From: a bacterium
Lineage (GTDB): Bacteria; Patescibacteriota; Patescibacteriia; 2-12-FULL-60-25
Length of the DNA: 64,000 nt
NCBI GenBank assembly: GCA_021796435.1
Contig: JAJYXM010000016.1
Coordinates: 564,625 to 628,624 of the forward strand
Reading direction: 5' to 3'
Part shown: one piece after another, positions 1 to 64,000 of the stretch
Layout of the letters: each line of letters opens with the position of its first letter
Position numbering within the stretch: position 1 is the first letter of the stretch
Program-made: the position numbers and the translations under genes
The notes under the pieces: generated by a model
Seen by the model: only the letters and a program-made list of their open reading frames with translations
Databases searched by the model: none
Told to the model about the DNA's origin: nothing

Positions 1-825
1 TGTGCAGAAAGGGGAAAGACGAGTGACGAGCGACGAACGATGCGTAGAGCTTATGCGCGTAGCATCCTTGACTACGATGACGATCAGATGCTGATCCGTA
101 TTTTTGCCTTCGCGCATCACGACATAACGGATGTCTCCGGTGAAATATTTGGCGTCCCAGGGTTGAAGGTCGCTTTCGACCATCCATTCTCGCACATGTT
201 GGAGCACTTCGGCGGCACGCGGATTAAGCAGATAACAGGTCTTCACGTCGACGTAGCGATTCCATGACCCGTATTCCTTGAGGCCGATCTCAGAGTTCCA
301 TCCGACGGCGTAATCCATGCGGTTACGGAAGTAGGCCTTGAATTCTTTTTTGTCATCCTCGAGGAGGCTAGGTGTAGACGTCGTGGATTCGGCAGCTCCT
401 GAAACCTGGATTCCAGCCTCCGCGGGAACGACAGTCGGGGGCATTGATGTGCACGCCATGACTTCTGCGACGCGTTCTTCGTGCCCGGAGGATTCCAATG
501 CGCGATTTATCATCTCCTGTTTTATCGCGAGCTGCGCATCGTAACGCAAATGTTGCCAAAGGCAGCCGCCGCAGACTCCGGCATGGGGGCAGGGAGGCGC
601 AATACGATCCGGTCCTGGCTTGGTGACCTCTTCGACTTTACAGATCTTGTTACCACGATCGCGCGAGAGGAAAGTCGCGCTCAGTTCATCCCCTTGGGCG
701 GAGAAAGGTATGACGGCACGGCCGGAACCCAGTTGGCTGCCGTCGGTCCCCGTCAAATCAAAATATCCACGACCCTTATCGTCGTAGCCTTGGATGATTC
801 CCGTGACACGATGTCCGAAACGCAT
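1..825 (-). CDS. rlmD: RlmD/RumA-type 23S rRNA (uracil-5-)-methyltransferase, 3' end cut by window
   Basis: The frame is open on the minus strand from ATG 825 to the window edge (275 codons), so only the N-terminal part is present. It has a TRAM-like beta domain (residues about 1-65), then the [4Fe-4S] cysteines C79, C85 and C88 (CPHAGVCGGC), the FRNRMDYAVG motif near 165, and a fourth cysteine at C197. This spacing is that of RumA/RlmD, which makes m5U in 23S rRNA; TrmA lacks the cluster. The S-adenosylmethionine domain lies outside the window. Oddities: residues about 126-157 are read from a REP-like palindrome (VVPAEAGIQ), and residues about 256-275 from simple repetitive DNA. Neither belongs to the family. 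The family call is firm; the exact target base is inferred. Confidence 0.85.
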   Translation of the reverse strand, partial: MRFGHRVTGIIQGYDDKGRGYFDLTGTDGSQLGSGRAVIPFSAQGDELSATFLSRDRGNKICKVEEVTKPGPDRIAPPCPHAGVCGGCLWQHLRYDAQLAIKQEMINRALESSGHEERVAEVMACTSMPPTVVPAEAGIQVSGAAESTTSTPSLLEDDKKEFKAYFRNRMDYAVGWNSEIGLKEYGSWNRYVDVKTCYLLNPRAAEVLQHVREWMVESDLQPWDAKYFTGDIRYVVMREGKNTDQHLIVIVVKDATRISSTHRSSLVTRLSPFCT

Positions 826-840
826 GGCGGGAATGTAGCT

Positions 841-1040
841 TAAAGAACCGTAAAATACAAATTAAGGCGTTACTTTCATAACTGAAAGTAACCAAAAGGT
901 TTTGGGGGTTTATGATGCGCTCTTGATGTAAGCGGTTGTTGGTGCTTTTATATCCATGCTTAGCATAAACCCCCAAACCCCCCACGTTACTTTTGGAACG
1001 AACTGTATTCATAGGGGTGCGGGGTTGTTATCATCATGTT
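841..1040. repeat. Intergenic inverted repeats between divergent rlmD and the SPOUT gene
   Basis: Two perfect inverted repeats are visible: 869-877 with 884-892 (GTTACTTTC / GAAAGTAAC), and 901-914 with 964-977 (TTTGGGGGTTTATG / CATAAACCCCCAAA), the latter spaced by 49 nt. No U tract follows either one, so they are not simple terminators. They lie between divergently transcribed genes and could be a degraded dispersed element. Confidence 0.6.
1029..1034 (+). promoter_or_regulatory. -10 hexamer of a probable leaderless promoter
   Basis: TATCAT ends 6 nt before the ATG at 1041. A transcript starting about 7 nt after the -10 would begin at the start codon. There is no good -35 and no Shine-Dalgarno sequence. 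Confidence 0.45.
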
Positions 1041-1493
1041 ATGGAACTGCATATCATCGCGCACGATATACGTTCGGCTCAGAACATCGGATCGTTATTG
1101 CGCACCTGCGATTCGTTAGGCGTGGGGAAACTCTGGATAACCGGATATTCCCCGACGCCGGAGCATCCTCGAGTAGCGAAGACGGCGTTAGGCGCCGAAA
1201 CGAATGTGGCATATGAACAACGGACCGACGTAGAAACTCTCATCTCTGATCTCCGGTCTGAAGGTTTCCGCGTGGTCGGTCTTGAGCTGGACGAACGGGC
1301 CACGGAACTGGCGGCTTATCATGCGGGAGACAAGATCGTCTTATTATTGGGTAATGAAGTAGAGGGAATCCCGCCCTCATTGCGTAGTTTGTGCGATGAC
1401 CTGATCTTCATCCCGCAGAAAGGGAAAAAGGAATCGATGAACGTCGCAGTGGCGGCCGGGATTGCGTGTTACTGGCTTTTGAATGTATCGTAA
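1041..1493 (+). CDS. SPOUT (TrmH/SpoU-like) RNA 2'-O-methyltransferase
   Basis: A 150-residue, single-domain SPOUT protein. Visible motifs are NIGSLLRTCDSLGV near the N-terminus (motif 1), LLLGNEVEGIP (motif 2) and FIPQKGKKESMNVAVAAGIA (motif 3), which form the trefoil-knot cofactor site. It has no N-terminal substrate-binding extension, so the RNA target cannot be read from sequence; tRNA (TrmH/TrmL-like) or rRNA are possible. An in-frame upstream start at 993 would add residues from the inverted-repeat spacer. I chose ATG 1041 because it begins the conserved fold and lies 6 nt after a -10 hexamer. Confidence 0.85.
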   Translation: MELHIIAHDIRSAQNIGSLLRTCDSLGVGKLWITGYSPTPEHPRVAKTALGAETNVAYEQRTDVETLISDLRSEGFRVVGLELDERATELAAYHAGDKIVLLLGNEVEGIPPSLRSLCDDLIFIPQKGKKESMNVAVAAGIACYWLLNVS

Positions 1494-1507
1494 AGTCAGA
1501 AAAAAAT

Positions 1508-2233
1508 ATGCCTCGTGTATCAATCATCATACCGACCAAGAACGAAGAAAACATGTTGCCGAAGCTTTTGGATACGGTCAGGAGCCAAACCTATAAGGAT
1601 TACGAAGTGATAGTGGCGGATGCGCATTCGACGGATAAGACCGCCGAAGTCGCGCAACAGTTCGGGGCGAAAGTCGTAGAGGGAGGGATGCCAGGACCGG
1701 GCCGCAACAAGGGAGCAGTGGCGGCGCAAGGGGAGGTCCTTGTTTTTTTCGATGCGGATGTACAGATGCCGTCGAGCCATTTTTTGGGTGATTGCATCGC
1801 GGAGATGGATAGGAAGGGATTGGACGTCGCCAGCTGCAAGGTCAAGCCGCTTTCGCGCAAGCCGGTGGATAAGGCGATGCATGAGATATACAACGCTTAC
1901 GCCGTGGCGACGGAGAAGATAAAACCGCATGCCCCTGGTTTCTGTATCCTGGTGCGGCGCCATGCGCATGAGGGGATCAAAGGTTTCGACGAAGAGATTG
2001 TCTTGGCCGAAGACCATGATTACGTGCAGCGCGCCAAGAAGTTGGGACATAATTTCGGCCTGCTCAAGTCTCATCCGATATCGGTTTCCGTCAGACGTCT
2101 GGAGAAAGACGGGAGACTGGTCCTGGCCATCAAATATCTTTTCGCCGAACTGCATATCATGACGATCGGCAAAATCAAGAAAGAACTTTTCGAGTACGAA
2201 ATGGGAGGAGAAGGGAAGAAAGAAACAGATTAA
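1508..2233 (+). CDS. Family 2 (GT-A) glycosyltransferase
   Basis: A 241-residue protein starting MPRVSIIIPTKNEE, the usual start of a GT2 nucleotide-sugar binding domain. DAHSTDKT and the DxD-type metal motif FFDADV (about residues 83-85) follow, then LAEDHDYVQRAKKLG, which looks like the ED acceptor/base motif. The C-terminus is hydrophobic but has no clear membrane segment. It probably adds a sugar to a lipid carrier or surface glycan; donor and acceptor are unknown. The gene begins 14 nt after the SPOUT gene, so they are probably co-transcribed. Its last codons and stop form the left arm of hairpin element A1. Confidence 0.85.
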   Translation: MPRVSIIIPTKNEENMLPKLLDTVRSQTYKDYEVIVADAHSTDKTAEVAQQFGAKVVEGGMPGPGRNKGAVAAQGEVLVFFDADVQMPSSHFLGDCIAEMDRKGLDVASCKVKPLSRKPVDKAMHEIYNAYAVATEKIKPHAPGFCILVRRHAHEGIKGFDEEIVLAEDHDYVQRAKKLGHNFGLLKSHPISVSVRRLEKDGRLVLAIKYLFAELHIMTIGKIKKELFEYEMGGEGKKETD

Positions 2234-2316
2234 ATTCTTCCCTGCGGAACTCGCTCGCAGAACGATAAACAGCTCGCTCAAACAGTCCTCGGTTCAGAAT
2301 CTAATCTGTTTCTTTC
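2213..2316 (+). repeat. Hairpin element A1 (family A, long-core type)
   Basis: The conserved 50-nt core is 2242-2291: CTGCGGAACTCGCTCG, 14 variable nt, then GCTCGCTCAAACAGTCCTCG. The arms are about 20 nt with one mismatch and include the last codons and stop of the glycosyltransferase gene on the left. Nearly the same core occurs at 11202-11251 with entirely different arms. The right side ends in a T-rich stretch (about 2310-2320), so this copy might also terminate transcription. Confidence 0.7.
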
Positions 2317-2362
2317 TTTTAATATGAAGATTGGGGCAAGAATTATTGAAATTGATTTTCTA

Positions 2363-2401
2363 CTGCGGGGCTCGTTTCAGTCTACCTCGAACACATCCTC
2401 G
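2363..2401 (+). repeat. Family A core (short type), copy A2
   Basis: A 39-nt core matching copy A3 (4163-4201) at 38 of 39 positions. It starts CTGCGGGGCTCG and ends CTCGAACACATCCTCG. I cannot find convincing complementary arms around it, so it may be a decayed copy. It lies in the MurJ upstream region. Confidence 0.65.
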
Positions 2402-2488
2402 GAGGGTATTTTTACTTTTCCTGTTCTTTAAAAAGGGGAAAGAAGTAAGAACTCGACGAAAGCGTGACGTTTGGGCATAATCAGCCAC

Positions 2489-4135
2489 GTGAGCATCATC
2501 CGGGTTTTGAACGATAAACTGCACAACCTTTGGCACGGCGAGGCGAATGGTCTGACTGCCGCTGCTTTGATCGTGGGGGCGGCTTCGGTGGCTTCGCGTT
2601 TGGTCGGGGTATTGCGCGATCGTGTGTTGGCTTCGACTTTCGGTGCAGGGCATGACTTGGACGTCTATTACGCCGCTTTTCGCGTACCGGATCTGATCTA
2701 TTCTCTGATCATCCTTGGCGCCTTGTCAGCAGGGTTCATCCCTGTCTTTTCCGAATATCTGGAGAATCGCGGAAAGGAAGAGGCGTGGAAATTGGCGGCA
2801 CAGACACTCTCCATCATCGGGGCAGTCATGGTCGGCGTCTGTCTGGCGCTTGCTTTGACGGCGCAATGGATCGTGCCTTGGACCGTGCCAGGGTTCAGCG
2901 GCGATAAGCTGGAACAGACGATCATGCTGTCGCGCATCATGTTCCTTTCGCCGGTGTTGTTGGGCGTCTCCGCGGTGATGGGCGGTGTGCTGCAGGCGAT
3001 GAAGCGCTTCATGGCTTTCTCGTTGGCGCCGGTCTTCTATAATCTGGGCATCATCTTCGGAGCGTTGTTCTTGGCACCGCGCTTCGGGATCATGGGCGTC
3101 GCTTGGGGCGTGATCATCGGTGCGTTCCTGCATCTGGCTACGCAGGCATCGGTGGTCTTCAAATTGGGCTTAGGCAAATTGCCGTGGCCTTCTTTCCGTC
3201 CGGCCGGAGTACGTCGCATCTTAAGATTGATGTTGCCTCGGACTTTAGGTTTGGGTGTATCGCAGCTGAACCTGGTGATACTTTTGGCTTTGGCCTCGGC
3301 TTTGCCTTCAGGTTCCGTAGCGGTCTTCAATCTGGCGAACAATCTGCAGTCGTTTCCGGTCGGGATATTCGGCATCTCATATGCCTTGGCTGCGTTCCCT
3401 TTGTTGGCGCGTGCGGCCAGCCGCAACGATCAGGTATGTTTCGCCAATGAGATCATCTCGGCTTTGAGCAAGATCGCCTTCTTCATCCTGCCTTCGATGG
3501 CCATCTTTTTCCTGTTGCGCGTACAGATAGTCAGGTTGGCGCTCGGGGCAGGTGAATTCGATTGGGATAATACGATCAGCACCGCTAACGTCTTGGGCGC
3601 CTTTACAGCCGCATTGGTGGCGCAAGCTTTGGTGCCTTTGTTCGCCCGAGCTTTTTACGCCAAACAGGACACGAAAACTCCGCTCTATATCGCCTTGTTC
3701 TCTGAAGCCACGAACCTCGGCTTAGCGCTTTGGTGGCGGGGGATCTTCGGCATAACCGGTCTGGCGCTGGCGTTCGCGGCGGCTTCTTATGCCAATGCTT
3801 TCTTGCTTTGGGTCTATCTCAAGAGGAAATACGGACCGTTCGATACGTATAGCCTGAACATATCGGTGCTCAAGTCCATGGCTGCAGCCGCCAGCATCAT
3901 CGCCGTCGGATATCCGGTGAGGCAGATCGTCGGTTCGATTTTCCCTCTGCATACTTTTTTGGAAGTCGCATTGCAAGCGACCGCCGCATGCGCGGCTGGC
4001 GGTGGGACATTCATCTTGGTCGCATGGGTGTTGAAGTCAAAGGAGCTTTTGGATTTCATGGACGCCATCAAGCGCAGGGTATGGCGTAAAAAACCGAGGA
4101 TCGATGGGATGGAGGAAGCACAAGGGATGGGGTAG
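2489..4135 (+). CDS. murJ: Lipid II flippase MurJ (MviN)
   Basis: About 548 residues with roughly 14 hydrophobic segments of the MOP superfamily. The N-terminal region (SRLVGVLRDRVLASTFGAG...DVYYAAFRVPD) and the SAGFIPVFSEYL stretch are MurJ signatures; MurJ moves lipid II across the membrane for peptidoglycan synthesis. Two starts are possible: TTG 2471, or GTG 2489 which lies 7 nt after a CATAAT -10 hexamer (2476-2481). I prefer the leaderless GTG. The last codons are followed 1 nt later by the left arm of element A3. CPR cells do make a wall, so the function is expected. Confidence 0.9.
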   Translation: MSIIRVLNDKLHNLWHGEANGLTAAALIVGAASVASRLVGVLRDRVLASTFGAGHDLDVYYAAFRVPDLIYSLIILGALSAGFIPVFSEYLENRGKEEAWKLAAQTLSIIGAVMVGVCLALALTAQWIVPWTVPGFSGDKLEQTIMLSRIMFLSPVLLGVSAVMGGVLQAMKRFMAFSLAPVFYNLGIIFGALFLAPRFGIMGVAWGVIIGAFLHLATQASVVFKLGLGKLPWPSFRPAGVRRILRLMLPRTLGLGVSQLNLVILLALASALPSGSVAVFNLANNLQSFPVGIFGISYALAAFPLLARAASRNDQVCFANEIISALSKIAFFILPSMAIFFLLRVQIVRLALGAGEFDWDNTISTANVLGAFTAALVAQALVPLFARAFYAKQDTKTPLYIALFSEATNLGLALWWRGIFGITGLALAFAAASYANAFLLWVYLKRKYGPFDTYSLNISVLKSMAAAASIIAVGYPVRQIVGSIFPLHTFLEVALQATAACAAGGGTFILVAWVLKSKELLDFMDAIKRRVWRKKPRIDGMEEAQGMG

Positions 4136-4136
4136 G

Positions 4137-4227
4137 GTAGAAGTGGGTCTGTATTTTCACTGCTGCGGGGCTCGTTTCGGTCTACCTCGAACACATCCTC
4201 GCAATGAAAATACAGACCCACTTCTAC
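4137..4227 (+). repeat. Hairpin element A3 (family A, short-core type)
   Basis: Perfect 23-bp arms at 4137-4159 and 4205-4227 enclose the 39-nt core at 4163-4201. The left arm starts 2 nt after the murJ stop. The arm sequence is unrelated to the arms of the other copies although the core is almost identical. There is no U tract after the right arm. Confidence 0.8.
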
Positions 4228-4245
4228 CGGGAAGAGGGGTGAAAG

Positions 4246-4365
4246 CTGCGGGGGCTCGTCTAATTTATCTCGAACAGGTCCTCGCTTCAAAATTAATCAC
4301 CAAGCCACCAAAAAGGATTAGAAGGAAGGAAGACAGCGGGGTTCGTCCTATATATCTCGAACGAG
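4246..4365 (+). repeat. Two further family A cores (A4, A5) upstream of the FecR gene
   Basis: A4 is a full 39-nt core at 4246-4284 (CTGCGGGGGCTCGT...TCTCGAACAGGTCCTCG) with only short flanking complementarity. A5 at about 4335-4365 is partial (GCGGGGTTCGT...TCTCGAACGAG) and lacks the CCTCG end. With A3 they make a tandem cluster filling most of the 265-nt gap between murJ and the FecR gene. Confidence 0.65.
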
Positions 4366-4400
4366 TGGAATTGTGGTAGTATGATGCTAAATCAATTGGT

Positions 4401-5411
4401 ATGAGAAGAAGATATCTATCTTTAGTGTTGGTCGTCGCTTTGGCCGGTTTGGGAGCGGGATGCTTCAAGCTGGGGCCGCGAGTGGTCAAGGATTCGGCCG
4501 CGACACAGCCGACGGTGGCGACGCAGCAACAGACGGGACAGCAGAAGCAGACCGATGGTTCTACTGGCCAAGCTCTCCAGCCTGGGTATCAGGATACTGC
4601 TGTGGTCGGATACCTTGAGATGGCCAGTGACGTGAAAGTCGACATAACGCGTGACGGGACCAAACAAGCGGCGCAGGACTCGACGGAGTTGCTCGATAAC
4701 GACGAATTGCAGGTAACGCAGGGAACGGCATACATCATCTATCCGGATGCCGGTCGGGCGAGACTGGATGAGGGGACCGATCTGGTGCTGCTTAAGGACG
4801 AATCGGCGGACGGGAATATCTTCTCGCAGTTGAGGCTCAATGCAGGACGCGTCTGGACTCGTTTCGAACGTCTGCTGGGTCAGGACGAGTATTATTCGGT
4901 TTCGGCTAACGGCGTGGTGGCTACGGTGCGTGGTACCGCATTCGGCGTCGCGGTGAAGGATGACGGCGTGGACATCCAGGTGGCAGATCATGAGGTAGAG
5001 GTCTCGAATGAAGCGGCGGTCTTGGTCAGCGCGAATCTTGAGGATGCCAATCGGATAAAACTTACGGCCGGACAGGGCATCAAGATAGTGACGAAAGGCC
5101 TGCTGTTGCCCAATGTGCGGATACTCCAGTCAGCAGTCAGGCAGCTATCGGTAGGGGAGAAGCTGGACGAAGCTTTCAAGTTCGGTTTGACTAAACTGCC
5201 TTTGGATAAGCTGATGAGACCGGCACAACCCGTGCTTTTGCCCCTTAAGCCGGTCGTCAACCAAGACCTGAAACTATATCGCGATTTGTTGCTGCAGCGC
5301 CGCATCATGTCGCAAGGAGCTTCCTCGACATTCATCGCACCTGATCGCGCTCCGTTGCTGCAGGAGATACAGCCGACCACGACTCCACGGGTAATCGGAC
5401 CAAGCGGCTGA
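4401..5411 (+). CDS. FecR-domain lipoprotein
   Basis: 336 residues. The N-terminus is a lipoprotein signal with lipobox LGAGC (Cys21), followed by a Q/T-rich linker to about residue 65. The central part carries a FecR-like beta domain: DNDELQVTQGTAYIIYPDAGRARLDEGT, LRLNAGRVWTRFERL and VATVRGTAFGVAV. The C-terminus has no recognised domain. FecR domains occur in surface sensors and scaffolds; no TonB system is expected here, so a signalling role in iron uptake is unlikely. A TATGAT hexamer at 4380-4385 may be its -10. It is probably a single transcription unit. Confidence 0.75.
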   Translation: MRRRYLSLVLVVALAGLGAGCFKLGPRVVKDSAATQPTVATQQQTGQQKQTDGSTGQALQPGYQDTAVVGYLEMASDVKVDITRDGTKQAAQDSTELLDNDELQVTQGTAYIIYPDAGRARLDEGTDLVLLKDESADGNIFSQLRLNAGRVWTRFERLLGQDEYYSVSANGVVATVRGTAFGVAVKDDGVDIQVADHEVEVSNEAAVLVSANLEDANRIKLTAGQGIKIVTKGLLLPNVRILQSAVRQLSVGEKLDEAFKFGLTKLPLDKLMRPAQPVLLPLKPVVNQDLKLYRDLLLQRRIMSQGASSTFIAPDRAPLLQEIQPTTTPRVIGPSG

Positions 5412-5539
5412 AGAGGGACGTAAGCGATTGCCAAAAACCCTTTTTTCAGGCAGTATTGCTAGGCCAATTACGAATTACGGATGACGAATGGCAAGAAAAG
5501 CTAGGTCGTTGATGTGTTGGCATGTTTCAAAGTTTGGTC

Positions 5540-7354
5540 ATGGAACAGTCACTAATCAGAAATTTCTGCATAATCGCGCATATCGATCACGGCAAGTCTA
5601 CGCTGTCGGATCGGCTTTTGGAGACCACGGGGACGATCGAGAAGCGCAAGATGAAAGAACAGCTTTTGGATACCATGGATCTGGAACGCGAGCGCGGCAT
5701 CACCATCAAGCTGCAGCCGGCGCGCATGAAATATAAAGCCAAAGACGGGCAGGAATATGAGCTGAACCTGATCGATACGCCGGGACACGTGGATTTCACG
5801 TATGAAGTATCCCGTTCGTTGGCGTCCGTCGAAGGAGCGATACTCTTGGTGGACGCAACGCAGGGTGTGCAGGCGCAGACAATCGCCAACCTGTATCTCG
5901 CCTTGGAGCAGGATTTGACCATCATACCGGTGCTCAACAAAATCGATTTGCCGGCGGCTGATGTCGAGCGTTGCGCGGAGGAATTGATGAAGCTCATCGG
6001 CTGCACGAGAGAGGAGATAATCTGCGCTTCAGGCAAGACCGGCGTCGGTGTGGACCTAATACTGGAGCGCGTGGTCAAGGACATCCCTCATCCCAGAGGC
6101 GATAGGTCGGCCTTTTTCCGTGCGGTGATCTTCGATTCAAAATACGACGACTATCGTGGAGTCGTGGCTTACGTGCGCGTCATGGACGGTAAGCTCTCCA
6201 AGAACGAAAAACTCAAATTCATCGCGACTGCGACGGAAGGTCAGGCTCTGGATGTGGGATACCTCAAACCGGATTATGTCAGCACGCAGGAGATAGAGGC
6301 GGGAGAAATCGCATACGTCGTATCAGGTCTGAAGGACATCTCGGCGGTACGGGTCGGCGATACCATCGCAAGCTACGAACATGCCGCGGAGACGAAGACT
6401 TTGCCTGGCTACAAGGAAGTCCGTCCGATGGTCTATGCCAGCATCTTCCCGAAGGAGGGAAATGAATACGTCAGGCTGCGCGAGGCGATGATGAAGCTGA
6501 AATTGTCGGATGCTGCCTTGGCGTTCGAGCCGGAACAGTCATTGGCATTAGGATATGGTTTCCGTTGCGGACTCCTGGGCATGCTGCATCTCGAGATAGT
6601 GCAGGAACGGTTGCGTCGCGAGCACAACATGGAGCTCGTCATCACGAGCCCTAGCGTGGCTTATGAGGTAACGATGACCGATGGGTCTGAGCGCATCGTG
6701 ACATCGCCGTTGGATTTCCCTGATCCCTCCCATCTGCGCGAAGTGCGCGAGCCTTGGGTCTCGGTCGATATCGTGTGTCCCGCGGAATACATCGGCAACA
6801 TAATGTCGCTCGTGACGGAGCGTCGGGGCATGTATAAGTCCACGGACTATCTAGACCCAAAACGCACGGTCCTGCATTTCGATATGCCGCTCTCTTCGGT
6901 CATCGTGGATTTCCACGACAAGCTCAAGAGCGCATCGTCCGGCTATGCATCGTTGAACTACGAATTCATCGGTTATCGTCCGGCCAAGATCGTCCTGCTC
7001 GATATCCTGGTGGCGGAAAAGAAGGTCCCGGCATTCTCCATGCTGTTGCATGAGTCGGAAGCGTTCCGTCGGGGCAGGGAAGTCGTGGCGACTCTCAAGG
7101 AGACGCTGCCGCGGCAGCAATTCGTGATAAAGATCCAAGCGGCGATAGGGGCCAAGATAATCGCCGCGGATCGCATCTCGGCTTTCCGTAAGGACGTGAC
7201 CGGATACTTGTACGGCGGCGATGTGACGCGTAAAATGAAACTGCTGCAGAAACAGAAGAAAGGCAAGAAACGGATGTTGAGCATGGGTTCAGGCTCGGTT
7301 GAGATCCCGCCGGATACGTTCATCAAAGTATTAAGACGCGAAGATGGGGATTGA
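5540..7354 (+). CDS. lepA: Elongation factor 4 (LepA), translational GTPase
   Basis: About 604 residues, the normal length. G1 AHIDHGKST (near residue 14), RERGITI, G3 DTPGHVD, G4 NKID and a G5-like SGKTG are all present. The C-terminal LepA-specific domain is complete, including the KKGKKRM stretch. LepA acts on the ribosome during stalled elongation or subunit biogenesis. An upstream ATG at 5522 would add six residues; I chose 5540 (MEQSLIRNFCIIAHIDHG) because family members usually have only a few residues before IRNF. Confidence 0.95.
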   Translation: MEQSLIRNFCIIAHIDHGKSTLSDRLLETTGTIEKRKMKEQLLDTMDLERERGITIKLQPARMKYKAKDGQEYELNLIDTPGHVDFTYEVSRSLASVEGAILLVDATQGVQAQTIANLYLALEQDLTIIPVLNKIDLPAADVERCAEELMKLIGCTREEIICASGKTGVGVDLILERVVKDIPHPRGDRSAFFRAVIFDSKYDDYRGVVAYVRVMDGKLSKNEKLKFIATATEGQALDVGYLKPDYVSTQEIEAGEIAYVVSGLKDISAVRVGDTIASYEHAAETKTLPGYKEVRPMVYASIFPKEGNEYVRLREAMMKLKLSDAALAFEPEQSLALGYGFRCGLLGMLHLEIVQERLRREHNMELVITSPSVAYEVTMTDGSERIVTSPLDFPDPSHLREVREPWVSVDIVCPAEYIGNIMSLVTERRGMYKSTDYLDPKRTVLHFDMPLSSVIVDFHDKLKSASSGYASLNYEFIGYRPAKIVLLDILVAEKKVPAFSMLLHESEAFRRGREVVATLKETLPRQQFVIKIQAAIGAKIIAADRISAFRKDVTGYLYGGDVTRKMKLLQKQKKGKKRMLSMGSGSVEIPPDTFIKVLRREDGD

Positions 7355-7421
7355 GATGCTAGTGAGAATATTTTAAATGCTGCGGTGCTTGTCATTGAAG
7401 TCAAACTTTGAAGCAAAAAAT

Positions 7422-7736
7422 ATGTCTGAGCAAAAATTTCCTATCGTTGGTCGGCATGAGTGGTACGGAGAAGGGCCTCTGCTGAACAACGATGTAGAAA
7501 AAAGCGTGATAAAGGCTTTAGAAGAAGCTGGAGATCGTGGACTTAATACCGGCGAACTCCTGGAAAAGGTGCAGAAGGGTGGCGGTCTCTATAGCGAAAT
7601 AGACACCGTGTATCCGGATGAGCCGATCTATGATGTAGATGATGTGCAGGAGGCGTATCTGCGGCTAGAGAATCACGGCATAATCGAGCAAGATAAGGAG
7701 ACTAAACTCTGGAGAATTAGACAACAATCCGTATGA
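7422..7736 (+). CDS. Small protein with a winged-helix-like C-terminal half, unknown
   Basis: 104 residues from ATG 7422. The order SVIKALEEAGDRGLNTGELLEKV then VQEAYLRLENHGIIEQDKETKLWRIRQ resembles a winged helix: two helices, a recognition-helix-like segment and a beta wing. I do not recognise a named family. It starts 67 nt after lepA and its stop overlaps the next start by ATGA (7733-7736), so the two small genes are translationally coupled. A DNA-binding role is only a guess from the fold pattern. Confidence 0.6.
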   Translation: MSEQKFPIVGRHEWYGEGPLLNNDVEKSVIKALEEAGDRGLNTGELLEKVQKGGGLYSEIDTVYPDEPIYDVDDVQEAYLRLENHGIIEQDKETKLWRIRQQSV

Positions 7737-7834
7737 AAGCTAAACAAAGAAAACTCATCAATAAGTTAGTCATAGGATTCATCGCCTTTGCGACGATATT
7801 CTTTCTGATAGCCCCGTTCGCGAGTTATTTTTGA
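7733..7834 (+). CDS. 33-residue single-span membrane protein
   Basis: A short ORF coupled to the preceding gene by an ATGA overlap. It has a strongly basic N-terminus (MKAKQRKLINK), a hydrophobic segment (LVIGFIAFATIFFLIAPF, residues 12-29) and stops at TGA 7832-7834. The composition, the coupling and the positive-inside pattern argue that it is real. No function can be assigned; such small proteins often regulate or stabilise a membrane partner. Confidence 0.55.
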   Translation: MKAKQRKLINKLVIGFIAFATIFFLIAPFASYF

Positions 7835-7937
7835 CTTATCCACTTGACGGTTCGCGTGGATGAGGTAGCGGTATAGATAGGTGCAGGGCGAAGCGTGATC
7901 CAGCGCGTTCGCTCTTTTATTTTCAGGGAGAAGTGTC

Positions 7938-8819
7938 ATGCAAAAGCGTCTATGCGGAATCGTCTTGTTCTTGTCTGCGACTGCGTCCGCTTGTCTGTTG
8001 CGACAGGCCGAAGATTCTGCCGGGAATCCTTCGGATGATGTGGTCGGTGCGGGACGGTTGAAAACCTCACCGGTCAGGTTCTTCCAGCTGCCGCAGCAGG
8101 ACGTCCATGCGACGCCGGAACAGATCCCCGGAATATCCGTCAACGATGATCTGGGAGACGGGAATCCAGCGGATGATGTCCCTACGGACATCATGTTCGC
8201 GACTTGCGAGAGCAGCCCGGATGAAGTCGCCGTACCGCTCAACCCGATAAAGGATCGGACGTGCGACGTGGTCCAGGCGATCGCGTACAGGAGCGACGAC
8301 ACCGGCTCTTACGAGGTCTCGGCAGATTTCGTCTGGAGCATCGCGGATGAGGACATCGCCTCATTCCATTTCATGCCGGGGCATGGCTTCGACAAGGTCC
8401 AACGGCCGCAGGCCGCGCTCGACCTGTTCGCGACGGACGTCTATGACCAAGAGCCGCAGACGACCGTCATCGCCTGCGCCATCCCGCGCGATCCATCGAG
8501 CCATCTGTTCGAACCTCTCTGCGCAACCCTGACCTTGCATGACGTGGTGGATCTTGAAGGCTCATGGTGCTTCAACGGAACGACCTTCGACGGCGATTGT
8601 GACGCCTTCGGCTTTACCCAGGATGGACGCCAGCTGTCCCTCGAGGGATCGACGGCGCAGGACGGTTGGGTCAAAGCGCGGGAAGTCGAATTCGTGCGGA
8701 ACGGATTCCGGTATCACGGTTCTTTGCTCGATTCATCATTCATGTATGGCGTCGTAGGCTACGACGGCTCAACTGACTTGTTGGGGACGTGGCAGGCCTC
8801 CAAGATGCCTCTGCCTTAA
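7938..8819 (+). CDS. Secreted lipoprotein of unknown function
   Basis: 293 residues. The signal peptide ends in lipobox ASAC (Cys19). The mature protein is acidic with several cysteines and no recognised domain. Near the C-terminus LEGSWCFNGTTFDGDCDAFGFTQDGRQLSLEG looks like a beta-rich module. The start follows a Shine-Dalgarno-like AGGGAGAA 6 nt upstream, unlike the apparently leaderless neighbours. It is followed by its own long-loop terminator (8825-8873), so it is probably monocistronic. It belongs to the orphan gene set described in the findings. Confidence 0.65.
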   Translation: MQKRLCGIVLFLSATASACLLRQAEDSAGNPSDDVVGAGRLKTSPVRFFQLPQQDVHATPEQIPGISVNDDLGDGNPADDVPTDIMFATCESSPDEVAVPLNPIKDRTCDVVQAIAYRSDDTGSYEVSADFVWSIADEDIASFHFMPGHGFDKVQRPQAALDLFATDVYDQEPQTTVIACAIPRDPSSHLFEPLCATLTLHDVVDLEGSWCFNGTTFDGDCDAFGFTQDGRQLSLEGSTAQDGWVKAREVEFVRNGFRYHGSLLDSSFMYGVVGYDGSTDLLGTWQASKMPLP

Positions 8820-8824
8820 CCTGT

Positions 8825-8873
8825 GGCCCTTAGTTTTGGTACATTACCGCATCCAAGATTAAGGGCCTTTTTT
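8825..8873 (+). terminator. Rho-independent terminator after the lipoprotein gene
   Basis: GGCCCTTA (8825-8832) pairs with TAAGGGCC (8860-8867) and is followed by TTTTTT. The loop is unusually long (27 nt). Confidence 0.7.
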
Positions 8874-8905
8874 CAGTTCGAGATAGGTTGTAACGAGCCC
8901 CGCAG
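8874..8905 (-). repeat. Family A core fragment in reverse orientation (A9)
   Basis: Read on the minus strand this is CTGCGGGGCTCGT, 7 nt, then TATCTCGAAC, matching the 5' three quarters of the short-type core. It directly follows the terminator U tract. No paired arms are visible. Confidence 0.5.
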
Positions 8906-8969
8906 GTAAGAATACGCTCCCTTTCATCACCCTCCTTTGTCTTTTCTCTCCCCGCGTGAAAGAATCGAT

Positions 8970-10727
8970 ATGATGAAAAAAAGATGGAACCCGCCGCAGG
9001 AGCCAGACGGGGAGTTGTTGGGGCAACTCACTGACTTTGTAGTATCCCAAGGGATGCCGCCTGTTTTGGCTTATCTGTTGGCGAATAGAGGCATCGCGGA
9101 TATCGAGGAAGCTCGACATTTTTTGGAACCTTCGTGGGACGGTGGTGTGCATAAGCCATGGCTGTTCAGGCAGATGAAGCCGGCGGTCGAGAGGGTGTTC
9201 ACTGCATTGGAGAACCAGGAAAAGATCGTGATACATGGCGATTATGATGCGGATGGCGTGACAGGGAGTGCGGTCGTCATTACTACGTTGCGGGAAATAG
9301 AGAAGCATCTTGGTTGCCCTGTCTCGAACGTGAGTTCGTATATTCCGCATCGCGATAAGGAAGGATATGGTCTGCACGAGGAGACAGTCCGGTCGTTGGC
9401 CGGACAGGGCGCGAATCTCATCATCACGGTAGATTGCGGGATCGCCAGCGTCGAGGAAATCGCGTTAGCGCGTAGCTTAGGCATCGATGTGATAGTGTTA
9501 GATCATCATCAGTTCGGTGAAGTATTGCCTGACGCCATATTGGTCCATCCTAAGCTCGAAGGCGAAGAATACCCATTCAAGCATCTGGCGGCCGTCGGTG
9601 TGGCGTGGAAATTCGCGACCGCTGTCTACGAGACCGCATTGGAGAAAGGCATCGACATGCCGGAAGGCTTCGATAAATGGATGCTCGATCTGGTCGCCAT
9701 AGCGACGGTGACGGACATGGTCCCGCTTTTGGGGGAAAACCGTGTGTTGGAAAAATACGGTCTCATGGTCATGAATAAGACGCGACGTCCCGGGTTGCGT
9801 GCTTTGATCCGTGCTTCAGGCCAGACACCGGGCGAACTGGATGCACAGTCGATCGCCTTCGGTCTTGGGCCGCGCATCAATGCGGCAGGTCGCATGGATC
9901 ATGCGTCATTAGCCCTGGATCTCATGCTGGCGGAGACGGATGAGGCGGCCGCTGAATTGGCTGCACGCCTGGAAGAGCAGAACCGCGGGCGCCAAAATTT
10001 GATGAAGACGATGCTGGCGGAAGCGGAAACACAACTCGCGACAGTCGAACAGGCGCCCTTATTATCTTTCTGGTCAGAGTCTTGGCAACCGGCGTTGGTG
10101 GGGTTGGTGGCCGGAAAATATCTTGATCGTACCGGCAAGCCGACGATCGCCATCGGGCGTCATGGCGATCGCTGGGTAGGATCCGGCAGGTCATACGCGT
10201 TCTTCGACATCACCGAAGCGGTTAGGCGTGCTGGCGAGGGATTCGTCACACATGTCGGAGGACACGTCCAGGCGTGCGGTTTTTCCTTTGGAGCGGAATC
10301 GCAGGTCGATACCTTGATCCATAAACTCGACCTGTATGCCAGGGAGAATTTGGTCGTGGATGATCTGATGCCTTTCGTGAATGTCGATGCCGAAGTGGAT
10401 TTGGGGCAGGTCGATTTGAAGTTGGCGGACGCTCTGGGCAGATTACAGCCGTTCGGTGAAGGCAACCGCAAACCGCTGTTCATGATCAGGGACCTGGAAG
10501 TCGCGGCTTGCGATCTGGTCGGGCAGACGCATAAGCACGTGCGTTGCGTGTTGCGTGATGCATCCGGACGGAAGACGAAGGTCATAGGTTTCAATTTCGG
10601 CACGCGTATAGACGAGTTGTCCTTCGGCCGTAAACTGGATATCGTGGTCGAGATAGACGTGAATGAATGGAACGGACGGCGTGAAGCGCAATGCAAGTTG
10701 GTCGATGTACGGGAAGCGGGGAGCTAG
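8970..10727 (+). CDS. recJ: Single-stranded-DNA-specific exonuclease RecJ
   Basis: About 585 residues, close to the family length. The DHH phosphoesterase motifs are present: DYDADG (about residue 92), TVDCGI, and LDHHQFGE (about 175). The DHHA1 domain (GRMDHASLALDLMLAET, VGLVAGKYLDRTGKPTIAIG, THVGGHVQACGF) and a C-terminal OB fold follow. RecJ degrades single-stranded DNA 5' to 3' in repair and recombination, using Mn/Mg held by the Asp/His motifs. The start is one of two adjacent ATGs (8970, 8973). An in-frame TTG at 8937 is less likely. Confidence 0.93.
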   Translation: MMKKRWNPPQEPDGELLGQLTDFVVSQGMPPVLAYLLANRGIADIEEARHFLEPSWDGGVHKPWLFRQMKPAVERVFTALENQEKIVIHGDYDADGVTGSAVVITTLREIEKHLGCPVSNVSSYIPHRDKEGYGLHEETVRSLAGQGANLIITVDCGIASVEEIALARSLGIDVIVLDHHQFGEVLPDAILVHPKLEGEEYPFKHLAAVGVAWKFATAVYETALEKGIDMPEGFDKWMLDLVAIATVTDMVPLLGENRVLEKYGLMVMNKTRRPGLRALIRASGQTPGELDAQSIAFGLGPRINAAGRMDHASLALDLMLAETDEAAAELAARLEEQNRGRQNLMKTMLAEAETQLATVEQAPLLSFWSESWQPALVGLVAGKYLDRTGKPTIAIGRHGDRWVGSGRSYAFFDITEAVRRAGEGFVTHVGGHVQACGFSFGAESQVDTLIHKLDLYARENLVVDDLMPFVNVDAEVDLGQVDLKLADALGRLQPFGEGNRKPLFMIRDLEVAACDLVGQTHKHVRCVLRDASGRKTKVIGFNFGTRIDELSFGRKLDIVVEIDVNEWNGRREAQCKLVDVREAGS

Positions 10728-10766
10728 GTCGAGAAATTTTTTATTTAGCCTGAATGATAGTGAGAT

Positions 10767-11177
10767 ATGCATCTGATCATACAGACAGACGGAGGAGCGC
10801 GCGGGAATCCCGGACCCGCAGGGATCGGTGTGGCGATATTCGACGAACAGGGGAAACTATTGGAAGAGATAGCGAAATATTTGGGGCGAACGACCAATAA
10901 TCAGGCCGAATATCAAGCCGTCATCACCGGCTTGGCACGGGCTTTGGAGCTGGGCGCGACTTCCGTAGAGGTCGTGGCAGACAGCGAGCTTTTGGTGAAA
11001 CAGGCTAATGGGGAATATAAAGTCAAGAATCCGGAAATCGGGAAAAGATATCTGGAGATGAAGAATCTGGAGACCCGATTGGGCGGAAAGGTGAAATATA
11101 GACACGTGACACGGGATAAGAACAAGATCGCCGATGCGTTATCGAACCGAGCGATGGACCAAGGGATGGGGAGATAG
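10767..11177 (+). CDS. rnhA: Ribonuclease HI
   Basis: 136 residues, a complete RNase H fold. The catalytic acids are visible: D8 (QTDGGARGNPG), E48 (TNNQAEYQA), D72 (VVADSELL) and a C-terminal Asp in KIADALSNRAMD. The basic handle region of E. coli RNase HI is absent, as in the archaeal/YpdQ-like type. It removes RNA from RNA:DNA hybrids. It is 39 nt downstream of recJ, probably in the same transcript. Its stop codon overlaps the left arm of hairpin A6. Confidence 0.92.
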   Translation: MHLIIQTDGGARGNPGPAGIGVAIFDEQGKLLEEIAKYLGRTTNNQAEYQAVITGLARALELGATSVEVVADSELLVKQANGEYKVKNPEIGKRYLEMKNLETRLGGKVKYRHVTRDKNKIADALSNRAMDQGMGR

Positions 11178-11278
11178 ACAGTATCGGGTGTCTTTTTTGG
11201 TCTGCGGAACTCGCTCGTATGGTTGTATTCGGCTCGCTCAGACAGTCCTCGCCTCAAAAAAGACACCCGATACTGTCT
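11176..11278 (+). repeat. Hairpin element A6 (family A, long-core type)
   Basis: Perfect 24-bp arms at 11176-11199 and 11255-11278 enclose a 50-nt core at 11202-11251. The core is CTGCGGAACTCGCTCG, 14 variable nt, GCTCGCTCAGACAGTCCTCG. The first bases of the left arm overlap the rnhA stop codon. The core differs from A1 only in the 14-nt centre and one base, while the arms share nothing with A1. Confidence 0.85.
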
Positions 11279-11304
11279 TGGATTGGAGAAGAAAGCGGGT
11301 GACA

Positions 11305-11392
11305 GGCTTTTCATCGCTGCGGGTCTCGTTTCGTATATCTCTCACCCCGCCGCTCGCGAGCGGCGGGGCCGGCACGTCCTCCTTGATGAAAG
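11305..11392 (+). repeat. Family A element A7 interrupted by a GC-rich palindrome
   Basis: The 5' core half CTGCGGGTCTCGT...TATCTC (11317-11341) and the 3' half CACGTCCTCC (11373-11382) are separated by about 30 nt containing a palindrome (CCCCGCCGCTCG / CGAGCGGCGGGG, about 11345-11368). Short arms TTTTCATC and GATGAAAG flank it. It reads as one repeat inserted into another. The rest of the 360-nt gap to 11537 shows only the promoter of the next gene. Confidence 0.55.
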
Positions 11393-11523
11393 TACCTCAT
11401 CCTCACACCCTGAGGAAAAGGAAAAGACAGGCTATGTGAAGGTTTTTTTATTTTGTCCGGAGCTTAGCGGGTGGCTGTTGATATATTGCGGCTCATTTTG
11501 ATGTAGGACTAGATATTTTGTGG

Positions 11524-11529
11524 TACAAT
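11524..11529 (+). promoter_or_regulatory. -10 hexamer TACAAT of a probable leaderless promoter
   Basis: TACAAT ends 8 nt before GTG 11538, the likely start of the surface protein. No ribosome binding site can fit between them. Confidence 0.5.
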
Positions 11530-11537
11530 GGGGGCGT

Positions 11538-13490
11538 GTGAAAAAACGCCATCCTTTACATAAGAAGGTCGTGAAATTTTTGAATAAGAAACGCCATCGT
11601 CCGTCTTGGCTGTGGCGTTGGCATTATCTCGTTTCCGGCCTTGTAGTCTTTGGCGGTATCGGCATGTTGCTGGGGTTCTTGCAGTTCAGCGATACCCGCT
11701 CTTATACGGCGCAAGCCGCGGCCACTGATAACGTCATGGGCTGGCTCTGGTCTGACCACATAGGTTGGATTTCCTTGAACGACCTGAATCCGCAGACGTG
11801 TCCCGGGTCATGTGGCACTTATGGCGTTAAAATCAATCCTTCGACGCGTGAGATCACGGGATTCGGTTGGTCCGATAAATCCGGATGGGTGTGTTTCGGA
11901 TCTTCTTGCGCTTTGCCGGCAGAGTGCACCGGGACGCCGCCTCAAGGTGGTTTGAACGCCGTAATAAACGCAGGCACCGGGGCCGTGGAGGTACGTGGTT
12001 GGGCAAAAGTATGTAGCGAAGGCGATAACGGATGGATCTCCCTGAACTGTGCAGATTTTACTGGCGCGTGTACTGCTTTTCCGTATAAAGTCGTCTACAA
12101 TACGACCACGAAGTGGTTCCAGCCGAGTAATCCGGCAAAACATCCGACATCCTTTTCCAATCCAGCAGAGTATTCTTTGGCCTGGAACGGGTATTCCGGC
12201 GGAAACGGCTTCGGTTACATAGATTTCGAATATGCCAACAGCGTCATTGTCGAGACGGTGTGCAACGACGGCATAGATAACGATCTGAATGGAGTAGCTG
12301 ATTGTGCAGATTCTGCCTGCAAAGCAAGTCCTTCGTGTAACGAGGCGCCGGGCAATACCGATGCATGGGGTCAGCCGTTATGCATGGATGGTTTGGATGA
12401 TAACGGAAATGGGGCAGTGGACTGTGCGGATCCCGCATGTAAAAGCGCATCGCAGTGTCAGGAGATTCCGACCAACACGGATTTTTACGGCAACGCCTTA
12501 TGTGTCGATGGCATAGATGATGATGGTGATGGTGCGATAGATTGCGTCGATATAGGATGTACGGGTTATGCATCATGTACTTTGATCGGTGAAGCGGCTT
12601 GTGGTGCAGGAGCCGACGCTTGTTGTTCGGATGGTGTGGATAATGACGGCATCTTGGGCCAAGATTGCAGCGATCCGAACTGTTCCGTGGCGCCGATCTG
12701 TCTGCCGGCTTGGCTGCAGGCTAAGTTCGGGAATGTCTATGCCCAGCAAGGCATCACCGGAAATGCAGGAAAGGAATCAGAAGCGACTTATTGTCTGACA
12801 TCGCAGGGTTCGATCACCGGTTTCACGAGCGGTTCCGGCTGTTCTGAAACGGGTGCCGTGACGTTGTCCTTACCGAAAGGTTCGACACAGTACAGGGGTA
12901 CTTTAGGCAGTATCGACATCAACGGAATCATCAACGGTCGTTACGGTACGGTCCAGAATTTGGCGGCAGGCGATATAACCGCGCAATTGCCGAATGTATT
13001 GGCGGGTAAGGTGTATCGGGTAGTCGGCAATGCGACGCTGAACACCAAAACCTTCCTGAACGGTTCCACACCGACTGAACGAGGAAATGGCTTATTGATA
13101 GTCGAGGGAGATTTGACGATAACCGGGAACGTGGATTATACGGCCTCGACCAATATCCAGTCGCTGCGTAATCTCGCGTCCTTCGGCATCATCGTGAAGA
13201 AGAACGGTCTGGTAGGCGGCAACATCACGATCAATTCAGGGGTCGCCACTGTCGCCGCAGCCATATTCGCCGAAGATACTATACATACCGCACAGCCGGG
13301 CGATCCCGGCACTACGCCGCTTCTGGTGAAGGGTCTTTTGGCGGCTTATAAGATCGATTTGGCGAGGAACTACAAAGATGCGACGACGGCGGCAGAGACG
13401 GTCGTCTTCGATGGCCGCGCCGTCGCCAATCCGCCGCCTGGCATGTCGGACGTGGCTAAATCATTACCCACCTCGAAAGACGCTTTTTAG
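11538..13490 (+). CDS. Large pilus-locus surface protein with GW motifs and CNDGIDND repeats
   Basis: About 650 residues. A basic N-terminus precedes one membrane anchor (residues about 30-52). Next come GW-type repeats (NVMGWLWSDHIGWISLN, GFGWSDKSGWVCF, VRGWAKVCSEGDNGWISLN). Four copies of a Cys/Asp module (CNDGIDNDLNGVADCADSAC and variants) sit at about 240-385; their Asp-rich loops resemble thrombospondin type 3 calcium sites. The C-terminal 250 residues are beta-rich with LAAGDI, VVGNATL and LIVEGDLTITGNV. The gene sits 4 nt before pilM and is probably an exported adhesin or pilus-associated protein. An in-frame GTG at 11520 is possible, but GTG 11538 fits the -10. Confidence 0.7.
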   Translation: MKKRHPLHKKVVKFLNKKRHRPSWLWRWHYLVSGLVVFGGIGMLLGFLQFSDTRSYTAQAAATDNVMGWLWSDHIGWISLNDLNPQTCPGSCGTYGVKINPSTREITGFGWSDKSGWVCFGSSCALPAECTGTPPQGGLNAVINAGTGAVEVRGWAKVCSEGDNGWISLNCADFTGACTAFPYKVVYNTTTKWFQPSNPAKHPTSFSNPAEYSLAWNGYSGGNGFGYIDFEYANSVIVETVCNDGIDNDLNGVADCADSACKASPSCNEAPGNTDAWGQPLCMDGLDDNGNGAVDCADPACKSASQCQEIPTNTDFYGNALCVDGIDDDGDGAIDCVDIGCTGYASCTLIGEAACGAGADACCSDGVDNDGILGQDCSDPNCSVAPICLPAWLQAKFGNVYAQQGITGNAGKESEATYCLTSQGSITGFTSGSGCSETGAVTLSLPKGSTQYRGTLGSIDINGIINGRYGTVQNLAAGDITAQLPNVLAGKVYRVVGNATLNTKTFLNGSTPTERGNGLLIVEGDLTITGNVDYTASTNIQSLRNLASFGIIVKKNGLVGGNITINSGVATVAAAIFAEDTIHTAQPGDPGTTPLLVKGLLAAYKIDLARNYKDATTAAETVVFDGRAVANPPPGMSDVAKSLPTSKDAF

Positions 13491-13494
13491 AAAT

Positions 13495-14565
13495 ATGGGA
13501 TTATTCTCACACGAGCCAGCACATAAAAGTTATATCGGATTGGATATCGGCCAGTCGGGGATAAAATTGGTCGAATTGAAGAACGAGAAGGGTCGTGCCA
13601 GATTGGTGACTTATGCCTTCGCTAAGCTGCCGGTGGAATCTTATGAGAAAGCGATGAACGAGGAGATGGATAAGACGGCGGAATTCCTCAAGAAGATGCT
13701 CACCAAAGCCAAGTGCACGACCAAGCTGGCGGTGGCGGCCTTACCTATCTCATCCGTATTTTCCTCCATAATCAGCGTACCGTCATCGAACGAAAAGGAA
13801 CTGAACGAGACGATACAGATGCAGGCCAAAAAACTGATTCCCGTGCCTTTGGATGAGATTTCCTTGGATCACAAGATAGTCGATACCGGTTCGAGCGGCG
13901 ATAGCGGTAAAAAGATGACGAAGGTCTTGTTGACGGGCGCGCCTAAATCGCTCGTCCAGAAATACATGACGCTTTCGAAGAAGGCGGGCCTAGAACTCAT
14001 CTCATTGGAGACCGAAGCGTTCGCGCAAATCAGGGCCCTCATCGGTAAAGACCGTTCCAGCATCATGGTCATCGATATCGGATCGGTGCGTACGAACATC
14101 GCGGTCATCGAGAAAGGCATTCCTTTCCTCAATCGTTCTATAGCCACTGGCGGCGTGGCCATAACGCAGACCATCTCCAAGACGTTGGGCGTACCGTATG
14201 AGCAGGCAGAGAACATGAAACGTGACATCCGTGCCATGCAGACCTTCGCGCAGACCGGGGATATCTCGCCGATACTTTCCACGCTCCTCAAGCCGATCCT
14301 GGATGAGATCAAATATTCGTTCAACCTGTATCAAGGGCAAATGGAGGAAGGCCAGCAGAAACGCATAGACAAGATCATCCTGACAGGAGGCTCGGCTTTG
14401 TTGCCGAGTCTGCCGGAGTTCATCACGCAACTCATGAACGTCAACGCTTATTTAGGGGATCCTTGGGCCAGGGTGGTATATCCGCAGGATTTGCGTCCGA
14501 TTTTGGATGAGATAGGCCCGCGTTTCAGCGTCAGTATAGGCTGTGCCATGAGGGATATCGAATAA
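13495..14565 (+). CDS. pilM: Type IV pilus assembly protein PilM
   Basis: 356 residues from ATG 13495, 4 nt after the previous stop. It has an actin/FtsA-like ATPase fold: YIGLDIGQSGIKLVEL (phosphate 1), MVIDIGSVRTNIAVIEKG (phosphate 2) and ILTGGSALLPSLPEFI (adenosine motif). PilM is cytoplasmic and binds the N-terminal tail of PilN, linking the inner membrane platform to the PilB/PilC motor. The frame is open upstream to 13378, but that part overlaps the previous gene and is not conserved. Confidence 0.93.
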   Translation: MGLFSHEPAHKSYIGLDIGQSGIKLVELKNEKGRARLVTYAFAKLPVESYEKAMNEEMDKTAEFLKKMLTKAKCTTKLAVAALPISSVFSSIISVPSSNEKELNETIQMQAKKLIPVPLDEISLDHKIVDTGSSGDSGKKMTKVLLTGAPKSLVQKYMTLSKKAGLELISLETEAFAQIRALIGKDRSSIMVIDIGSVRTNIAVIEKGIPFLNRSIATGGVAITQTISKTLGVPYEQAENMKRDIRAMQTFAQTGDISPILSTLLKPILDEIKYSFNLYQGQMEEGQQKRIDKIILTGGSALLPSLPEFITQLMNVNAYLGDPWARVVYPQDLRPILDEIGPRFSVSIGCAMRDIE

Positions 14566-14580
14566 ACGAAAAACACATAC

Positions 14581-15681
14581 ATGCCGGACGAGATTTCGTT
14601 GCTCCCAGAGGAGCTGCGGAAAAAAGAAGAGGCCATCAAGGAAGAACATCCCGCTCAAAGCGAGCCTAATTCTGATTTGAAGTTCAATTTCCCTTCGGAA
14701 GAAGAAGAGGATGTTGAGATAATAGAGGTCGATGAGGGTGAATTGGATCAGGTGCTGCAAGGTGAGCCGACGCTCACTAAGGCGGCTTATTATCTGACGG
14801 CTTTCGTCGATGACATAAAGAACAAGCTTTTCGGACCCAAGCCTGAGGTCGCTCCGGCCAAGATGCCGCCGCAGTTCTTCAAAGCACCTCCGACTAAAGC
14901 TCCTGCAGCGCCAGGGAAGCCGCAGATGCCGGGATTGCCGACGGCTGCCGTAGAGCCTGCGAAACCGGGCGCGCCGGCAACCGTCACAGCCAAACCGATG
15001 GCTCAGATGCCTGGCGTGCCAAAGGCTAAGGCGCAGATCACGCCCTTCGCCAAGACTCCTCGACGTGTCAGGGTCATAAGACGGGTGCGCCGACCGGTTA
15101 AGGTCAGCTTCGTCTCCGAAGAATCGTTACGGCTCAAAGTCGATATCCCACGACGGCGGTTCACGCTGATCACGATGACGGTCACGTTCCTTCTTCTGTT
15201 GGGTGGCTCTTACGGGCTCTTGGATTACCAGCTCAACCAAAGCAGGATGAACGACAGCCAGGCCAAGAAGCAGCTGGAGGACGTAAGGACGGAGATACAG
15301 AATCAATTGCAGGCGTGGTCATCCTTCCAGCTGCTTGAACCCAAACTCAAGACTCTGTCGTTATTGTTGGATCAGCATCTGAGCCCGACTACGCTTCTGG
15401 AGGATCTGGAGAAGAATACGCTACCGACCGTGTATTACACTAACTTCGAACTTTCGCCGGACCACAGGATTTCCTTGAACATAAAAGCAGATAGCTTGGA
15501 TTCCGCGGCGCGGCAATTGGCGGCATATCAGCAAGCGCCGTTCGTCCAGAAAGTCGAGGCCAACAGCTACACCGTGGAATATGACACGGATAATCCGGAC
15601 AAGGTGAAGGACGTCACGTTCAGTATTTGGCTGACTTTGAGCGATGACGCTTTGATAAAGCAGCTGGCTAAGACCGAATGA
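14581..15681 (+). CDS. pilN: PilN-like pilus assembly protein with a long cytoplasmic N-terminal region
   Basis: 366 residues, about twice the length of a typical PilN. The N-terminal motif DEISLLPEELRKKEE resembles the PilM-binding INLLP tail. An acidic stretch and a Pro/Ala-rich linker (residues about 95-160) and a basic patch follow. The membrane helix is at about 195-215, then a periplasmic-type coiled coil and a ferredoxin-like domain. Position between pilM and pilO supports the call. The stop overlaps pilO by ATGA. The long linker may let the PilM site reach further from the membrane. Confidence 0.8.
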   Translation: MPDEISLLPEELRKKEEAIKEEHPAQSEPNSDLKFNFPSEEEEDVEIIEVDEGELDQVLQGEPTLTKAAYYLTAFVDDIKNKLFGPKPEVAPAKMPPQFFKAPPTKAPAAPGKPQMPGLPTAAVEPAKPGAPATVTAKPMAQMPGVPKAKAQITPFAKTPRRVRVIRRVRRPVKVSFVSEESLRLKVDIPRRRFTLITMTVTFLLLLGGSYGLLDYQLNQSRMNDSQAKKQLEDVRTEIQNQLQAWSSFQLLEPKLKTLSLLLDQHLSPTTLLEDLEKNTLPTVYYTNFELSPDHRISLNIKADSLDSAARQLAAYQQAPFVQKVEANSYTVEYDTDNPDKVKDVTFSIWLTLSDDALIKQLAKTE

Positions 15682-16343
15682 TGAAGCATATGCCGGATTT
15701 GACCAACAAAAACGGGAATAATGAAGCGCCGATTAACGGCGAGAAGAAACCGTCGAAATTGTTCACGGAGTATTATGCTTCGGTATTCCTTTTGGTCATC
15801 GCAGGATTCGTCGCAGTCGGGGTATTGGTCCATCGTCCGCTCATCCAAGCGTTGAAAGAGTCTAATGCGGATACGGAAGCGACGCTGAACACCATAACCA
15901 CGGAATCGAACTATCTTAAAGGGCTTAAGGGATCGGTTTCAGCCGCACAGTCGATATCTCCGGACGTATTGAGCGAGATAGACCAGGCCCTGCCGCCGAG
16001 CCAGAACATCCCTTCGTTGCTGTCGCAGCTCGGTTCAGCCGCAGACAGGAACGGGGTCAAGATAGACAGTCTGACCTTCAATGAACAGCAGGTATTGCAG
16101 CCGCAGAGCGCGACCGAGACGTTGCGCCTCATCCCGATGGATGTTCAGTTATCGATACAGACCAAGACTTATTTCGACCTGAAGAGGTTCTTGTCCGATC
16201 TGGAGAACAGCCTGCGTCTGATGGACGTCGTCGGGATAAGTAGCTCCGAAGCGACGGCTGGCAAGACGACGTATCTGCTTCAGCTGCGTGTGTACTCGAT
16301 GGTCGAGGCGGCACCGAGCGCGATACCAACACCAACGCCATGA
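15678..16343 (+). CDS. pilO: PilO-like pilus assembly protein
   Basis: 221 residues, with a cytoplasmic N-terminus, a membrane segment at about 33-52 (VFLLVIAGFVAVGVLVH), a coiled coil and a ferredoxin-like C-terminal domain (LRLIPMDVQLSIQTKTYFDLKRFLSDLENSLRLMDVVGI), typical of PilO. PilN and PilO form the alignment complex on the outer face of the membrane. It overlaps pilN by 4 nt and the next gene by 4 nt, so translation is coupled. ATG 15690 is an alternative start. Confidence 0.82.
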   Translation: MMKHMPDLTNKNGNNEAPINGEKKPSKLFTEYYASVFLLVIAGFVAVGVLVHRPLIQALKESNADTEATLNTITTESNYLKGLKGSVSAAQSISPDVLSEIDQALPPSQNIPSLLSQLGSAADRNGVKIDSLTFNEQQVLQPQSATETLRLIPMDVQLSIQTKTYFDLKRFLSDLENSLRLMDVVGISSSEATAGKTTYLLQLRVYSMVEAAPSAIPTPTP

Positions 16344-16732
16344 AGAAAACTTCGATTGTTTCGCGTTTGATCATGGTGCTTATGGCACTGGGCATCTTGG
16401 GTTTGGCCTATTGGTTCATCAGCACGAGCCTGACACCGGTCGAAGTCCCGCGACAGCTCGTGTTGCGGAGCGTGGTCAAATTCGATCCGAAGTTGGACAT
16501 CTCGACGAACGAAAAATTCTTGGCTTTGCGTCCGTTGGGGGCATTCGACCTGCAGCTACCTGCCATGGGGCGCGAAAACCCTTTTTTCCCTCCAGTCGTG
16601 ATACATCTAACGACTTCGACTAGTGCCACTGCCACCGGGATGCTGCAGGAAACGAGCGTAACCAGCACGGCGACAACGACAGCTGCAGTTTCGGCTGAAA
16701 CAGTCGACGTCACGACAACCACCCAACCTTGA
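16340..16732 (+). CDS. Small anchored protein in the PilP position
   Basis: 130 residues: one N-terminal membrane helix (residues 8-27), a short soluble region with LPAMGRENPFFPP, and a Ser/Thr-rich tail. The GRENPF motif and the position after pilO recall PilP or other inner-membrane accessory proteins, but there is no HR/beta domain to prove it. The start overlaps the pilO stop (ATGA). The low-complexity tail suggests an exposed extracellular linker. Assignment is by context. Confidence 0.55.
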   Translation: MKKTSIVSRLIMVLMALGILGLAYWFISTSLTPVEVPRQLVLRSVVKFDPKLDISTNEKFLALRPLGAFDLQLPAMGRENPFFPPVVIHLTTSTSATATGMLQETSVTSTATTTAAVSAETVDVTTTTQP

Positions 16733-16733
16733 T

Positions 16734-18473
16734 ATGGATGAGAAGATATTGGACATACTCTTGAAGCAACAGCTGGTCGACCAGAAGGCTCTTGGTATCG
16801 CCAAAGATCTGATGGCGCGCGGTAAGACGCTGGAGCAGGCTTTGGTCGGAGGAAGATATGTCAAAGAGATGGATTTTGCCAAAGCTAAGGCCGAAGCCTT
16901 GGCTTTACCTTTCGTGGATCTGACGGAAAGGGTCATACCGAAGGAGACGCTCGAATTGATACCACAGGATACGAAAGAGACTTATGGTGCGGTACCGACG
17001 GCATTCGACGGTAAAGTACTGGAGGTCGCCTTGTTGAACCCACAAGATCTGCGGGCGAGCGAAGCTTTGGAATTCATGGCTGCGGACAAGGGTTGGTCGA
17101 TCAAGTACGTCGTAGCACCGAGTTCACAGATCACCAGTCTTTTACGTAAGCTTCGTGGTTTGGGCGTAGAAGTCGCTACAGCACTGGCCCAAGCCAAGGG
17201 CAAGTTCGAGAAGAAGGAAGAGAAGACAGAAGAGGTCGGAAGGCTGGAAGAGATAATCAAGGGCGCACCGGTATCACGCATGGTCTCGGTCATCATGCGG
17301 CATGCCGTTGAGGGAGGAGCATCGGACATACACATAGAACCTTTGGGCAATGAATCTCGCGTAAGGTATCGCATCGACGGTGTCTTGCGCACGACGCTCG
17401 TCTTGCCGATATATGTGCATCCGGCGTTAGTCTCACGCATCAAAGTCTTGGCAAACCTCAAGTTGGACGAGACGCGCGTACCCCAGGATGGGCGCATCAC
17501 ACAAGAGATAAGCGGAAGGAATATCGATTTCCGCGTTTCGATCCTGCCCGTCGTGGATAACGAAAAAGTCGTGATGCGTATCCTCGACACCTCGGCGACC
17601 GCGCCGACGCTCGAGAATCTGGGTTACCGTAAAGAGCATGTAGCCATAATCGATGCCGAGATACATAGGCCGTTCGGCATGGTGCTCGTCACGGGCCCGA
17701 CCGGTTCGGGTAAATCCACGACTTTGTTCGCTGCGCTTACTTCGTTGAACAGCGAAGGCGTGAACATCTCTACGCTGGAAGATCCGGTTGAGTATTACAT
17801 CAAAGGCGTCAACCAGTCGCAGATAAAGCCTGAGGTCGGATATACGTTCGCTGCAGGTCTGCGCGCCTTATTGCGCCAGGACCCGAACGTCATTATGGTC
17901 GGTGAAATCCGCGATAGGGAAACCGCCGAATTGGCGATTCACGCATCGTTGACAGGCCATCTTGTCTTTTCGACATTGCATACGAATGACGTCTTCGGCA
18001 TCGTGCCGCGTCTGGTGGATATGGGGGTCGAGCCGTTCCTTTTGGCCGCTACGTTGAATATCGGTATCGCCCAGCGTTTGGCCAGGAAGATCTGCCAAGC
18101 CTGCAAAGAACCGCAGGAGCTGGAGCAGAAGACTTTGGATATCCTCAGGAAGGATGTGCTGACTATCCCGAAAAGATATCTTGATGCGGATTTCGATCCG
18201 GCAAAACCGTTGGTTTTCTATCATGGTAAGGGCTGCGCCAGATGCGGGAATACGGGATATCAGGGTCGTATCGCGATAGACGAGATGATCCAGTTCACTG
18301 ACCACATGAAGCGGATCGTGGAGAAGGGTTTTCCCATCGCCGAGGTAAGGGCGGAAATAGCGAAACAGGATTCGATAACCATGCGGCAAGATGCGATACT
18401 CAAGGCTCTAGCGGGTTCAACTACGGTCGAAGAAGTGCTAAGGTTGAGTCAGGAGGCACAAGAGGATCTTTGA
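16734..18473 (+). CDS. pilB: Type IV pilus extension ATPase PilB
   Basis: 579 residues. The N-terminal MshEN-like domain covers about residues 1-150. The ATPase domain has the Asp box (TLEDPVEYYIKGVNQ), Walker A GPTGSGKST, Walker B VGEIRDRETAE and His box (GHLVFSTLHTND). Near the C-terminus CQAC and CARC form the zinc-binding tetracysteine typical of PilB/GspE and absent from PilT. It powers pilin insertion from the cytoplasmic side. No PilT retraction ATPase lies in this locus. Confidence 0.95.
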   Translation: MDEKILDILLKQQLVDQKALGIAKDLMARGKTLEQALVGGRYVKEMDFAKAKAEALALPFVDLTERVIPKETLELIPQDTKETYGAVPTAFDGKVLEVALLNPQDLRASEALEFMAADKGWSIKYVVAPSSQITSLLRKLRGLGVEVATALAQAKGKFEKKEEKTEEVGRLEEIIKGAPVSRMVSVIMRHAVEGGASDIHIEPLGNESRVRYRIDGVLRTTLVLPIYVHPALVSRIKVLANLKLDETRVPQDGRITQEISGRNIDFRVSILPVVDNEKVVMRILDTSATAPTLENLGYRKEHVAIIDAEIHRPFGMVLVTGPTGSGKSTTLFAALTSLNSEGVNISTLEDPVEYYIKGVNQSQIKPEVGYTFAAGLRALLRQDPNVIMVGEIRDRETAELAIHASLTGHLVFSTLHTNDVFGIVPRLVDMGVEPFLLAATLNIGIAQRLARKICQACKEPQELEQKTLDILRKDVLTIPKRYLDADFDPAKPLVFYHGKGCARCGNTGYQGRIAIDEMIQFTDHMKRIVEKGFPIAEVRAEIAKQDSITMRQDAILKALAGSTTVEEVLRLSQEAQEDL

Positions 18474-18510
18474 TCTCGAGAGGTCTTAGGCAATCAAATA
18501 ACATAAAAAT

Positions 18511-18879
18511 ATGCAGAAAGTATTGATAATAGAAGATGATGGTTTCTTGGCCAGCATCTATGCACAGAAGCTGGAACTTTCCGGTTATGAAGTGGCCTTC
18601 GCGACGAACGGCGAAGACGGCCTTAAGCTGGCCCAAAAGGATAAACCCGATCTGGTGCTGTTGGATCTGTTGATGCCCAAGATGGACGGGTTCGAGGTTT
18701 TGGAGAAGATCAAGGGAGATGCCGCGACGAAAGACATCAAGATCCTGGTCTTATCTAATTTAGGGCAGAAGGAAGACGTAGAGAGATGCCTCAAGTTAGG
18801 CGCGGAAGGTTATGTGATCAAAGCCCATTCATTGCCCGACGAGACGGTAAAACGGATACAGGAGATCTTGGGTAAATAA
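18511..18879 (+). CDS. Single-domain response regulator (receiver)
   Basis: 122 residues, receiver only. The acidic pocket is E8-D9-D10, the phosphoacceptor is D52 (LVLLDLLMP), with S82 and K104 in place of the usual Thr/Ser and Lys. There is no output domain, so it should act through a protein partner. It sits between pilB and pilC, which suggests control of the motor, comparable to CheY-like PilG/PilH in other systems. No histidine kinase gene is in the window. Confidence 0.9.
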   Translation: MQKVLIIEDDGFLASIYAQKLELSGYEVAFATNGEDGLKLAQKDKPDLVLLDLLMPKMDGFEVLEKIKGDAATKDIKILVLSNLGQKEDVERCLKLGAEGYVIKAHSLPDETVKRIQEILGK

Positions 18880-18887
18880 GCTTAACG

Positions 18888-20099
18888 ATGCCTACTTTCA
18901 AGTATCGAGCACGGATGCCGGATGGGAAAATCCAGGCTGGTTTGATTGAGGCGGACGACACGTCAGCGGCACAACAGGCGTTGGAGGAAAGAGGGCTGGA
19001 GATGATGCTCGTCGAGCCTTATACCACCGTCGAGGCCGCGTCGAAGCAGGTGCTGTATTTTTTGAATCGGATCAAGCCGAAGGACTTGGTCATAGCCACC
19101 CGTACGCTTTCGGTCATGGTATCCGCAGCCGTGCCTTTGCCCGAAGCCGTCAGGAACATCGCACGCCAGTCGGAAAATCCGTTGATGCAGCGCGTGCTGA
19201 TAGACATAGCGGGGGAGATCGAAGGCGGCGCGAGGCTTTCGGATGCGTTTGCCCATCATTCCGATGTTTTTTCCGAGTTTTTCATCAACATGATCAGATC
19301 CGGAGAGACTTCCGGCCAGTTGAGTGAGGTGCTGGAATATCTCGCCGACCAACAGGAAAAGGACTTCGACCTGACGAGCAAGATAAAGGGCGCGATGATC
19401 TATCCGGCGTTCATCCTGACTGCGATGTTCATAGTGGGTTTCATTATGATGACTTTCGTGGTGCCGAAACTCACGAGCGTCCTGACGGAAGCCAATGTGA
19501 GCTTGCCTTGGACGACGTTGACCCTGATCGCCGTTTCAGGTTTTTTCCAGAGATTCTGGTATGTCATCATTATCGTCATGGTCGGTTTGGGCATCGGAGG
19601 ACGGTATTACGTCAAGACTCCGTTAGGCAGATATAGATGGGATTGGCTGAAGATAAATTTGCCTATTTTCGGGAATCTTTACCGTGAGATGTATGTCGTC
19701 CGGTTCACGCGGTCATTGGCCACGCTACTGAAAGGCGGCGTCGATCTGGTGGAAGCGCTCGAGATCGTATCCGGCGTCGTCGGGAACGAGGTATGGAGGA
19801 ATGTGGTCTTCGAGACGATCAAAGAGGTGAATGACGGAAACTCGATAACCACAGCTTTTTCGCGATATAAATTCGTGCCGACCATGTTGACGCAGATGCT
19901 TTCGGTCGGTGAGGGGACGGGAAAGACCCAAGACATCCTGAATCGCGTCAGCCATTTTTATGCACGTGAGATAGACAACATGGTGAGCAACCTGACCAAA
20001 CTGATAGAACCTTTGGTTTTGGTCATTTTGGGCCTGGGCGTAGGTGTGTTGGTCTCTGCTATATTGTTGCCATTGTACAGCTTGTCGAGCGCGATTTAG
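18888..20099 (+). CDS. pilC: Type IV pilus inner membrane platform protein PilC
   Basis: 403 residues with two GspF/PilC domains. It has the usual N-terminal start (MPTFKYRARMPDGKIQAGLIEA), SGETSGQLSEVLEYLADQ in the first repeat and VGEGTGKTQDILNRVSHFYARE in the second, and three main hydrophobic segments (about 170-190, 215-235, 370-395). PilC couples PilB ATP hydrolysis to pilin insertion. It starts 8 nt after the receiver gene. Confidence 0.95.
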   Translation: MPTFKYRARMPDGKIQAGLIEADDTSAAQQALEERGLEMMLVEPYTTVEAASKQVLYFLNRIKPKDLVIATRTLSVMVSAAVPLPEAVRNIARQSENPLMQRVLIDIAGEIEGGARLSDAFAHHSDVFSEFFINMIRSGETSGQLSEVLEYLADQQEKDFDLTSKIKGAMIYPAFILTAMFIVGFIMMTFVVPKLTSVLTEANVSLPWTTLTLIAVSGFFQRFWYVIIIVMVGLGIGGRYYVKTPLGRYRWDWLKINLPIFGNLYREMYVVRFTRSLATLLKGGVDLVEALEIVSGVVGNEVWRNVVFETIKEVNDGNSITTAFSRYKFVPTMLTQMLSVGEGTGKTQDILNRVSHFYAREIDNMVSNLTKLIEPLVLVILGLGVGVLVSAILLPLYSLSSAI

Positions 20100-20106
20100 T
20101 CCAGGT

Positions 20107-20147
20107 TGTGGATAACTTCAAACGCAAATCTTGATTCATGGTATAAT
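20107..20147 (+). promoter_or_regulatory. Major pilin promoter with an adjacent DnaA-box-like site
   Basis: TATAAT at 20142-20147 is a perfect -10, with a weak -35 near 20117-20124. The leader to ATG 20203 is about 50 nt and contains a small hairpin (GACCT/AGGTC, about 20174-20187). TGTGGATAA at 20107-20115 is a perfect inverted DnaA box. A single box this close to a promoter could be regulatory or chance. Confidence 0.55.
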
Positions 20148-20202
20148 TCGCTCATTAATATTCTTTAATCATTGACCTTTCAGGTCACCCAAAGTGCAAA
20201 AT

Positions 20203-20685
20203 ATGCATAATAAAAAAGGTTTTACGCTCATCGAGCTCTTGGTCGTCATCGCGATCATAGGTTTGTTGGCGACGCTGGCTGTCGTAGCTTTCGGCAGTGC
20301 ACGCGATAAGGCTAAAGATGCCAAGAGAATCTCTAACGTAAACAGCGTTATAGCGGCGTACAGTGCGGCAGCGAATGATGGTATGGCTTTTGATGCCACA
20401 ACCTGTGCAGTCGGCAAACGTATTTCGGAGTGTAAGATTTGTACTACCACAGCCTGTACCAGCGATAAGACGTCTACATACATCAACCTGACGCAGTTCG
20501 TAGATCCTGATAGCACAACAGCCTGCGGAGCAGCACCGGCTGCTGCTTGTACTCCGGCTTTCATCACCGCTGCGCCCTCGCTCGGAGACAACCCGTCATT
20601 CACGATCAGTTTCTGGACGGCGCAAGCCAGCGGAAACTTGAATGCTGGCGCTCACACAGCGAACGCCTTGGGCATAGTCAACTAA
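20203..20685 (+). CDS. pilA: Major type IV pilin (PilA-like)
   Basis: 160 residues. A short basic leader ends in the prepilin site [19 protein letters not shown]: cleavage after Gly, methylated Phe+1, Glu+5, and the N-terminal hydrophobic helix. The head is Ala/Thr-rich with four to six cysteines that could form disulfides. It has its own strong promoter and its own terminator (20703-20732), as expected for an abundant pilin. GTG 20194 would add three residues; I chose ATG 20203. Confidence 0.92.
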
Positions 20686-20702
20686 TTCAATCCGAATACA
20701 TC

Positions 20703-20732
20703 GCCACCTCGGTACCAACCGAGGTGGTTTTG
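20703..20732 (+). terminator. Rho-independent terminator after pilA
   Basis: CCACCTCGGT pairs with ACCGAGGTGG around a 4-nt loop and is followed by TTTTGTTTT. Confidence 0.9.
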
Positions 20733-20774
20733 TTTTCAAGGCTATGTTTATGGGTTATAATCAAAGCTAATGAT

Positions 20775-21245
20775 ATGTTGATAACGCCTTCCAAACGTGC
20801 AGGATTCACCATCCTTGAGTTGCTTGTGGTCATCGTCTTCGTCGGGATACTAGCGGCGGTCGCGATTTATTCCTTGAACGTGACTCGAGCCATGAGTCGC
20901 GATTCTAAACGCGTATCCGACATCAGTGTCATCCGCGCTGCATTAAGCCAGCATTGGTTGCAGAAAGCTGCCTATCCAGTGAGCGATGGCGTGGATTTGG
21001 GCGCACCTGGCGCTAATGCAGATGTCTTGGCCGGCAATGGTTTCGTGGCCAGCGATCAAGCTGTTGACCCGCTTTTCCTGCAAAGCATACCGACTGGGCC
21101 AAAAGCGGGTGAGTATTACTTCTATAAAGGTTCTGCCTCCGGATATTCGATCAGGTTCACCACGGAACGTGTGACAGCGTATGGACCAGCCGGAACTTAC
21201 TTTGCGCATGCTAGTGGGGTAGATACTTCTGATGAACTCAAGTGA
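20775..21245 (+). CDS. Second type IV pilin-like protein
   Basis: 156 residues from ATG 20775. The prepilin motif is KRAGFTILELLVVIVFVGIL (Gly-1, Phe+1, Glu+5). The head contains RAALSQHWLQKAAYPVSDG and a C-terminal YYFYKGSASGYSIRFTTE stretch, like the GspG/minor pilin fold with a short calcium-loop-like end. A TATAAT hexamer at 20756-20761 gives it a separate short-leader promoter. The frame is open upstream to 20547 but that part overlaps pilA. Its stop lies just before hairpin element B1. Confidence 0.85.
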   Translation: MLITPSKRAGFTILELLVVIVFVGILAAVAIYSLNVTRAMSRDSKRVSDISVIRAALSQHWLQKAAYPVSDGVDLGAPGANADVLAGNGFVASDQAVDPLFLQSIPTGPKAGEYYFYKGSASGYSIRFTTERVTAYGPAGTYFAHASGVDTSDELK

Positions 21246-21248
21246 GAT

Positions 21249-21368
21249 GGATTCCCGATTTTTGCGCATAACTTTGTCAAAGCCTCCGCTACTCGCTTTG
21301 CGTACCTCTATGTACGCGGCGCTCCGTTGCTCGGCTTTTTCGCGTTCTGCATCAAAAATCGGGAATCC
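21249..21368 (+). repeat. Hairpin element B1 (family B, 120 bp)
   Basis: Perfect 16-bp arms at 21249-21264 and 21353-21368 enclose 88 nt. The insert begins CGCATAACTTTGTC and ends TTCGCGTTCTGCAT. It contains an inner stem AAAGCC/GGCTTT and a central stem GCGTAC/GTACGC. It begins 4 nt after the stop of the second pilin gene. The same layout recurs at 47929-48047 and 56435-56554. Confidence 0.8.
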
Positions 21369-21393
21369 TCATGCCATCATTTCCTAGAAAGAC

Positions 21394-22185
21394 ATGGACA
21401 TCCAACGCATACTATTGATCATCCTCGCCGCTGCTTTAGGCGGTGTTTTAGGCTCTTTCGCGAACGTGCTGGTCATCCGCTGGCACGAGGATAGTTCGAT
21501 CGGCGGAAGATCGGCTTGCCCGAGATGTAAGACTACGATAAAGCCGCGACATCTCATCCCCATATTCTCTTGGCTTTGGTTACGCGGGAAATGCGCATAT
21601 TGCGGTAAGAGCATTCACTATCAGTACCCGATCGTAGAGGCCTTGGTGGCGATTTTAGGCATAATCGCAGCGGTCAGGCATGATCCGTTGACGGATCCCA
21701 TGTTCTGGTTCGAATTTTTGTTTTCTATGACGTTGATTGTGCCGGTCGTCATGGATATCCGTTGGCAGGAAGTTCCGGTGGAATATCTCATCGGCGTAGC
21801 TGTCCTTTCCGGTCTTTGGCAGGTCATTTATCCTCCCTCATCAATGGAAGACATCTTGGCGCGGTTCTATTCGATTGCGTTGGCATTCTTGATTTCGGCT
21901 GTGTTCTTCGGTCTGCAGATCGTCGTATCGCGACAAAAGTGGTTGGGTTTAGGTGACTTATGGTTCGCTTTCGCCATGGCGGGCATTTTGGGCTGGCAGA
22001 AGCTCTTGGTCGGTATTTACATGGCATACGTCATAGGCGGCGTAGTGGCTTTCGTCGGGTTCGTCGCAGGGAAATTCAAACGCGGTTCGCGTCTGCCCTT
22101 TGTGCCGGCGCTCTTTGCAGGTACAATGGTGGCATTGTGGTATGGCGACCGTATAACCGCCTGGTTCCTGCATGCGATCAAATAA
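21394..22185 (+). CDS. pilD: Prepilin leader peptidase / N-methyltransferase (PilD)
   Basis: 263 residues, with about seven membrane segments. The N-terminal methyltransferase part has the zinc cysteines C42/C45 (CPRC) and C67/C70 (CAYC). The two aspartic protease residues are in VVMDIRWQEVP and GLGDLWF (consensus D...GxGD). It cleaves the Gly-Phe bond of the pilins encoded around it and methylates the new N-terminus. Its end overlaps the next pilin gene by 14 nt. Confidence 0.93.
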   Translation: MDIQRILLIILAAALGGVLGSFANVLVIRWHEDSSIGGRSACPRCKTTIKPRHLIPIFSWLWLRGKCAYCGKSIHYQYPIVEALVAILGIIAAVRHDPLTDPMFWFEFLFSMTLIVPVVMDIRWQEVPVEYLIGVAVLSGLWQVIYPPSSMEDILARFYSIALAFLISAVFFGLQIVVSRQKWLGLGDLWFAFAMAGILGWQKLLVGIYMAYVIGGVVAFVGFVAGKFKRGSRLPFVPALFAGTMVALWYGDRITAWFLHAIK

Positions 22186-22795
22186 AGCACAAGCATTCTC
22201 ATATACCGAATTCCTGATCAGTGTCGCGATTTTGGCGATCATTTCGATGATGTCGGTGTATTCCTTGAACAGCTCGAGGTCACAAGAGGAGCTGAAGACG
22301 GCGCAAAGGGTTGTCGCCGCTGATTTGCGTACGTTACAAGCGAAGGCACTGAATGCAGAGAACGTGAAATTCTGCACGAACAGTTCCGGAGCAAAGATAG
22401 TCTGCGAAACGAGCACTACGGGTTGTACGGATAGCTGCACGGCGGTACCGCCTGCGGGAGTCGGAGGGCACTTCGTGAGGAACGCAGCGACGTACGATTT
22501 TTATGCCAAGTACGATCCATCGACGACCGATTGGCGCAAATCAGCGGCGACTGAAGTTTTTTTGACCAGGAACTTGGCTAAATCAGGCGCGGCGAATGTA
22601 CAGATCTCGGGTTTCAGCGTGGGAGTAATAGCGGATATAGCCTTCGAAAGGCAGAACGGCGGGATGAAGATAAACGCCTGCCCCAGCGGATGCACTAATG
22701 ATTCCGTGTTGACCATAACCTTGAGGCATACAAAGACCGGAGCGACCAAGACGGTGACGCTATATACCTTGACCGGCAGGATAGTCATGGATTAA
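22172..22795 (+). CDS. Minor pilin with atypical prepilin motif
   Basis: 207 residues. The N-terminus is MRSNKAQAFSYTEFLISVAILAII: Ala-1 instead of Gly, Phe+1, and Glu retained at +5. A type III-like hydrophobic helix is followed by a Cys-containing head (four to six Cys) with GMKINACPSGCTNDSVLTITLRH, a GspH/FimT-like pattern. It overlaps pilD by 14 nt. Ala-1 may slow processing by PilD. Confidence 0.75.
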   Translation: MRSNKAQAFSYTEFLISVAILAIISMMSVYSLNSSRSQEELKTAQRVVAADLRTLQAKALNAENVKFCTNSSGAKIVCETSTTGCTDSCTAVPPAGVGGHFVRNAATYDFYAKYDPSTTDWRKSAATEVFLTRNLAKSGAANVQISGFSVGVIADIAFERQNGGMKINACPSGCTNDSVLTITLRHTKTGATKTVTLYTLTGRIVMD

Positions 22796-22800
22796 CCATC

Positions 22801-23388
22801 ATGCGCATAGCCAAGGCACAAACATTGATCGAATTGATCGCGGCGGTGGCGGTGATAGGCATAGGATTGTTCGCGGCGACGAGCATCGTATTCTCAAACA
22901 TGAATCTTTCGGACCGCGATTCGGACAGTGTGGTGTCGACCAATCTGATGCGCGAGGTCCTGGAGCTCGCCAAAAATAAGCGTGACAGCAATTGGCTGGC
23001 CGGTGTAGCCTTCGATACAGGAATGTACAGCGGGACGGATTATTCCGCGACGCCCATCTGGAACGGAATAGCTGGGACATATAGTTTTGATTTCGGACCT
23101 AACGATTTTTCCGACGTAAAGACCAAGATAATACGATCGGCGAACGCTTCGGCGCTCGACTTCCTCGAGAATTATCAACCTGGGTATACCGGAGCCACCA
23201 CGACTTTTTCCCGCATCGTGACCTTCAACGGGATTTGTGCCAATGGTTCGATAGTCGGTGCGGGCGTCAATTGCGGAAATGTCGGAAGCACCAAAATAGG
23301 CATACGCGTCATGGCGCAGATCAGGAATACCAGGAAGGGCGTCACCAAGGACAGCACGATGTATGAAGACCTTTATGACTGGCGTTAG
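22801..23388 (+). CDS. Minor pilin (PilV/GspI-like)
   Basis: 195 residues. The leader is KAQTLIELIAAVAVIGIGL: Ala or Gln at -1 and Thr+1 in place of Gly/Phe, with Glu retained. The helix is followed by SDSVVSTNLMREVLELAKNKRDSNWL, typical of PilV/GspI, then a large head with two Cys. It starts 5 nt after the previous gene and overlaps the next by 26 nt. It is probably part of the tip or priming complex. Confidence 0.72.
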   Translation: MRIAKAQTLIELIAAVAVIGIGLFAATSIVFSNMNLSDRDSDSVVSTNLMREVLELAKNKRDSNWLAGVAFDTGMYSGTDYSATPIWNGIAGTYSFDFGPNDFSDVKTKIIRSANASALDFLENYQPGYTGATTTFSRIVTFNGICANGSIVGAGVNCGNVGSTKIGIRVMAQIRNTRKGVTKDSTMYEDLYDWR

Positions 23389-23992
23389 AAGGGTTATTGC
23401 CGAAAAAGCAAGGTTGGGACGTAAATCTAAGGGTTTTACGCTGTTGGAGATGCTTCTGGCAGTGTTCATCTTTTCGATGGTCGCGGTCGTCTTGGTCCAG
23501 ATTTTCGTGTCTTTCACCCGGTTGCAGCGCAAGGTGGCAAATCAGGCCATCTTAAGCCAGGATATGCGGTATCTGACCGAGATGATGACGCGCGTCGCGC
23601 GGAGCAACTATATCGATTATAGCCTGCAGCCTTATGCGACGAAACTGAACTACATCAAACTGGTGAAGCCGACCGGAGGTACTATCCTGATCAGCAAACA
23701 GGACGGCGTACAATGCGGCGATCCGACGATCACGAGCTGCATCATGTTGAGCAAAGACGGCGGGTTGAGTTGGGAGATAGCGACGTCTAAACGTGTGAAT
23801 GTGCTTAATTTCGATGTCTACGTCCGGCCATCCAACACTCCATTCGTACCCAACTCGAGCGGCGCTTACGACAACAATAACCAGCCCTTCGTGACATTCA
23901 ATATCGGGCTCGAATATAAGGCGGACAACGCGAATGAGGGCGCTTCGATGCATGCTCAGTCGACAGTGTCTTCTCGGCTCTATCTAAGATGA
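23363..23992 (+). CDS. Minor pilin (PilW/GspJ-like)
   Basis: 209 residues. The prepilin motif KSKGFTLLEMLLAVFIFSM (Gly-1, Phe+1, Glu+5) follows a 24-residue basic leader. The helix is followed by RKVANQAILSQDMRYLTEMMTRVAR and a GspJ/PilW-like head. It overlaps the preceding gene by 26 nt, so it is translationally coupled. A later ATG at 23375 is possible. Confidence 0.8.
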   Translation: MKTFMTGVRRVIAEKARLGRKSKGFTLLEMLLAVFIFSMVAVVLVQIFVSFTRLQRKVANQAILSQDMRYLTEMMTRVARSNYIDYSLQPYATKLNYIKLVKPTGGTILISKQDGVQCGDPTITSCIMLSKDGGLSWEIATSKRVNVLNFDVYVRPSNTPFVPNSSGAYDNNNQPFVTFNIGLEYKADNANEGASMHAQSTVSSRLYLR

Positions 23993-23996
23993 TGGT

Positions 23997-24830
23997 ATGG
24001 ATCGGCACGTAACCAAGCACAAAGCGGAGATGAAGAAAGAAGCGGGGAATATCTTGCCGCTGGCCTTGGTCATGATTTTCCTCATCCTCCTGTCCGCTTT
24101 GGGTATAGGGGTCGTCGTCATGGAGGGCGCGCGGAGCGGTGTCGAGACGGACCAGAGCGTGTCGGCTTACTATATGGCTGATTCCGGGATAGAACGGCAG
24201 CTTTACGAGATACGCAAAAATAATCAGACGTTGACTTATGTGGATTCTTTAGGCGGGACATACATCAGCGGCGGCACGTGGAAATCAACTGGCGACTTGG
24301 AGCCCACGACCAGCAAACAGATCCAGATCGTCACCACCAGCAGTTTCGCTGTCCTAGACGTCTTCAACCCGGACGACCTTACGCATTCCTTAGGCATAGA
24401 CAATATGCACCTGACATGGCAGAAGGATCCGACATGTACGCAGCCCAACGCCAGGATGGAAGTCAGCTATGCTTATTGGGAGATCGTCGGCGGGATACCG
24501 CAATTCCCCAGCGACAACCAGTTTATCGTCTTACCGAAAAACATCACCTATAGCATGGATGTGCCATTGGATTCGCTGAAATTCTACCGTATCCGATTGC
24601 GGTCTTATGATTGCGCCGCAGTCAACGTAACGGCGGCTTTCAGCGGCGGAGGTGTGGCCAAGCCATATCCGGGCGACATCACGCTTTCGGCCGAAGGCAC
24701 GTACGGCAAGGCGACGCAAAAGATAGCGGCCACGATGCCTAAACTCGATATCCTTTCAGGCGTATTCAGTTATGTGATTTTTTCCGAATGTACGTTGGTC
24801 AAGGGCACGGGCAGCGTGACGTGTCCGTAG
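23997..24830 (+). CDS. PilX/GspK-like pilus tip protein
   Basis: 277 residues. The N-terminus KKEAGNILPLALVMIFLILLSALGIGVVVMEG is the PilX-type signal helix. YYMADSGIERQLYEIRKNNQ follows, the usual PilX alpha1 continuation. The head is beta-rich with three or four Cys. It starts 4 nt after the PilW-like gene. With the three previous proteins it makes a complete minor pilin set (FimT/PilV/PilW/PilX order). A terminator-like hairpin follows at 24863-24890. Confidence 0.75.
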   Translation: MDRHVTKHKAEMKKEAGNILPLALVMIFLILLSALGIGVVVMEGARSGVETDQSVSAYYMADSGIERQLYEIRKNNQTLTYVDSLGGTYISGGTWKSTGDLEPTTSKQIQIVTTSSFAVLDVFNPDDLTHSLGIDNMHLTWQKDPTCTQPNARMEVSYAYWEIVGGIPQFPSDNQFIVLPKNITYSMDVPLDSLKFYRIRLRSYDCAAVNVTAAFSGGGVAKPYPGDITLSAEGTYGKATQKIAATMPKLDILSGVFSYVIFSECTLVKGTGSVTCP

Positions 24831-24862
24831 TCCAAAAAATAACGAAACATGGAAGGATTAAA

Positions 24863-24890
24863 CCCCGGCCGAGAAGCCAGGGTTTTTGTG
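24863..24890. terminator. Probable bidirectional terminator between convergent genes
   Basis: AAACCCCGGC pairs imperfectly with GCCAGGGTTTTT. It lies between the plus-strand pilus operon and the minus-strand gene ending at 24909. Confidence 0.6.
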
Positions 24891-24908
24891 AGGATACGGC
24901 GGCCTCTA

Positions 24909-25406
24909 TCAGGCGGCGGAGGCAGGAGTGCTTCCTACTTGGAGGAAGAACCTGGCGACGGACCGGACCATCTCGAGACCCTGCTCTTGCGTCAGGTCCC
25001 GGGAATCCATCTGCGTGAGCAGGAACACCTCCTGCATGTGTGGAGGAATGGGTACCACGCGGCCTTGGCTCTTGCCCAAGGTATCGTGGTAGCACCTTAG
25101 ACGCCAGGTCTCAACCATCTCGGCCGACAGCCTACTTTCGACGACGACACCGTTCCAAGTCGGTTCGTGCTGAATTAAGAGGCAGTTCGTGAGAGTGAGG
25201 TCATTGAACTGTGAACACCAGAGGATGAGGCTGTGGGCCTTGCTTGGGTCTTGTGGCGCCGGCAGCTTCTTGCTGTCGAAGTTGAGGTAAGGTGCGTTCG
25301 AGGGCGATAATGGCCCCAGTACGATCCCTTCCTGCTTCAGCGCCTCTTCGATGAGATGTAATGTAGCGATGTGTTGTTCCAGCCATTTGATGGCATCAAT
25401 CGTCAT
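24909..25406 (-). CDS. Protein of unknown function, orphan set
   Basis: 165 residues, soluble, no signal peptide. It contains an HxxxLxxIEEAL-like start (EQHIATLHLIEEALKQEGIVLG) and a Cys/Trp-containing middle (LILWCSQFNDLTLTNCLLIQHEP); I recognise no family. The start has a strong Shine-Dalgarno sequence (GGAGGT, 4 nt before ATG). The promoter is TTGACA (25460-25455), an 18-nt spacer and TAAATA (25436-25431). It is transcribed away from ligA. Confidence 0.55.
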   Translation of the reverse strand: MTIDAIKWLEQHIATLHLIEEALKQEGIVLGPLSPSNAPYLNFDSKKLPAPQDPSKAHSLILWCSQFNDLTLTNCLLIQHEPTWNGVVVESRLSAEMVETWRLRCYHDTLGKSQGRVVPIPPHMQEVFLLTQMDSRDLTQEQGLEMVRSVARFFLQVGSTPASAA

Positions 25407-25430
25407 GGTTACCTCCGAAGGTTCTAGGTA

Positions 25431-27583
<2,153 letters not shown>

Positions 27584-27624
27584 TAGTCGATCAATCGGCA
27601 ACCGCAGTTGTCGGCGGTAAAGCC

Positions 27625-27652
27625 TTGACAAAATAACCTTTTTTGGTATGTT
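27625..27652 (+). promoter_or_regulatory. Sigma70-like promoter of the methyltransferase gene
   Basis: TTGACA (27625-27630), 16-nt spacer, TATGTT (27647-27652). The leader to ATG 27688 is about 30 nt and carries the Shine-Dalgarno sequence GGAAGGGA. Confidence 0.6.
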
Positions 27653-27687
27653 CAAGAAGGTTCTTTTTGCTATGGAAGGGATTACAC

Positions 27688-28701
27688 ATGCCCCCGAAGG
27701 GATTCAATCCGATTTTCGATGTTGGCGACCTGGCGCCTATGGATATCCTACGCGTCGTGAGACGGATGCAGGGCACAGCGCCTCTTGTCGTCGATCACGA
27801 GACAGTGGCTGGCGGACAGGCGGTCGCAAGGGATTTCCTCGAGTATGTCCGCTCTTGCCTTCGCTCCCTGTGGCCGAACAGCGATGAGGAGCTGGGACGT
27901 CTGATCGGTCCGGTCCAGCTCGAGTTCAGTAGGCAGGATGTCAGTCGTGAACAGTTCGTCCGCGAGTTGTGGAACAGGCGTGGCATCGGAATGGCTTTCA
28001 TCGAGAGCCCTACGACCTATTTCGCTACGATGTGTACGCTTGTCGAGAATCTGCGGATCGAGGAGACCCGTAGCGGAACGGGGCAGACCCTCTTGAGCCT
28101 GGGTTGCGGACCAGGTCTGTACGAGAGCTATCTCGCGGCAGTCTCGGGACGCGTATTCGGGCGGACCGTGTTCCGGTTCAAGTGCGTGGATTTCGCGCCC
28201 GGAATGATCGCGGCCATGAAGAGGGTCATGAAGTTCACGCGACGCGAATACAATGTCGGCCTCAAGAACCTCGAGGCGGTGCTCGACGACATGACGGTCC
28301 TGCGGCAGTTCCCAGACAAGAGCGTCAGCCAGATCTTCTGCAACAATTCGTTGCAGTGGGTGCCGGATTGGCAGGCGGTCATACGGCAGTTCGCGCGGGT
28401 CATGGATCCCAAAGGGGCGAGGCTCGTCCACCTTTTCATCCATCCGCACACGATGACAGCCGTGGAGAATGACGGTTCCGTCATCCTGCGGCTGGAGGAC
28501 GTCCCTTACGACAAGCTCTTCGATGAGCTGGAAGCGAATCGCTTCGCCATCTGCCGTACGCGGCAATTCGCCGGACGCGAGGGTTCCGGGCAGCAGGGAG
28601 CTCGCGCCAACCGACTGTATGTCAAAGCGGAATTCCAGCCACAAGGCGTCAAGAAAAGTTGGCATGATGCCGACATCAGCGGGGCTTTGAGCCTCCTGTA
28701 A
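27688..28701 (+). CDS. Class I SAM-dependent methyltransferase, orphan set
   Basis: 337 residues from ATG 27688. The Rossmann motif I is LLSLGCGPGLYESYLAAVSG (about residue 135). An acidic motif follows (FKCVDFAPGMIAAMKRV), then LDDMTVLRQFPDKSVSQIFCNNSLQWV as motif post I/IV. The N-terminal 120 residues and the C-terminus match nothing I know. The substrate is unknown. It has a clear Shine-Dalgarno sequence and its own promoter and terminator, unlike neighbouring ligA and gatCA. Confidence 0.7.
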   Translation: MPPKGFNPIFDVGDLAPMDILRVVRRMQGTAPLVVDHETVAGGQAVARDFLEYVRSCLRSLWPNSDEELGRLIGPVQLEFSRQDVSREQFVRELWNRRGIGMAFIESPTTYFATMCTLVENLRIEETRSGTGQTLLSLGCGPGLYESYLAAVSGRVFGRTVFRFKCVDFAPGMIAAMKRVMKFTRREYNVGLKNLEAVLDDMTVLRQFPDKSVSQIFCNNSLQWVPDWQAVIRQFARVMDPKGARLVHLFIHPHTMTAVENDGSVILRLEDVPYDKLFDELEANRFAICRTRQFAGREGSGQQGARANRLYVKAEFQPQGVKKSWHDADISGALSLL

Positions 28702-28704
28702 TCT

Positions 28705-28752
28705 CAACGGCCGCTCCATCCTGGGGCGGTCTTCACGTATCTGGCCGTTTTT
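28705..28752 (+). terminator. Terminator after the methyltransferase gene
   Basis: AACGGCCG at the start of the region pairs with the CGGCC-complementary GGCCGTT at its end, followed by TTTTT. The loop is long and contains a second short stem. Confidence 0.6.
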
Positions 28753-28778
28753 CTGCGTTTATTGTAGTCTTACACGGT

Positions 28779-28896
28779 ATGTCCCGTTAAAACTTTAGAG
28801 GGACATGGCAAAAAAGCGATAAATCAGTCGAAGACGGCTTGTGCCCAGGCTGATATCGATTAATGAAGGAAGTTTTTAGACTTTTAACGGGATATG
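28779..28896 (+). promoter_or_regulatory. gatC leader hairpin that closes on the start codon
   Basis: The 5' arm ATGTCCCGTTAAAA (28779-28792) can pair with TTTTAACGGGATAT (28882-28895), a 14-bp stem with one G-U pair. It includes the purine-rich GGGA and the first two bases of the gatC ATG (28894-28896). The same outer motif and pairing precede dnaB. About 89 nt lie between the arms. Alternatively TATGTC at 28778 may be a -10, in which case the left arm would not be transcribed. Confidence 0.5.
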
Positions 28897-29196
28897 AATC
28901 TGACTAAAGAAGATGTCTTGCATCTGGCGGAATTGGCCAGACTGGAGTTGACGGCCGACGAATTGGAGGAAACCGAGAAGGATCTGCACAAGATCCTGGG
29001 TTATGTCGAGCGCCTGCAGAAAATCGATGCGGGGGGCGTAGAAGCAGCCAGTATGCCACCGAAGTCCGAAGGCTGGCGCAAGGACGTGGCGCTTGGTTGT
29101 GACGAATATACGCGAGAGCTGATACTGACCAACTTCCCGGATAAGAAGACCGATCTACTCAAGACGCCGGGGGTGTTCGAGACCCCAAAGAAATGA
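28894..29196 (+). CDS. gatC: Asp-tRNA(Asn)/Glu-tRNA(Gln) amidotransferase subunit C
   Basis: 100 residues, the usual GatC length. LTKEDVLHLAELARLELTADELEE is the conserved N-terminus. The C-terminus has VEAASMPPKSEGWRKDVALG and ends FETPKK, a variant of the family FxVPRV end. GatC holds GatA and GatB together in the enzyme that makes Gln-tRNA(Gln) and/or Asn-tRNA(Asn). It overlaps gatA by 4 nt. gatB is not adjacent. Confidence 0.93.
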   Translation: MNLTKEDVLHLAELARLELTADELEETEKDLHKILGYVERLQKIDAGGVEAASMPPKSEGWRKDVALGCDEYTRELILTNFPDKKTDLLKTPGVFETPKK

Positions 29197-30620
29197 TTAT
29201 GACTGAATTGAACAAATTGACGATCGCTGCGGCGCGGGAAAAATTGGATGCGCGGGAGATATCATCCGAAGAGCTGACTTTGGCTTGCCTGGAGCAGACA
29301 AGGTCCCTGAACGGTGCGTTGAATGCGTTCATCGAGACTTATGATGATGAAGCCATGAAAGCGGCGCGCGCAGCCGATAAGCGTCGTGACCAGGGCGAGC
29401 GTTTGGGCGTGATGGACGGCATCCCTTTGGCTTTGAAGGACAACCTGCTCAATCAGGGGCATGTGGTGACTTCCGGATCTAAGATCCTGGCAGGCCATGT
29501 CTCGGCGTATGATGCGACGGTCGTCAGGAAATTGAAGGACCAGGGGACTGTCCTCATCGGGCGCGCCAACATGGACGAGTTCGCGATGGGATCCTCGACG
29601 GAGCATTCTGCGTATGGGCCGACCAAACATCCGCGCGATCCGGAGCGCGTGCCAGGCGGTTCTTCCGGAGGCAGCGCAGTGGCGGTCGCGGCTGAAATGG
29701 CCTTGGCTGCTTTGGGTTCCGATACCGGAGGTTCCATCCGCCAGCCGGCTGCTTTATGCGGCATAGTCGGCCTGAAGCCGACGTATGGACGCGTTTCACG
29801 TTACGGCTTGATGGCCATGGCATCATCTCTCGATCAGATCGGTCCTATGACCAAGACGGCAGAAGACGCGGCTTTGCTCCTGCAGGCCATCCAGGGTGAG
29901 GACAAAGCCGATCAGACGACGAGCGATGCATTACCCTTCATACCTGATTGGCGGGAGAATCTGGCCGGTATCCGCATCGGTCTGCCACGACAGGCCTGGG
30001 GAGGCGGAATGCATGCCGAAGTGCGCAGTTCGGTCGAGGCGGCCATAGATAAACTGAAGTCACGAGGCGCGGAGGTCAAAGAAGTCGATTTGCCGTACGC
30101 GGAAGAGGCGTTGGCGGTCTACTACGTGATCATGCCGTGTGAAGTCTCGGCGAACCTGTCGCGTTTCGATGGCATGCGCTACGGATTGCGCAAAGATAAC
30201 CTTCCGCTTTTCGAGACATATGCGAGGTCGCGTGCCGAAGGATTCGGTCCGGAGGCGCGACGCCGCATACTTTTGGGGACGTTCGCTTTGTCGCGTGGCT
30301 ATTACGACGCGTATTATGTGCAGGCCAAGCGGGTGCAGACATTGATACGCGAGGCTTATACGCAAGCCTTCAAAGAGGTGGATTATCTGATAACACCGAC
30401 GGCACCGAACCCGGCTTTCAGGATAGGCGAAAAGACGAGCGATCCTCTCACGATGTATCTCGAGGATGTCTTCACCGTCGGGGTGAATGTAGCAGGTCTT
30501 CCGGCAGTCTCCATACCGGCTGGTCTGGCTGATGGCTTACCGGTCGGCATGCAGATAATCGGCAAGCACTTCGATGAGGCGGGGATCTTGGCTGTGGCAA
30601 AAGCTTACGAAGAGGCGTAA
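29193..30620 (+). CDS. gatA: Asp-tRNA(Asn)/Glu-tRNA(Gln) amidotransferase subunit A
   Basis: 475 residues. It is an amidase-signature enzyme: catalytic Lys in PLALKDNLL (about residue 79), the two serines in GGSSGGSAVAVAA and the cis-Ser in SDTGGSIRQPAALCG. It hydrolyses glutamine and channels ammonia to GatB for transamidation of misacylated tRNA. ATG 29193 overlaps the gatC stop; ATG 29199 is an alternative. No gatB follows, so the third subunit must be elsewhere. Confidence 0.95.
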   Translation: MIMTELNKLTIAAAREKLDAREISSEELTLACLEQTRSLNGALNAFIETYDDEAMKAARAADKRRDQGERLGVMDGIPLALKDNLLNQGHVVTSGSKILAGHVSAYDATVVRKLKDQGTVLIGRANMDEFAMGSSTEHSAYGPTKHPRDPERVPGGSSGGSAVAVAAEMALAALGSDTGGSIRQPAALCGIVGLKPTYGRVSRYGLMAMASSLDQIGPMTKTAEDAALLLQAIQGEDKADQTTSDALPFIPDWRENLAGIRIGLPRQAWGGGMHAEVRSSVEAAIDKLKSRGAEVKEVDLPYAEEALAVYYVIMPCEVSANLSRFDGMRYGLRKDNLPLFETYARSRAEGFGPEARRRILLGTFALSRGYYDAYYVQAKRVQTLIREAYTQAFKEVDYLITPTAPNPAFRIGEKTSDPLTMYLEDVFTVGVNVAGLPAVSIPAGLADGLPVGMQIIGKHFDEAGILAVAKAYEEA

Positions 30621-30657
30621 AGGCGGCGTTTAGGGCGCGCAGGTAAAATCGATCATT

Positions 30658-31128
30658 ATGCAGGACGAATTGTTGTACAATCAACCTACGGATTACAGCT
30701 GGGTCATCTATGCCATAGCGGGTGTGTTGGTTGTGGTCGTATTGATCGTGTTGGGTATCGTCATCTGGAAACTGAAAAGGTGGTTGACGCGGCCGGAGAT
30801 GTTCGGCATGACGCGTGAAGAGATGAAGAAGCGCTGGGACAATGTGCGCCAGACGGGCAAGATGAACGTCATGGGCGCAAAATTGGCGATCATCGAAGCG
30901 GACACGTTGTTGGATTCCGGTCTGAAGTCCATGTTGATGCCGGGAGAGACCCTGGGGGAGCGCTTGAAAGTCGCGTGTTATAAATATCCGAACCTAAAAC
31001 GTGTCTGGTGGGCGCACAAGCTGCGTAACCAGTTGGCGCATGATTCATCTGCGCAGATAAGTCAGCGCGAGGCTAACCAGGCGTTGGATGAATTCGAACG
31101 GGCTTTGAAGATCCTGAACGTATTGTGA
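30658..31128 (+). CDS. Anchored HEPN-like small protein
   Basis: 156 residues: a short outside segment, a membrane helix (residues 15-38), then a basic helix and an all-helical cytoplasmic domain ending VWWAHKLRNQLAHDSSAQISQREANQALDEFERALKIL. The RNQLAH motif fits the RxxxxH signature of HEPN domains, which may mark an RNase or a nucleic acid-binding fold. TAAAAT (30644-30649) ends 8 nt before the ATG, so it is probably leaderless. The function is not known. Confidence 0.55.
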   Translation: MQDELLYNQPTDYSWVIYAIAGVLVVVVLIVLGIVIWKLKRWLTRPEMFGMTREEMKKRWDNVRQTGKMNVMGAKLAIIEADTLLDSGLKSMLMPGETLGERLKVACYKYPNLKRVWWAHKLRNQLAHDSSAQISQREANQALDEFERALKILNVL

Positions 31129-31140
31129 GCCAAAAAGGTC

Positions 31141-31166
31141 GTCATTCCGCGCTTGATGCGGAATCC
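31141..31166. repeat. REP-like palindrome
   Basis: GTCATTCCGC / GCGGAATCC with a short loop, a type of dispersed palindrome (sequence class GTCATxCC...GGxATGAC) also seen here at about 39943-39965, 49527-49597, 54893-54920 and 63299-63326. Confidence 0.6.
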
Positions 31167-31180
31167 AGCCTTTGTATCCT

Positions 31181-31957
31181 ATGATCCCATACTTCGAATC
31201 CCACACGATACCTCTTGGTCCGATACATCTTCAGACTTGGGGAACCTTTGTGGCGACAGGCATACTCGTCGCTGCCTATATTTCTGCGCGAAGGGCTAAA
31301 GCGAAAGGTTTGGATGCCGCAAAGATATGGGACATGTTGTTTTGGGTCATCTTGTCGTCGTTCGTCGGCGCCAGGCTTTTCCATGTCTTGTTCTACGATT
31401 TAGGCCACTATGTACAGTACCCGTGGGAAGCGCTCGATCCGCGTTTGCCGGGTTTCGCAATGTGGGGAGGTTTTTTGGGCGCAGCGCTTTCATTTACGTT
31501 GCTTGTCCGCATCAAAAAGTTGGATTTTCTGCGCTATGCCGACGCTTCCGTCTGGGGTATTCCCTGGGGGATCATGATCGGACGTATCGGATGTTTTCTG
31601 ATCCACGACCATCCGGGTACGTTGTCGCATTGGCTTTTAGCTGTGCGTTATCCTGATGGTCAGGGCAGGCATGATCTGGGTCTGTATCTTTCGATCTCCG
31701 GCTTGGTCATGGGGATCGTCTTCCTGATCCTGAACCGCAAGAAAAGGAAAGATGGATTTTTTCTTGGCGCTTGGATCGCCATGGAGGCATCCACACGGCT
31801 TTGGTTGGATTTTTATCGCGTAGTCGACGTCAAATATCTCGGACTGACGCCGACGCAATGGCTGGCAATTCCGGCACTGGCGTTCGGGATGTATTTCATG
31901 GCGATGAAGGGCGATTGGATCCATCAGCCGAAAGAGGCGAAAGGCAGCGAGGTTTAG
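31181..31957 (+). CDS. lgt: Prolipoprotein diacylglyceryl transferase
   Basis: 258 residues with about seven membrane segments. It shows the Lgt features YISARRAKAKGL, SSFVGARLFHVLFY, the central GFAMWGGFLGA and the signature region GIMIGRIGCFLIHDHPGT. It transfers diacylglycerol from phosphatidylglycerol to the lipobox cysteine, so it would modify the lipoproteins at 4401 and 7938. TTG 31172 is an in-frame alternative start. Confidence 0.93.
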   Translation: MIPYFESHTIPLGPIHLQTWGTFVATGILVAAYISARRAKAKGLDAAKIWDMLFWVILSSFVGARLFHVLFYDLGHYVQYPWEALDPRLPGFAMWGGFLGAALSFTLLVRIKKLDFLRYADASVWGIPWGIMIGRIGCFLIHDHPGTLSHWLLAVRYPDGQGRHDLGLYLSISGLVMGIVFLILNRKKRKDGFFLGAWIAMEASTRLWLDFYRVVDVKYLGLTPTQWLAIPALAFGMYFMAMKGDWIHQPKEAKGSEV

Positions 31958-32026
31958 CGATAAAACCTGGAATAAAAAAGCGCTGGATGAGCGGAATGGC
32001 GGGAGACGTGATAAACTGTCTTGGTT

Positions 32027-32938
32027 ATGTATGATGTGATAATAATCGGCGGAGGTCCTGCGGGAATGGCTGCTGCGATCTATTTGGCTCGCCAAAAGAT
32101 GAACTTCCTGATGCTGACAGGGGATCTTGGAGGCAAGACGCTGTGGAGTTCGGACGTCGAGAACTATTTGGGTTTCCACATGATCAACGGCGTCGACTTG
32201 GTGAACAACTTCAAAAAACACCTGGAGGACTATAAGGACCAGTTCAAGCTCATGGAAGGCGAGAAGGTCGAACATGTCGTCAAGATCGAGGGTGGGTTCA
32301 ATGTGGTCACGGCATCAGCGGAATATCAGACGAAGACTGTCTTGATAGCTACGGGCGAAGACAACCGTAAGCTCAATATCCCCGGGGAAAAGGAATATTA
32401 CGGTAAAGGCGTCACCTATTGCGCGACTTGCGACGGTCCGTTGTTCGGCGGCAAGACGGTCCATGTCATCGGCGGAGGCAACAGCGCGATGGACGCGGCG
32501 TTACTCCTGGAGAAGTACGCTTCGCACGTGACGATCGTCTCGGTCAACCCGGAGTTGCGCGGAGATGAGATCATGAAGAAGAAGTGCCTGACGAGCGAGA
32601 AGATAAAGGTGTTGGGCGGAACGAAGACAACGAAGGTCATCGGCGATAAGTTCGTCTCCGGCGTCGGATTGGCCGGGCCGGATGGCGTCGAGCGGGTCGA
32701 AGATACGCAAGGCATTATAGTCGAGATCGGTCTGGTACCGGTCAGCGGATTCATCGATTTCGTCGAGAAGGATAACTGGTCGCAGATTGTCGTGGACAAG
32801 CATAACCGGACTTCGGTAATTGGTGTGTGGGCGGCCGGCGACGTGACTGACGTCTCGGAAAAACAGATCGCGGTCGCCGTGGGTGAGGGGAGCAAAGCGG
32901 CATTGGATATAATCAAATATTTAGCCTCGAAAGAATAA
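32027..32938 (+). CDS. trxB: Thioredoxin reductase-like FAD flavoprotein
   Basis: 303 residues. FAD motif VIIIGGGPAGMAAAIY at the N-terminus, redox pair C132/C135 (YCATCDGPLF), NAD(P) motif VHVIGGGNSAMDAAL, and the C-terminal FAD motif VWAAGDVTD. In low-molecular-weight TrxR the HRRxxxR motif marks NADPH use; here the region after the second GGG motif reads VSVNPELRGDE, without it, so the donor may differ. TAAACT (32012-32017) lies 9 nt before ATG. It is followed by two DsbA-like genes. Confidence 0.88.
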   Translation: MYDVIIIGGGPAGMAAAIYLARQKMNFLMLTGDLGGKTLWSSDVENYLGFHMINGVDLVNNFKKHLEDYKDQFKLMEGEKVEHVVKIEGGFNVVTASAEYQTKTVLIATGEDNRKLNIPGEKEYYGKGVTYCATCDGPLFGGKTVHVIGGGNSAMDAALLLEKYASHVTIVSVNPELRGDEIMKKKCLTSEKIKVLGGTKTTKVIGDKFVSGVGLAGPDGVERVEDTQGIIVEIGLVPVSGFIDFVEKDNWSQIVVDKHNRTSVIGVWAAGDVTDVSEKQIAVAVGEGSKAALDIIKYLASKE

Positions 32939-32946
32939 GGACAATT

Positions 32947-33621
32947 ATGCAAGAAAAAGATATACAGAAATATTTCCTTTTAGGTACGATAGTGCTCGTC
33001 TTGTTGGCGGTGATCGGGATCGTCATCGCGATCGTGTCTGGGCCGACGACGGTCAACAAGCCTTTGGGCGAGAAAGTCAGCGGCTTATCGTTCACGGACG
33101 ACAACGACCCTTCATACGGACCAGGCGAGTCTAAATACATCGTCAGGATATTCAGCGACTTCCAGTGCCCTGCCTGTAAAGCGGCCGAAGCAGGTATCCG
33201 ATACGCCATGGACACTTATGGAGACAGGGTGCGTTTCGTGTGGAATGATTTTCCGTTGTCCACCCTGCATCAGAACGCGGAGATAGCCGCCGTGGCCGCC
33301 AGATGCGCGGAGGATCAGGGTAAGTTCTGGGATTACCACGACAAGCTGTATGATCTGCAAGCTCAATGGGAGTCAGTCGCGGCGCCGACGCCGCTATTCG
33401 TGGATTACGCGAAACTCCTGAAGTTGGATGACCAGAAGTTCGCGGCTTGCCTGAATGGACAGCAGTTTTTGCGAAAAGTGCAGGCGGATGTTGCTGAAGG
33501 GCAGAAGAACGGCGTTGAAGGTACACCGACTTTTTTCTTCGGTGGTGATACGAAAATCGTCGGTGGCATGGACAATGCCAGTTGGCAGCAGGCGATGGAC
33601 GCCTATCTTGCCGGGTCTTGA
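32947..33621 (+). CDS. Membrane-anchored DsbA/thioredoxin-like protein, CPAC
   Basis: 224 residues: an N-terminal membrane helix (10-31), then a DsbA-type thioredoxin fold with the active site FSDFQCPACKAAE (C74/C77). The helical insertion and the cis-Pro in GVEGTPTFFF follow. It faces the outside and probably oxidises or reduces disulfides in exported proteins such as the Cys-rich pilins and surface protein. It begins 8 nt after trxB, so the pair may form an electron route. No DsbB/VKOR gene is seen. Confidence 0.88.
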   Translation: MQEKDIQKYFLLGTIVLVLLAVIGIVIAIVSGPTTVNKPLGEKVSGLSFTDDNDPSYGPGESKYIVRIFSDFQCPACKAAEAGIRYAMDTYGDRVRFVWNDFPLSTLHQNAEIAAVAARCAEDQGKFWDYHDKLYDLQAQWESVAAPTPLFVDYAKLLKLDDQKFAACLNGQQFLRKVQADVAEGQKNGVEGTPTFFFGGDTKIVGGMDNASWQQAMDAYLAGS

Positions 33622-33693
33622 CCGTTTGGGTGGATTAAGTATCTCCTGTCTATTATCATGAATAACGCATTCTTATTAATAAAAAGCTAATGT

Positions 33694-34512
33694 ATGAGCA
33701 TGTTAGAAGAAAACCCAACAATGCCGGAGACGAAGCCGAAAGAGGAACCGGTGCCTGTCGCCAACCTTTTGGACGGTCCGCCGAAGACGATGTTTTATAT
33801 GGGTCTTTTGGCCGGGATCGCCGTCAGCACGACTTTGATGCTGGTCTATTTCGTGTGGGCAGTCTCGACTGGCGGAGTGTTGCCGGGCGCCACTAAGGCT
33901 ACAGCGCAGGTCGCCGCACAAGATACGGGGGCAGCTGCACAACAGCCGACCACTGATCCGAGCGCTAATCCACAAGCGGCCGCAGGGCCGGTCAAGCCGG
34001 TGGACGAGAAGACTGACCACATGGTCGGACCGTCAGACGCTAAGGTCACGATAATCGAATATTCTGATTTCGAGTGTCCGTATTGCAAGCAGCATTACAA
34101 CACGATCAAGCAGATATTGAACGATTACAGCGGTAAGGTGCGTTTCGTTTATCGCTATTTCCCCTTGACCTCTATCCATCCACACGCCGAGAAGGCGGCG
34201 GAATCGGCGCAGTGCGCGACGGAATTGGGCGGAGAGAAGGCGTTCTGGGCGATATACGACAAGATGTTCACTGCAGATTCATTGTCGGATGATGGTTTCG
34301 TGCAGATGGCTGCCGATATAGGTCTGGATAAGATCAAGTTCAAGTCGTGCTTGGATTCCGGCAAGTATGCTTCGTTGGTCTCAAAGGATCAGACGGAGGG
34401 TGCTTCAGCCGGCGTGAACGGAACGCCAGCGACGTTCGTGAATGGTCAATTGGTCTCAGGCGCGCAGCCTTATGCCAATTTCAAGACCATGATAGACGCA
34501 GCGTTGCAATAG
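33694..34512 (+). CDS. Second membrane-anchored DsbA-like protein, CPYC
   Basis: 272 residues: a cytoplasmic N-terminus (1-34), a membrane helix (35-57), an Ala/Gln/Pro-rich linker (to about 105) and a DsbA thioredoxin domain with YSDFECPYCKQHY (C128/C131) and cis-Pro in GVNGTPATFV. Two isoforms with different central dipeptides (PA, PY) suggest different redox potentials. It ends with a strong terminator at 34531-34560. Confidence 0.9.
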   Translation: MSMLEENPTMPETKPKEEPVPVANLLDGPPKTMFYMGLLAGIAVSTTLMLVYFVWAVSTGGVLPGATKATAQVAAQDTGAAAQQPTTDPSANPQAAAGPVKPVDEKTDHMVGPSDAKVTIIEYSDFECPYCKQHYNTIKQILNDYSGKVRFVYRYFPLTSIHPHAEKAAESAQCATELGGEKAFWAIYDKMFTADSLSDDGFVQMAADIGLDKIKFKSCLDSGKYASLVSKDQTEGASAGVNGTPATFVNGQLVSGAQPYANFKTMIDAALQ

Positions 34513-34530
34513 AAGATAAAATTCGGTAAC

Positions 34531-34560
34531 GCAAAATCCGCCCATTTGGGCGGATTTTGC
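34531..34560 (+). terminator. Hairpin terminator after the second DsbA-like gene
   Basis: GCAAAATCCGCCC pairs perfectly with GGGCGGATTTTGC around a 4-nt loop. The T-rich part lies inside the right arm. Confidence 0.7.
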
Positions 34561-34718
34561 AATGGCGGAGAGGGTGGGAATCTCACGTCCCCCGCCTCTC
34601 GCGAGAGGCGGGGTCCCACGAAAGGGCCTTCGCCCTCTCGTGAGCTCTCCCCGGCAACAGTGGAAACCTCCCGGTTCCCAAACCCTCCCCGTTCGAATCC
34701 CACCCGTCCGAACCATAT
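34561..34718. repeat. Palindrome-rich intergenic segment with a tRNA-Ser 3'-end fragment
   Basis: ATGGCGGAGAGGGTGGGA at 34562-34579 repeats the 3' end of the minus-strand tRNA-Ser (ATGGCGGAGAGGGAGGGA at 34753-34770) with one change. It is followed by GC-rich palindromes such as CCCCGCCTCTCG / CGAGAGGCGGGG (about 34590-34613). No gene is evident. Confidence 0.5.
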
Positions 34719-34746
34719 GAAAAAACGATGGGTAAAATCCCATCGT
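34719..34746 (-). terminator. Terminator of tRNA-Ser (minus strand)
   Basis: In the minus direction ACGATGGG pairs with CCCATCGT and is followed by TTTTTT. It lies 8 nt downstream of the tRNA 3' end. Confidence 0.75.
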
Positions 34747-34753
34747 ATTTTCA

Positions 34754-34841
34754 TGGCGGAGAGGGAGGGATTCGAACCCTCGATACCTTGCGGTATGCTT
34801 GCTTTCCAAGCAAGTGCACTCGACCACTATGCGACCTCTCC
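34754..34841 (-). tRNA. tRNA-Ser (anticodon GGA)
   Basis: On the minus strand the 7-bp acceptor GGAGAGG/CCTCTCC has discriminator G and an encoded CCA. The anticodon arm is CTTGC TTGGAAA GCAAG (anticodon GGA, reads UCC/UCU). There is a long class II variable arm (ATACC/GGTAT) and a T arm with GGGTTCGAATCCC-type pairing. Total 88 nt with CCA. Confidence 0.93.
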
Positions 34842-34867
34842 TTGGCTATCTCTTCAATTGTGCCTGG

Positions 34868-34896
34868 ATATTAAACGAGTCGGGGATATATATCAA
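34868..34896 (-). promoter_or_regulatory. tRNA-Ser promoter
   Basis: On the minus strand TTGATA (34896-34891), 17-nt spacer, TAATAT (34873-34868). A start about 7 nt downstream gives a short 5' leader before the tRNA at 34841. Confidence 0.7.
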
Positions 34897-34952
34897 GTAG
34901 CGGGACCCTCGGCTTGAAAGGCCGTACTTTTGTGCTAAGCTTCTTGCACAGT

Positions 34953-35627
34953 ATGTCGACTGATCTGTCCCCAAGTATCCATACGGCAAAAGATTCACAA
35001 CAAAGACGGCTCCAGGAGAGGAAGGCGGCCTCGTCGATTTCGGTCAAGGTCTGCGGCGTGGATTTTGCGGTGGAGCGTGGTGTTTATGATACGAGCATCG
35101 ATACGGAGCTGATGGCGGAAACCGTCAGGTTGGAGCCGGAGGATATTTTCCTGGAAGTCGGATGCGGTACCGGTGCAATAAGCATATTGCTGGCGAAAAA
35201 GTGCTTAAGGGGAGTCGCGACTGACATCAATCCTTTGGCCGTGGAGAACGCAGCCCACAACGCAGAACATCTAAAGGTAAAAAATATTTCTTTTGTCTTG
35301 GGGGATTGTTTCGCTGAGACAGTTGAGAGGTTCAATGTCTTGATCTGTAATCCGCCCTACAACAATCTGCCGACCGATGACCTTATAGATAGGATGTTCT
35401 GGGACCCGGATGATGGGCTTAAGAAAAAGTTTTTTCGGGAGGCGGGAAAACATCTGTTGCCTGGCGGGAGGATCTATTTCGGTTGGGCGAATTTCGGTGA
35501 TATCGACATAGATTTGCCGCTGAAGCTCGCGGCGCAGAACGGATTTGAATTAGTACGGACTGTAGAGAAACCGTCGCAGAGCGGCAAATATGTTTTTTAC
35601 GTGATGGAATTCAAGTCAGCCAGCTGA
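34953..35627 (+). CDS. HemK/PrmC-like class I methyltransferase
   Basis: 224 residues from ATG 34953. Motif I is FLEVGCGTGAISILLAKK, the acidic motif GVATDINPLAVENAAHNA, and NPPY (LICNPPYNNLP) is the glutamine/adenine amide N-methyltransferase signature. The N-terminus is short and lacks the helical bundle of PrmC, so release factor methylation is not certain; an RsmC- or TrmN6-like role is possible. TTGAAA, 16 nt, TAAGCT (34936-34941) is a plausible promoter with a leader of only a few nt. Confidence 0.75.
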   Translation: MSTDLSPSIHTAKDSQQRRLQERKAASSISVKVCGVDFAVERGVYDTSIDTELMAETVRLEPEDIFLEVGCGTGAISILLAKKCLRGVATDINPLAVENAAHNAEHLKVKNISFVLGDCFAETVERFNVLICNPPYNNLPTDDLIDRMFWDPDDGLKKKFFREAGKHLLPGGRIYFGWANFGDIDIDLPLKLAAQNGFELVRTVEKPSQSGKYVFYVMEFKSAS

Positions 35628-35638
35628 GATTAAATAAA

Positions 35639-36106
35639 ATGCCAAAACACATACGCGCAGTAGCCATAGTGGTCAAGCAGGATAAGGTCCTGCTCATGCA
35701 TCGTTGGAAGAACGGGAAAGAATATCATGTTTTTCCGGGAGGAGGGGTCGAGGAAGGGGAGACGATAGAAGACGCTACGATCAGGGAGATAAAAGAAGAG
35801 ACAACGCTGGATGTCCGGATCGATAAATTGCTTTACCATCACATCTACGATGACGGATCGGAACAATTCTTTTATCTGTGTGAACATCTTTCCGGTGAGC
35901 CGCAACCAGGAGACGGGCCTGAATACTCCAACCCAGATCCGGACAACCGCTATGATCCGGAGTGGGTAGATGTCGCTGACGTAGGAAGAATGTTGGTCTA
36001 TCCTCTGGAGATAAGGGATTGGTTCCTGCAAGACTATGCGGGTGGTTTCGATGTGGAGCCCAAGGAAGCGGCATTGAAGGTCGCGGAGCTTCGTCGGAAT
36101 CTGTAG
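35639..36106 (+). CDS. Nudix hydrolase
   Basis: 155 residues. The Nudix box is GGGVEEGETIEDATIREI followed by KEET, matching G-x5-E-x7-REUxEExGU up to the last Gly, which is Thr. The flanking beta strands (RAVAIVVKQDKVLLMHRW) fit the fold. It hydrolyses a nucleoside diphosphate-X substrate with Mg; the substrate is not readable. It starts 11 nt after the methyltransferase gene, probably in the same operon, and converges on the RRM gene across a shared terminator. Confidence 0.88.
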   Translation: MPKHIRAVAIVVKQDKVLLMHRWKNGKEYHVFPGGGVEEGETIEDATIREIKEETTLDVRIDKLLYHHIYDDGSEQFFYLCEHLSGEPQPGDGPEYSNPDPDNRYDPEWVDVADVGRMLVYPLEIRDWFLQDYAGGFDVEPKEAALKVAELRRNL

Positions 36107-36120
36107 TTTTCGATGCAAAC

Positions 36121-36151
36121 AAAACACGCCTCGGCGAACCGAGGCGTGTTT
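36121..36151. terminator. Bidirectional terminator
   Basis: AAACACGCCTCG pairs with CCGAGGCGTGTTT. A-rich and T-rich flanks on either side suit both the Nudix gene (plus) and the RRM gene (minus). Confidence 0.85.
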
Positions 36152-36160
36152 AAATGCTAC

Positions 36161-36475
36161 TTAGTAGCGGCTGCCGCCGTAGCGCTGATTGCCTCCACCC
36201 TGTTGGCGGGGGCGATCTTCGCGGGGCTGCATCGGGCGTGCTTCACTGACAGTGATAGCGCGGCCGTCGAGCGTCGAACCGTTCAAGGTGTTGATGGCGT
36301 TTTGCGCCTCCTCGTCGGTGGACATCTCAACGAAGCCGAAACCCTTATGGCGACCGGTGGCGCGATCATAGATGACCGTGGCCGTTTCGACGGTGCCAGC
36401 CTGGGAGAAGTGTTCGCGTAACGAATCTTCTCCGGTGTCGTAGGACAATGAGCCTACGAATAACTTCTTTGGCAT
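36161..36475 (-). CDS. RRM RNA-binding protein
   Basis: 104 residues: one RRM with RNP2 KLFVGSL and RNP1 KGFGFVEM, then a short Arg/Gly/Gln-rich tail (REDRPRQQGGGNQRYGGSRY). It looks like the cold-induced Rbp proteins of cyanobacteria and is common in CPR genomes. It probably acts as an RNA chaperone. It is transcribed alone, with a roughly 110-nt leader, which is unusual among the neighbouring apparently leaderless genes. Confidence 0.92.
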   Translation of the reverse strand: MPKKLFVGSLSYDTGEDSLREHFSQAGTVETATVIYDRATGRHKGFGFVEMSTDEEAQNAINTLNGSTLDGRAITVSEARPMQPREDRPRQQGGGNQRYGGSRY

Positions 36476-36720
36476 GTGTTTGATGAACTTGGACTTATTA
36501 CTGTAAGTCGACTTTTTCTCCTTTTCTTACACACATGCCTTTCACGGACAAGGTAAAGAAAATAAGAACTTACGGAGACATTATGGCATTTTTCTGGGGA
36601 AAAGTCAAGGGGCTGACGGCATATGTCAAGGCTTCCCTTGGCAAAAGTGCTTGATTTCATTTGTCAAAAGCTTTGTTGGGGGCTATCCTGAAACAAGATA
36701 TCCCTGATAGTCGAGGCCCA
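36476..36720 (-). promoter_or_regulatory. RRM gene promoter and long 5' leader
   Basis: On the minus strand TTGACT, 17-nt spacer, CATAAT lies at about 36611-36584. The predicted leader of about 100 nt contains a purine-rich GGAGAAAAAG and ends at ATG 36475. No other gene is visible between the RRM gene and the hairpin at 36721. Confidence 0.55.
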
Positions 36721-36773
36721 GGACTTCCGTGTCCGGATGCGCAAGAAGCATTGCGAATCGGACAAGTAAGTCC
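36721..36773 (+). promoter_or_regulatory. Three-tier hairpin upstream of the CBS gene
   Basis: GGACTT/AAGTCC, then TGTCCG/CGGACA, then ATGCGC/GCGAAT-type pairs stack into one long stem of 53 nt. There is no U tract. It ends 14 nt before ATG 36788. Confidence 0.5.
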
Positions 36774-36787
36774 TAACCAATAATCAT

Positions 36788-37243
36788 ATGAAAGTCAGGG
36801 ATATCATGGAAACTGAGTTGGATGTCGTGCCAGCGGACGCCTCGTATGAGGACGTGGCTAAGCTTTTGTATACGAAGAACATAAGCGGAGTGCCGGTAGT
36901 GGACGAACAGGGCGGATTGGTCGGCGCGGTTTCGGAAAAGGACCTTTTCCGCATCATGTACCCTTATTATAAGAGTTATTACGAACATCCCGAATCCTAT
37001 ACGGACTACGAACAACGCGAGAATAAGATAAACGAGATCCGTTCGCATCCCGTCAGGCTGTTCATGACCAAGGAAGTCGTGACGATCGATCCGGAGGCGC
37101 CGGTGATGAGGGCTGGGGCGTTGATGCTGGCGCGTGGCATCAACCGTCTGCCGGTCGTAGAGAACGGGCAAGTGATCGGGATAATCACCCGCAGCCACAT
37201 CTATCGTCGCATTCTGCGCTATCATTTCGAGATCGTGGAATAG
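36788..37243 (+). CDS. CBS-domain pair protein
   Basis: 151 residues: two CBS motifs (VRDIMETELDVVPADASYEDVAKLLYTKNISGVPVVDEQGGLVG and VRLFMTKEVVTIDPEAPVMRAGALMLARGINRLPVVENGQVIG) separated by a Tyr-rich insert (YPYYKSYYEHPESYTDYEQRE). CBS pairs bind adenine nucleotides and act as energy sensors. It has no catalytic domain; a partner is unknown. An AATAAT hexamer lies 3 nt before the ATG. Confidence 0.88.
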   Translation: MKVRDIMETELDVVPADASYEDVAKLLYTKNISGVPVVDEQGGLVGAVSEKDLFRIMYPYYKSYYEHPESYTDYEQRENKINEIRSHPVRLFMTKEVVTIDPEAPVMRAGALMLARGINRLPVVENGQVIGIITRSHIYRRILRYHFEIVE

Positions 37244-37273
37244 GCCAAAAAATCAAATATCGATGAGGGGGAG

Positions 37274-37318
37274 GGTCTTTTGACATTTGCACCTTAAGCC
37301 GATACCGTACCCCTAGAG
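37274..37318 (+). promoter_or_regulatory. Probable uvrA promoter
   Basis: TTGACA at about 37280, 17-nt spacer, TACCGT. The leader to ATG 37346 is about 35 nt with no clear Shine-Dalgarno sequence. I see no obvious SOS-type operator. Confidence 0.45.
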
Positions 37319-37345
37319 CGTCGTCCAGACGCCGATTTCTGCTTT

Positions 37346-39916
37346 ATGCAAGATAAAATTACCATCAGAGGGGCACGTGAGCATAACCTTAAAAGCGTTT
37401 CGCTCGATTTGCCGCGGAACAAGATGATCGTATTCAGCGGCGTGTCCGGCTCGGGAAAATCGAGCTTGGCTTTCGATACCATCTTCGCCGAAGGTCAGCG
37501 CCGTTATGTCGAATCATTGTCGGCTTATGCCCGGCAGTTTTTGGGTCAGATGGATAAGCCTGACGTGGATGAGATAGAGGGTTTGAGTCCGGCGATATCG
37601 ATCGATCAGAAGGCGCATAGCGCTAACCCGCGTTCCACGGTCGCGACGATCACGGAGATATATGATTATCTGCGCGTACTGTATGCGCGCATCGGACATC
37701 CGCACTGTCCCATCGGCGGAGAACCGATCCGCAAGATGACCGTGGATGAGATGGTCGATGTCGCTATGCGGAGGACGGTCGAACTGCATTCGGATCCGGC
37801 TGAGATCGCCAGGCGCAAATCCAAGGATTCGGCGAACGAGTTGGTCGTCTTGGCGCCGATCGTGCGGGGACGCAAGGGTGAATACCATCAATTGCTGCAG
37901 GACCTGTATCAGGCCGGTTTCATGGAGATCAGGTTGGACGGCAAACTGCATTCTTTGCGCGGTCGCGTCCCTTTGGCCAGGTATAAGCAGCACACCATCG
38001 AGTTGGTCGTCGACAGGGTCCCCTTGGCTTGGCCGGTGGAGGGGAACACGTCCTTGCGGTCGCGTCTGGCTGAATCCATCTCGGTCGCACTTGATCGGGG
38101 AAGCGATAACGTGATCGTCGTGCTGGATGACGGTTCGGAGTTGCTCATGTCATCGCGTTTTTCCTGTCCGACGCATCAGTTCGCGTTCCCGGAGATAGAG
38201 CCGCGTCTTTTTTCCTTCAATTCACCCTACGGCGCATGTGAAGCGTGCCATGGCCTGGGGACCAAAGACATCTTCTCGGAAGAGATCTGCGAGACATGTA
38301 ATGGAGCGCGTCTGCGGCCTGAAGCCTTGAACGTATTTCTGGAGAGTCTGGAAGGCAAGGGCGACGAGAAGCGCAAGAGCATCGTGGACCTGACGGCGAT
38401 GACGATCGATAAGGCTTATGAATTCGTGTCTTTGCTCGACCTCAATCCGGTCGAGGCCGATATCGCCGAACCTTTGATCAAGGAGATCACGGCACGTCTG
38501 CAGTTCATGCTGGATGTCGGATTGAATTATCTGACCTTGAATCGCATCGCAGGTTCGCTTTCCGGCGGTGAGGCGCAGCGTATCCGTCTGGCTTCACAGA
38601 TCGGTTCACGTCTGGTCGGCGCGCTGTATGTCTTGGATGAACCGACGATCGGATTGCATCAACGTGATAACGCGAAACTGGTGCAGACCCTCGAGAAGCT
38701 GCGTGATGCCGGTAACACCATCATCGTCGTAGAACATGATGAGGACACGATCTCGGCGGCGGATTATCTGGTCGATTTCGGGCCCGGGGCAGGCAAGCAT
38801 GGAGGGAACGTCGTCGCGGCCGGACCAATGCCGGAGATCCTGAAGGACAAGAACAGCCTGACTTGCGCCTATCTGCGCGGCGACGCGAAGATCCCGCAGT
38901 CTAAACCTCGACCGGCGGCCAAGCAGTTCATCACGCTGCGCAAAGCGGCGGAGAACAACCTGAAGAACCTGACCGTGAAGATTCCACTCAAGCGTTTCGT
39001 CTGCGTCACCGGCGTATCAGGTTCGGGCAAATCGACTTTGATGATAGATGTGCTGTATCGGGCGATGGCGCAGAAGCTGAACGGCTCAACGGCAAAACCC
39101 GGAAAGCACGAAGCGCTTTTGGGTCTGGAATGGATGGACAAGATAGTCGATGTGGACCAGTCGCCGATCGGCAGGACACCGCGTTCCAATCCGGCGACAT
39201 ATACCGGGATCTGGACACATGTACGCGAGTTGTTCGCCTTGACGGCGGAAGCGCGGATGCGCGGATATAAACTCGGACGGTTTTCCTTCAACGTGCCGGG
39301 TGGACGCTGTGAGCATTGCGAGGGCCACGGACAGATCGCCATCGAGATGCATTTTTTGCCTACGGTCTACGTGAAGTGCGACGTATGCAAAGGCAAACGA
39401 TTCGATCGCGAAACGCTTGAGGTAAAGTATCGGGGCAAGTCCATCGCCGACATTTTGACCATGACAGTCGAGGAAGCGAATGTCTTCTTCCGGGATATCC
39501 CGGCGATCCACGACAAGACCATGGTCATGGAAGAGGTCGGTTTGGGTTATATCGAACTCGGCCAAGCGGCGACGACGCTGTCCGGCGGTGAAGCTCAACG
39601 CGTCAAGCTCGCGACGGAATTGGCGCGACGCGATACCGGCAATACCTTCTATCTTTTGGACGAGCCGACGACCGGGTTGCATTTCGAAGACGTGAGGAAG
39701 CTGCTTGAGGTTCTGCAGAAGCTGGTGCAGCGCGGCAACACCGTAGCGGTCATAGAACATAACCTCGACGTAATTAAAAATGCTGATTGGATAATTGACC
39801 TTGGACCTGAAGGAGGGGACAAGGGCGGGAGGATCGTAGCTGAAGGGACGCCGGAAGATTTAGCCAAGAACGAAAAAAGCGTCACGGGTCAGTTCTTGAA
39901 GAGATATTTTCGATAG
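37346..39916 (+). CDS. uvrA: Excinuclease ABC subunit A, compact form
   Basis: 856 residues, about 80 shorter than usual. Both ABC halves are present: Walker [11 protein letters not shown] and [10 protein letters not shown], signature LSGGEAQR twice, and Walker B LYVLDEPT and FYLLDEPT. The missing part lies after [15 protein letters not shown], where the sequence jumps straight to [14 protein letters not shown]. The first zinc module has CPTH instead of CxxC; the second ([17 protein letters not shown]) is complete. With UvrB and UvrC it recognises bulky DNA lesions. Also possible: a shortened insertion domain common to the lineage. Confidence 0.95.
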
Positions 39917-39942
39917 TGTCCATTTCGTCTCGGGCTCAGATC

Positions 39943-39965
39943 CCGGCTCGATGGCCGGGATGACA
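39943..39965. repeat. REP-like palindrome
   Basis: ATCCCGG / CCGGGAT with an 8-nt loop, ending ATGAC; same class as the palindrome at 31141. Confidence 0.55.
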
Positions 39966-40007
39966 GCAGATGGGAATAAGAATTTGTCTAAAACGAATAA
40001 CGACCAC

Positions 40008-40032
40008 TCGAGTGTTGAGTGGTCGCTTTTTG
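40008..40032 (+). terminator. uvrA terminator
   Basis: CGACCACTC pairs with GAGTGGTCG and is followed by CTTTTT, a textbook rho-independent terminator. Confidence 0.9.
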
Positions 40033-40114
40033 TCACCGTGGGATAGCGCCCCGAGTGAGTCGGGGCGAGGGTTGTCACCGTGGAATAGGGCAGCGAGGCG
40101 CTGCCTGTAGATGT

Positions 40115-41728
40115 CTAGGGTGGGGCTGGCCCACTCCCGACAGCAATGCCACCGTTTTGTCCGCCGGTAGCTGCGGTTCGTTTCAACATGTGCAACCTGG
40201 TGGCCTTGATGATGCAGGCTACCAGAGCCGCGCAGAGCGCGAGCAGGGTGGCTAGGAAGTGTTTCTCCACGAAGAACGTGGTAGCCCACCGCCAGAAGCC
40301 ATGTTCTCCCTTCGTCTGCTCTTGCACGGAGCCTAGAGCCGGGGGCGGAGCCGTGTATGGCAGGCTGGCGTCCGGCTTTTCGTCGTCTAACGCCGTCGAT
40401 GGTTGAATGACCGGCGGTGCGATGGCGAAGGACGTGGCAGGCGCTGCGGCGATCGAAGCGGGAGCTGATGGAGTGCCCGCCATATCCGCGACGCTTGCCG
40501 AGGGCGCCGTTCCGGGTTCGTAGGCGAGGCTTACGTCCGGTGAAAGGCTTGCGTCCGGCTGTGCAGTCGCCTCGGCAGTTGTGGACGGTGCGGCCGCAGG
40601 GGCAGCGCTGTCGGTGCCTGCTTCGGCCTCCGCGTGCTTCGGATTCTTGGTCGGCGCAGGCTTGGTCTTCGAGACGGCGTCAGGCGTCGCTGCGGCCTTG
40701 CGCGGCAGGCGGATGGTTTCTCCGGCCTGGAGCGCGAAGCGCGTTTCGCAGCTGCCATCGTCGCACTCGTGCACGAACTTCAGAGTGTCCTCATCCATCG
40801 GCTCGAGGCGGCTTTTGTCGTTGGCCGCCAGGTGCATGCGCGGATGGTAGAGCTCGATCTTCCCGTCCTTGAAGTGGTAGGGGAAGAAGGTCTGCGCGTG
40901 GTCATTGCCCTTGTACGACATGACCTTCACCGAGTTCGTCTCGTGCGTTTCCGCGAAAGGCGAATTCTCGAGGTCATGGTAGTCGGCGCCTTCGAGGACA
41001 CGGAACGTCGTCTCGTTCTCGTCTTGCGCAATCATGCGGAAGCCGCGCGGGTACTCGCCGTAGCTTGTCGCGACGGGACTGCTCGCGACCGGCTTCTTGA
41101 CCTTGGCTGCTCTTGCGGCCAGTGCGTGGCGCGTGTTGCCGTTGAGGCTGTCCAACTCGGCGAGAAGCTCTTCGGCTTCGCCGGGTCGGAGAGATGAGCG
41201 CGCAGGCACTGCGCTGGCCAGGATCATACGCGGCTGCGACACGGGTCGCGGATGTCCGTTGACTGCCGTGTAGACGGCGTCGTCGTACGACTGGCCCTGT
41301 GCCGCGATGACCGAACAGACGAGGCTCGTCATGCTCGGCGGATTTGCGAGCCGCGTGTAGCCGGGCTGCTTGATCCGCGCGAGATGCGCGGCGTAGCAGG
41401 CCTGGTACAGGCCGTTGTTGCCGTTCCGGACCTCTCGGTACGGGCACGTGTCGTCGTGCAGGTCGGCGCAGCGGCCGTGTGTGTCACGCGGCAGCGTGGA
41501 TTGGATGGTGGCGCAAGCACGAACCATACAGGCGATCGCCTGCGGGTCGTACCTCATTCCGTCACCGTTACCGTGGCCTTGCCACATCCCGTCGAGGACG
41601 GGATCCATCTGAGGGAAATACACCCTCTGGTCCGGCGTCCTGACGTCGGATTGCGCGTTCGCCTTTGCTCCTCCGAGGAGCAGCAGCAGGAACGCGATGA
41701 GCATCATGAACCGTTTCACGAATTGCAT
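40115..41728 (-). CDS. Exported protein with C-terminal membrane anchor, orphan set
   Basis: 537 residues. A signal peptide (FMMLIAFLLLLLGGAKANAQ) ends near residue 26. The mature N-terminal half has paired cysteines (CMVRACATIQ, CADLHDDTCPYREV, CYAAHLARI) and a conserved-looking middle (EYPRGFRMIAQDENETTFRVLEG). A low-complexity Ala/Pro/Thr region spans about 345-455. A membrane helix near 497-515 (FLATLLALCAALVACII) is followed by a short basic tail. I recognise no domain. The promoter TTGACA (41808-41803), 17 nt, CACACT and a Shine-Dalgarno AGGTGA precede it. Confidence 0.65.
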   Translation of the reverse strand: MQFVKRFMMLIAFLLLLLGGAKANAQSDVRTPDQRVYFPQMDPVLDGMWQGHGNGDGMRYDPQAIACMVRACATIQSTLPRDTHGRCADLHDDTCPYREVRNGNNGLYQACYAAHLARIKQPGYTRLANPPSMTSLVCSVIAAQGQSYDDAVYTAVNGHPRPVSQPRMILASAVPARSSLRPGEAEELLAELDSLNGNTRHALAARAAKVKKPVASSPVATSYGEYPRGFRMIAQDENETTFRVLEGADYHDLENSPFAETHETNSVKVMSYKGNDHAQTFFPYHFKDGKIELYHPRMHLAANDKSRLEPMDEDTLKFVHECDDGSCETRFALQAGETIRLPRKAAATPDAVSKTKPAPTKNPKHAEAEAGTDSAAPAAAPSTTAEATAQPDASLSPDVSLAYEPGTAPSASVADMAGTPSAPASIAAAPATSFAIAPPVIQPSTALDDEKPDASLPYTAPPPALGSVQEQTKGEHGFWRWATTFFVEKHFLATLLALCAALVACIIKATRLHMLKRTAATGGQNGGIAVGSGPAPP

Positions 41729-41834
41729 GGTTCACCTGTCAATGAGCTGGTCTCGGAACCCATTTCCCGAGATATTTGGAGTGTGAAGTGTTTTTTTGGA
41801 TTTGTCAAGGGTTGGCTTAACTTTGGCTGAAAAA

Positions 41835-41880
41835 GCAAGAGCCCCCACGCTTTTCGTCGGCGACGAAGCAGCGTGAGGGC
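41835..41880 (-). terminator. Terminator of the 705-residue orphan gene
   Basis: On the minus strand AGCCCTCACGCT pairs with AGCGTGGGGGCT, followed by CTTGCTTTTT. Confidence 0.75.
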
Positions 41881-41885
41881 TATGT

Positions 41886-44003
41886 TCAGCGGTAAAGGGT
41901 CGAATAGACTGATCTGCCCTTGCGCCTATGACGGGCGCGCGGGACGCGCAGTAGCTTCTCCTTTTCGCTCAGGTTGGCGAGGTAACGTTCCAGGCGTTTC
42001 AGGAACTTCTCCCGCGAAGGCTCCAACAGCATGTCGATGTAGGGCTTTTTCCATGGCTTGTCGGTGTAGCGCCTGATTTCGTTGGCGCGATAACGCAGTT
42101 CATTGCACTTCGCCTGGATAGTCCGTATGTCGTCCATGGCTGGCGGAGGGATCGAAAACCCACGGTTGCCGACGTCACTGCCGTAGGCGACCCTCTCGAA
42201 CGGATTGAGCAGGAATTCGGGATGGCCGAAGAAATCATCCAGATGTTTTTGCGAGTCATACTCCAGTATGCTGCGAGCAGCGTAGAGACGTATGAACGCG
42301 ATCTCCGGTTCCAGCCTCAAGAACGAGCCGAGGGCGGAAAACCGTCTCATCCTATCGATACGTGCCCAGAGCTTTTCGATCGTGCGCTGCGTCTTCGTGC
42401 CGTTGTTTCGTTTTTTCCGTAGCGCGGCGATTTCACGTTCCAACTCCGCGATGAGCGGTTGCGGTTCGATGAGACCCAGGGCACGGTAGATTTCCGTATC
42501 GAGATGGCGCGCTTCGAAAGCGGCTGTTTTTCTGGTGCTCCTCTTGAGTGTGGCTGCCTTGATGCGCAGTTCGCGCAGGCGCTTTTTCGCCGGGAAGTTC
42601 TCGTTGCGGACGAATGAGGCGAAGAAGCCCAAGCGCGGGTCGTGCGGGGACGTCGTACCTCGCAGGTCGAACCATCGCATGAGGAGTTCGACACACTCCC
42701 ATGCTTTGTCGTAATCCTGATTCAGCCACGGGTTCGCTGCCAGAAATTCCTTCCAGTGCCGTTCGAACCAGCTCGGGTCGTGGGCCTGAAGCGCCTTGCG
42801 TAGTGCATCCAGCAGGATCGACGCGGGTTCAGGGTCGATGTCATCGGATGCGCCTGGGCTATCGGCGTCGTCCGCCTCGTCCGTGTCGTCCGGTTCATCT
42901 GAGATGAGGTCTGCGAGAGCGGCGATGTCCTGGATGTCCCCGCTGGGGACGATGTCCGGGATCACTTCCTGGACCGGTTTCGCGGGCTCCTCATCCGTCA
43001 GCTCTTCTGCTTCGAGTGACGGGGTCGCGTCAGCTGCGGGTTCGATACGGACGGGCGATGTGCAGGTGGCTACATCAGAGTCGTCCGCATGCGTCGTTCC
43101 AGCCGGAGAACCGACATCGTCCGCGTCGCTGGTCGAAGGTGGAATTTCTCCTTCGGTGCTTGGTCCGTCGGTTTCTTCTGTCGTCGGTTCGGCGTCGGTC
43201 TGGAGATCGTCAGTGGGCGATCTTGCTTCATCCGTCGAAGCGACTTCGGCGCCCATCTCTTCCGCGACGTTCGGCTCCGGCGGAATGACTTCTTCTTCAG
43301 CCGGCGGCTCTGTCGAGGCGACTGGTAGTAAGACAGCGTCCGTTTGCGGTGGCTTGGTTGGGCGCCTTCTACGCCGTCTAGGTTCTTCGGTTTGCGCCAA
43401 CTGTCTGACGAGAGGTGTAACTTCGTCCGCGTAAATCACGCGGATATCAGTCGCGCTCCAATCGGTCTCGACAGCTTCTAGGCTGAAATCCGCATACCGT
43501 CTGCGAGGCAGGCATTTTATTCGCCATTCGAGCGGACGCGGGTCTGACGCAGTTTTTTCGCGCCAGATCCGGATCTCGTCTTCGGATAAAGTCAAAATGT
43601 CAGGATAGCGCGATGCGCGTTCGTACAAGACGTTGTGGCGCAATCCTATATCCAGATACGCTTGGACAGCGGAGCGTACGACCTGGGCGTCGGTCGAGTA
43701 GATGGCATATTGCCACGAGAGGCGTCGTGCGACGATCGGCACGAAGCCGATTTCGAGCAAGACTCGCTCGGTCTGCAGGACGCGGCGCGGATCCTTGCGC
43801 CATCTTGGGCTGGATATGTCCAGCATGTAGATATCATCCAGAGACCATGCGGCCATAAGGAAGGCGCCGATGACGCCAAAGGCCGATTCTCCGAAGGCCC
43901 TGGTTAGCCTATGGGCGAGGAAATTGGCGCGCCAGTTTTCCGCGCCTCTCCCAAGCATGAACGCTTTAAGCAGATTCACGGTATTCCGGCTGAAATTTTC
44001 CAT
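41886..44003 (-). CDS. Large protein of unknown function with acidic central linker, orphan set
   Basis: 705 residues. The N-terminal 200 residues are mixed alpha/beta with an SLDDIYMLDISSPRWRKDPRRVLQ stretch. A basic patch RRRRRRPTKPP precedes a very acidic, Pro/Thr-rich linker (about 225-385). The C-terminal 320 residues are helical and charged with coiled-coil potential (LIAELEREIAALRKKRNN). It shows no signal peptide and no known domain. Its promoter, TTGACC (44065-44060), 17 nt, TGTACT, overlaps the upstream region of divergent uvrC. Confidence 0.65.
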   Translation of the reverse strand: MENFSRNTVNLLKAFMLGRGAENWRANFLAHRLTRAFGESAFGVIGAFLMAAWSLDDIYMLDISSPRWRKDPRRVLQTERVLLEIGFVPIVARRLSWQYAIYSTDAQVVRSAVQAYLDIGLRHNVLYERASRYPDILTLSEDEIRIWREKTASDPRPLEWRIKCLPRRRYADFSLEAVETDWSATDIRVIYADEVTPLVRQLAQTEEPRRRRRRPTKPPQTDAVLLPVASTEPPAEEEVIPPEPNVAEEMGAEVASTDEARSPTDDLQTDAEPTTEETDGPSTEGEIPPSTSDADDVGSPAGTTHADDSDVATCTSPVRIEPAADATPSLEAEELTDEEPAKPVQEVIPDIVPSGDIQDIAALADLISDEPDDTDEADDADSPGASDDIDPEPASILLDALRKALQAHDPSWFERHWKEFLAANPWLNQDYDKAWECVELLMRWFDLRGTTSPHDPRLGFFASFVRNENFPAKKRLRELRIKAATLKRSTRKTAAFEARHLDTEIYRALGLIEPQPLIAELEREIAALRKKRNNGTKTQRTIEKLWARIDRMRRFSALGSFLRLEPEIAFIRLYAARSILEYDSQKHLDDFFGHPEFLLNPFERVAYGSDVGNRGFSIPPPAMDDIRTIQAKCNELRYRANEIRRYTDKPWKKPYIDMLLEPSREKFLKRLERYLANLSEKEKLLRVPRARHRRKGRSVYSTLYR

Positions 44004-44093
44004 GGTGTTACCTGATGGGTGGAAAGGACCGCGTGGAGTACATCATTTTTTGAGGCAAAGGTCAATGATAATGCAGGAGAAGCGGGAGTCTGC

Positions 44094-44099
44094 TATGCT
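44094..44099 (+). promoter_or_regulatory. -10 hexamer TATGCT of a leaderless uvrC promoter
   Basis: It ends 7 nt before GTG 44107. ATG 44095 lies inside the hexamer, which argues against that codon as the start. Confidence 0.45.
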
Positions 44100-44106
44100 T
44101 GTTTTC

Positions 44107-45423
44107 GTGATCCCGAAAGAGGTCAAAATAAAGGGCGGAAAACTGCCCGACGAGCCTGGGGTGTATCTGATGAAGAATGCCGCGGGTGACGTGATTTATG
44201 TCGGTAAGGCGACGTCGCTGAAGCGGCGCGTGGCTTCGTATTTCCTGAAGAATATCGACGAGACCAGGGGAGAGCGGATCGAACAGATGGTCAAAGAGAT
44301 ACGTTCCATCGACTACATCATAAAGCCGACGGTCATCGAGGCACTGATCCTCGAGGCTAACCTGATCAAATATTATTTTCCGCCATACAACGTCAAGGAT
44401 AAGGACAACCGCAGTTTCCTGTATCTCGTAATCACGAGAGAGGATTTCCCCAAGCCGCTTCTGGTGCGGGGAACGGAGCTCGGCGATGACGCGGCGAAAA
44501 GATATAAAGCCGTCTTCGGTCCGTACACTTCGCCGCGTTCGTTGCGTGCGGCGTTGGATCTGATACGTAAAGCCATTCCGTGGTCGACGTGCGAACCGCC
44601 GAAGTCAAAAGTCGAAAGTCGTGAGTCAAAGGTACTAGGTACGCGGTACGCTGTACGCGGTACGCCGAAGGCCTGTTTCTATTATCACCTCCATCAATGC
44701 CCGGGTGTCTGCGTCGGTGCCATCTCGAAAAAAGAATACGCCAAGATCATCCGCGACCTCATCAAGTTCTTTTCCGGCAAGAAGGACGATCTGCTCAAGC
44801 AATACAGACGCGAGATGAAAGCTGCGTCCAAAGCGCAACGCTTCGAAGAAGCGGCGGAGTTGAGGAACAGGATATATTTCCTCGAGCATATCCAAGACAT
44901 CGCCGTCATGAAACGTGAAGATAATGACATCGATAAGATCAGGGAAGGCGAAGCGCCGATAAACATCTTCGGGCGCATCGAGGGGTATGACATCTCGAAC
45001 ATCTCGGGGACCTCGTCCGTCTCATCGATGGTCGTGTTCGAGAACGGCGCGCCGGCGAAAGCCGAATATCGCAAATTCCGCATCAAGTCGGTCATGGGCT
45101 CGAACGATGTGGCGAGCATCCGCGAAACATTAATGCGCCGCTTCAGGAACAACTGGCGTAAGCCTGATCTGTTGTTGATCGATGGCGGAGCGCCCCAAGT
45201 CAACGCGGCGTTGCAGGTCGTGCGTCATTTCGAGCTGGGCATCCCCGTCGTCGGCCTGGCTAAAGGACCTGACAGGAAAAAAGATGAGCTGATCTGCGAC
45301 CATAATAATCTTGAGATCTGCAAGTTGTGCGAAAGGCATAAGGATATTCTCGTGAGAGTGCGCGACGAGGCGCATAGGTTCGCCATCGCTTATCATCGGA
45401 AGTTGAGGGGGAGGATCTTGTGA
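44107..45423 (+). CDS. uvrC: Excinuclease ABC subunit C lacking the C-terminal HhH domain
   Basis: About 438 residues against roughly 600 for full UvrC. The GIY-YIG domain (GVYLMKNAAGDVIYVGKATSLKRRVASYF), the Cys-rich part, the UVR domain and the RNase H-like 5' nuclease domain (GYDISNISGTSSVSSMVVF, LLLIDGGAPQVNAAL) are present. It stops at FAIAYHRKLRGRIL, exactly where the helix-hairpin-helix pair normally begins. Residues about 163-188 (PPKSKVESRESKVLGTRYAV...) are read from simple repetitive DNA (44601-44672). ATG 44071 and 44095 are in frame; I chose the leaderless GTG. Confidence 0.88.
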   Translation: MIPKEVKIKGGKLPDEPGVYLMKNAAGDVIYVGKATSLKRRVASYFLKNIDETRGERIEQMVKEIRSIDYIIKPTVIEALILEANLIKYYFPPYNVKDKDNRSFLYLVITREDFPKPLLVRGTELGDDAAKRYKAVFGPYTSPRSLRAALDLIRKAIPWSTCEPPKSKVESRESKVLGTRYAVRGTPKACFYYHLHQCPGVCVGAISKKEYAKIIRDLIKFFSGKKDDLLKQYRREMKAASKAQRFEEAAELRNRIYFLEHIQDIAVMKREDNDIDKIREGEAPINIFGRIEGYDISNISGTSSVSSMVVFENGAPAKAEYRKFRIKSVMGSNDVASIRETLMRRFRNNWRKPDLLLIDGGAPQVNAALQVVRHFELGIPVVGLAKGPDRKKDELICDHNNLEICKLCERHKDILVRVRDEAHRFAIAYHRKLRGRIL

Positions 45424-45825
45424 CCTGAACCTCTTTTGTCATGCCACGGCTCCCGTCCGCAACGCCTTGCTTGCATGGCGGGCGTGGTGACCGGGGGATC
45501 TGGTTTTATATGCAGGCGCTCCGTCCTGCACCCGGCCAGCTCTTTTATGGGCTGTTCTTTTGCAGGGGTAGTTGCTCGCCCAACTACCCCTGCACCCCAA
45601 GGGCGCCCCTGATCTGCGCTTCTCGCGCGACTGATGCTCGCTCACGGGACCGGCATAACTCGCTAGCGCTCAGACAGATGCCGGTCTTAGTCCGTTCGCT
45701 CCATCGTCGCCTTGCGATGCTCGATAAGGGTCCCCGGGGGACGAGCGGTCGTATGCCGGAATAAGTACGGGGACGCCGGTAGGGTACGGTTTCCTTAAGA
45801 TTGCTTTCTGCGTTAAAATACCCGC
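45424..45825. repeat. 402-nt intergenic segment made of stacked palindromes
   Basis: Contents in order: a GC-rich element at 45437-45503 that recurs inverted at 54431-54497; a perfect hairpin GCAGGGGTAGTTG/CAACTACCCCTGC (about 45561-45595); and GACCGGCAT/ATGCCGGTC (about 45648-45687), whose loop AACTCGCTAGCGCTCAGACAG resembles the family A long core. TAAAAT at 45814-45819 is the -10 of glpK. No gene is supported. Confidence 0.6.
45814..45819 (+). promoter_or_regulatory. -10 hexamer TAAAAT of leaderless glpK promoter
   Basis: It ends 6 nt before ATG 45826, with no ribosome binding site. Confidence 0.5.
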
Positions 45826-47298
45826 ATGAAATGCATCCTGTCTCTTGATATCGGAACTACATCCACGCGAGCCATCCTGTACGACGCCAAGCTCATGATG
45901 CGCGGGTTCCATCAAGTGCCTTTGGGCATAAACGCGACCGAAGAAGGGCGGGTTGAGCAGGACGCGATGGAGATCTGGGAGAAGACGCTGACTTGTGCGC
46001 GGCAAGCATTGAAGACGTCAAAGATCAAAGCAGCGGAAATCGCAGGTATCGGGATAACAAATCAGCGCGAGACGACAGTCTTTTGGAGCCTGGTCAGCGG
46101 CAAGCCTTTGGCGCCTGCGATAGTGTGGCAGGATCGGAGGACTGCGCCGCGGTGTCGCGAGATAGAGGAGGACCGTGCTTTGGCCCGACGCATCCGGAGC
46201 AAGACCGGGCTGGTCGTGGATCCGAGCTTCAGCGCGACCAAGATGGAATGGCTGAAGAAGAACGTCAGGAACGGAAAACTCCACGCTTTGGGCACGATAG
46301 ATTCCTGGATCCTGTGGAAACTGACCGGAGGAAAGACTTTCGCGACCGAACCGTCTAACGCCTCACGTACCATGTTGATGGATCTGCGGCGCGGCACTTG
46401 GGACGACGAACTCCTCGAACTCTTCGGCATCGATGAGATCGAGTTGCCGCGCATCCTGGATTCGCAAGGTCCTTTTGGCGTGACAGAGAAGAGCTTGTTC
46501 GGAAAAGAAATCCCGATCACCGGAATCTTGGGCGATCAACAGGCGGCTTTGTTCAGCCATGGACCGATGAAGGATGATGCGTTGGCAGTGACTTACGGCA
46601 CCGGCATCTTTGCCTTGAAGCATATCGGATCAGTCGCGCGGCCAGCGGCTAGTGGGATTTTGACAACGGTCGCTTGGCGCAGGCCGAACAGGCCCATGGA
46701 ATATGCTTATGAGACGAGTGCGTTGACTGGCGGTGCGATGTTGGAGTGGTTCAAGAACGAATTAGGTCTGGTCAAAGACGTGAAGGAATTCAATATGCTG
46801 GCTGAATCCGTGCAGACGACCGGAGGCGTAACGATTGTTCCGGCATTCACGGGATTGGCGGCGCCATATTGGGATCCGACGGCGCGTAGCGTCATCATCG
46901 GATTGAATCGGGGGACGCATCGGGCGCATATTTGCCGCGCGGCGGTCGAAGCGTTGGCCTGCCAGACGGAACTGATGGCACGCATCTTGGGCGAGCAGTT
47001 GGGCAAGAAGATAACTTATTGGCAAGTGAATGGGGGATTGGCGCGATCGAACGTGCTGATGCAGAGCCAATCTGACATCAGCAAGGTCAGGATTTGTCGT
47101 GAGAGCCAGATTGAGGCGACTGCTGTCGGTGCGGCGATGATAGCCGGTTTGGGCGCAGGGATGTGGAAAACATGGCGTGAGCTGGCGAAGTTGGCAAAAT
47201 GCGCCAAGGTGTTTACGCCAAAGAGGGCTAAGCGCGGCGAAGCATTCATGAGGCAATACGAGCGTGCGGTGGAGAGGTCAAAGGGATGGGCGGTTTAA
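45826..47298 (+). CDS. glpK: Glycerol kinase
   Basis: 490 residues of the FGGY family. ILSLDIGTTSTRAILYD (phosphate 1), GITNQRETTVFW, VWQDRRTAPRC (glycerol/ATP contacts) and the FGGY signature region with LARSNVLMQSQSDI are recognisable. It makes sn-glycerol 3-phosphate from glycerol and ATP, feeding lipid synthesis or glycolysis. The only other carbon-metabolism genes in the window are folD and glyA. It stands alone with its own promoter and terminator, with no glpF or glpD nearby. Confidence 0.93.
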   Translation: MKCILSLDIGTTSTRAILYDAKLMMRGFHQVPLGINATEEGRVEQDAMEIWEKTLTCARQALKTSKIKAAEIAGIGITNQRETTVFWSLVSGKPLAPAIVWQDRRTAPRCREIEEDRALARRIRSKTGLVVDPSFSATKMEWLKKNVRNGKLHALGTIDSWILWKLTGGKTFATEPSNASRTMLMDLRRGTWDDELLELFGIDEIELPRILDSQGPFGVTEKSLFGKEIPITGILGDQQAALFSHGPMKDDALAVTYGTGIFALKHIGSVARPAASGILTTVAWRRPNRPMEYAYETSALTGGAMLEWFKNELGLVKDVKEFNMLAESVQTTGGVTIVPAFTGLAAPYWDPTARSVIIGLNRGTHRAHICRAAVEALACQTELMARILGEQLGKKITYWQVNGGLARSNVLMQSQSDISKVRICRESQIEATAVGAAMIAGLGAGMWKTWRELAKLAKCAKVFTPKRAKRGEAFMRQYERAVERSKGWAV

Positions 47299-47312
47299 GA
47301 GCTGAAAAAGAG

Positions 47313-47342
47313 GTAGGGGACGCAGAATCTGCGTCTCCTTTG
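47313..47342 (+). terminator. glpK terminator
   Basis: GGGGACGCAGA pairs with TCTGCGTCTCC, followed by TTT. A second small hairpin with U tract (AGACGA/TCGTCTTTTT, 47415-47434) follows before the mraZ promoter. Confidence 0.7.
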
Positions 47343-47441
47343 AATTTATAGGCAAAGTGGGGAATGGAGTTTTCCACATTGGAACAAAAAAAGAACACTT
47401 TTTAGGCTAAATATAGACGAAAAATCGTCTTTTTATTTGCT

Positions 47442-47501
47442 TTGACCTAATGGGTACTGGTGGCATATTATGGGTCTCGGTGGGAAGAAGTGGGAAATAA
47501 A
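47442..47501 (+). promoter_or_regulatory. mraZ promoter with five tandem 10-bp MraZ boxes
   Basis: -35 TTGACC (47442-47447), 18-nt spacer, -10 TATTAT (47466-47471). From 47451 to 47500 the sequence is five 10-mers beginning TGGGT, TGGCA, TGGGT, TGGGA, TGGGA; four of five carry TGGG. MraZ is known to bind tandem TGGGN repeats at 10-bp spacing in its own promoter. The array ends 1 nt before ATG 47502. Confidence 0.85.
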
Positions 47502-47930
47502 ATGTTCATCGGTGAATTTCATCATACGCTTGATGACAAAGGCCGGTTGGCAGTACCGGTTAAGTTTCGTGCTGAATTGGCGCAAGGCGCCGTAGTCACG
47601 CGCGGTCTTGATCGATCGCTTTTCCTGTATCCAAAGGAAGAATGGGAAAAGTTGGCGGCTAAAATAGCTGCTTTGCCTCTCAGTCAAGCCGATACTCGTG
47701 CGTTCGCCCGGCTCATGCTTGCGGGCGCAATGGACGTTGATATCGATAAGTCAGGCCGAATCACCATCCCGGAATACCTACGGCAATATGCAGGACTGCT
47801 GAAAGATGCAGTCGTGACCGGTCTATACGATCGCGTCGAGATCTGGGATGAGAAAGCGTGGAATGAATATTCAACCAAGACGGAAAATACGGGGAATGAT
47901 ATAGCTGAACGCCTCGGCTCAGCGATCTGA
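47502..47930 (+). CDS. mraZ: Transcriptional regulator MraZ
   Basis: 142 residues from ATG 47502. Two SpoVT/AbrB-like half domains, each with a DxxGR motif: MFIGEFHHTLDDKGRLAVPVKFR and MDVDIDKSGRITIPEYLRQYAG. It forms a ring that binds the TGGG repeats just upstream, so autoregulation is expected. It is the first gene of a short mraZ-rsmH-ftsL group. The left arm of hairpin B2 starts in its stop codon. Confidence 0.95.
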   Translation: MFIGEFHHTLDDKGRLAVPVKFRAELAQGAVVTRGLDRSLFLYPKEEWEKLAAKIAALPLSQADTRAFARLMLAGAMDVDIDKSGRITIPEYLRQYAGLLKDAVVTGLYDRVEIWDEKAWNEYSTKTENTGNDIAERLGSAI

Positions 47931-48047
47931 CCCGTGAAAAAGGCGAACTACTCGGTCTTCGCTGCGCCGTTCAGGTCGTCGTAGGTCTAACTACGCCTCC
48001 TTCGCTGCTCGCTCTAGACCGTCGCATTTCATCCTTTTTAACGGGTC
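47929..48047 (+). repeat. Hairpin element B2 (family B, 119 bp)
   Basis: 15-bp arms with one mismatch at 47929-47943 and 48033-48047. Inner stem CGGTCT/AGACCG and central stem CGTAG/CTACG lie at positions equivalent to those in B1 and B3, with different bases. It fills the mraZ-rsmH gap and ends at the -10 of rsmH. Confidence 0.75.
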
Positions 48048-48052
48048 ATAAT
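48047..48052 (+). promoter_or_regulatory. -10 hexamer CATAAT before rsmH
   Basis: It ends 9 nt before ATG 48062 and directly abuts the right arm of element B2. rsmH may thus be transcribed separately from mraZ. Confidence 0.45.
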
Positions 48053-48061
48053 CCAATTTGT

Positions 48062-49030
48062 ATGAAGAGTGAAAGCATCCACATCGCGGTCATGACCGAC
48101 CAGCTCATGGAGCTCGTCGCACCGCGGGCGGGTGGTTCATATTTGGATGCCACTTTAGGCGGAGGCACGCACACGTCCGAGCTTCTCGAACGGTCTGGAC
48201 CGGACGGACACGTGGTTTCGCTTGATGTCGATGCGAAAGCCCTGGAACGGGCAAAGAAACGTTTCAAGGCATACGGCTCGCGTTGGCAGGGCGTCCATGC
48301 GAATTTCGGAGACCTCGAAGATGTCGCGCTACGGCACGGATGGAAGGGGTTCGACGGAATCGTTTTCGACCTCGGTTTCTCGTCAGATGAACTGGAAGAC
48401 GCGTCCAAAGGTCTGTCGTTCAAAGAGGACGGACCTTTGGACATGCGTTTAGGTTCTGGTGAGGCCGCAAGCCGCTTGACCGCAGAGGACATCGTGAATT
48501 CCTGGCGGCAAGAGGAATTAGCCGAGATCATCCGGAATTACGGCGAAGAGCGGATGGCAGGGCGCATCGCGCGGGCCATCTGCGACGCACGTAAACACGG
48601 ACGGATCACCAGGACGATGAGATTGGCGGAGATAGTCGCATCTGCGCTGCCGAGGAATTACGAACGCGGACGCATTCATCCGGCGACGCGGACGTTCCAA
48701 GCTCTGCGCATCGCGGTGAACGACGAACTCGAAGTGCTGAAGTCGGCGTTGACCGCCGCGGTCGGATTGCTGGAGCCGGAAGGCCGCATCGCAGTCATCT
48801 CGTTCCACTCGTTGGAGGACAGGATCGTGAAACATCTGTTCAAAGGGAACGACGGGTTGGAGATATTGACCAAGAAACCGCTCATCCCGACAGAGGAGGA
48901 GATGGCGGAAAATCCACGCTCACGCAGCGCGAAATTACGCGGAGCGCTAAAGATAGATAAAACCAAAGAAAATACCCAAACAAAAAAATATGCCAAACGT
49001 TTACGCCATGTCGATGATACGGCCACATGA
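48062..49030 (+). CDS. rsmH: 16S rRNA (cytosine(1402)-N4)-methyltransferase RsmH (MraW)
   Basis: 322 residues, normal length. YLDATLGGGTHTSELLERSG is motif I, DGIVFDLGFSSDELED the catalytic loop region, GPLDMRL and RIHPATRTFQALRIAVNDEL the family signature, and ISFHSLEDRIVKHLF follows. It methylates N4 of C1402 in 16S rRNA. Its 3' end overlaps the next gene by 41 nt. Confidence 0.95.
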   Translation: MKSESIHIAVMTDQLMELVAPRAGGSYLDATLGGGTHTSELLERSGPDGHVVSLDVDAKALERAKKRFKAYGSRWQGVHANFGDLEDVALRHGWKGFDGIVFDLGFSSDELEDASKGLSFKEDGPLDMRLGSGEAASRLTAEDIVNSWRQEELAEIIRNYGEERMAGRIARAICDARKHGRITRTMRLAEIVASALPRNYERGRIHPATRTFQALRIAVNDELEVLKSALTAAVGLLEPEGRIAVISFHSLEDRIVKHLFKGNDGLEILTKKPLIPTEEEMAENPRSRSAKLRGALKIDKTKENTQTKKYAKRLRHVDDTAT

Positions 49031-49355
49031 GGCACTCGGGCTGCCTCAACCTATCGGGCGAAAATTGCCTCGCGGCTTAGTCGCTTGGAATTTGGCGATC
49101 GCTGCGTTGACCATCGCGTGCTCCGTGGTCTATGTGATCGTGGTGAATGCGGCGGCTTCGAAAGGTTATGACCTGTCGAAAGCCGAGAGTCGGGTGGACA
49201 GCCTGAATATCGATGCCATGGCATTGCAGAACAAAGCGGCTGCGATGTCCTCGATCCAGCAACTCACGGGTGAGGCCAGCCAACTGGGTTTCGTCGCGGT
49301 CGATAAGGTCGAATACGTCAATCCGGCGCAAAAGAATTATGCCCTGGCTAGGTAG
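48990..49355 (+). CDS. ftsL: FtsL-like small division protein
   Basis: 121 residues: a cytoplasmic N-terminus, one membrane helix (about 30-52) and a short heptad-rich domain (YDLSKAESRVDSLNIDAMALQNKAAAMSSIQQLTGEASQLGFV). This topology and its place after rsmH match FtsL, which recruits FtsW/FtsI through FtsB. Sequence similarity alone would not prove it. A start at 49008 (MSMIRPHEAL) would reduce the overlap with rsmH. No ftsI or mur gene follows. Confidence 0.7.
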   Translation: MPNVYAMSMIRPHEALGLPQPIGRKLPRGLVAWNLAIAALTIACSVVYVIVVNAAASKGYDLSKAESRVDSLNIDAMALQNKAAAMSSIQQLTGEASQLGFVAVDKVEYVNPAQKNYALAR

Positions 49356-49656
49356 CGTCTACGGAGTAATCCGTCTCGGCCTTTTGTATCTGTCGATCAA
49401 GGCGCCAAGACGGACTACTTGAAAAAGTCAGTCCGACCGTCCTTAGTGCAAGCTACGGCGGCGAAGATTCCTCCATCGTGCGTGATTGGAGGAATCTTTT
49501 TAACCAGCCAGAAGAGTTTTCTTCTTGTCGTCCCGGCCAAGCGGAGCGCGAGCCGGGATCTAAGCCATGAGATCCCGCATCGAGTGCGGGATGACATGGA
49601 AAATGATTATACAGAAATACTGAACCTAGAAGTCCGGTTTGTGCTATAATATCCGC
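49356..49656. other. Intergenic segment with structured repeats and a terminator
   Basis: 49369-49420 can form overlapping stems (TCCGTCT with AGACGGA; GGACT with AGTCC). 49467-49503 is a clear rho-independent terminator (AAGATTCCTCC / GGAGGAATCTTTTT). 49527-49597 holds two REP-like palindromes (GTCCCGGCC...GCCGGGATC; GATCCCGCATC...GATGCGGG-type). TATAAT at 49645-49650 is the promoter of the next gene. Confidence 0.6.
49645..49650 (+). promoter_or_regulatory. -10 hexamer TATAAT of a leaderless promoter
   Basis: It ends 6 nt before GTG 49657. A transcript would start at the GTG itself. Confidence 0.6.
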
Positions 49657-50058
49657 GTGAACGTGCATCTTAAGCCGCTAGGAAAGTTTTTGTTGATCGA
49701 TCTCTTAGGGAGCATCGCTTGGTTCCCTGTTTGGTGGTATACGATCGGATTGAAACGCCAAGCGATAAAAGCCGTGAAGTCGTTGCAATATCGTTATCAG
49801 GCGTACGGATTCAGGATTTGGATCAGGAATTTTTTCGTGCCGATGTATGGGCAATATGATATCGGAGGAAGAGCCATCAGCATCTTGATGCGTTTCGTCG
49901 TATTGGTCGGACGGAGCATAGCCCTGGTCGTCGAAGCTCTGGTTCTGATGTTGGGTGTGGCCCTGTGGGCATCTGCTCCGGCGCTTTTCCTGTTGTTCGC
50001 TCTGACGAATCTTTCCAAAGGGCTGTTCATGGATCAGATCAAATTCCTGTTAGGCTGA
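49657..50058 (+). CDS. Small integral membrane protein
   Basis: 133 residues from GTG 49657. Three hydrophobic stretches (about 10-32, 70-95, 98-118) and a basic middle (GLKRQAIKAVKSLQYRYQAYGFRIWIRNFF). I recognise no family. It ends 1 nt before the start of the anchored Clp ATPase, so they are certainly co-transcribed; it may be a membrane partner of that ATPase. Confidence 0.65.
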   Translation: MNVHLKPLGKFLLIDLLGSIAWFPVWWYTIGLKRQAIKAVKSLQYRYQAYGFRIWIRNFFVPMYGQYDIGGRAISILMRFVVLVGRSIALVVEALVLMLGVALWASAPALFLLFALTNLSKGLFMDQIKFLLG

Positions 50059-50059
50059 T

Positions 50060-52780
50060 ATGGATGAGAACAAACCTATCGAGGCGATAGTCTGCAAGGC
50101 ATGCGGCGGCGAACCGCGTCTTTCGGCGCAGTGTAAAGTCTGCGGCGGTGCAGGCATCGGCGTAGCGTCTACTGACGGGTTTTTGGTCTGGGAAGAACGC
50201 GTCGATGAGTTCATGATCATGCTGCGCAAAGCCAGACGGCAGATCAATGCTTTTTTCCATCTGGCGCTTTTGGCCATCGTCCTGATTTTCTTGTCGCTTT
50301 TCGCCTGGCAGGTGAGCAAATTGGAGGATCTGACGGGATTGCGGACGATCGCTTTTTGGTTCTCGGGCCATTGGTATGTCACGTTATTCTGGTTCGCCTG
50401 TTTCATCGGGACTTTCCTGATCTTCCGTCTATCCGAATACTCGAGTGAATCCAAGGACCTGCCGAATTGGGGCAAGACGCATCGGCAATTGGAACAGGAA
50501 GAGAAATCTGCTGCCAAAAAAGCCTTGTTCAGGTTCGATGTGGCGCCGTATTTTTCGCCGGCGGCACGGGATGTCGTGGAAAGCGCCTATAACCTGGCCA
50601 AGAAACTGCAACGGACAGAGGTCACGCCGCAGACGTTGTTCGCGGCGGCTTTGGCCAGTCCGTCCGGAGGCATATTCATGGTCCGTCTGGGGATGCAGTT
50701 CGACGCGGTCAAAGGACCCATAACCAATGTCTTGATGGCTGATGATGCGGGCAATCCGCCGGTGCACCTGTCGCGTGACGCCAAGAAGGTCTTGTCTTTG
50801 GCCTATGCCGACGCGCGCGCCAACCAACGGCGGCACGTCGAGGTGATGGAGATTTTCCTGCAGGCTTTCAAGAACAGCCCGAAGATCCAGGATCTTCTGG
50901 ATCAGTTAGGTTTCCCGCCTGAACATGTGGTGCATGTCGGCGAGTGGATCAGGTTGCGCAGCAAACTCAAGGAGGATCATGACCGCTTCCAGGCTTTGGC
51001 CGCTTTGAAACCGAAGAACACGATGAACCGCGCCATGACGGCGCAACAGACTCCGTTGCTCGATCGCTTCAGCGAAGACCTGACGCTTTTGGCGCGTAAC
51101 GGCTACATCGCCCCGGTCATCGGCCGTAAAAAACAGATGGAGGAGATGCTGCGCGGCATCGAAAGCGGACGGCGTTCGCTGGTCCTCGTCGGAGAACCTG
51201 GTTCGGGCAAGACGGCATTGGTCGAGGAGTTGGCGCGCATGATGGTCGAGGAGAATGTCCCGCCGGAGCTGTTCGACAAACGTCTGGTTTCCGTCAACAT
51301 CGCGCAGGTCGTGGCGGCCGGCGACCCAGGCATGGCGGCGGAAAGGTTCTTGTCCTTGATGCACGAGGTCGGAGTTTCCGGGAACATCGTGTTGGTCATG
51401 AACAACATCGAGTCATTGACCGGAGCCGGACTTAGCGGGCCCATGGATCTGGCCGAGATGTTGGCGAGCGAACTTGATAAGGGCTATCTCTTGGCCATCT
51501 GCACGACGACGCCGCAAGCCTGGACGCGTTATATCGAGAGACGCAGCCTGGCCAATAAGTTGATCAAGATAAACATACCCGAGACCGATTATGAAGAGAC
51601 GATCAAGGTCCTGATGGCGCGCAGCGGGTTGATAGAATACGAGAACAAAGTCTATTTCTCATACGCGGCTTTGGATAAGGCGGCTGCGTTGTCCGAGAGG
51701 TTCGTGCACGAGAAAGCTTCACCTGAACGCGCTTTGGACATAATCCGCGAGGCTGCTGTCTTGGCGCGCAAGTCGCGAGGCGAAAAGACCTTCGTCTCGG
51801 CGGACGACGTGGCCAAGGTCGTGCATGAAAAGACGAATATCCCGGTCGAGAGCATGACGACGAGCGAGACGAGCAAGCTCATGAATCTCGAGCAGAAATT
51901 GCATGAACGTGTGATTGGTCAGGATGAGGCGGTGCGTGCCGTGGCGCGTGCCTTGAAACGGGCCAGGGCGGAATTGCGCGAAGGCAAACGTCCGATAGCC
52001 AATTTCCTTTTCCTGGGGCCGACCGGCGTGGGTAAGACAGAATTGACCAAGGCCTTGGCGGCTGAATATTTCGGCAGCGAAGAAGCGATGGTGCGTTTGG
52101 ACATGTCGGAATATCAGGATAAAGCCAGCGTATATCGCGTCATCGGCGCACCTGGCGACGACCGCGGCGGATTGCTGACCGAGGCTGTGCGCAACAAACC
52201 TTATACCATCGTCCTTTTGGACGAGCTGGAGAAGGCTCACCCGGATATCCTGACTCTGTTCCTGCAGGTGATGGACGATGGCCGCTTGACCGACGGCGTG
52301 GGTCGGACGGTGGATTTCACTAACGTGATGTTGATCGCGACTTCGAATGCCGGGACGCAATTCATCCAGGATGAAGTCTCGAAGAACGTCCCGCTGGAAA
52401 AGATCAAGAGCGGGCTCCTGGAGAACGAACTGAAAGGCATCTTCCGGCCGGAATTCCTGAACCGTTTCGATGGGGTCATCGTATTCAAGCCATTGACCAT
52501 GGACGACGTGAACCAGATCGCTTGGCTCATGATAAACGGCATCGCGAAACGGTTGGCGGAGAAAGGCATGAATTTCCGCGCCGAAGACGCCGCCGTCGAA
52601 GAATTGGCGAAGGAAGGATTCGACCCGCTGTATGGCGCACGTCCATTGCGTCGCGTGATCCAGGAAAGGGTAGATACGGCTTTGGCGGATCTGATGCTGC
52701 AGGGTCAGGTCGGACGCAAGGATACGCTGATCCTGGAACCGGGTGGGAATATCCGTGTGGAGAAAGCGCCGCAGCTCTGA
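50060..52780 (+). CDS. Membrane-anchored Clp-type (HSP100) AAA+ protein
   Basis: 906 residues. N-terminal zinc ribbon C12/C15 and C25/C28; two membrane helices (about 66-88 and 108-127); a Clp N-like helical repeat domain (about 160-300); AAA1 with Walker A GEPGSGKTALVEEL; and AAA2 with GPTGVGKTELTKAL and LLDELEKAHPD. AAA1 has NIVLVMNNIESL where a Walker B DE is expected, so it probably binds but does not hydrolyse ATP. The ClpP-docking IGF/VGF loop expected in ClpA/C/X is not visible after the AAA2 sensor 1 (LIATSNAG). It may therefore unfold or disaggregate proteins at the membrane without ClpP. Confidence 0.85.
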   Translation: MDENKPIEAIVCKACGGEPRLSAQCKVCGGAGIGVASTDGFLVWEERVDEFMIMLRKARRQINAFFHLALLAIVLIFLSLFAWQVSKLEDLTGLRTIAFWFSGHWYVTLFWFACFIGTFLIFRLSEYSSESKDLPNWGKTHRQLEQEEKSAAKKALFRFDVAPYFSPAARDVVESAYNLAKKLQRTEVTPQTLFAAALASPSGGIFMVRLGMQFDAVKGPITNVLMADDAGNPPVHLSRDAKKVLSLAYADARANQRRHVEVMEIFLQAFKNSPKIQDLLDQLGFPPEHVVHVGEWIRLRSKLKEDHDRFQALAALKPKNTMNRAMTAQQTPLLDRFSEDLTLLARNGYIAPVIGRKKQMEEMLRGIESGRRSLVLVGEPGSGKTALVEELARMMVEENVPPELFDKRLVSVNIAQVVAAGDPGMAAERFLSLMHEVGVSGNIVLVMNNIESLTGAGLSGPMDLAEMLASELDKGYLLAICTTTPQAWTRYIERRSLANKLIKINIPETDYEETIKVLMARSGLIEYENKVYFSYAALDKAAALSERFVHEKASPERALDIIREAAVLARKSRGEKTFVSADDVAKVVHEKTNIPVESMTTSETSKLMNLEQKLHERVIGQDEAVRAVARALKRARAELREGKRPIANFLFLGPTGVGKTELTKALAAEYFGSEEAMVRLDMSEYQDKASVYRVIGAPGDDRGGLLTEAVRNKPYTIVLLDELEKAHPDILTLFLQVMDDGRLTDGVGRTVDFTNVMLIATSNAGTQFIQDEVSKNVPLEKIKSGLLENELKGIFRPEFLNRFDGVIVFKPLTMDDVNQIAWLMINGIAKRLAEKGMNFRAEDAAVEELAKEGFDPLYGARPLRRVIQERVDTALADLMLQGQVGRKDTLILEPGGNIRVEKAPQL

Positions 52781-52817
52781 TTTGTTTTAAATCCTCGGAT
52801 TCTCTAAACTAGCCATG

Positions 52818-53921
52818 ATGACCGAAGAAAGGATCTTGGCCACGATAGTTTTTGCGGCAGCCATCGTAGTTGCTGCTGTTTTGTCTTGGTTTTTGGCGTT
52901 CTACAGCCGGCGGATGGCCTGGAAATTCAAGGCTTTGAGCTATCCGGGAGGTAGGCGAGAGCATGAAAAACCTATGCCGGAATGGGGCGGCATGGGGATC
53001 TGCGTCACGATAATCATCCTCATCGGACTCTTGGACGGAACGGGACTTCTGCAACAGAGCAGACTCGATTCGTTGCAGCTTACGGGTTTTCTTCTGGGCC
53101 TTATCGTCCTGCTCATCGGCGGCACGATAGACGACAAAAAACCTTTACCTGCGCATATCCAGATAATCTTTCCCATCATCGCGGCGTTCATCGTGCTCGC
53201 GACGGGTACGAGCATCCTGCAGGTCACGAATCCTTTGGATGCAAGAGGTTTTTCCTTGTTATGGTGGTCGCATGATTTCGTGTCGTGGCTGCCGGGGGTT
53301 ACGAGTTTTCCCGGGGATCTGTTGACTCTCGGTTGGATGATAGTCGCGACTTATACGATGAAGATCTTGGATGGTCTGGACGGCTTGGTCGATGGATTGA
53401 CGGTCATCGGCGCGGGCTTAGTCGCAGCGCTGTCTTTTTCGCCCGCGTATTATCAACCGGCTGTCGCGACCATCTCGGGGATAGTCGGTGGCGCGTATCT
53501 CGGATTCCTGCCGCACAACCGGCATCCGGCCAAGCAATATTTGGGTGAAGCCGGTTCATTGATCGCCGGATTCTCTTTGGGTTTTTTGGCTATCCTTTCG
53601 ACGGCGAAGATAGCGATCGCTTTGGCTGTCCTGGCCATTCCGATCACGGATCTTTTTCTTGTTGCTTTGGGCAGGATCCGTCGCGGAGAACCTTGGTATA
53701 AGGGGGATAGGACGCATCTGCATTTCCGTCTGATCGCAGCCGGCGTTCCGCATCGCATAGCGGTCTATCTTTTGTGGGGCGTTTCCTTGGCGGCCGGAGT
53801 GATCGCCTTGACCCTGCAGACGAGCGGCAAGATTTTCTTGGTCGTCGGTCTGGTGGTGATAGCGGCGCTTTCGTCGTATGTCGCGGGATATAAGTCGCGG
53901 AAAAAGAATGTGGCAAGTTAG
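52818..53921 (+). CDS. WecA/MraY-like polyprenyl-phosphate sugar-1-phosphate transferase
   Basis: About 367 residues with ten or so membrane helices. Family motifs are IGGTIDDKKPLPAHIQI (DDxx), MKILDGLDGLVDGL (NxxNxxDGIDGL-like), GEAGSL and the GDRTHLHFRL cytoplasmic loop. It moves a sugar phosphate from UDP-sugar to undecaprenyl phosphate, the first step of a surface glycan. The HLHFRL loop points to WecA/TagO rather than MraY. TAAACT (52805-52810) ends 7 nt before ATG 52818; ATG 52815 is an alternative. It is followed 1 nt later by the DUF192 gene. Confidence 0.85.
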   Translation: MTEERILATIVFAAAIVVAAVLSWFLAFYSRRMAWKFKALSYPGGRREHEKPMPEWGGMGICVTIIILIGLLDGTGLLQQSRLDSLQLTGFLLGLIVLLIGGTIDDKKPLPAHIQIIFPIIAAFIVLATGTSILQVTNPLDARGFSLLWWSHDFVSWLPGVTSFPGDLLTLGWMIVATYTMKILDGLDGLVDGLTVIGAGLVAALSFSPAYYQPAVATISGIVGGAYLGFLPHNRHPAKQYLGEAGSLIAGFSLGFLAILSTAKIAIALAVLAIPITDLFLVALGRIRRGEPWYKGDRTHLHFRLIAAGVPHRIAVYLLWGVSLAAGVIALTLQTSGKIFLVVGLVVIAALSSYVAGYKSRKKNVAS

Positions 53922-53922
53922 C

Positions 53923-54378
53923 ATGAAGGTACTTTTTGCCATCTGTGCCGTCGCAGCAGCGTTGCTGGTTTTTTTCTATTGGTCGCGACGTTTTGCCGCT
54001 TCGCCAGTCGTCAACCGCGAGGTCCAGACGGAGATTTCTGGGCATGGGTTCACGCTAGAGGTGGCTGAAACTCCGGAGTCCAGGGCGAGAGGATTATCCG
54101 AAAGACCTGATTTGGATCAAGACAGGGGAATGTTGTTTCTGTTCGACCGCGCCGGCGTTTATCCGTTTTGGATGAAGGATACTTTGATACCGTTAGATAT
54201 CATCTGGTTACAAGACGGGGAAATCAAGGACATCGTGACTTTGCAAGCGCCGACATCCACGTTATTCACGCCGATCCATATGCCTTTAGCGCTGGCGAAC
54301 GCCGCTTTGGAGCTGAACGCGGGAGAGGCCGAAAAATTGGGGTTAAAGGTCGGGCAGAGGTTAGAATTGCCCAGATGA
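53923..54378 (+). CDS. Anchored DUF192 protein
   Basis: 151 residues: an N-terminal membrane helix (MKVLFAICAVAAALLVFFYW), then a DUF192 beta-barrel with ARGLSERPDLDQDRGMLFLFD, YPFWMKDTLIPLDIIWL and ALELNAGEAEKLGLKVGQRLEL. The molecular role of DUF192 is unknown; it is often an exported small barrel. Upstream ATG/TTG codons overlap the transferase gene and are less likely. Confidence 0.88.
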   Translation: MKVLFAICAVAAALLVFFYWSRRFAASPVVNREVQTEISGHGFTLEVAETPESRARGLSERPDLDQDRGMLFLFDRAGVYPFWMKDTLIPLDIIWLQDGEIKDIVTLQAPTSTLFTPIHMPLALANAALELNAGEAEKLGLKVGQRLELPR

Positions 54379-54430
54379 TTAGGCGTTGGACTTCTCTGTC
54401 ATCCAGGCCAAGTGAAACGCGAGCCGGGAT

Positions 54431-54497
54431 CCAGATCCCCCGGTCACCTCGCCCGCCATGCAAGCAAGGCGTTGCGGGCGGGAGCCGGAGGATGACA
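54431..54497 (-). repeat. GC-rich palindromic element, inverted copy of 45437-45503
   Basis: On the minus strand this reads TGTCATCC...GGCTCCCGCCCGCAACG...TTGCTTGCATGGCGGGCG...GTGACCGGGGGATCTGG and matches 45437-45503 with only a few changes over 67 nt. A shorter relative lies at about 63165-63200. Confidence 0.7.
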
Positions 54498-54515
54498 GTG
54501 AGAGACCGAGACGGT

Positions 54516-54544
54516 TTGACAGAATACACGTATTTAGGTAATAT
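54516..54544 (+). promoter_or_regulatory. rplU promoter
   Basis: TTGACA (54516-54521), 17-nt spacer, TAATAT (54539-54544). ATG 54554 follows 9 nt later, so the transcript has at most a few leader bases. Confidence 0.8.
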
Positions 54545-54553
54545 CTCGGCACT

Positions 54554-54862
54554 ATGTTTGCAGTCATCAAGACCGGCGGAAAGCAATATGTCGTCAAGGA
54601 AGGCGACGTGCTTAAGGTCGAAAAGCTGGATGTCGAGGCCGGTAAACCGGTGGAATTCGAAGTTTTGTTAATTTCGGATGAAGAAGGCAAGGATGTGAAG
54701 ATCGGTACGCCGACACTCGCTTCCAAGGCAAAGGCAGAGGTCGTAGAGCATGGCCGCGCCGCCAAGGTCTCCATCGTGAAATACAAACCGAAGTCCAAAT
54801 ACCACCGCAGGGTGGGGCATCGCCAACCTTTCACTAAGGTCAAAATCACAAAACTCGCGTAA
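54554..54862 (+). CDS. rplU: 50S ribosomal protein L21
   Basis: 102 residues, a standard L21: MFAVIKTGGKQYVVKEGDVLKVEKL, then VEHGRAAKVSIVKYKPKSKYHRRVGHRQPFTKVKI, the conserved rRNA-binding end. It binds 23S rRNA. In most bacteria rpmA (L27) follows; here a terminator (54864-54885) comes directly after and no L27 gene is present nearby. Confidence 0.97.
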   Translation: MFAVIKTGGKQYVVKEGDVLKVEKLDVEAGKPVEFEVLLISDEEGKDVKIGTPTLASKAKAEVVEHGRAAKVSIVKYKPKSKYHRRVGHRQPFTKVKITKLA

Positions 54863-54886
54863 CCCGCGAGTTTTGGTTTTATTGCG
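54852..54886 (+). terminator. rplU terminator
   Basis: AAAACTCGCG pairs with CGCGAGTTTT around TAACC and is followed by GGTTTTATT. The left arm overlaps the last rplU codons. Confidence 0.85.
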
Positions 54887-54983
54887 TTTTTTGTCATCCC
54901 GGCCTCTGAGCCGGGATCTGTTTAAAAAGAAAACGGAGCCTGGAGAAGGCTCACGTTGGGGTGAGGGGTCGACGTGTACCGGC

Positions 54984-55229
54984 CTAGCGAGGTTCGCTGG
55001 GCGGAGTGTCCGTTCGGTTCGATGGTTCGGGATCATCGTTCGATGATTCTCGAATTTCGTAGAATAGTGCAGCGTCCTCGCTGCACTCTGCGAAAAAAGT
55101 TGGGTGATGGTCGAGGAACCTGCTGAAGAGCGGGGCTGCGACGCGGTCGGCTTCACGAAGCTCGTCACGAAGCGTGGCGGCTTCTGCTCTTGCTTGCTCG
55201 TTGGTCATTTCCCATGGTTTCGGCATCAT
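54984..55229 (-). CDS. Small hydrophilic protein, orphan set
   Basis: 81 residues, charged and helical (TNEQARAEAATLRDELREADRVAAPLFSRFLDHHP), with a Ser/Pro/Asp-rich tail. No family recognised. Its start has a strong Shine-Dalgarno sequence (AAGGAGA) 5 nt upstream, and the promoter is among the best in the window. Confidence 0.5.
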   Translation of the reverse strand: MMPKPWEMTNEQARAEAATLRDELREADRVAAPLFSRFLDHHPTFFAECSEDAALFYEIRESSNDDPEPSNRTDTPPSEPR

Positions 55230-55364
55230 CGGTCTCCTTGCAGGTTTACTGCGTACTCCATACTTGAACCGCTGACTTAGCCTAATAGAAATTGAGAGAA
55301 TTAAGCTAAATTAGTGGTCCAAGAAAGGTGGGACGTGACTGCGCAGACATTGAAGGAACGTACT

Positions 55365-55393
55365 TTTATACTATTTTTTTTGGGTTTTGTCAA
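55365..55393 (-). promoter_or_regulatory. Promoter of the 81-residue orphan gene
   Basis: On the minus strand TTGACA (55393-55388), 17-nt A-rich spacer, TATAAA (55370-55365). The leader to ATG 55229 is about 130 nt and contains the interrupted repeat TTAGC...GCTAA (about 55312-55278). Confidence 0.7.
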
Positions 55394-55398
55394 GGGGT

Positions 55399-55507
55399 TC
55401 ATGATAAAAACAGATTCCGGGTCAAAGCTTGGTCTGCCTGCCGGTAAGGCAGGGATGACGATAACCCCACCCAACCTCCCCTTAAATTAAGGGGAGGAGA
55501 GGAGGGG
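55399..55507. repeat. Two dispersed palindromes between orphan gene promoter and recR
   Basis: A CTGCCTG/CAGGGATGAC type repeat (about 55434-55460) and a hairpin AACCTCCCCTT / AAGGGGAGG with outer AACCCC/GGGGTT (55465-55509). Either could terminate recR transcription on the minus strand, but no U tract is convincing. Confidence 0.45.
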
Positions 55508-56113
55508 TTATAGTTTCTTCCTGTTCTGCAACGCGTCGGCGATCGTTGTTCCGTCTGCATATTCGATTTGTGCTCCGTTCTGTAGGCCGCGGGCAAGGCG
55601 TGTGACGGTCAGGTCAGAGCCGGCTAATTTTTTCATGATGTAAAGCGCGGTAGTGTCGCCAGTCACATCCGGGTCGAGCGCCAGAATGACTTCGGTGTAC
55701 CTGTTGTCTGGTCGCGCCAGGCGGTCAAAGAGGCTCTGCATGTTGAGGTTCTCGGGCAGACGGCCTTCGATCGGGTCGATTAGGCCGCCGAGGACGTGAT
55801 ATCTGCCTTTGAAGGCTCCAGATTCTTCGATGACTCGGATGTCCTGGCTTGTGCCGACGACACAGAGCGACGTGCCTTCGCGTTTCGGATCATTGCAATA
55901 GATGCAGCCTTGGTCGTCGCTCCAGGCGCCGCAAACGGCACAACGCTTAACGCCTTCAGCTAGTCCTTGGATGGCGCGGGCTGATTTCAATATCAAATCC
56001 TTGGGCTGGGCGGCCAGCCAATAGGCGTAGCGTAAAGCGGCGCGCGGTCCGATGCCGGGAAGGCCGTCGAAAGCCGCAGCCGCTTCCTGGATGGGACGCG
56101 GGACAGACGGCAT
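55508..56113 (-). CDS. recR: Recombination protein RecR
   Basis: 201 residues: helix-hairpin-helix (FDGLPGIGPRAALRYAYWL), a zinc finger with four Cys (CAVCGAWSDDQGCIYC) and a TOPRIM domain (SLCVVGTSQDIRVIEES, YTEVILALDPDVTGDTTALYI). It works with RecO/RecF to load RecA at gaps. Its start lies 1 nt after the ybaB stop. Confidence 0.94.
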   Translation of the reverse strand: MPSVPRPIQEAAAAFDGLPGIGPRAALRYAYWLAAQPKDLILKSARAIQGLAEGVKRCAVCGAWSDDQGCIYCNDPKREGTSLCVVGTSQDIRVIEESGAFKGRYHVLGGLIDPIEGRLPENLNMQSLFDRLARPDNRYTEVILALDPDVTGDTTALYIMKKLAGSDLTVTRLARGLQNGAQIEYADGTTIADALQNRKKL

Positions 56114-56114
56114 A

Positions 56115-56426
56115 TCAGCCTTTCATGATGTCTTGGAGCTGCTTGGCGGTATCCGGGCCGAGGACAGTGTCCATCTTGCTGGCCATGGCGAGTTTGAGCT
56201 TGTCGCCGGTATCATTGTACGCGTCGCGCAAAGCTTCTTCGAGTTTGGCCTTATCTGCCATCATCGAATCGTCTATCTCGACCTTCAGGGCTTTTTGGTT
56301 GCCGTCCATGGTGACTTTGACCTTGCCCCAAGCAGCAGATCCTTCTGCCGTGATGCCGGATAAAGCGGATTGGATATCCTTCTGTTTTTTCTTCAGGTCC
56401 ATTACTTGTTTGAGTTTGTTGAACAT
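56115..56426 (-). CDS. ybaB: YbaB/EbfC nucleoid-associated protein
   Basis: 103 residues: a helical N-terminus (MFNKLKQVMDLKKKQKDIQSAL), a central beta sheet (GKVKVTMDGNQKALKVEIDDS) and a C-terminal helix. YbaB binds DNA as a dimer and is usually next to recR, as here. The usual upstream partner dnaX is not in this window. Confidence 0.9.
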   Translation of the reverse strand: MFNKLKQVMDLKKKQKDIQSALSGITAEGSAAWGKVKVTMDGNQKALKVEIDDSMMADKAKLEEALRDAYNDTGDKLKLAMASKMDTVLGPDTAKQLQDIMKG

Positions 56427-56434
56427 ATATGCGT

Positions 56435-56554
56435 GGACTTGGATATTTGGCGCATAGCTTTGTCGAAACCTGCGTTTATCGCTCGCCGTACGTTCTAGTA
56501 CGCCTTGCGATAAGCCTCGGTTTCTTCGCGCTCTGCATCCAAATCCTCAAGTCC
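56435..56554 (+). repeat. Hairpin element B3 (family B, 120 bp)
   Basis: Arms of 16 nt with three mismatches (56435-56450, 56539-56554). The insert begins CGCATAGCTTTGTC and ends TTCGCGCTCTGCAT, like B1. Inner stem GAAACC/GGTTTC replaces AAAGCC/GGCTTT of B1; a further stem TTATCGC/GCGATAA and central CGTAC/GTACG complete it. It lies in the 5' region of ybaB. The rest of the gap to 56664 shows nothing recognisable. Confidence 0.75.
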
Positions 56555-56664
56555 TGAGATTATTGATTCGATGTCGTCAGGTTACAGAAAACGGGGGCAA
56601 GAGGCAAATATCGCGTCAGTAGTAGTCGGAGTGTAAAATATTTACATCCGAGGAGCCTTTATTT

Positions 56665-56693
56665 TTGACGTGAGACATGAAATCGGTTAAGTT
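56665..56693 (+). promoter_or_regulatory. Promoter and possible operator of the CYTH gene
   Basis: TTGACG (56665-56670), 17 nt, TAAGTT (56688-56693). An inverted repeat CATGAAA / TTTCATG (56675-56681, 56706-56712) brackets the -10 and predicted start site. GAGGAGG precedes ATG 56731 by 7 nt. Confidence 0.6.
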
Positions 56694-56730
56694 CTGACCG
56701 GTTCGTTTCATGCTACGAGGAGGACGGCAC

Positions 56731-57768
56731 ATGGCGAAAGAGATCGAGAGGCGCTGGGTCGTAGGGAACTACGTCACTGGAGATCTGCAGCTTCCGAGCA
56801 AGCACATCGCGCAGGGCTATATCGATGGCGAGCGCGACGTGTCCACGCGTATCCGCATCATCGACGGCAAGCAAGCCATCAAGGGCATCAAACGCGGGCA
56901 GGGTGTGGTGCGAGAGGAGCTCGAAGAGCCGGTCAGCCTGGAGGAGGGAGAGAGGCTCTTGGCGACCACCGACGCGGTCCTACACAAGGACCGAATCAAG
57001 CTCGACGGTTGGGATGTCGACAAACTGACTGATTCGTTCTTTTGCATCCTCAACGCACTGCCTCTGATCATCGCTGAACGTGAGCTGGCCTCGAGGGATG
57101 AGCGGGTGGAACTGCCTAGCTGGGTCCTGGACTCGGTCGAAGTGACGGAGCTGCTCTGCTCCGAGTTCCTGGCGTTGTTCAAAGAGATGGTGCTCTCGCA
57201 ACCTCCAAAACCGGATTACGAGTCAGGCTATGACGATGGCCTACCGGTCACGGAGTTGCCGGACGGAGCGCGGGCCATCCTGCTCTGCGGCGGGACGGAA
57301 GAGGAGCGATCGTCGCTCACGACAAAGCTCTTGGCCCACAAGCCTGATAAGCTCGTCGATGCCCACAAGATCGCGACTTGGCTCTTCCCGAAGGATCCGA
57401 CGCTCTTCCAGGCCTTCATGCTGAAGTCGTTGCTCGGCAAGAAGAAGGCGGAGCAGGAAGCTCTCTTCGTCCTCTCCGGTCAGACCTATGCCGATTGCTG
57501 GAAAGGGCTGATCCAAGCGAATCCTTTCGGCATGGACGGTGACAATGTCCTGACGATCGTGCTCGACCAGGCGCAGGTGGCTTTGCTCGACGATCGCGAG
57601 TGGGTGAACTCCGATGCCTTTACGCGGCATTCCAAGCTCGAGGGTAAGATGCTGCTTGATTACTGGGCGGGAGCGCACGATGTCTACTTTTTGGGGCAGA
57701 CAGCTTCACCCGAGATGCAGGACTGGGCGTTGATGACGGTTGTCAAGGCGTTCTTTTCGAGAGGCTGA
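56731..57768 (+). CDS. CYTH-domain protein with an uncharacterised C-terminal half, orphan set
   Basis: 345 residues from ATG 56731. Residues 1-150 form a CYTH/triphosphate tunnel domain: EIERRWVV, the basic RIRIIDGKQAIKGIKRG strand and VREELEEPVSLEEGERLL. Known CYTH enzymes hydrolyse tripolyphosphate or thiamine triphosphate, or cyclise ATP. The C-terminal half (about 190-345) begins ARAILLCGGTEEERSSLTTKLL, which hints at a nucleotide-binding strand-loop-helix without a true P-loop. No SPX or CHAD domain is seen. Confidence 0.7.
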   Translation: MAKEIERRWVVGNYVTGDLQLPSKHIAQGYIDGERDVSTRIRIIDGKQAIKGIKRGQGVVREELEEPVSLEEGERLLATTDAVLHKDRIKLDGWDVDKLTDSFFCILNALPLIIAERELASRDERVELPSWVLDSVEVTELLCSEFLALFKEMVLSQPPKPDYESGYDDGLPVTELPDGARAILLCGGTEEERSSLTTKLLAHKPDKLVDAHKIATWLFPKDPTLFQAFMLKSLLGKKKAEQEALFVLSGQTYADCWKGLIQANPFGMDGDNVLTIVLDQAQVALLDDREWVNSDAFTRHSKLEGKMLLDYWAGAHDVYFLGQTASPEMQDWALMTVVKAFFSRG

Positions 57769-57779
57769 CGACTCAAAAG

Positions 57780-57832
57780 CGGTCTGATCCATCCGTGAAT
57801 CCACGGAAAGCGATTAGGCCGCTTATTCGTTT
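57780..57832 (+). terminator. Probable terminator after the CYTH gene
   Basis: AAGCGGTCT near the start pairs with AGGCCGCTT near the end, followed by ATTCGTTTT. There is a smaller inner stem (CCGTG/CACGG). Confidence 0.6.
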
Positions 57833-57844
57833 TAATGATTGAGA

Positions 57845-59308
57845 TTATGCCCCCGGTGGTGGAGTCGAGACGATCGGCGTGTTCGGATCGAATTTAGGCG
57901 TCTCTGCCTGCGGTGTGCCGACGGGGGCCAATTGTGGTCCGCCGTATTGCGGTTTTTTGGCCAGGTTCTTGAAGCTGGCGCGCGATTCATCGAAATACAG
58001 ATTGACTACGCCAGTTGGGCCGTTACGATGTTTGGCGATGTGGATCTCGGCTAAGTGGCGTTCTTCGGGTGAGAGATCCTCGGTCCGGTAGTTCTTGTCG
58101 GCCGCTTTGCGATAAATGAACATGACGATGTCAGCGTCCTGTTCGATAGAACCTGATTCACGCAGGTGAGCGAGGCGGGGGATGGCAGGTTTCTGGAGTT
58201 CGACGGCACGGGCCAGCTGCGATAGCGCGATGACTGGGATGTTGAGTTCGCGGGCGATGGATTTGAGACCGCGGGTGATTTCCGAGACTTCCTGCACGCG
58301 GTTGTCGCTGCCGCCGCTGCGCGATTCCATCAGCTGGAGATAGTCGATGATCAGCATGCCTAACCCCTTTTCCATCTGCAGACGGCGGGCTTTGGTGCGT
58401 ATCTCCATGATGCCGGCGCTGGCGGAATCGTCGATGTAGATGGGCGATTCGGAAAGCGTTCCGAGGGCGTGGCCGATGCGCGAGAAGTCATCGTTCTCTC
58501 CCTGGTCAGTCAGATGGCCGGTGCGCAGGTTCCACAGGTTGACGTTGGCTTCGGCGCAAAGGAAGCGGTCGACGAGCTGCTCCTTGCTCATTTCCAGCGA
58601 GAATATGCCGACCGGGACCTTGTGCTTGACTGCAGCGCTGCGTGCCAAGTCCAAGGCGAATGAAGTCTTTCCGCAGGCCGGACGGGCGGCCAGGATGATG
58701 AGGTCGCTTTTCTGCAATCCGCCGAGGATGTTGTCGAGATCGATATAGCTTGTCGAGATGCCGCGCAGCTTGCCTTTGTCGCGATGCAGTTCGTCGATAC
58801 GCTCGAACGCCCCATCGAGCACATCCTGGATGGCGGTGAAGCTGGCTTTGAGGAATTTCTGCGAGACGTTGAAGAGTTTCTGTTCGGCCTGGTCGAGCAC
58901 GACTTGGATGTCCTCGGCTTCGTCGAAGCCGAGATGAACGATATCTCCGGCGGCGTTGATGAGGCGCCGCAACGTGGCTTTCTTCTGCACGATCTGCGCG
59001 TAATGCACGACGTGGCTGGCGGTCGGTACGGTGTTGGAGAGTTCGATCAGATAAGCGCGTCCGCCGATGCGTTCCAGGTCGCCTTTTTCCTGCAGGCGGT
59101 TGGAGAGCGACAGGATGTCGATCGGTTCATGATGTCGGTACAGGTCGATCATGGCCTCGAATACCGCCCGGTGCTTATCGGAATAGAAATCCTCGGCCAC
59201 GACCTGGTCGCCGGCGCGGATAATCGCATCCTTATCGAGCAAGAGCGAACCCAAAAGGGATTGCTCGGCCTCGAGATTCTGGGGAGGTATTTTTTCGGTG
59301 CCTGACAT
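57845..59308 (-). CDS. dnaB: Replicative DNA helicase DnaB
   Basis: 487 residues. N-terminal helical domain (PPQNLEAEQSLLGSLLLDKDAI), linker, then the RecA-like motor with Walker A AARPACGKTSFALDLA, LGMLIIDYLQLM (Walker B) and the H4 motif region VIALSQLARAVE. The Walker A lysine is in ACGKT (usual form PxMGKT). It unwinds DNA at the replication fork. Its start codon lies in the 3' arm of a leader hairpin shared with gatC. The C-terminus is Pro-rich and longer than average. Confidence 0.94.
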   Translation of the reverse strand: MSGTEKIPPQNLEAEQSLLGSLLLDKDAIIRAGDQVVAEDFYSDKHRAVFEAMIDLYRHHEPIDILSLSNRLQEKGDLERIGGRAYLIELSNTVPTASHVVHYAQIVQKKATLRRLINAAGDIVHLGFDEAEDIQVVLDQAEQKLFNVSQKFLKASFTAIQDVLDGAFERIDELHRDKGKLRGISTSYIDLDNILGGLQKSDLIILAARPACGKTSFALDLARSAAVKHKVPVGIFSLEMSKEQLVDRFLCAEANVNLWNLRTGHLTDQGENDDFSRIGHALGTLSESPIYIDDSASAGIMEIRTKARRLQMEKGLGMLIIDYLQLMESRSGGSDNRVQEVSEITRGLKSIARELNIPVIALSQLARAVELQKPAIPRLAHLRESGSIEQDADIVMFIYRKAADKNYRTEDLSPEERHLAEIHIAKHRNGPTGVVNLYFDESRASFKNLAKKPQYGGPQLAPVGTPQAETPKFDPNTPIVSTPPPGA

Positions 59309-59410
59309 ATCCCGTTAGAAGTTAAGTGCTTTAGTTTCGTTAAGTTGTCACGTAAGGCGAGGGTTTTCATGTACGCCCCAGCAGATAGATGGACTTCTGA
59401 CGGGACATAC
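59306..59410 (-). promoter_or_regulatory. dnaB leader hairpin that closes on the start codon
   Basis: On the minus strand GTATGTCCCGTCAGAAGT (59410-59393) pairs with ACTTCTAACGGGATATG (59322-59306), and the ATG is the dnaB start. The outer motif TATGTCCCGT...ACGGGATATG is identical in the gatC leader, while the inner arm bases differ but still pair. Confidence 0.5.
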
Positions 59411-59480
59411 GCTAAAACCCTACCCTTAATCCGCCGCCTCGGCAAGCATTTTGCATGGGGAAGAACGGTGGATTGTGTGA

Positions 59481-59486
59481 TATGAT
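59481..59486 (+). promoter_or_regulatory. -10 hexamer TATGAT of a leaderless promoter
   Basis: It ends 8 nt before ATG 59495 of the permease gene. Confidence 0.45.
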
Positions 59487-59494
59487 TGATCACG

Positions 59495-60622
59495 ATGTTC
59501 TTAAGCGATAAAAGTTTCAGGAAAGGCGTCTATTCGATGGCAGGAACGGTCATCGGAGCCGGGACTTTCGCTGTTCCGGCGGCGATGCATTCGATGGGAG
59601 TGGCGGCGGGGACAGTCGCTTTTTGGTTGGTGGCCTTGCTCGTCTTGGTGACCCATCTTCTGTTCGTCGACGTGGCCTTGTCGTCGGCCAGCGCGGAGAA
59701 AAAACGTTTTCCGGGTTATGTTGGGTTGGCTTTGGGCGAGAAGTTCAAATTCGTCGCATCGATCGCTTATGCCGCGCAGATAATCGGCGCCGGATTCATC
59801 TATCTTGTCTTGGGCGGCGAGTTCTTGGCGGTGCTGATCAGAAACGGCGTCGTGCATGACGCTTTCGTGTGGCAGTTGGTCTTTTGGGTCTTGGGCAGCT
59901 TGTCCGTCTCGGTCGGCCTCAAGGTGGTGATGAAGATAGAGAGTTGGCTGACCCTGTTGTTGGTGCTGTTGATGTTGGTCACATCCGGGCTTTTCTATGG
60001 CCAAGTCCGACCGGCATTGTTCTTCAGCGCGACTTGGCAGAGCATCTCCATCGCGCTTGGCGTGTTCCTGTTCTCCTTGGCGGGCTGGAACGTCATTCCT
60101 GAAATAGGGCAGTTCTTCAAGGGCGACCGCCAAAAGACGCGACAGGCGGTGGCCGTCGGATCTTTGGGCGCCGCATTCATGATTTGGCTTTTCGGTGTGA
60201 TGGCTTACGCGGCCATTGGCGCGGATTTGGGAGAAAGCGTAGGGGACTTGTCTAGGGGTCTGCCTAGTGGACTTTTTTGGTTGATTCCGGTCGTGGGTTT
60301 GCTGGCGGTAGCGACGAGCTACATCACCTTGCTGCAGGATCTGGTGCAGTCATTCAGGCGTGACCTTAAATTCAGCGCAGTTTTGAGTTATGTCGTGACC
60401 TTCGGAGCCCCTTTGACGCTTCTGTTCCTGGCTTCGCGCCAAGCGGTTCAGGCCATCGGTTTCGTTGGTTCGGCGTTGACTTCGATAAACGCCCTTTTGC
60501 TTTCGTTCACGGCGATCAAGCTTCTGGGCAAACGAAAAGACCTGAGCCCGTGGTGGCGCGTAGGGGCGCCCGCGTTGTGCGCCGGTTCGTTCGGAGTGAT
60601 ATTCATCTGGAGCCTATTTTGA
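59495..60622 (+). CDS. Amino-acid permease (aromatic amino acid/SLC38-like)
   Basis: 375 residues, about eleven membrane helices. The first helix has the APC-superfamily signature GTVIGAGTFAVPAAM, with the unwound GAG motif that binds substrate. The pattern fits the hydroxy/aromatic amino acid permease (Tyr/Trp/SdaC) family. Amino-acid import suits an organism without amino-acid synthesis. TTG 59486 would overlap the -10, so I chose ATG 59495. It is followed 17 nt later by a small membrane protein gene with its own -10. Confidence 0.8.
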   Translation: MFLSDKSFRKGVYSMAGTVIGAGTFAVPAAMHSMGVAAGTVAFWLVALLVLVTHLLFVDVALSSASAEKKRFPGYVGLALGEKFKFVASIAYAAQIIGAGFIYLVLGGEFLAVLIRNGVVHDAFVWQLVFWVLGSLSVSVGLKVVMKIESWLTLLLVLLMLVTSGLFYGQVRPALFFSATWQSISIALGVFLFSLAGWNVIPEIGQFFKGDRQKTRQAVAVGSLGAAFMIWLFGVMAYAAIGADLGESVGDLSRGLPSGLFWLIPVVGLLAVATSYITLLQDLVQSFRRDLKFSAVLSYVVTFGAPLTLLFLASRQAVQAIGFVGSALTSINALLLSFTAIKLLGKRKDLSPWWRVGAPALCAGSFGVIFIWSLF

Positions 60623-60639
60623 TATAATGAGATAAATAT

Positions 60640-61044
60640 ATGTGGTTAAGATTCGCAGGCATCTCGACACTCAAGTGGCTGGCATTCAACTTTTTGCTTT
60701 CCATGGCGTTCTATTTCTTGCCGGCCTTTCCTTCGTTATTGTCGCTAAGGCTGACGACGTCCCTCCTGGCGGCGATCGTAGCGTTCGTTTTCGCCTGGTG
60801 GGCCTTCGATAAGGAACTGCCGACGTTCAAGGACATCCTAGTGTTATGGGCTTTGTGGGTCGCGATTTTCTTCATCCTCCAGATAATCTATGATTTCGTC
60901 CTGTTCCGTCAGGTGATGTTCTTCATCGCCGGGCCGGATATCTGGATCCAAGTTGCTGTCGAGAGCGCGATGATCCTCGTCGCAGCCTTGATCATCAGAA
61001 GGATCAAATACAAAAAAGTCGCGACCGAGGGGATGGTGATGTAA
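60640..61044 (+). CDS. Small four-span membrane protein
   Basis: 134 residues with four hydrophobic helices (about 12-30, 38-56, 65-90, 104-122) and a basic C-terminus (RRIKYKKVA). No family recognised. TATAAT (60623-60628) ends 11 nt before ATG 60640, inside the end of the permease gene, so it can be transcribed on its own. Confidence 0.65.
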   Translation: MWLRFAGISTLKWLAFNFLLSMAFYFLPAFPSLLSLRLTTSLLAAIVAFVFAWWAFDKELPTFKDILVLWALWVAIFFILQIIYDFVLFRQVMFFIAGPDIWIQVAVESAMILVAALIIRRIKYKKVATEGMVM

Positions 61045-61086
61045 TCCTGGGCATCCGATCAAGAATCAAGTCGTCGGTTTTCAGGG

Positions 61087-61932
61087 TTAGCCAGCAGTTT
61101 GTGCTGGCTCTTGTTTTGCGAGTTCGTAGACCGTCTTGAGCAGCATCGCGATAGTCATCGGTCCGACACCGCCGGGTACGGGCGTAAGCCAGCCGGGGAT
61201 GTCGCGGATGTTTTCCGCGTCAACATCGCCTGTGACTTTTCCGTTCGCGTCCTTGTTCGTGCCCACGTCGATGATGCAAGCTCCGCTTTTGACCATCTCC
61301 CGTTTCAAAAAGCGTGCACGTCCTACGGCGATGACTATGATGTCAGCCGCTTGGAGCATCTCGTCATCAGCTTCATCCGGATGCATCACCTGTACGAAGG
61401 CGCCGGCTTTGCGCAACAGATATTCGAGCGGTTTGGCGAAAACGTCGCTGTTCGCGAGTATCACGGCATGCGCCAGGTTAGGTATGACCTCGCTTTGTCC
61501 GATCAGCCGCAAGATACCTTCGAGCAAGGGTGGTACGAGTTTCCCTTCACCGGCATACAACGCATCCAGATTCTTGGGATGGAAACCGTCGGCGTCCTTT
61601 CGCGGCAGCACTGCTCGCGTGACGGCATCGGTATCATGGCCAGGAGGCAGAGGAAGCTGCACTAGGATGCCGTGGATCGATTCGTCCGAATTCCATTCTT
61701 GGATGATCTTGATGAGTTCCTCGTCTGACATGGTCGATGGCAACCGGCGGATGTCGGTCTCGATGCCGGCTTCGTGGGCGGCTTTTTCTTTCAGGTTTAC
61801 ATAGAGGTTGGAGGCTGGATCCTCACCTACCAGCATCACGCCCAGCTTAGGATGGAGTCTGGATGTGGCGATGTCTTTCTTCAGTTGTTCGCGGATGGAA
61901 AGCGCGAGTTCCTTACCGTTGATCAGATTCAT
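61087..61932 (-). CDS. folD: Bifunctional methylenetetrahydrofolate dehydrogenase/cyclohydrolase FolD
   Basis: 281 residues from ATG 61932. Catalytic region YVNLKEKAAHEAGI (the Y-x3-K pair), GILVQLPLPPG, DVFAKPLEYLL (where the NADP site normally has GRSxxVGxP; here LANSDVFAKPLEYLL), and VTPVPGGVGPMTIAMLL at the C-terminus. It interconverts 5,10-methylene- and 10-formyl-THF and works with GlyA, encoded nearby. The open frame extends upstream to 61992 but those residues are not conserved. The altered NADP loop may change cofactor preference. Confidence 0.93.
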   Translation of the reverse strand: MNLINGKELALSIREQLKKDIATSRLHPKLGVMLVGEDPASNLYVNLKEKAAHEAGIETDIRRLPSTMSDEELIKIIQEWNSDESIHGILVQLPLPPGHDTDAVTRAVLPRKDADGFHPKNLDALYAGEGKLVPPLLEGILRLIGQSEVIPNLAHAVILANSDVFAKPLEYLLRKAGAFVQVMHPDEADDEMLQAADIIVIAVGRARFLKREMVKSGACIIDVGTNKDANGKVTGDVDAENIRDIPGWLTPVPGGVGPMTIAMLLKTVYELAKQEPAQTAG

Positions 61933-61982
61933 ATCGAAGGGAATGGTATGCCAAATAGCGTCAAAAAGCCAGACTATGTGGT

Positions 61983-62027
61983 TTATCCACAATGGCTATT
62001 GACGATTTTTTTGGTCAAGAATAAACT
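61983..62027 (+). promoter_or_regulatory. Promoter of the large non-coding RNA
   Basis: TTGACG (61999-62004), 17-nt spacer, TAAACT (62022-62027), giving a start near 62034-62036. TTATCCACA at 61983-61991 is a perfect DnaA box 8 nt upstream of the -35; it may be chance. Confidence 0.75.
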
Positions 62028-62034
62028 GCTCGTT

Positions 62035-63060
62035 ACCGTTCATTGAAACTCGATTTCAGCCAAAAATGTCCAGGTGCTTCCCAGAGCTGGTCTCACGGAC
62101 AAAGGGTGATGCCGCAAGGCTAACCCGGTCCTACATGCGCGCAAGCGTGAAAAAGTGAGGCTGCAACAGCTCGGGCGGCGTTCCTGACCCCAGGCGGTGG
62201 GCGAAAGCTCACGTAAGCAGACGTGTGCGACGCGACAGCGAAGCACTCGTCGTAAGTCTTGAAAGGGGCTCTAGGGACTAGTCGGAGTGGCCTTCGGGTC
62301 AAGCTGGCGAAACTGAAGCAACTGGCATGGAGGCTGGTCGTGTGGCGTTTGTGGGGCAGGAGGTGTTAGTGACCGATGGGTCGGCACCGATTGCTTTTGA
62401 CGCGGTCTAGGCGTGCGTCCCTTCAGTGGGCATGAAGGAGTCGGGAAGGAAAGAGCTCGATGTCCGAGTGCGTCAAGACACGTCAGGATGGACCTGTGGT
62501 CCATGCACGACGGCACAAGGCCTGTGAGAGATACTGTCGGATCTGTAGGATACTTCCCTCCTGGGGGGTGGATGGGCACGAAGGATCGCGCCGCAAGGTG
62601 CACCGAAGTGACGCATCGCCTCCTCAACCATAGGGTCGGCCTACATGACGTGCCTTTAGGCCGTCACGCAGCAACGATACGTAGCCTGAAAAGCAAGCCA
62701 AAAGCTTGAAGGGCGAGCGCGTTGCCGTCCACCTCTATACCGCAGGCAAAAAGCGGCGTCACGAGCCGTGCGGATAGGTTCGACGAACCGAATGGAGTGT
62801 GGATTCGTTGAGTGCGGATTCAGCAGGAAAGCTTCCCAGCATGCGCGTCATGGCAAATGCGCGGCTAGGGGAGAGTTCTCTCGGAGACGTTAGGGATAGC
62901 TGATTAAGTTCGGCTGCTGATGCGAGGCAGGCCTCATCAGGGGTGTCCGAAGAGCCACTCGGTCAACAACCACCAGACCGAATCTCGATGGCCCCGCCCT
63001 ATACGTTCTTTCTTCTACTATGCGAGCGTCCCCGATACAGGTGACGCTCGTTTCTTTTTT
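62035..63060 (+). ncRNA. Large structured non-coding RNA, about 1.0 kb
   Basis: A transcription unit with its own promoter and a strong terminator but no plausible protein. Many local hairpins have stable loops. 62097-62131 is a nested stem GGAC/GTCC, GGGT/ACCC, GCC-GCAA-GGC. 62197-62212 is GTGGGC-GAAA-GCTCAC. 62288-62301 has a UUCG loop. 62369-62387 is a GTG-CCGA stem. 62588-62601 is GCGCC-GCAA-GGTGC, inside a GATG/CATC closing stem. 62637-62663 is CGGCCTA/TAGGCCG. 62694-62708 is CAAGC/GCTTG. 62917-62940 is CTGATG...CATCAG. I do not find RNase P, tmRNA, 6S or group II domain V signatures. It could be a member of the giant ornate RNA class (GOLLD/ROOL-like) or a new class; sequence alone cannot decide. 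Confidence 0.7.
63022..63060 (+). terminator. Terminator of the large non-coding RNA
   Basis: CGAGCGTC (63023-63030) pairs with GACGCTCG (63043-63050) and is followed by TTTCTTTTTT. Confidence 0.9.
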
Positions 63061-63344
63061 GCGTCTGATCCCGTCCTCTGTCGGCATACGACCGAGTCGT
63101 AGGAAACATCCGTCGAAAGCGAGCATAAACGCCAAGCGTCAAGTGCAGCACATAGCGACCTGCCCGCCATCGCTACGCTCAGGCGTTGCGGGCGGGGGCG
63201 TAGTGAGTCTCGACGGATTTTCCCGGCGAGTGGAGTCTAGCCGGCTCTTTTGGCGCCACCTTTTGTAAAAAGGTGGTAAAAAGATGCAAAAAGATTTCTG
63301 GATCCCGGATCAAGTCCGGGATGACAAAGAAATGAAAATTTTAT
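63061..63344. repeat. Repeat-bearing gap before glyA
   Basis: Contains a GC-rich palindrome related to 45437 (about 63165-63200: GCCCGCC...GGCGTTGCGGGCGGG), a CCACCTTTT/AAAAGGTGG hairpin (about 63257-63277) and a REP-like palindrome GGATCCCGGAT/GTCCGGGATGAC (63299-63326). I see no gene. Confidence 0.55.
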
Positions 63345-64000
63345 TTATACCTCAACCGGGAATCTGTCGCAGAGCATCTTGACCTCTGCGGCGATATCGG
63401 AATAGAAAGCGTCCTGCAGGCTTGCGCGGAATTCCTTGAGCAGCGCGAGGCGTGATTCTTTGTCTCCCGGAAGCTGTACATCTTTGATTTTTTCGGCCAC
63501 GCGGGACATGAAATCGGCGATGAGCGCCATTTCGTCTTTGCCCATGGCGCGCGTCGTGACTGCCGGAGTGCCGAGGCGTAGGCCGCTGGGATAGAAAGGC
63601 GTGCTGGGATCGCCGGGTATCATGTTCTTGTTGGTGTAGATATGCGCGGCTTCGAGGGCTTCATGCAAAAACACGCCGCGGCCGTTGCCACCAGGCGTCA
63701 GGTCGACGAGCAACAGGTGATTATCGGTACCTCCGGAAACTAACTTGAAGCCATGTTCGATCAGGCCGTCGGCCAAGGCACGAGCATTCTCCACGATGCG
63801 TCGAGAATAATCCTTGAATTCCGGCTGTGATGCCTCGTGTAACGCGACGCCTATGGAGGCGATAGCGTTCATGTGCGGACCGCCTTGTAACCCAGGTATG
63901 ATGGCTTTATCTATCTTTTCCGGCAGTTCCGCGTCCTTGGCCAATCCTTTCTCGGTCACCATGATCATCGCGCCGCGCGGACCGCGTAGCGTCTTGTGCG
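63345..64000 (-). CDS. glyA: Serine hydroxymethyltransferase, 5' part outside the window
   Basis: The frame is open to the window edge. The first visible residues, HKTLRGPRGAM, are the SHMT pyridoxal phosphate-lysine region (THKTLRGPRG; the Lys forms the Schiff base). FDTDNHLLLVD-like (SGGTDNHLLLVDLTP), TNKNMIPGDPSTPF and SGLRLGTPAVTTRAM confirm the family. It converts serine and THF to glycine and 5,10-methylene-THF, the substrate of FolD. About half of the protein is visible. The stop is at 63345. Confidence 0.95.
   Translation of the reverse strand, partial: HKTLRGPRGAMIMVTEKGLAKDAELPEKIDKAIIPGLQGGPHMNAIASIGVALHEASQPEFKDYSRRIVENARALADGLIEHGFKLVSGGTDNHLLLVDLTPGGNGRGVFLHEALEAAHIYTNKNMIPGDPSTPFYPSGLRLGTPAVTTRAMGKDEMALIADFMSRVAEKIKDVQLPGDKESRLALLKEFRASLQDAFYSDIAAEVKMLCDRFPVEV

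Follow-up and report, generated by a model that had tools for sequence, protein, structure and literature searches.

The locus raises the question of what a cysteine-rich, repeat-bearing protein of 650 residues does immediately ahead of the pilM genes of a type IV pilus (T4P) in a member of the CPR, which are tiny and probably host-dependent bacteria. The window analysed, a stretch of 64,000 nucleotides of contig JAJYXM010000016.1 (assembly GCA_021796435.1), carries the gene between rnhA (10767-11177) and pilM, with its stop codon 4 nt ahead of pilM, and the order that follows is pilM, pilN, pilO, an ORF of 130 aa, pilB, a receiver-domain protein, pilC, pilins, and the prepilin peptidase (Table 1). 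The confirmed reading frame, the immediate proximity of pilM, and an extended -10 box ahead of the start bear out the preliminary description of this DNA, which had placed a real gene at the head of the pilM operon. On balance, and by a narrow measure, its product is probably secreted and serves the Uhrbacteria-type T4P as an accessory protein, working like PilY1 or ComZ, with a solenoid seated on the pilus and the N-terminus turned outward.

Table 1. Coordinates of the gene, of the segments of its product, and of neighbouring features in the window
Feature	Position	Strand	Basis or remark
Putatively secreted T4P-linked protein gene, 650 aa	11538..13490	+	start GTG 11538; alternative start 11520
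Perfect 24-nt inverted repeat, 55-nt spacer, T-rich arms	11176..11278	.	between rnhA and the gene
Extended -10 box TGGTACAAT	11521..11529	+	8 nt ahead of GTG 11538
Residues 1-60: basic n-region, hydrophobic core ~30-50, SPase-I-type site A58-Q-A60	11538..11717	+	
GWxWS-motif domain, predicted beta-barrel, residues 61-238	11718..12251	+	
Acidic double-disulfide repeat 1, residues 239-267	12252..12338	+	NF033662, Cys spacing
Acidic double-disulfide repeat 2, residues 279-307	12372..12458	+	NF033662, Cys spacing
Acidic double-disulfide repeat 3, residues 319-347	12492..12578	+	NF033662, Cys spacing
Acidic double-disulfide repeat 4, residues 360-388	12615..12701	+	NF033662, Cys spacing
Predicted beta-solenoid domain, residues 389-650 (well-modelled ~452-641)	12702..13487	+	structure models
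C-terminal tail motif DGRAVANPPPGM	13410..13445	+	
pilM	13495..14565	+	PF11104
pilN-like	14581..15681	+	position and synteny; no Pfam match
pilO	15678..16343	+	PF04350
pilB	16734..18473	+	PF00437 and PF05157
pilC platform	18888..20099	+	PF00482
Pilins and minor pilins	20194..24830	+	includes prepilin peptidase 21394-22185
PilX-like minor pilin (weak)	23997-24830	+	
Two DsbA-like thiol oxidoreductases	32947-33621, 33694-34512	+	

GTG 11538 is preferred as the start codon over GTG 11520, since the latter overlaps the extended -10 box. This box (TGnTA(T/C)AnT) lies 6-10 nt upstream of the start in 13/13 close homologues, against a background of one in 54 starts of other genes at the same loci (with a spacing of 19) and of 0.33% of 30-nt windows, and its closeness to the start implies a leaderless transcript that would begin at the gene itself. 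In a wider and more diverged class set, a looser promoter expression applied to automatically picked starts recovered 10 cases out of 40; therefore, the box is a trait of the close family. A generic consensus promoter and terminator scan, with the two sigma-70 hexamers, returned no plus-strand site ahead of the gene and nothing else of use. The inverted repeat that separates the gene from rnhA is the sole copy in the genome and is probably a terminator or an insulator. Within the operon, the 130-aa protein encoded between pilO and pilB (16340-16732) has one hydrophobic stretch and no Pfam match, and its place is conserved in Uhrbacteria relatives; its position suggests a PilP-like role. Moreover, a stand-alone receiver (CheY-like) domain is encoded between pilB and pilC (18511-18879), in an order that is kept in those fetched Uhrbacteria-type loci that reach there.

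The only hydrophobic stretch of the protein is located at the N-terminus (about residues 30-50) and had initially been described as a single anchor. In an alignment of 15 homologues, position 60 is Ala in 15/15 and position 58 is A, V, or T in 15/15, amid variable neighbours, and AxA-type conservation after a hydrophobic core is typical of signal peptidase I sites. In a wider set of 40, a site of the permissive form [AVSTGI]xA follows the hydrophobic stretch in 32 of the 36 proteins having one, the remaining four being without a detected stretch. Owing to the conserved AxA site, the region looks like a cleavable signal peptide rather than a membrane anchor, and the anchor reading was dropped; the same putative export signal speaks against a cytoplasmic location. 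A Pfam search at E<=1 found no match to N_methyl (PF07963), PilX, or any other pilin profile, and the lack of a pilin helix with which to join the fibre is counted against a role as pilus accessory protein.

The mature protein is acidic (net charge -31) and starts with the GWxWS-motif domain, whose model (residues 61-238) resembles HphA, TbpB, and avidin-type barrels with Z scores of 5.5-6.8, within the range that the tool calls non-specific. Of the GW-type repeats reported earlier, the GWxWS motifs are indeed present, whereas the Listeria GW module (PF13457) is ruled out, as the Pfam search gave no match at E<=1. The four CNDGIDND modules of the preliminary description proved to be units of the acidic double-disulfide repeat NF033662 (score 92.7 bits, cut-off 41, over four stretches), with the spacing C-13-C-4-C-5-C identical in all four, a number reached by 0/5000 residue shuffles. 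NF033662 also matches 14 of 15 close homologues, and the exact Cys spacing occurs from 0 to 4 times in each of the 15. The protein is Cys-rich, as had been proposed, with 28 Cys that make up 4.3% of its residues versus 0-1.4% in nine other ORFs of the window. In each repeat, the Cys residues at 0, +14, +19, and +25 correspond to C838, C852, C857, and C863 of the C-rich domain of teneurin-4, and most calcium-ligand positions of that domain are present; as outlined in PMC9058538, the crystallized domain binds three Ca2+ and contains the disulfides C838-C857 and C852-C863. From this exact correspondence of motif and ligands, calcium binding and two disulfides per repeat are well-founded predictions, in support of the calcium-binding nature suggested at first sight. 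The two DsbA-like proteins that had been put forward as the source of the disulfides are present about 20 kb away, but no linkage to the gene is seen; they are possible disulfide donors for the repeats.

The large beta-rich end that had been noticed at first is predicted to be a beta-solenoid in two models (12 sequences each), one covering the mature protein (overall pLDDT 69) and the other the C-terminal domain alone; both are confident over about residues 452-641. Foldseek ranks ComZ of Thermus first for both models, and with the full model ComZ fills the top two places (E 0.09-0.13, probability 0.84-0.93), although with E values of 0.09-0.46 across both models, all above 0.001 and hence non-significant. 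A second structure comparison gave ComZ a Z of 10.5 over 191-192 residues at 3.9 A, with modest Foldseek E values and no sequence match beside it, and placed ice-binding solenoids at Z 9.8-11.7 and the next unrelated folds at Z <=7.9. Specifically, DUF3494 profiles match 0/16 C-terminal domains at E<=1, a PDB sequence search with a 49-row profile of the domain (built from 49 of 56 C-terminal domains) reached a best E of 0.076 and found neither ComZ nor ice-binding proteins, and the libraries searched, including Pfam and PHROGs, hold no family for the domain. Since sequence profiles miss the relation, what the C-domain has in common with ComZ and the ice-binding proteins is a shared predicted fold rather than demonstrated homology.

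The structural match introduces the main functional rival, namely that the protein is a DNA receptor at the pilus tip that serves natural transformation, the role put forward for ComZ, which is described as binding DNA (PMC6561018). This role, which we consider improbable, could draw on the ComZ rank and on the occurrence of comEC in 112 of 115 class genomes; however, the near-universal comEC is not tracked by the gene, which is found in 62/115. The C-domain is acidic to neutral (median net charge -5 in 49 members) and the N-terminal part is strongly acidic, which also argues against a DNA receptor, although charge is a weak argument, as the ComZ solenoid is likewise without a positive patch in the account excerpted from PMC6561018.

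The linkage to pilM that the preliminary description had relied on holds in the relatives. Among 38 relatives, 22 match the protein: 13 of 24 in the same family (itself included), six in other families beside pilM, and three through the repeat or GWxW modules only. Within the same family, pilM lies immediately downstream in 10 of the 12 relatives with the gene, the other two reaching contig ends; in relatives that include Candidatus Uhrbacteria, Parcubacteria, and Patescibacteria group records, pilM is next at 11 of 12 loci and the twelfth stops at a contig end. In a class sample of 115 genomes, the C-domain occurs in 62 and pilM in 111, and the domain is encoded directly upstream of pilM on the same strand in 57 of the 62 carriers; the five exceptions have it about 7 kb upstream (G046, G111), 1.8 kb upstream (G061), or on a contig other than that of pilM (G083, G108). 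Conversely, 49 of the 111 pilM-bearing class genomes have no match to the C-domain, so that the protein is not required for pili, and nine of 16 domain-negative pilM regions that were fetched keep a recJ-type gene (identified by eye) upstream with no such gene in between; the gene is thus an insertion, present in part of the genomes, into surroundings that are conserved.

Across the phylum sample, the C-domain was found in 67 of 239 genomes with a first profile and in 85 of 239 with a wider one. Outside the class, 22 of 80 carriers, from 13 families, encode it immediately ahead of pilM, and in 58 of 80 it is not adjacent; 66 of these 80 have a PilM match and 64 entered the adjacency test. In L064, L065, and L067, which belong to another class and are read as Saccharibacteria-like, the gene directly upstream of pilM encodes a large protein that contains the C-domain and bears the tail YDGRVVANTPPGFG. 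In one family (L056), the solenoid protein is a separate gene of 473 aa about 7 kb upstream of pilM; its neighbours encode a glycine-rich protein of 1370 aa, whose N-terminus is signal-like, and a protein resembling a signal peptidase (both by eye). An apparent frame of 25,343 residues ending in the C-domain in another CPR genome was discarded, being a masked stretch read as open.

This distribution bears on two further readings. The adjacency to pilM, and not to the pilins, in the 57 class carriers is in line with a part of the envelope machine, such as an extracellular cap, an exit guide, or a wall anchor for PilMNO in bacteria presumably devoid of PilP/PilQ, and so is the fixed C-terminal tail; we regard this as rather unlikely, given that the protein is absent where the recJ-type gene stays upstream of pilM and that its N-terminal part varies fourfold in length, which is odd for a scaffold. 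The protein could instead be a general secreted or cell-wall adhesin, co-expressed with the pilus and not part of it, as the putative export signal, the calcium-type repeats, and the 58 non-adjacent carriers outside the class would allow; the strong linkage within the class and the predicted ComZ-like solenoid speak against it, and we hold it unlikely.

The preferred reading of a pilus accessory protein is shaped by which parts of the family are constant. In 40 further class homologues outside the close family, which range from 508 to 2101 aa, the GWxW motif is found in 29, the acidic-repeat core in six, and the tail R..(N/S)(P/T/S/A)P in 37, at 14-23 residues from the C-terminus, the remaining three being near misses; R243 and N247 (domain numbering) are invariant across the 49-row alignment. 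Given that the acidic repeats are so sparse outside the close family while solenoid and tail are constant, the family is defined by the C-terminal beta-solenoid with its DGR..NPPPG tail and not by the calcium loops.

In the mechanism that we propose for the accessory protein, it would be made first, from a leaderless mRNA and together with PilMNO, and its signal peptide would be cut at the conserved AxA site. The beta-solenoid and the DGR..NPPPG tail would then dock on the pilus assembly complex or on the minor-pilin tip, as their conservation and the pilM linkage suggest, and the N-terminal barrel, together with the repeats stiffened by Ca2+ and disulfides, would project outward as the variable recognition part. 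Tip position and partner binding are both deduced in this scheme. Based on the position at the head of the operon and on the recurrence of the tail-end domain beside pilM across CPR, it is possible that the pilus makes contact with the host cell through this protein. The adhesin idea of the preliminary description survives its own test and is strengthened by the pilM linkage. A more specific proposal, possible yet somewhat doubtful, is that of a T4P tip protein of CPR's own, with a solenoid and fixed tail that plug into the machine and swappable N-terminal receptors. If it were true, the family would fill the role of PilY1 in CPR, setting which partner cell gets caught. A single conserved C-terminal domain, often beside pilM, makes it possible to list candidates for partner recognition throughout the phylum (85 of the 239 sampled genomes). 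If L064, L065, and L067 are Saccharibacteria, cultivated and genetically tractable strains would offer a way to test the idea.

Known systems resemble the protein in different parts. The family shares with the PilY1/PilC tip adhesin (PF05567) a putative secretion without a pilin helix, a constant C-terminus, a variable N-terminus, calcium motifs, and an encoding with T4P genes, PilY1 being outlined in PMC13190605 as a pilus-tip protein with a conserved C-terminus and a diversified N-terminus. In contrast, a beta-solenoid is predicted here in place of the beta-propeller of PilY1, and the linkage is to pilM instead of a minor-pilin cluster; PF05567 has no Pfam match in the protein at E<=1, and its detection in 0/115 class genomes is uninformative, as control genomes also lack a match. 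The C-rich domain of teneurin-4 (PDB 7plp) shares the Cys spacing and most ligand positions, but it contains six Cys and an additional, third Ca site, whereas each spacing unit here has four Cys and no D at +18. An open-access literature search found no description of the solenoid/tail family. Within CPR, PilX1 and PilX2 of Nanosynbacter lyticus TM7x are, by their description, T4P proteins with large beta domains and no predicted PilD site, proposed to prime or adhere (PilX2 as an adhesin), but they are pilins with a jelly roll and an RCC1 propeller, and CPR pilins are stated to be too diverged for sequence comparison (PMC12206443). A study of one Saccharibacterium describes most of its T4P genes, but not comEC, as essential on the host (PMC10633639). 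Lastly, ComZ of Thermus thermophilus (PDB 6qvi) is a T4P protein whose beta-solenoid, irregular, three-sided, and of the ice-binding type, would be shared by the predicted C-domain. The solenoid of ComZ is presented as closest to an ice-binding protein and as an insertion in the pilin domain, and the role of a tip pilin is argued for ComZ (PMC6561018). The protein described here, in contrast, has no detected pilin domain and a likely signal peptide, and it carries the acidic repeats and the GWxW barrel in addition.
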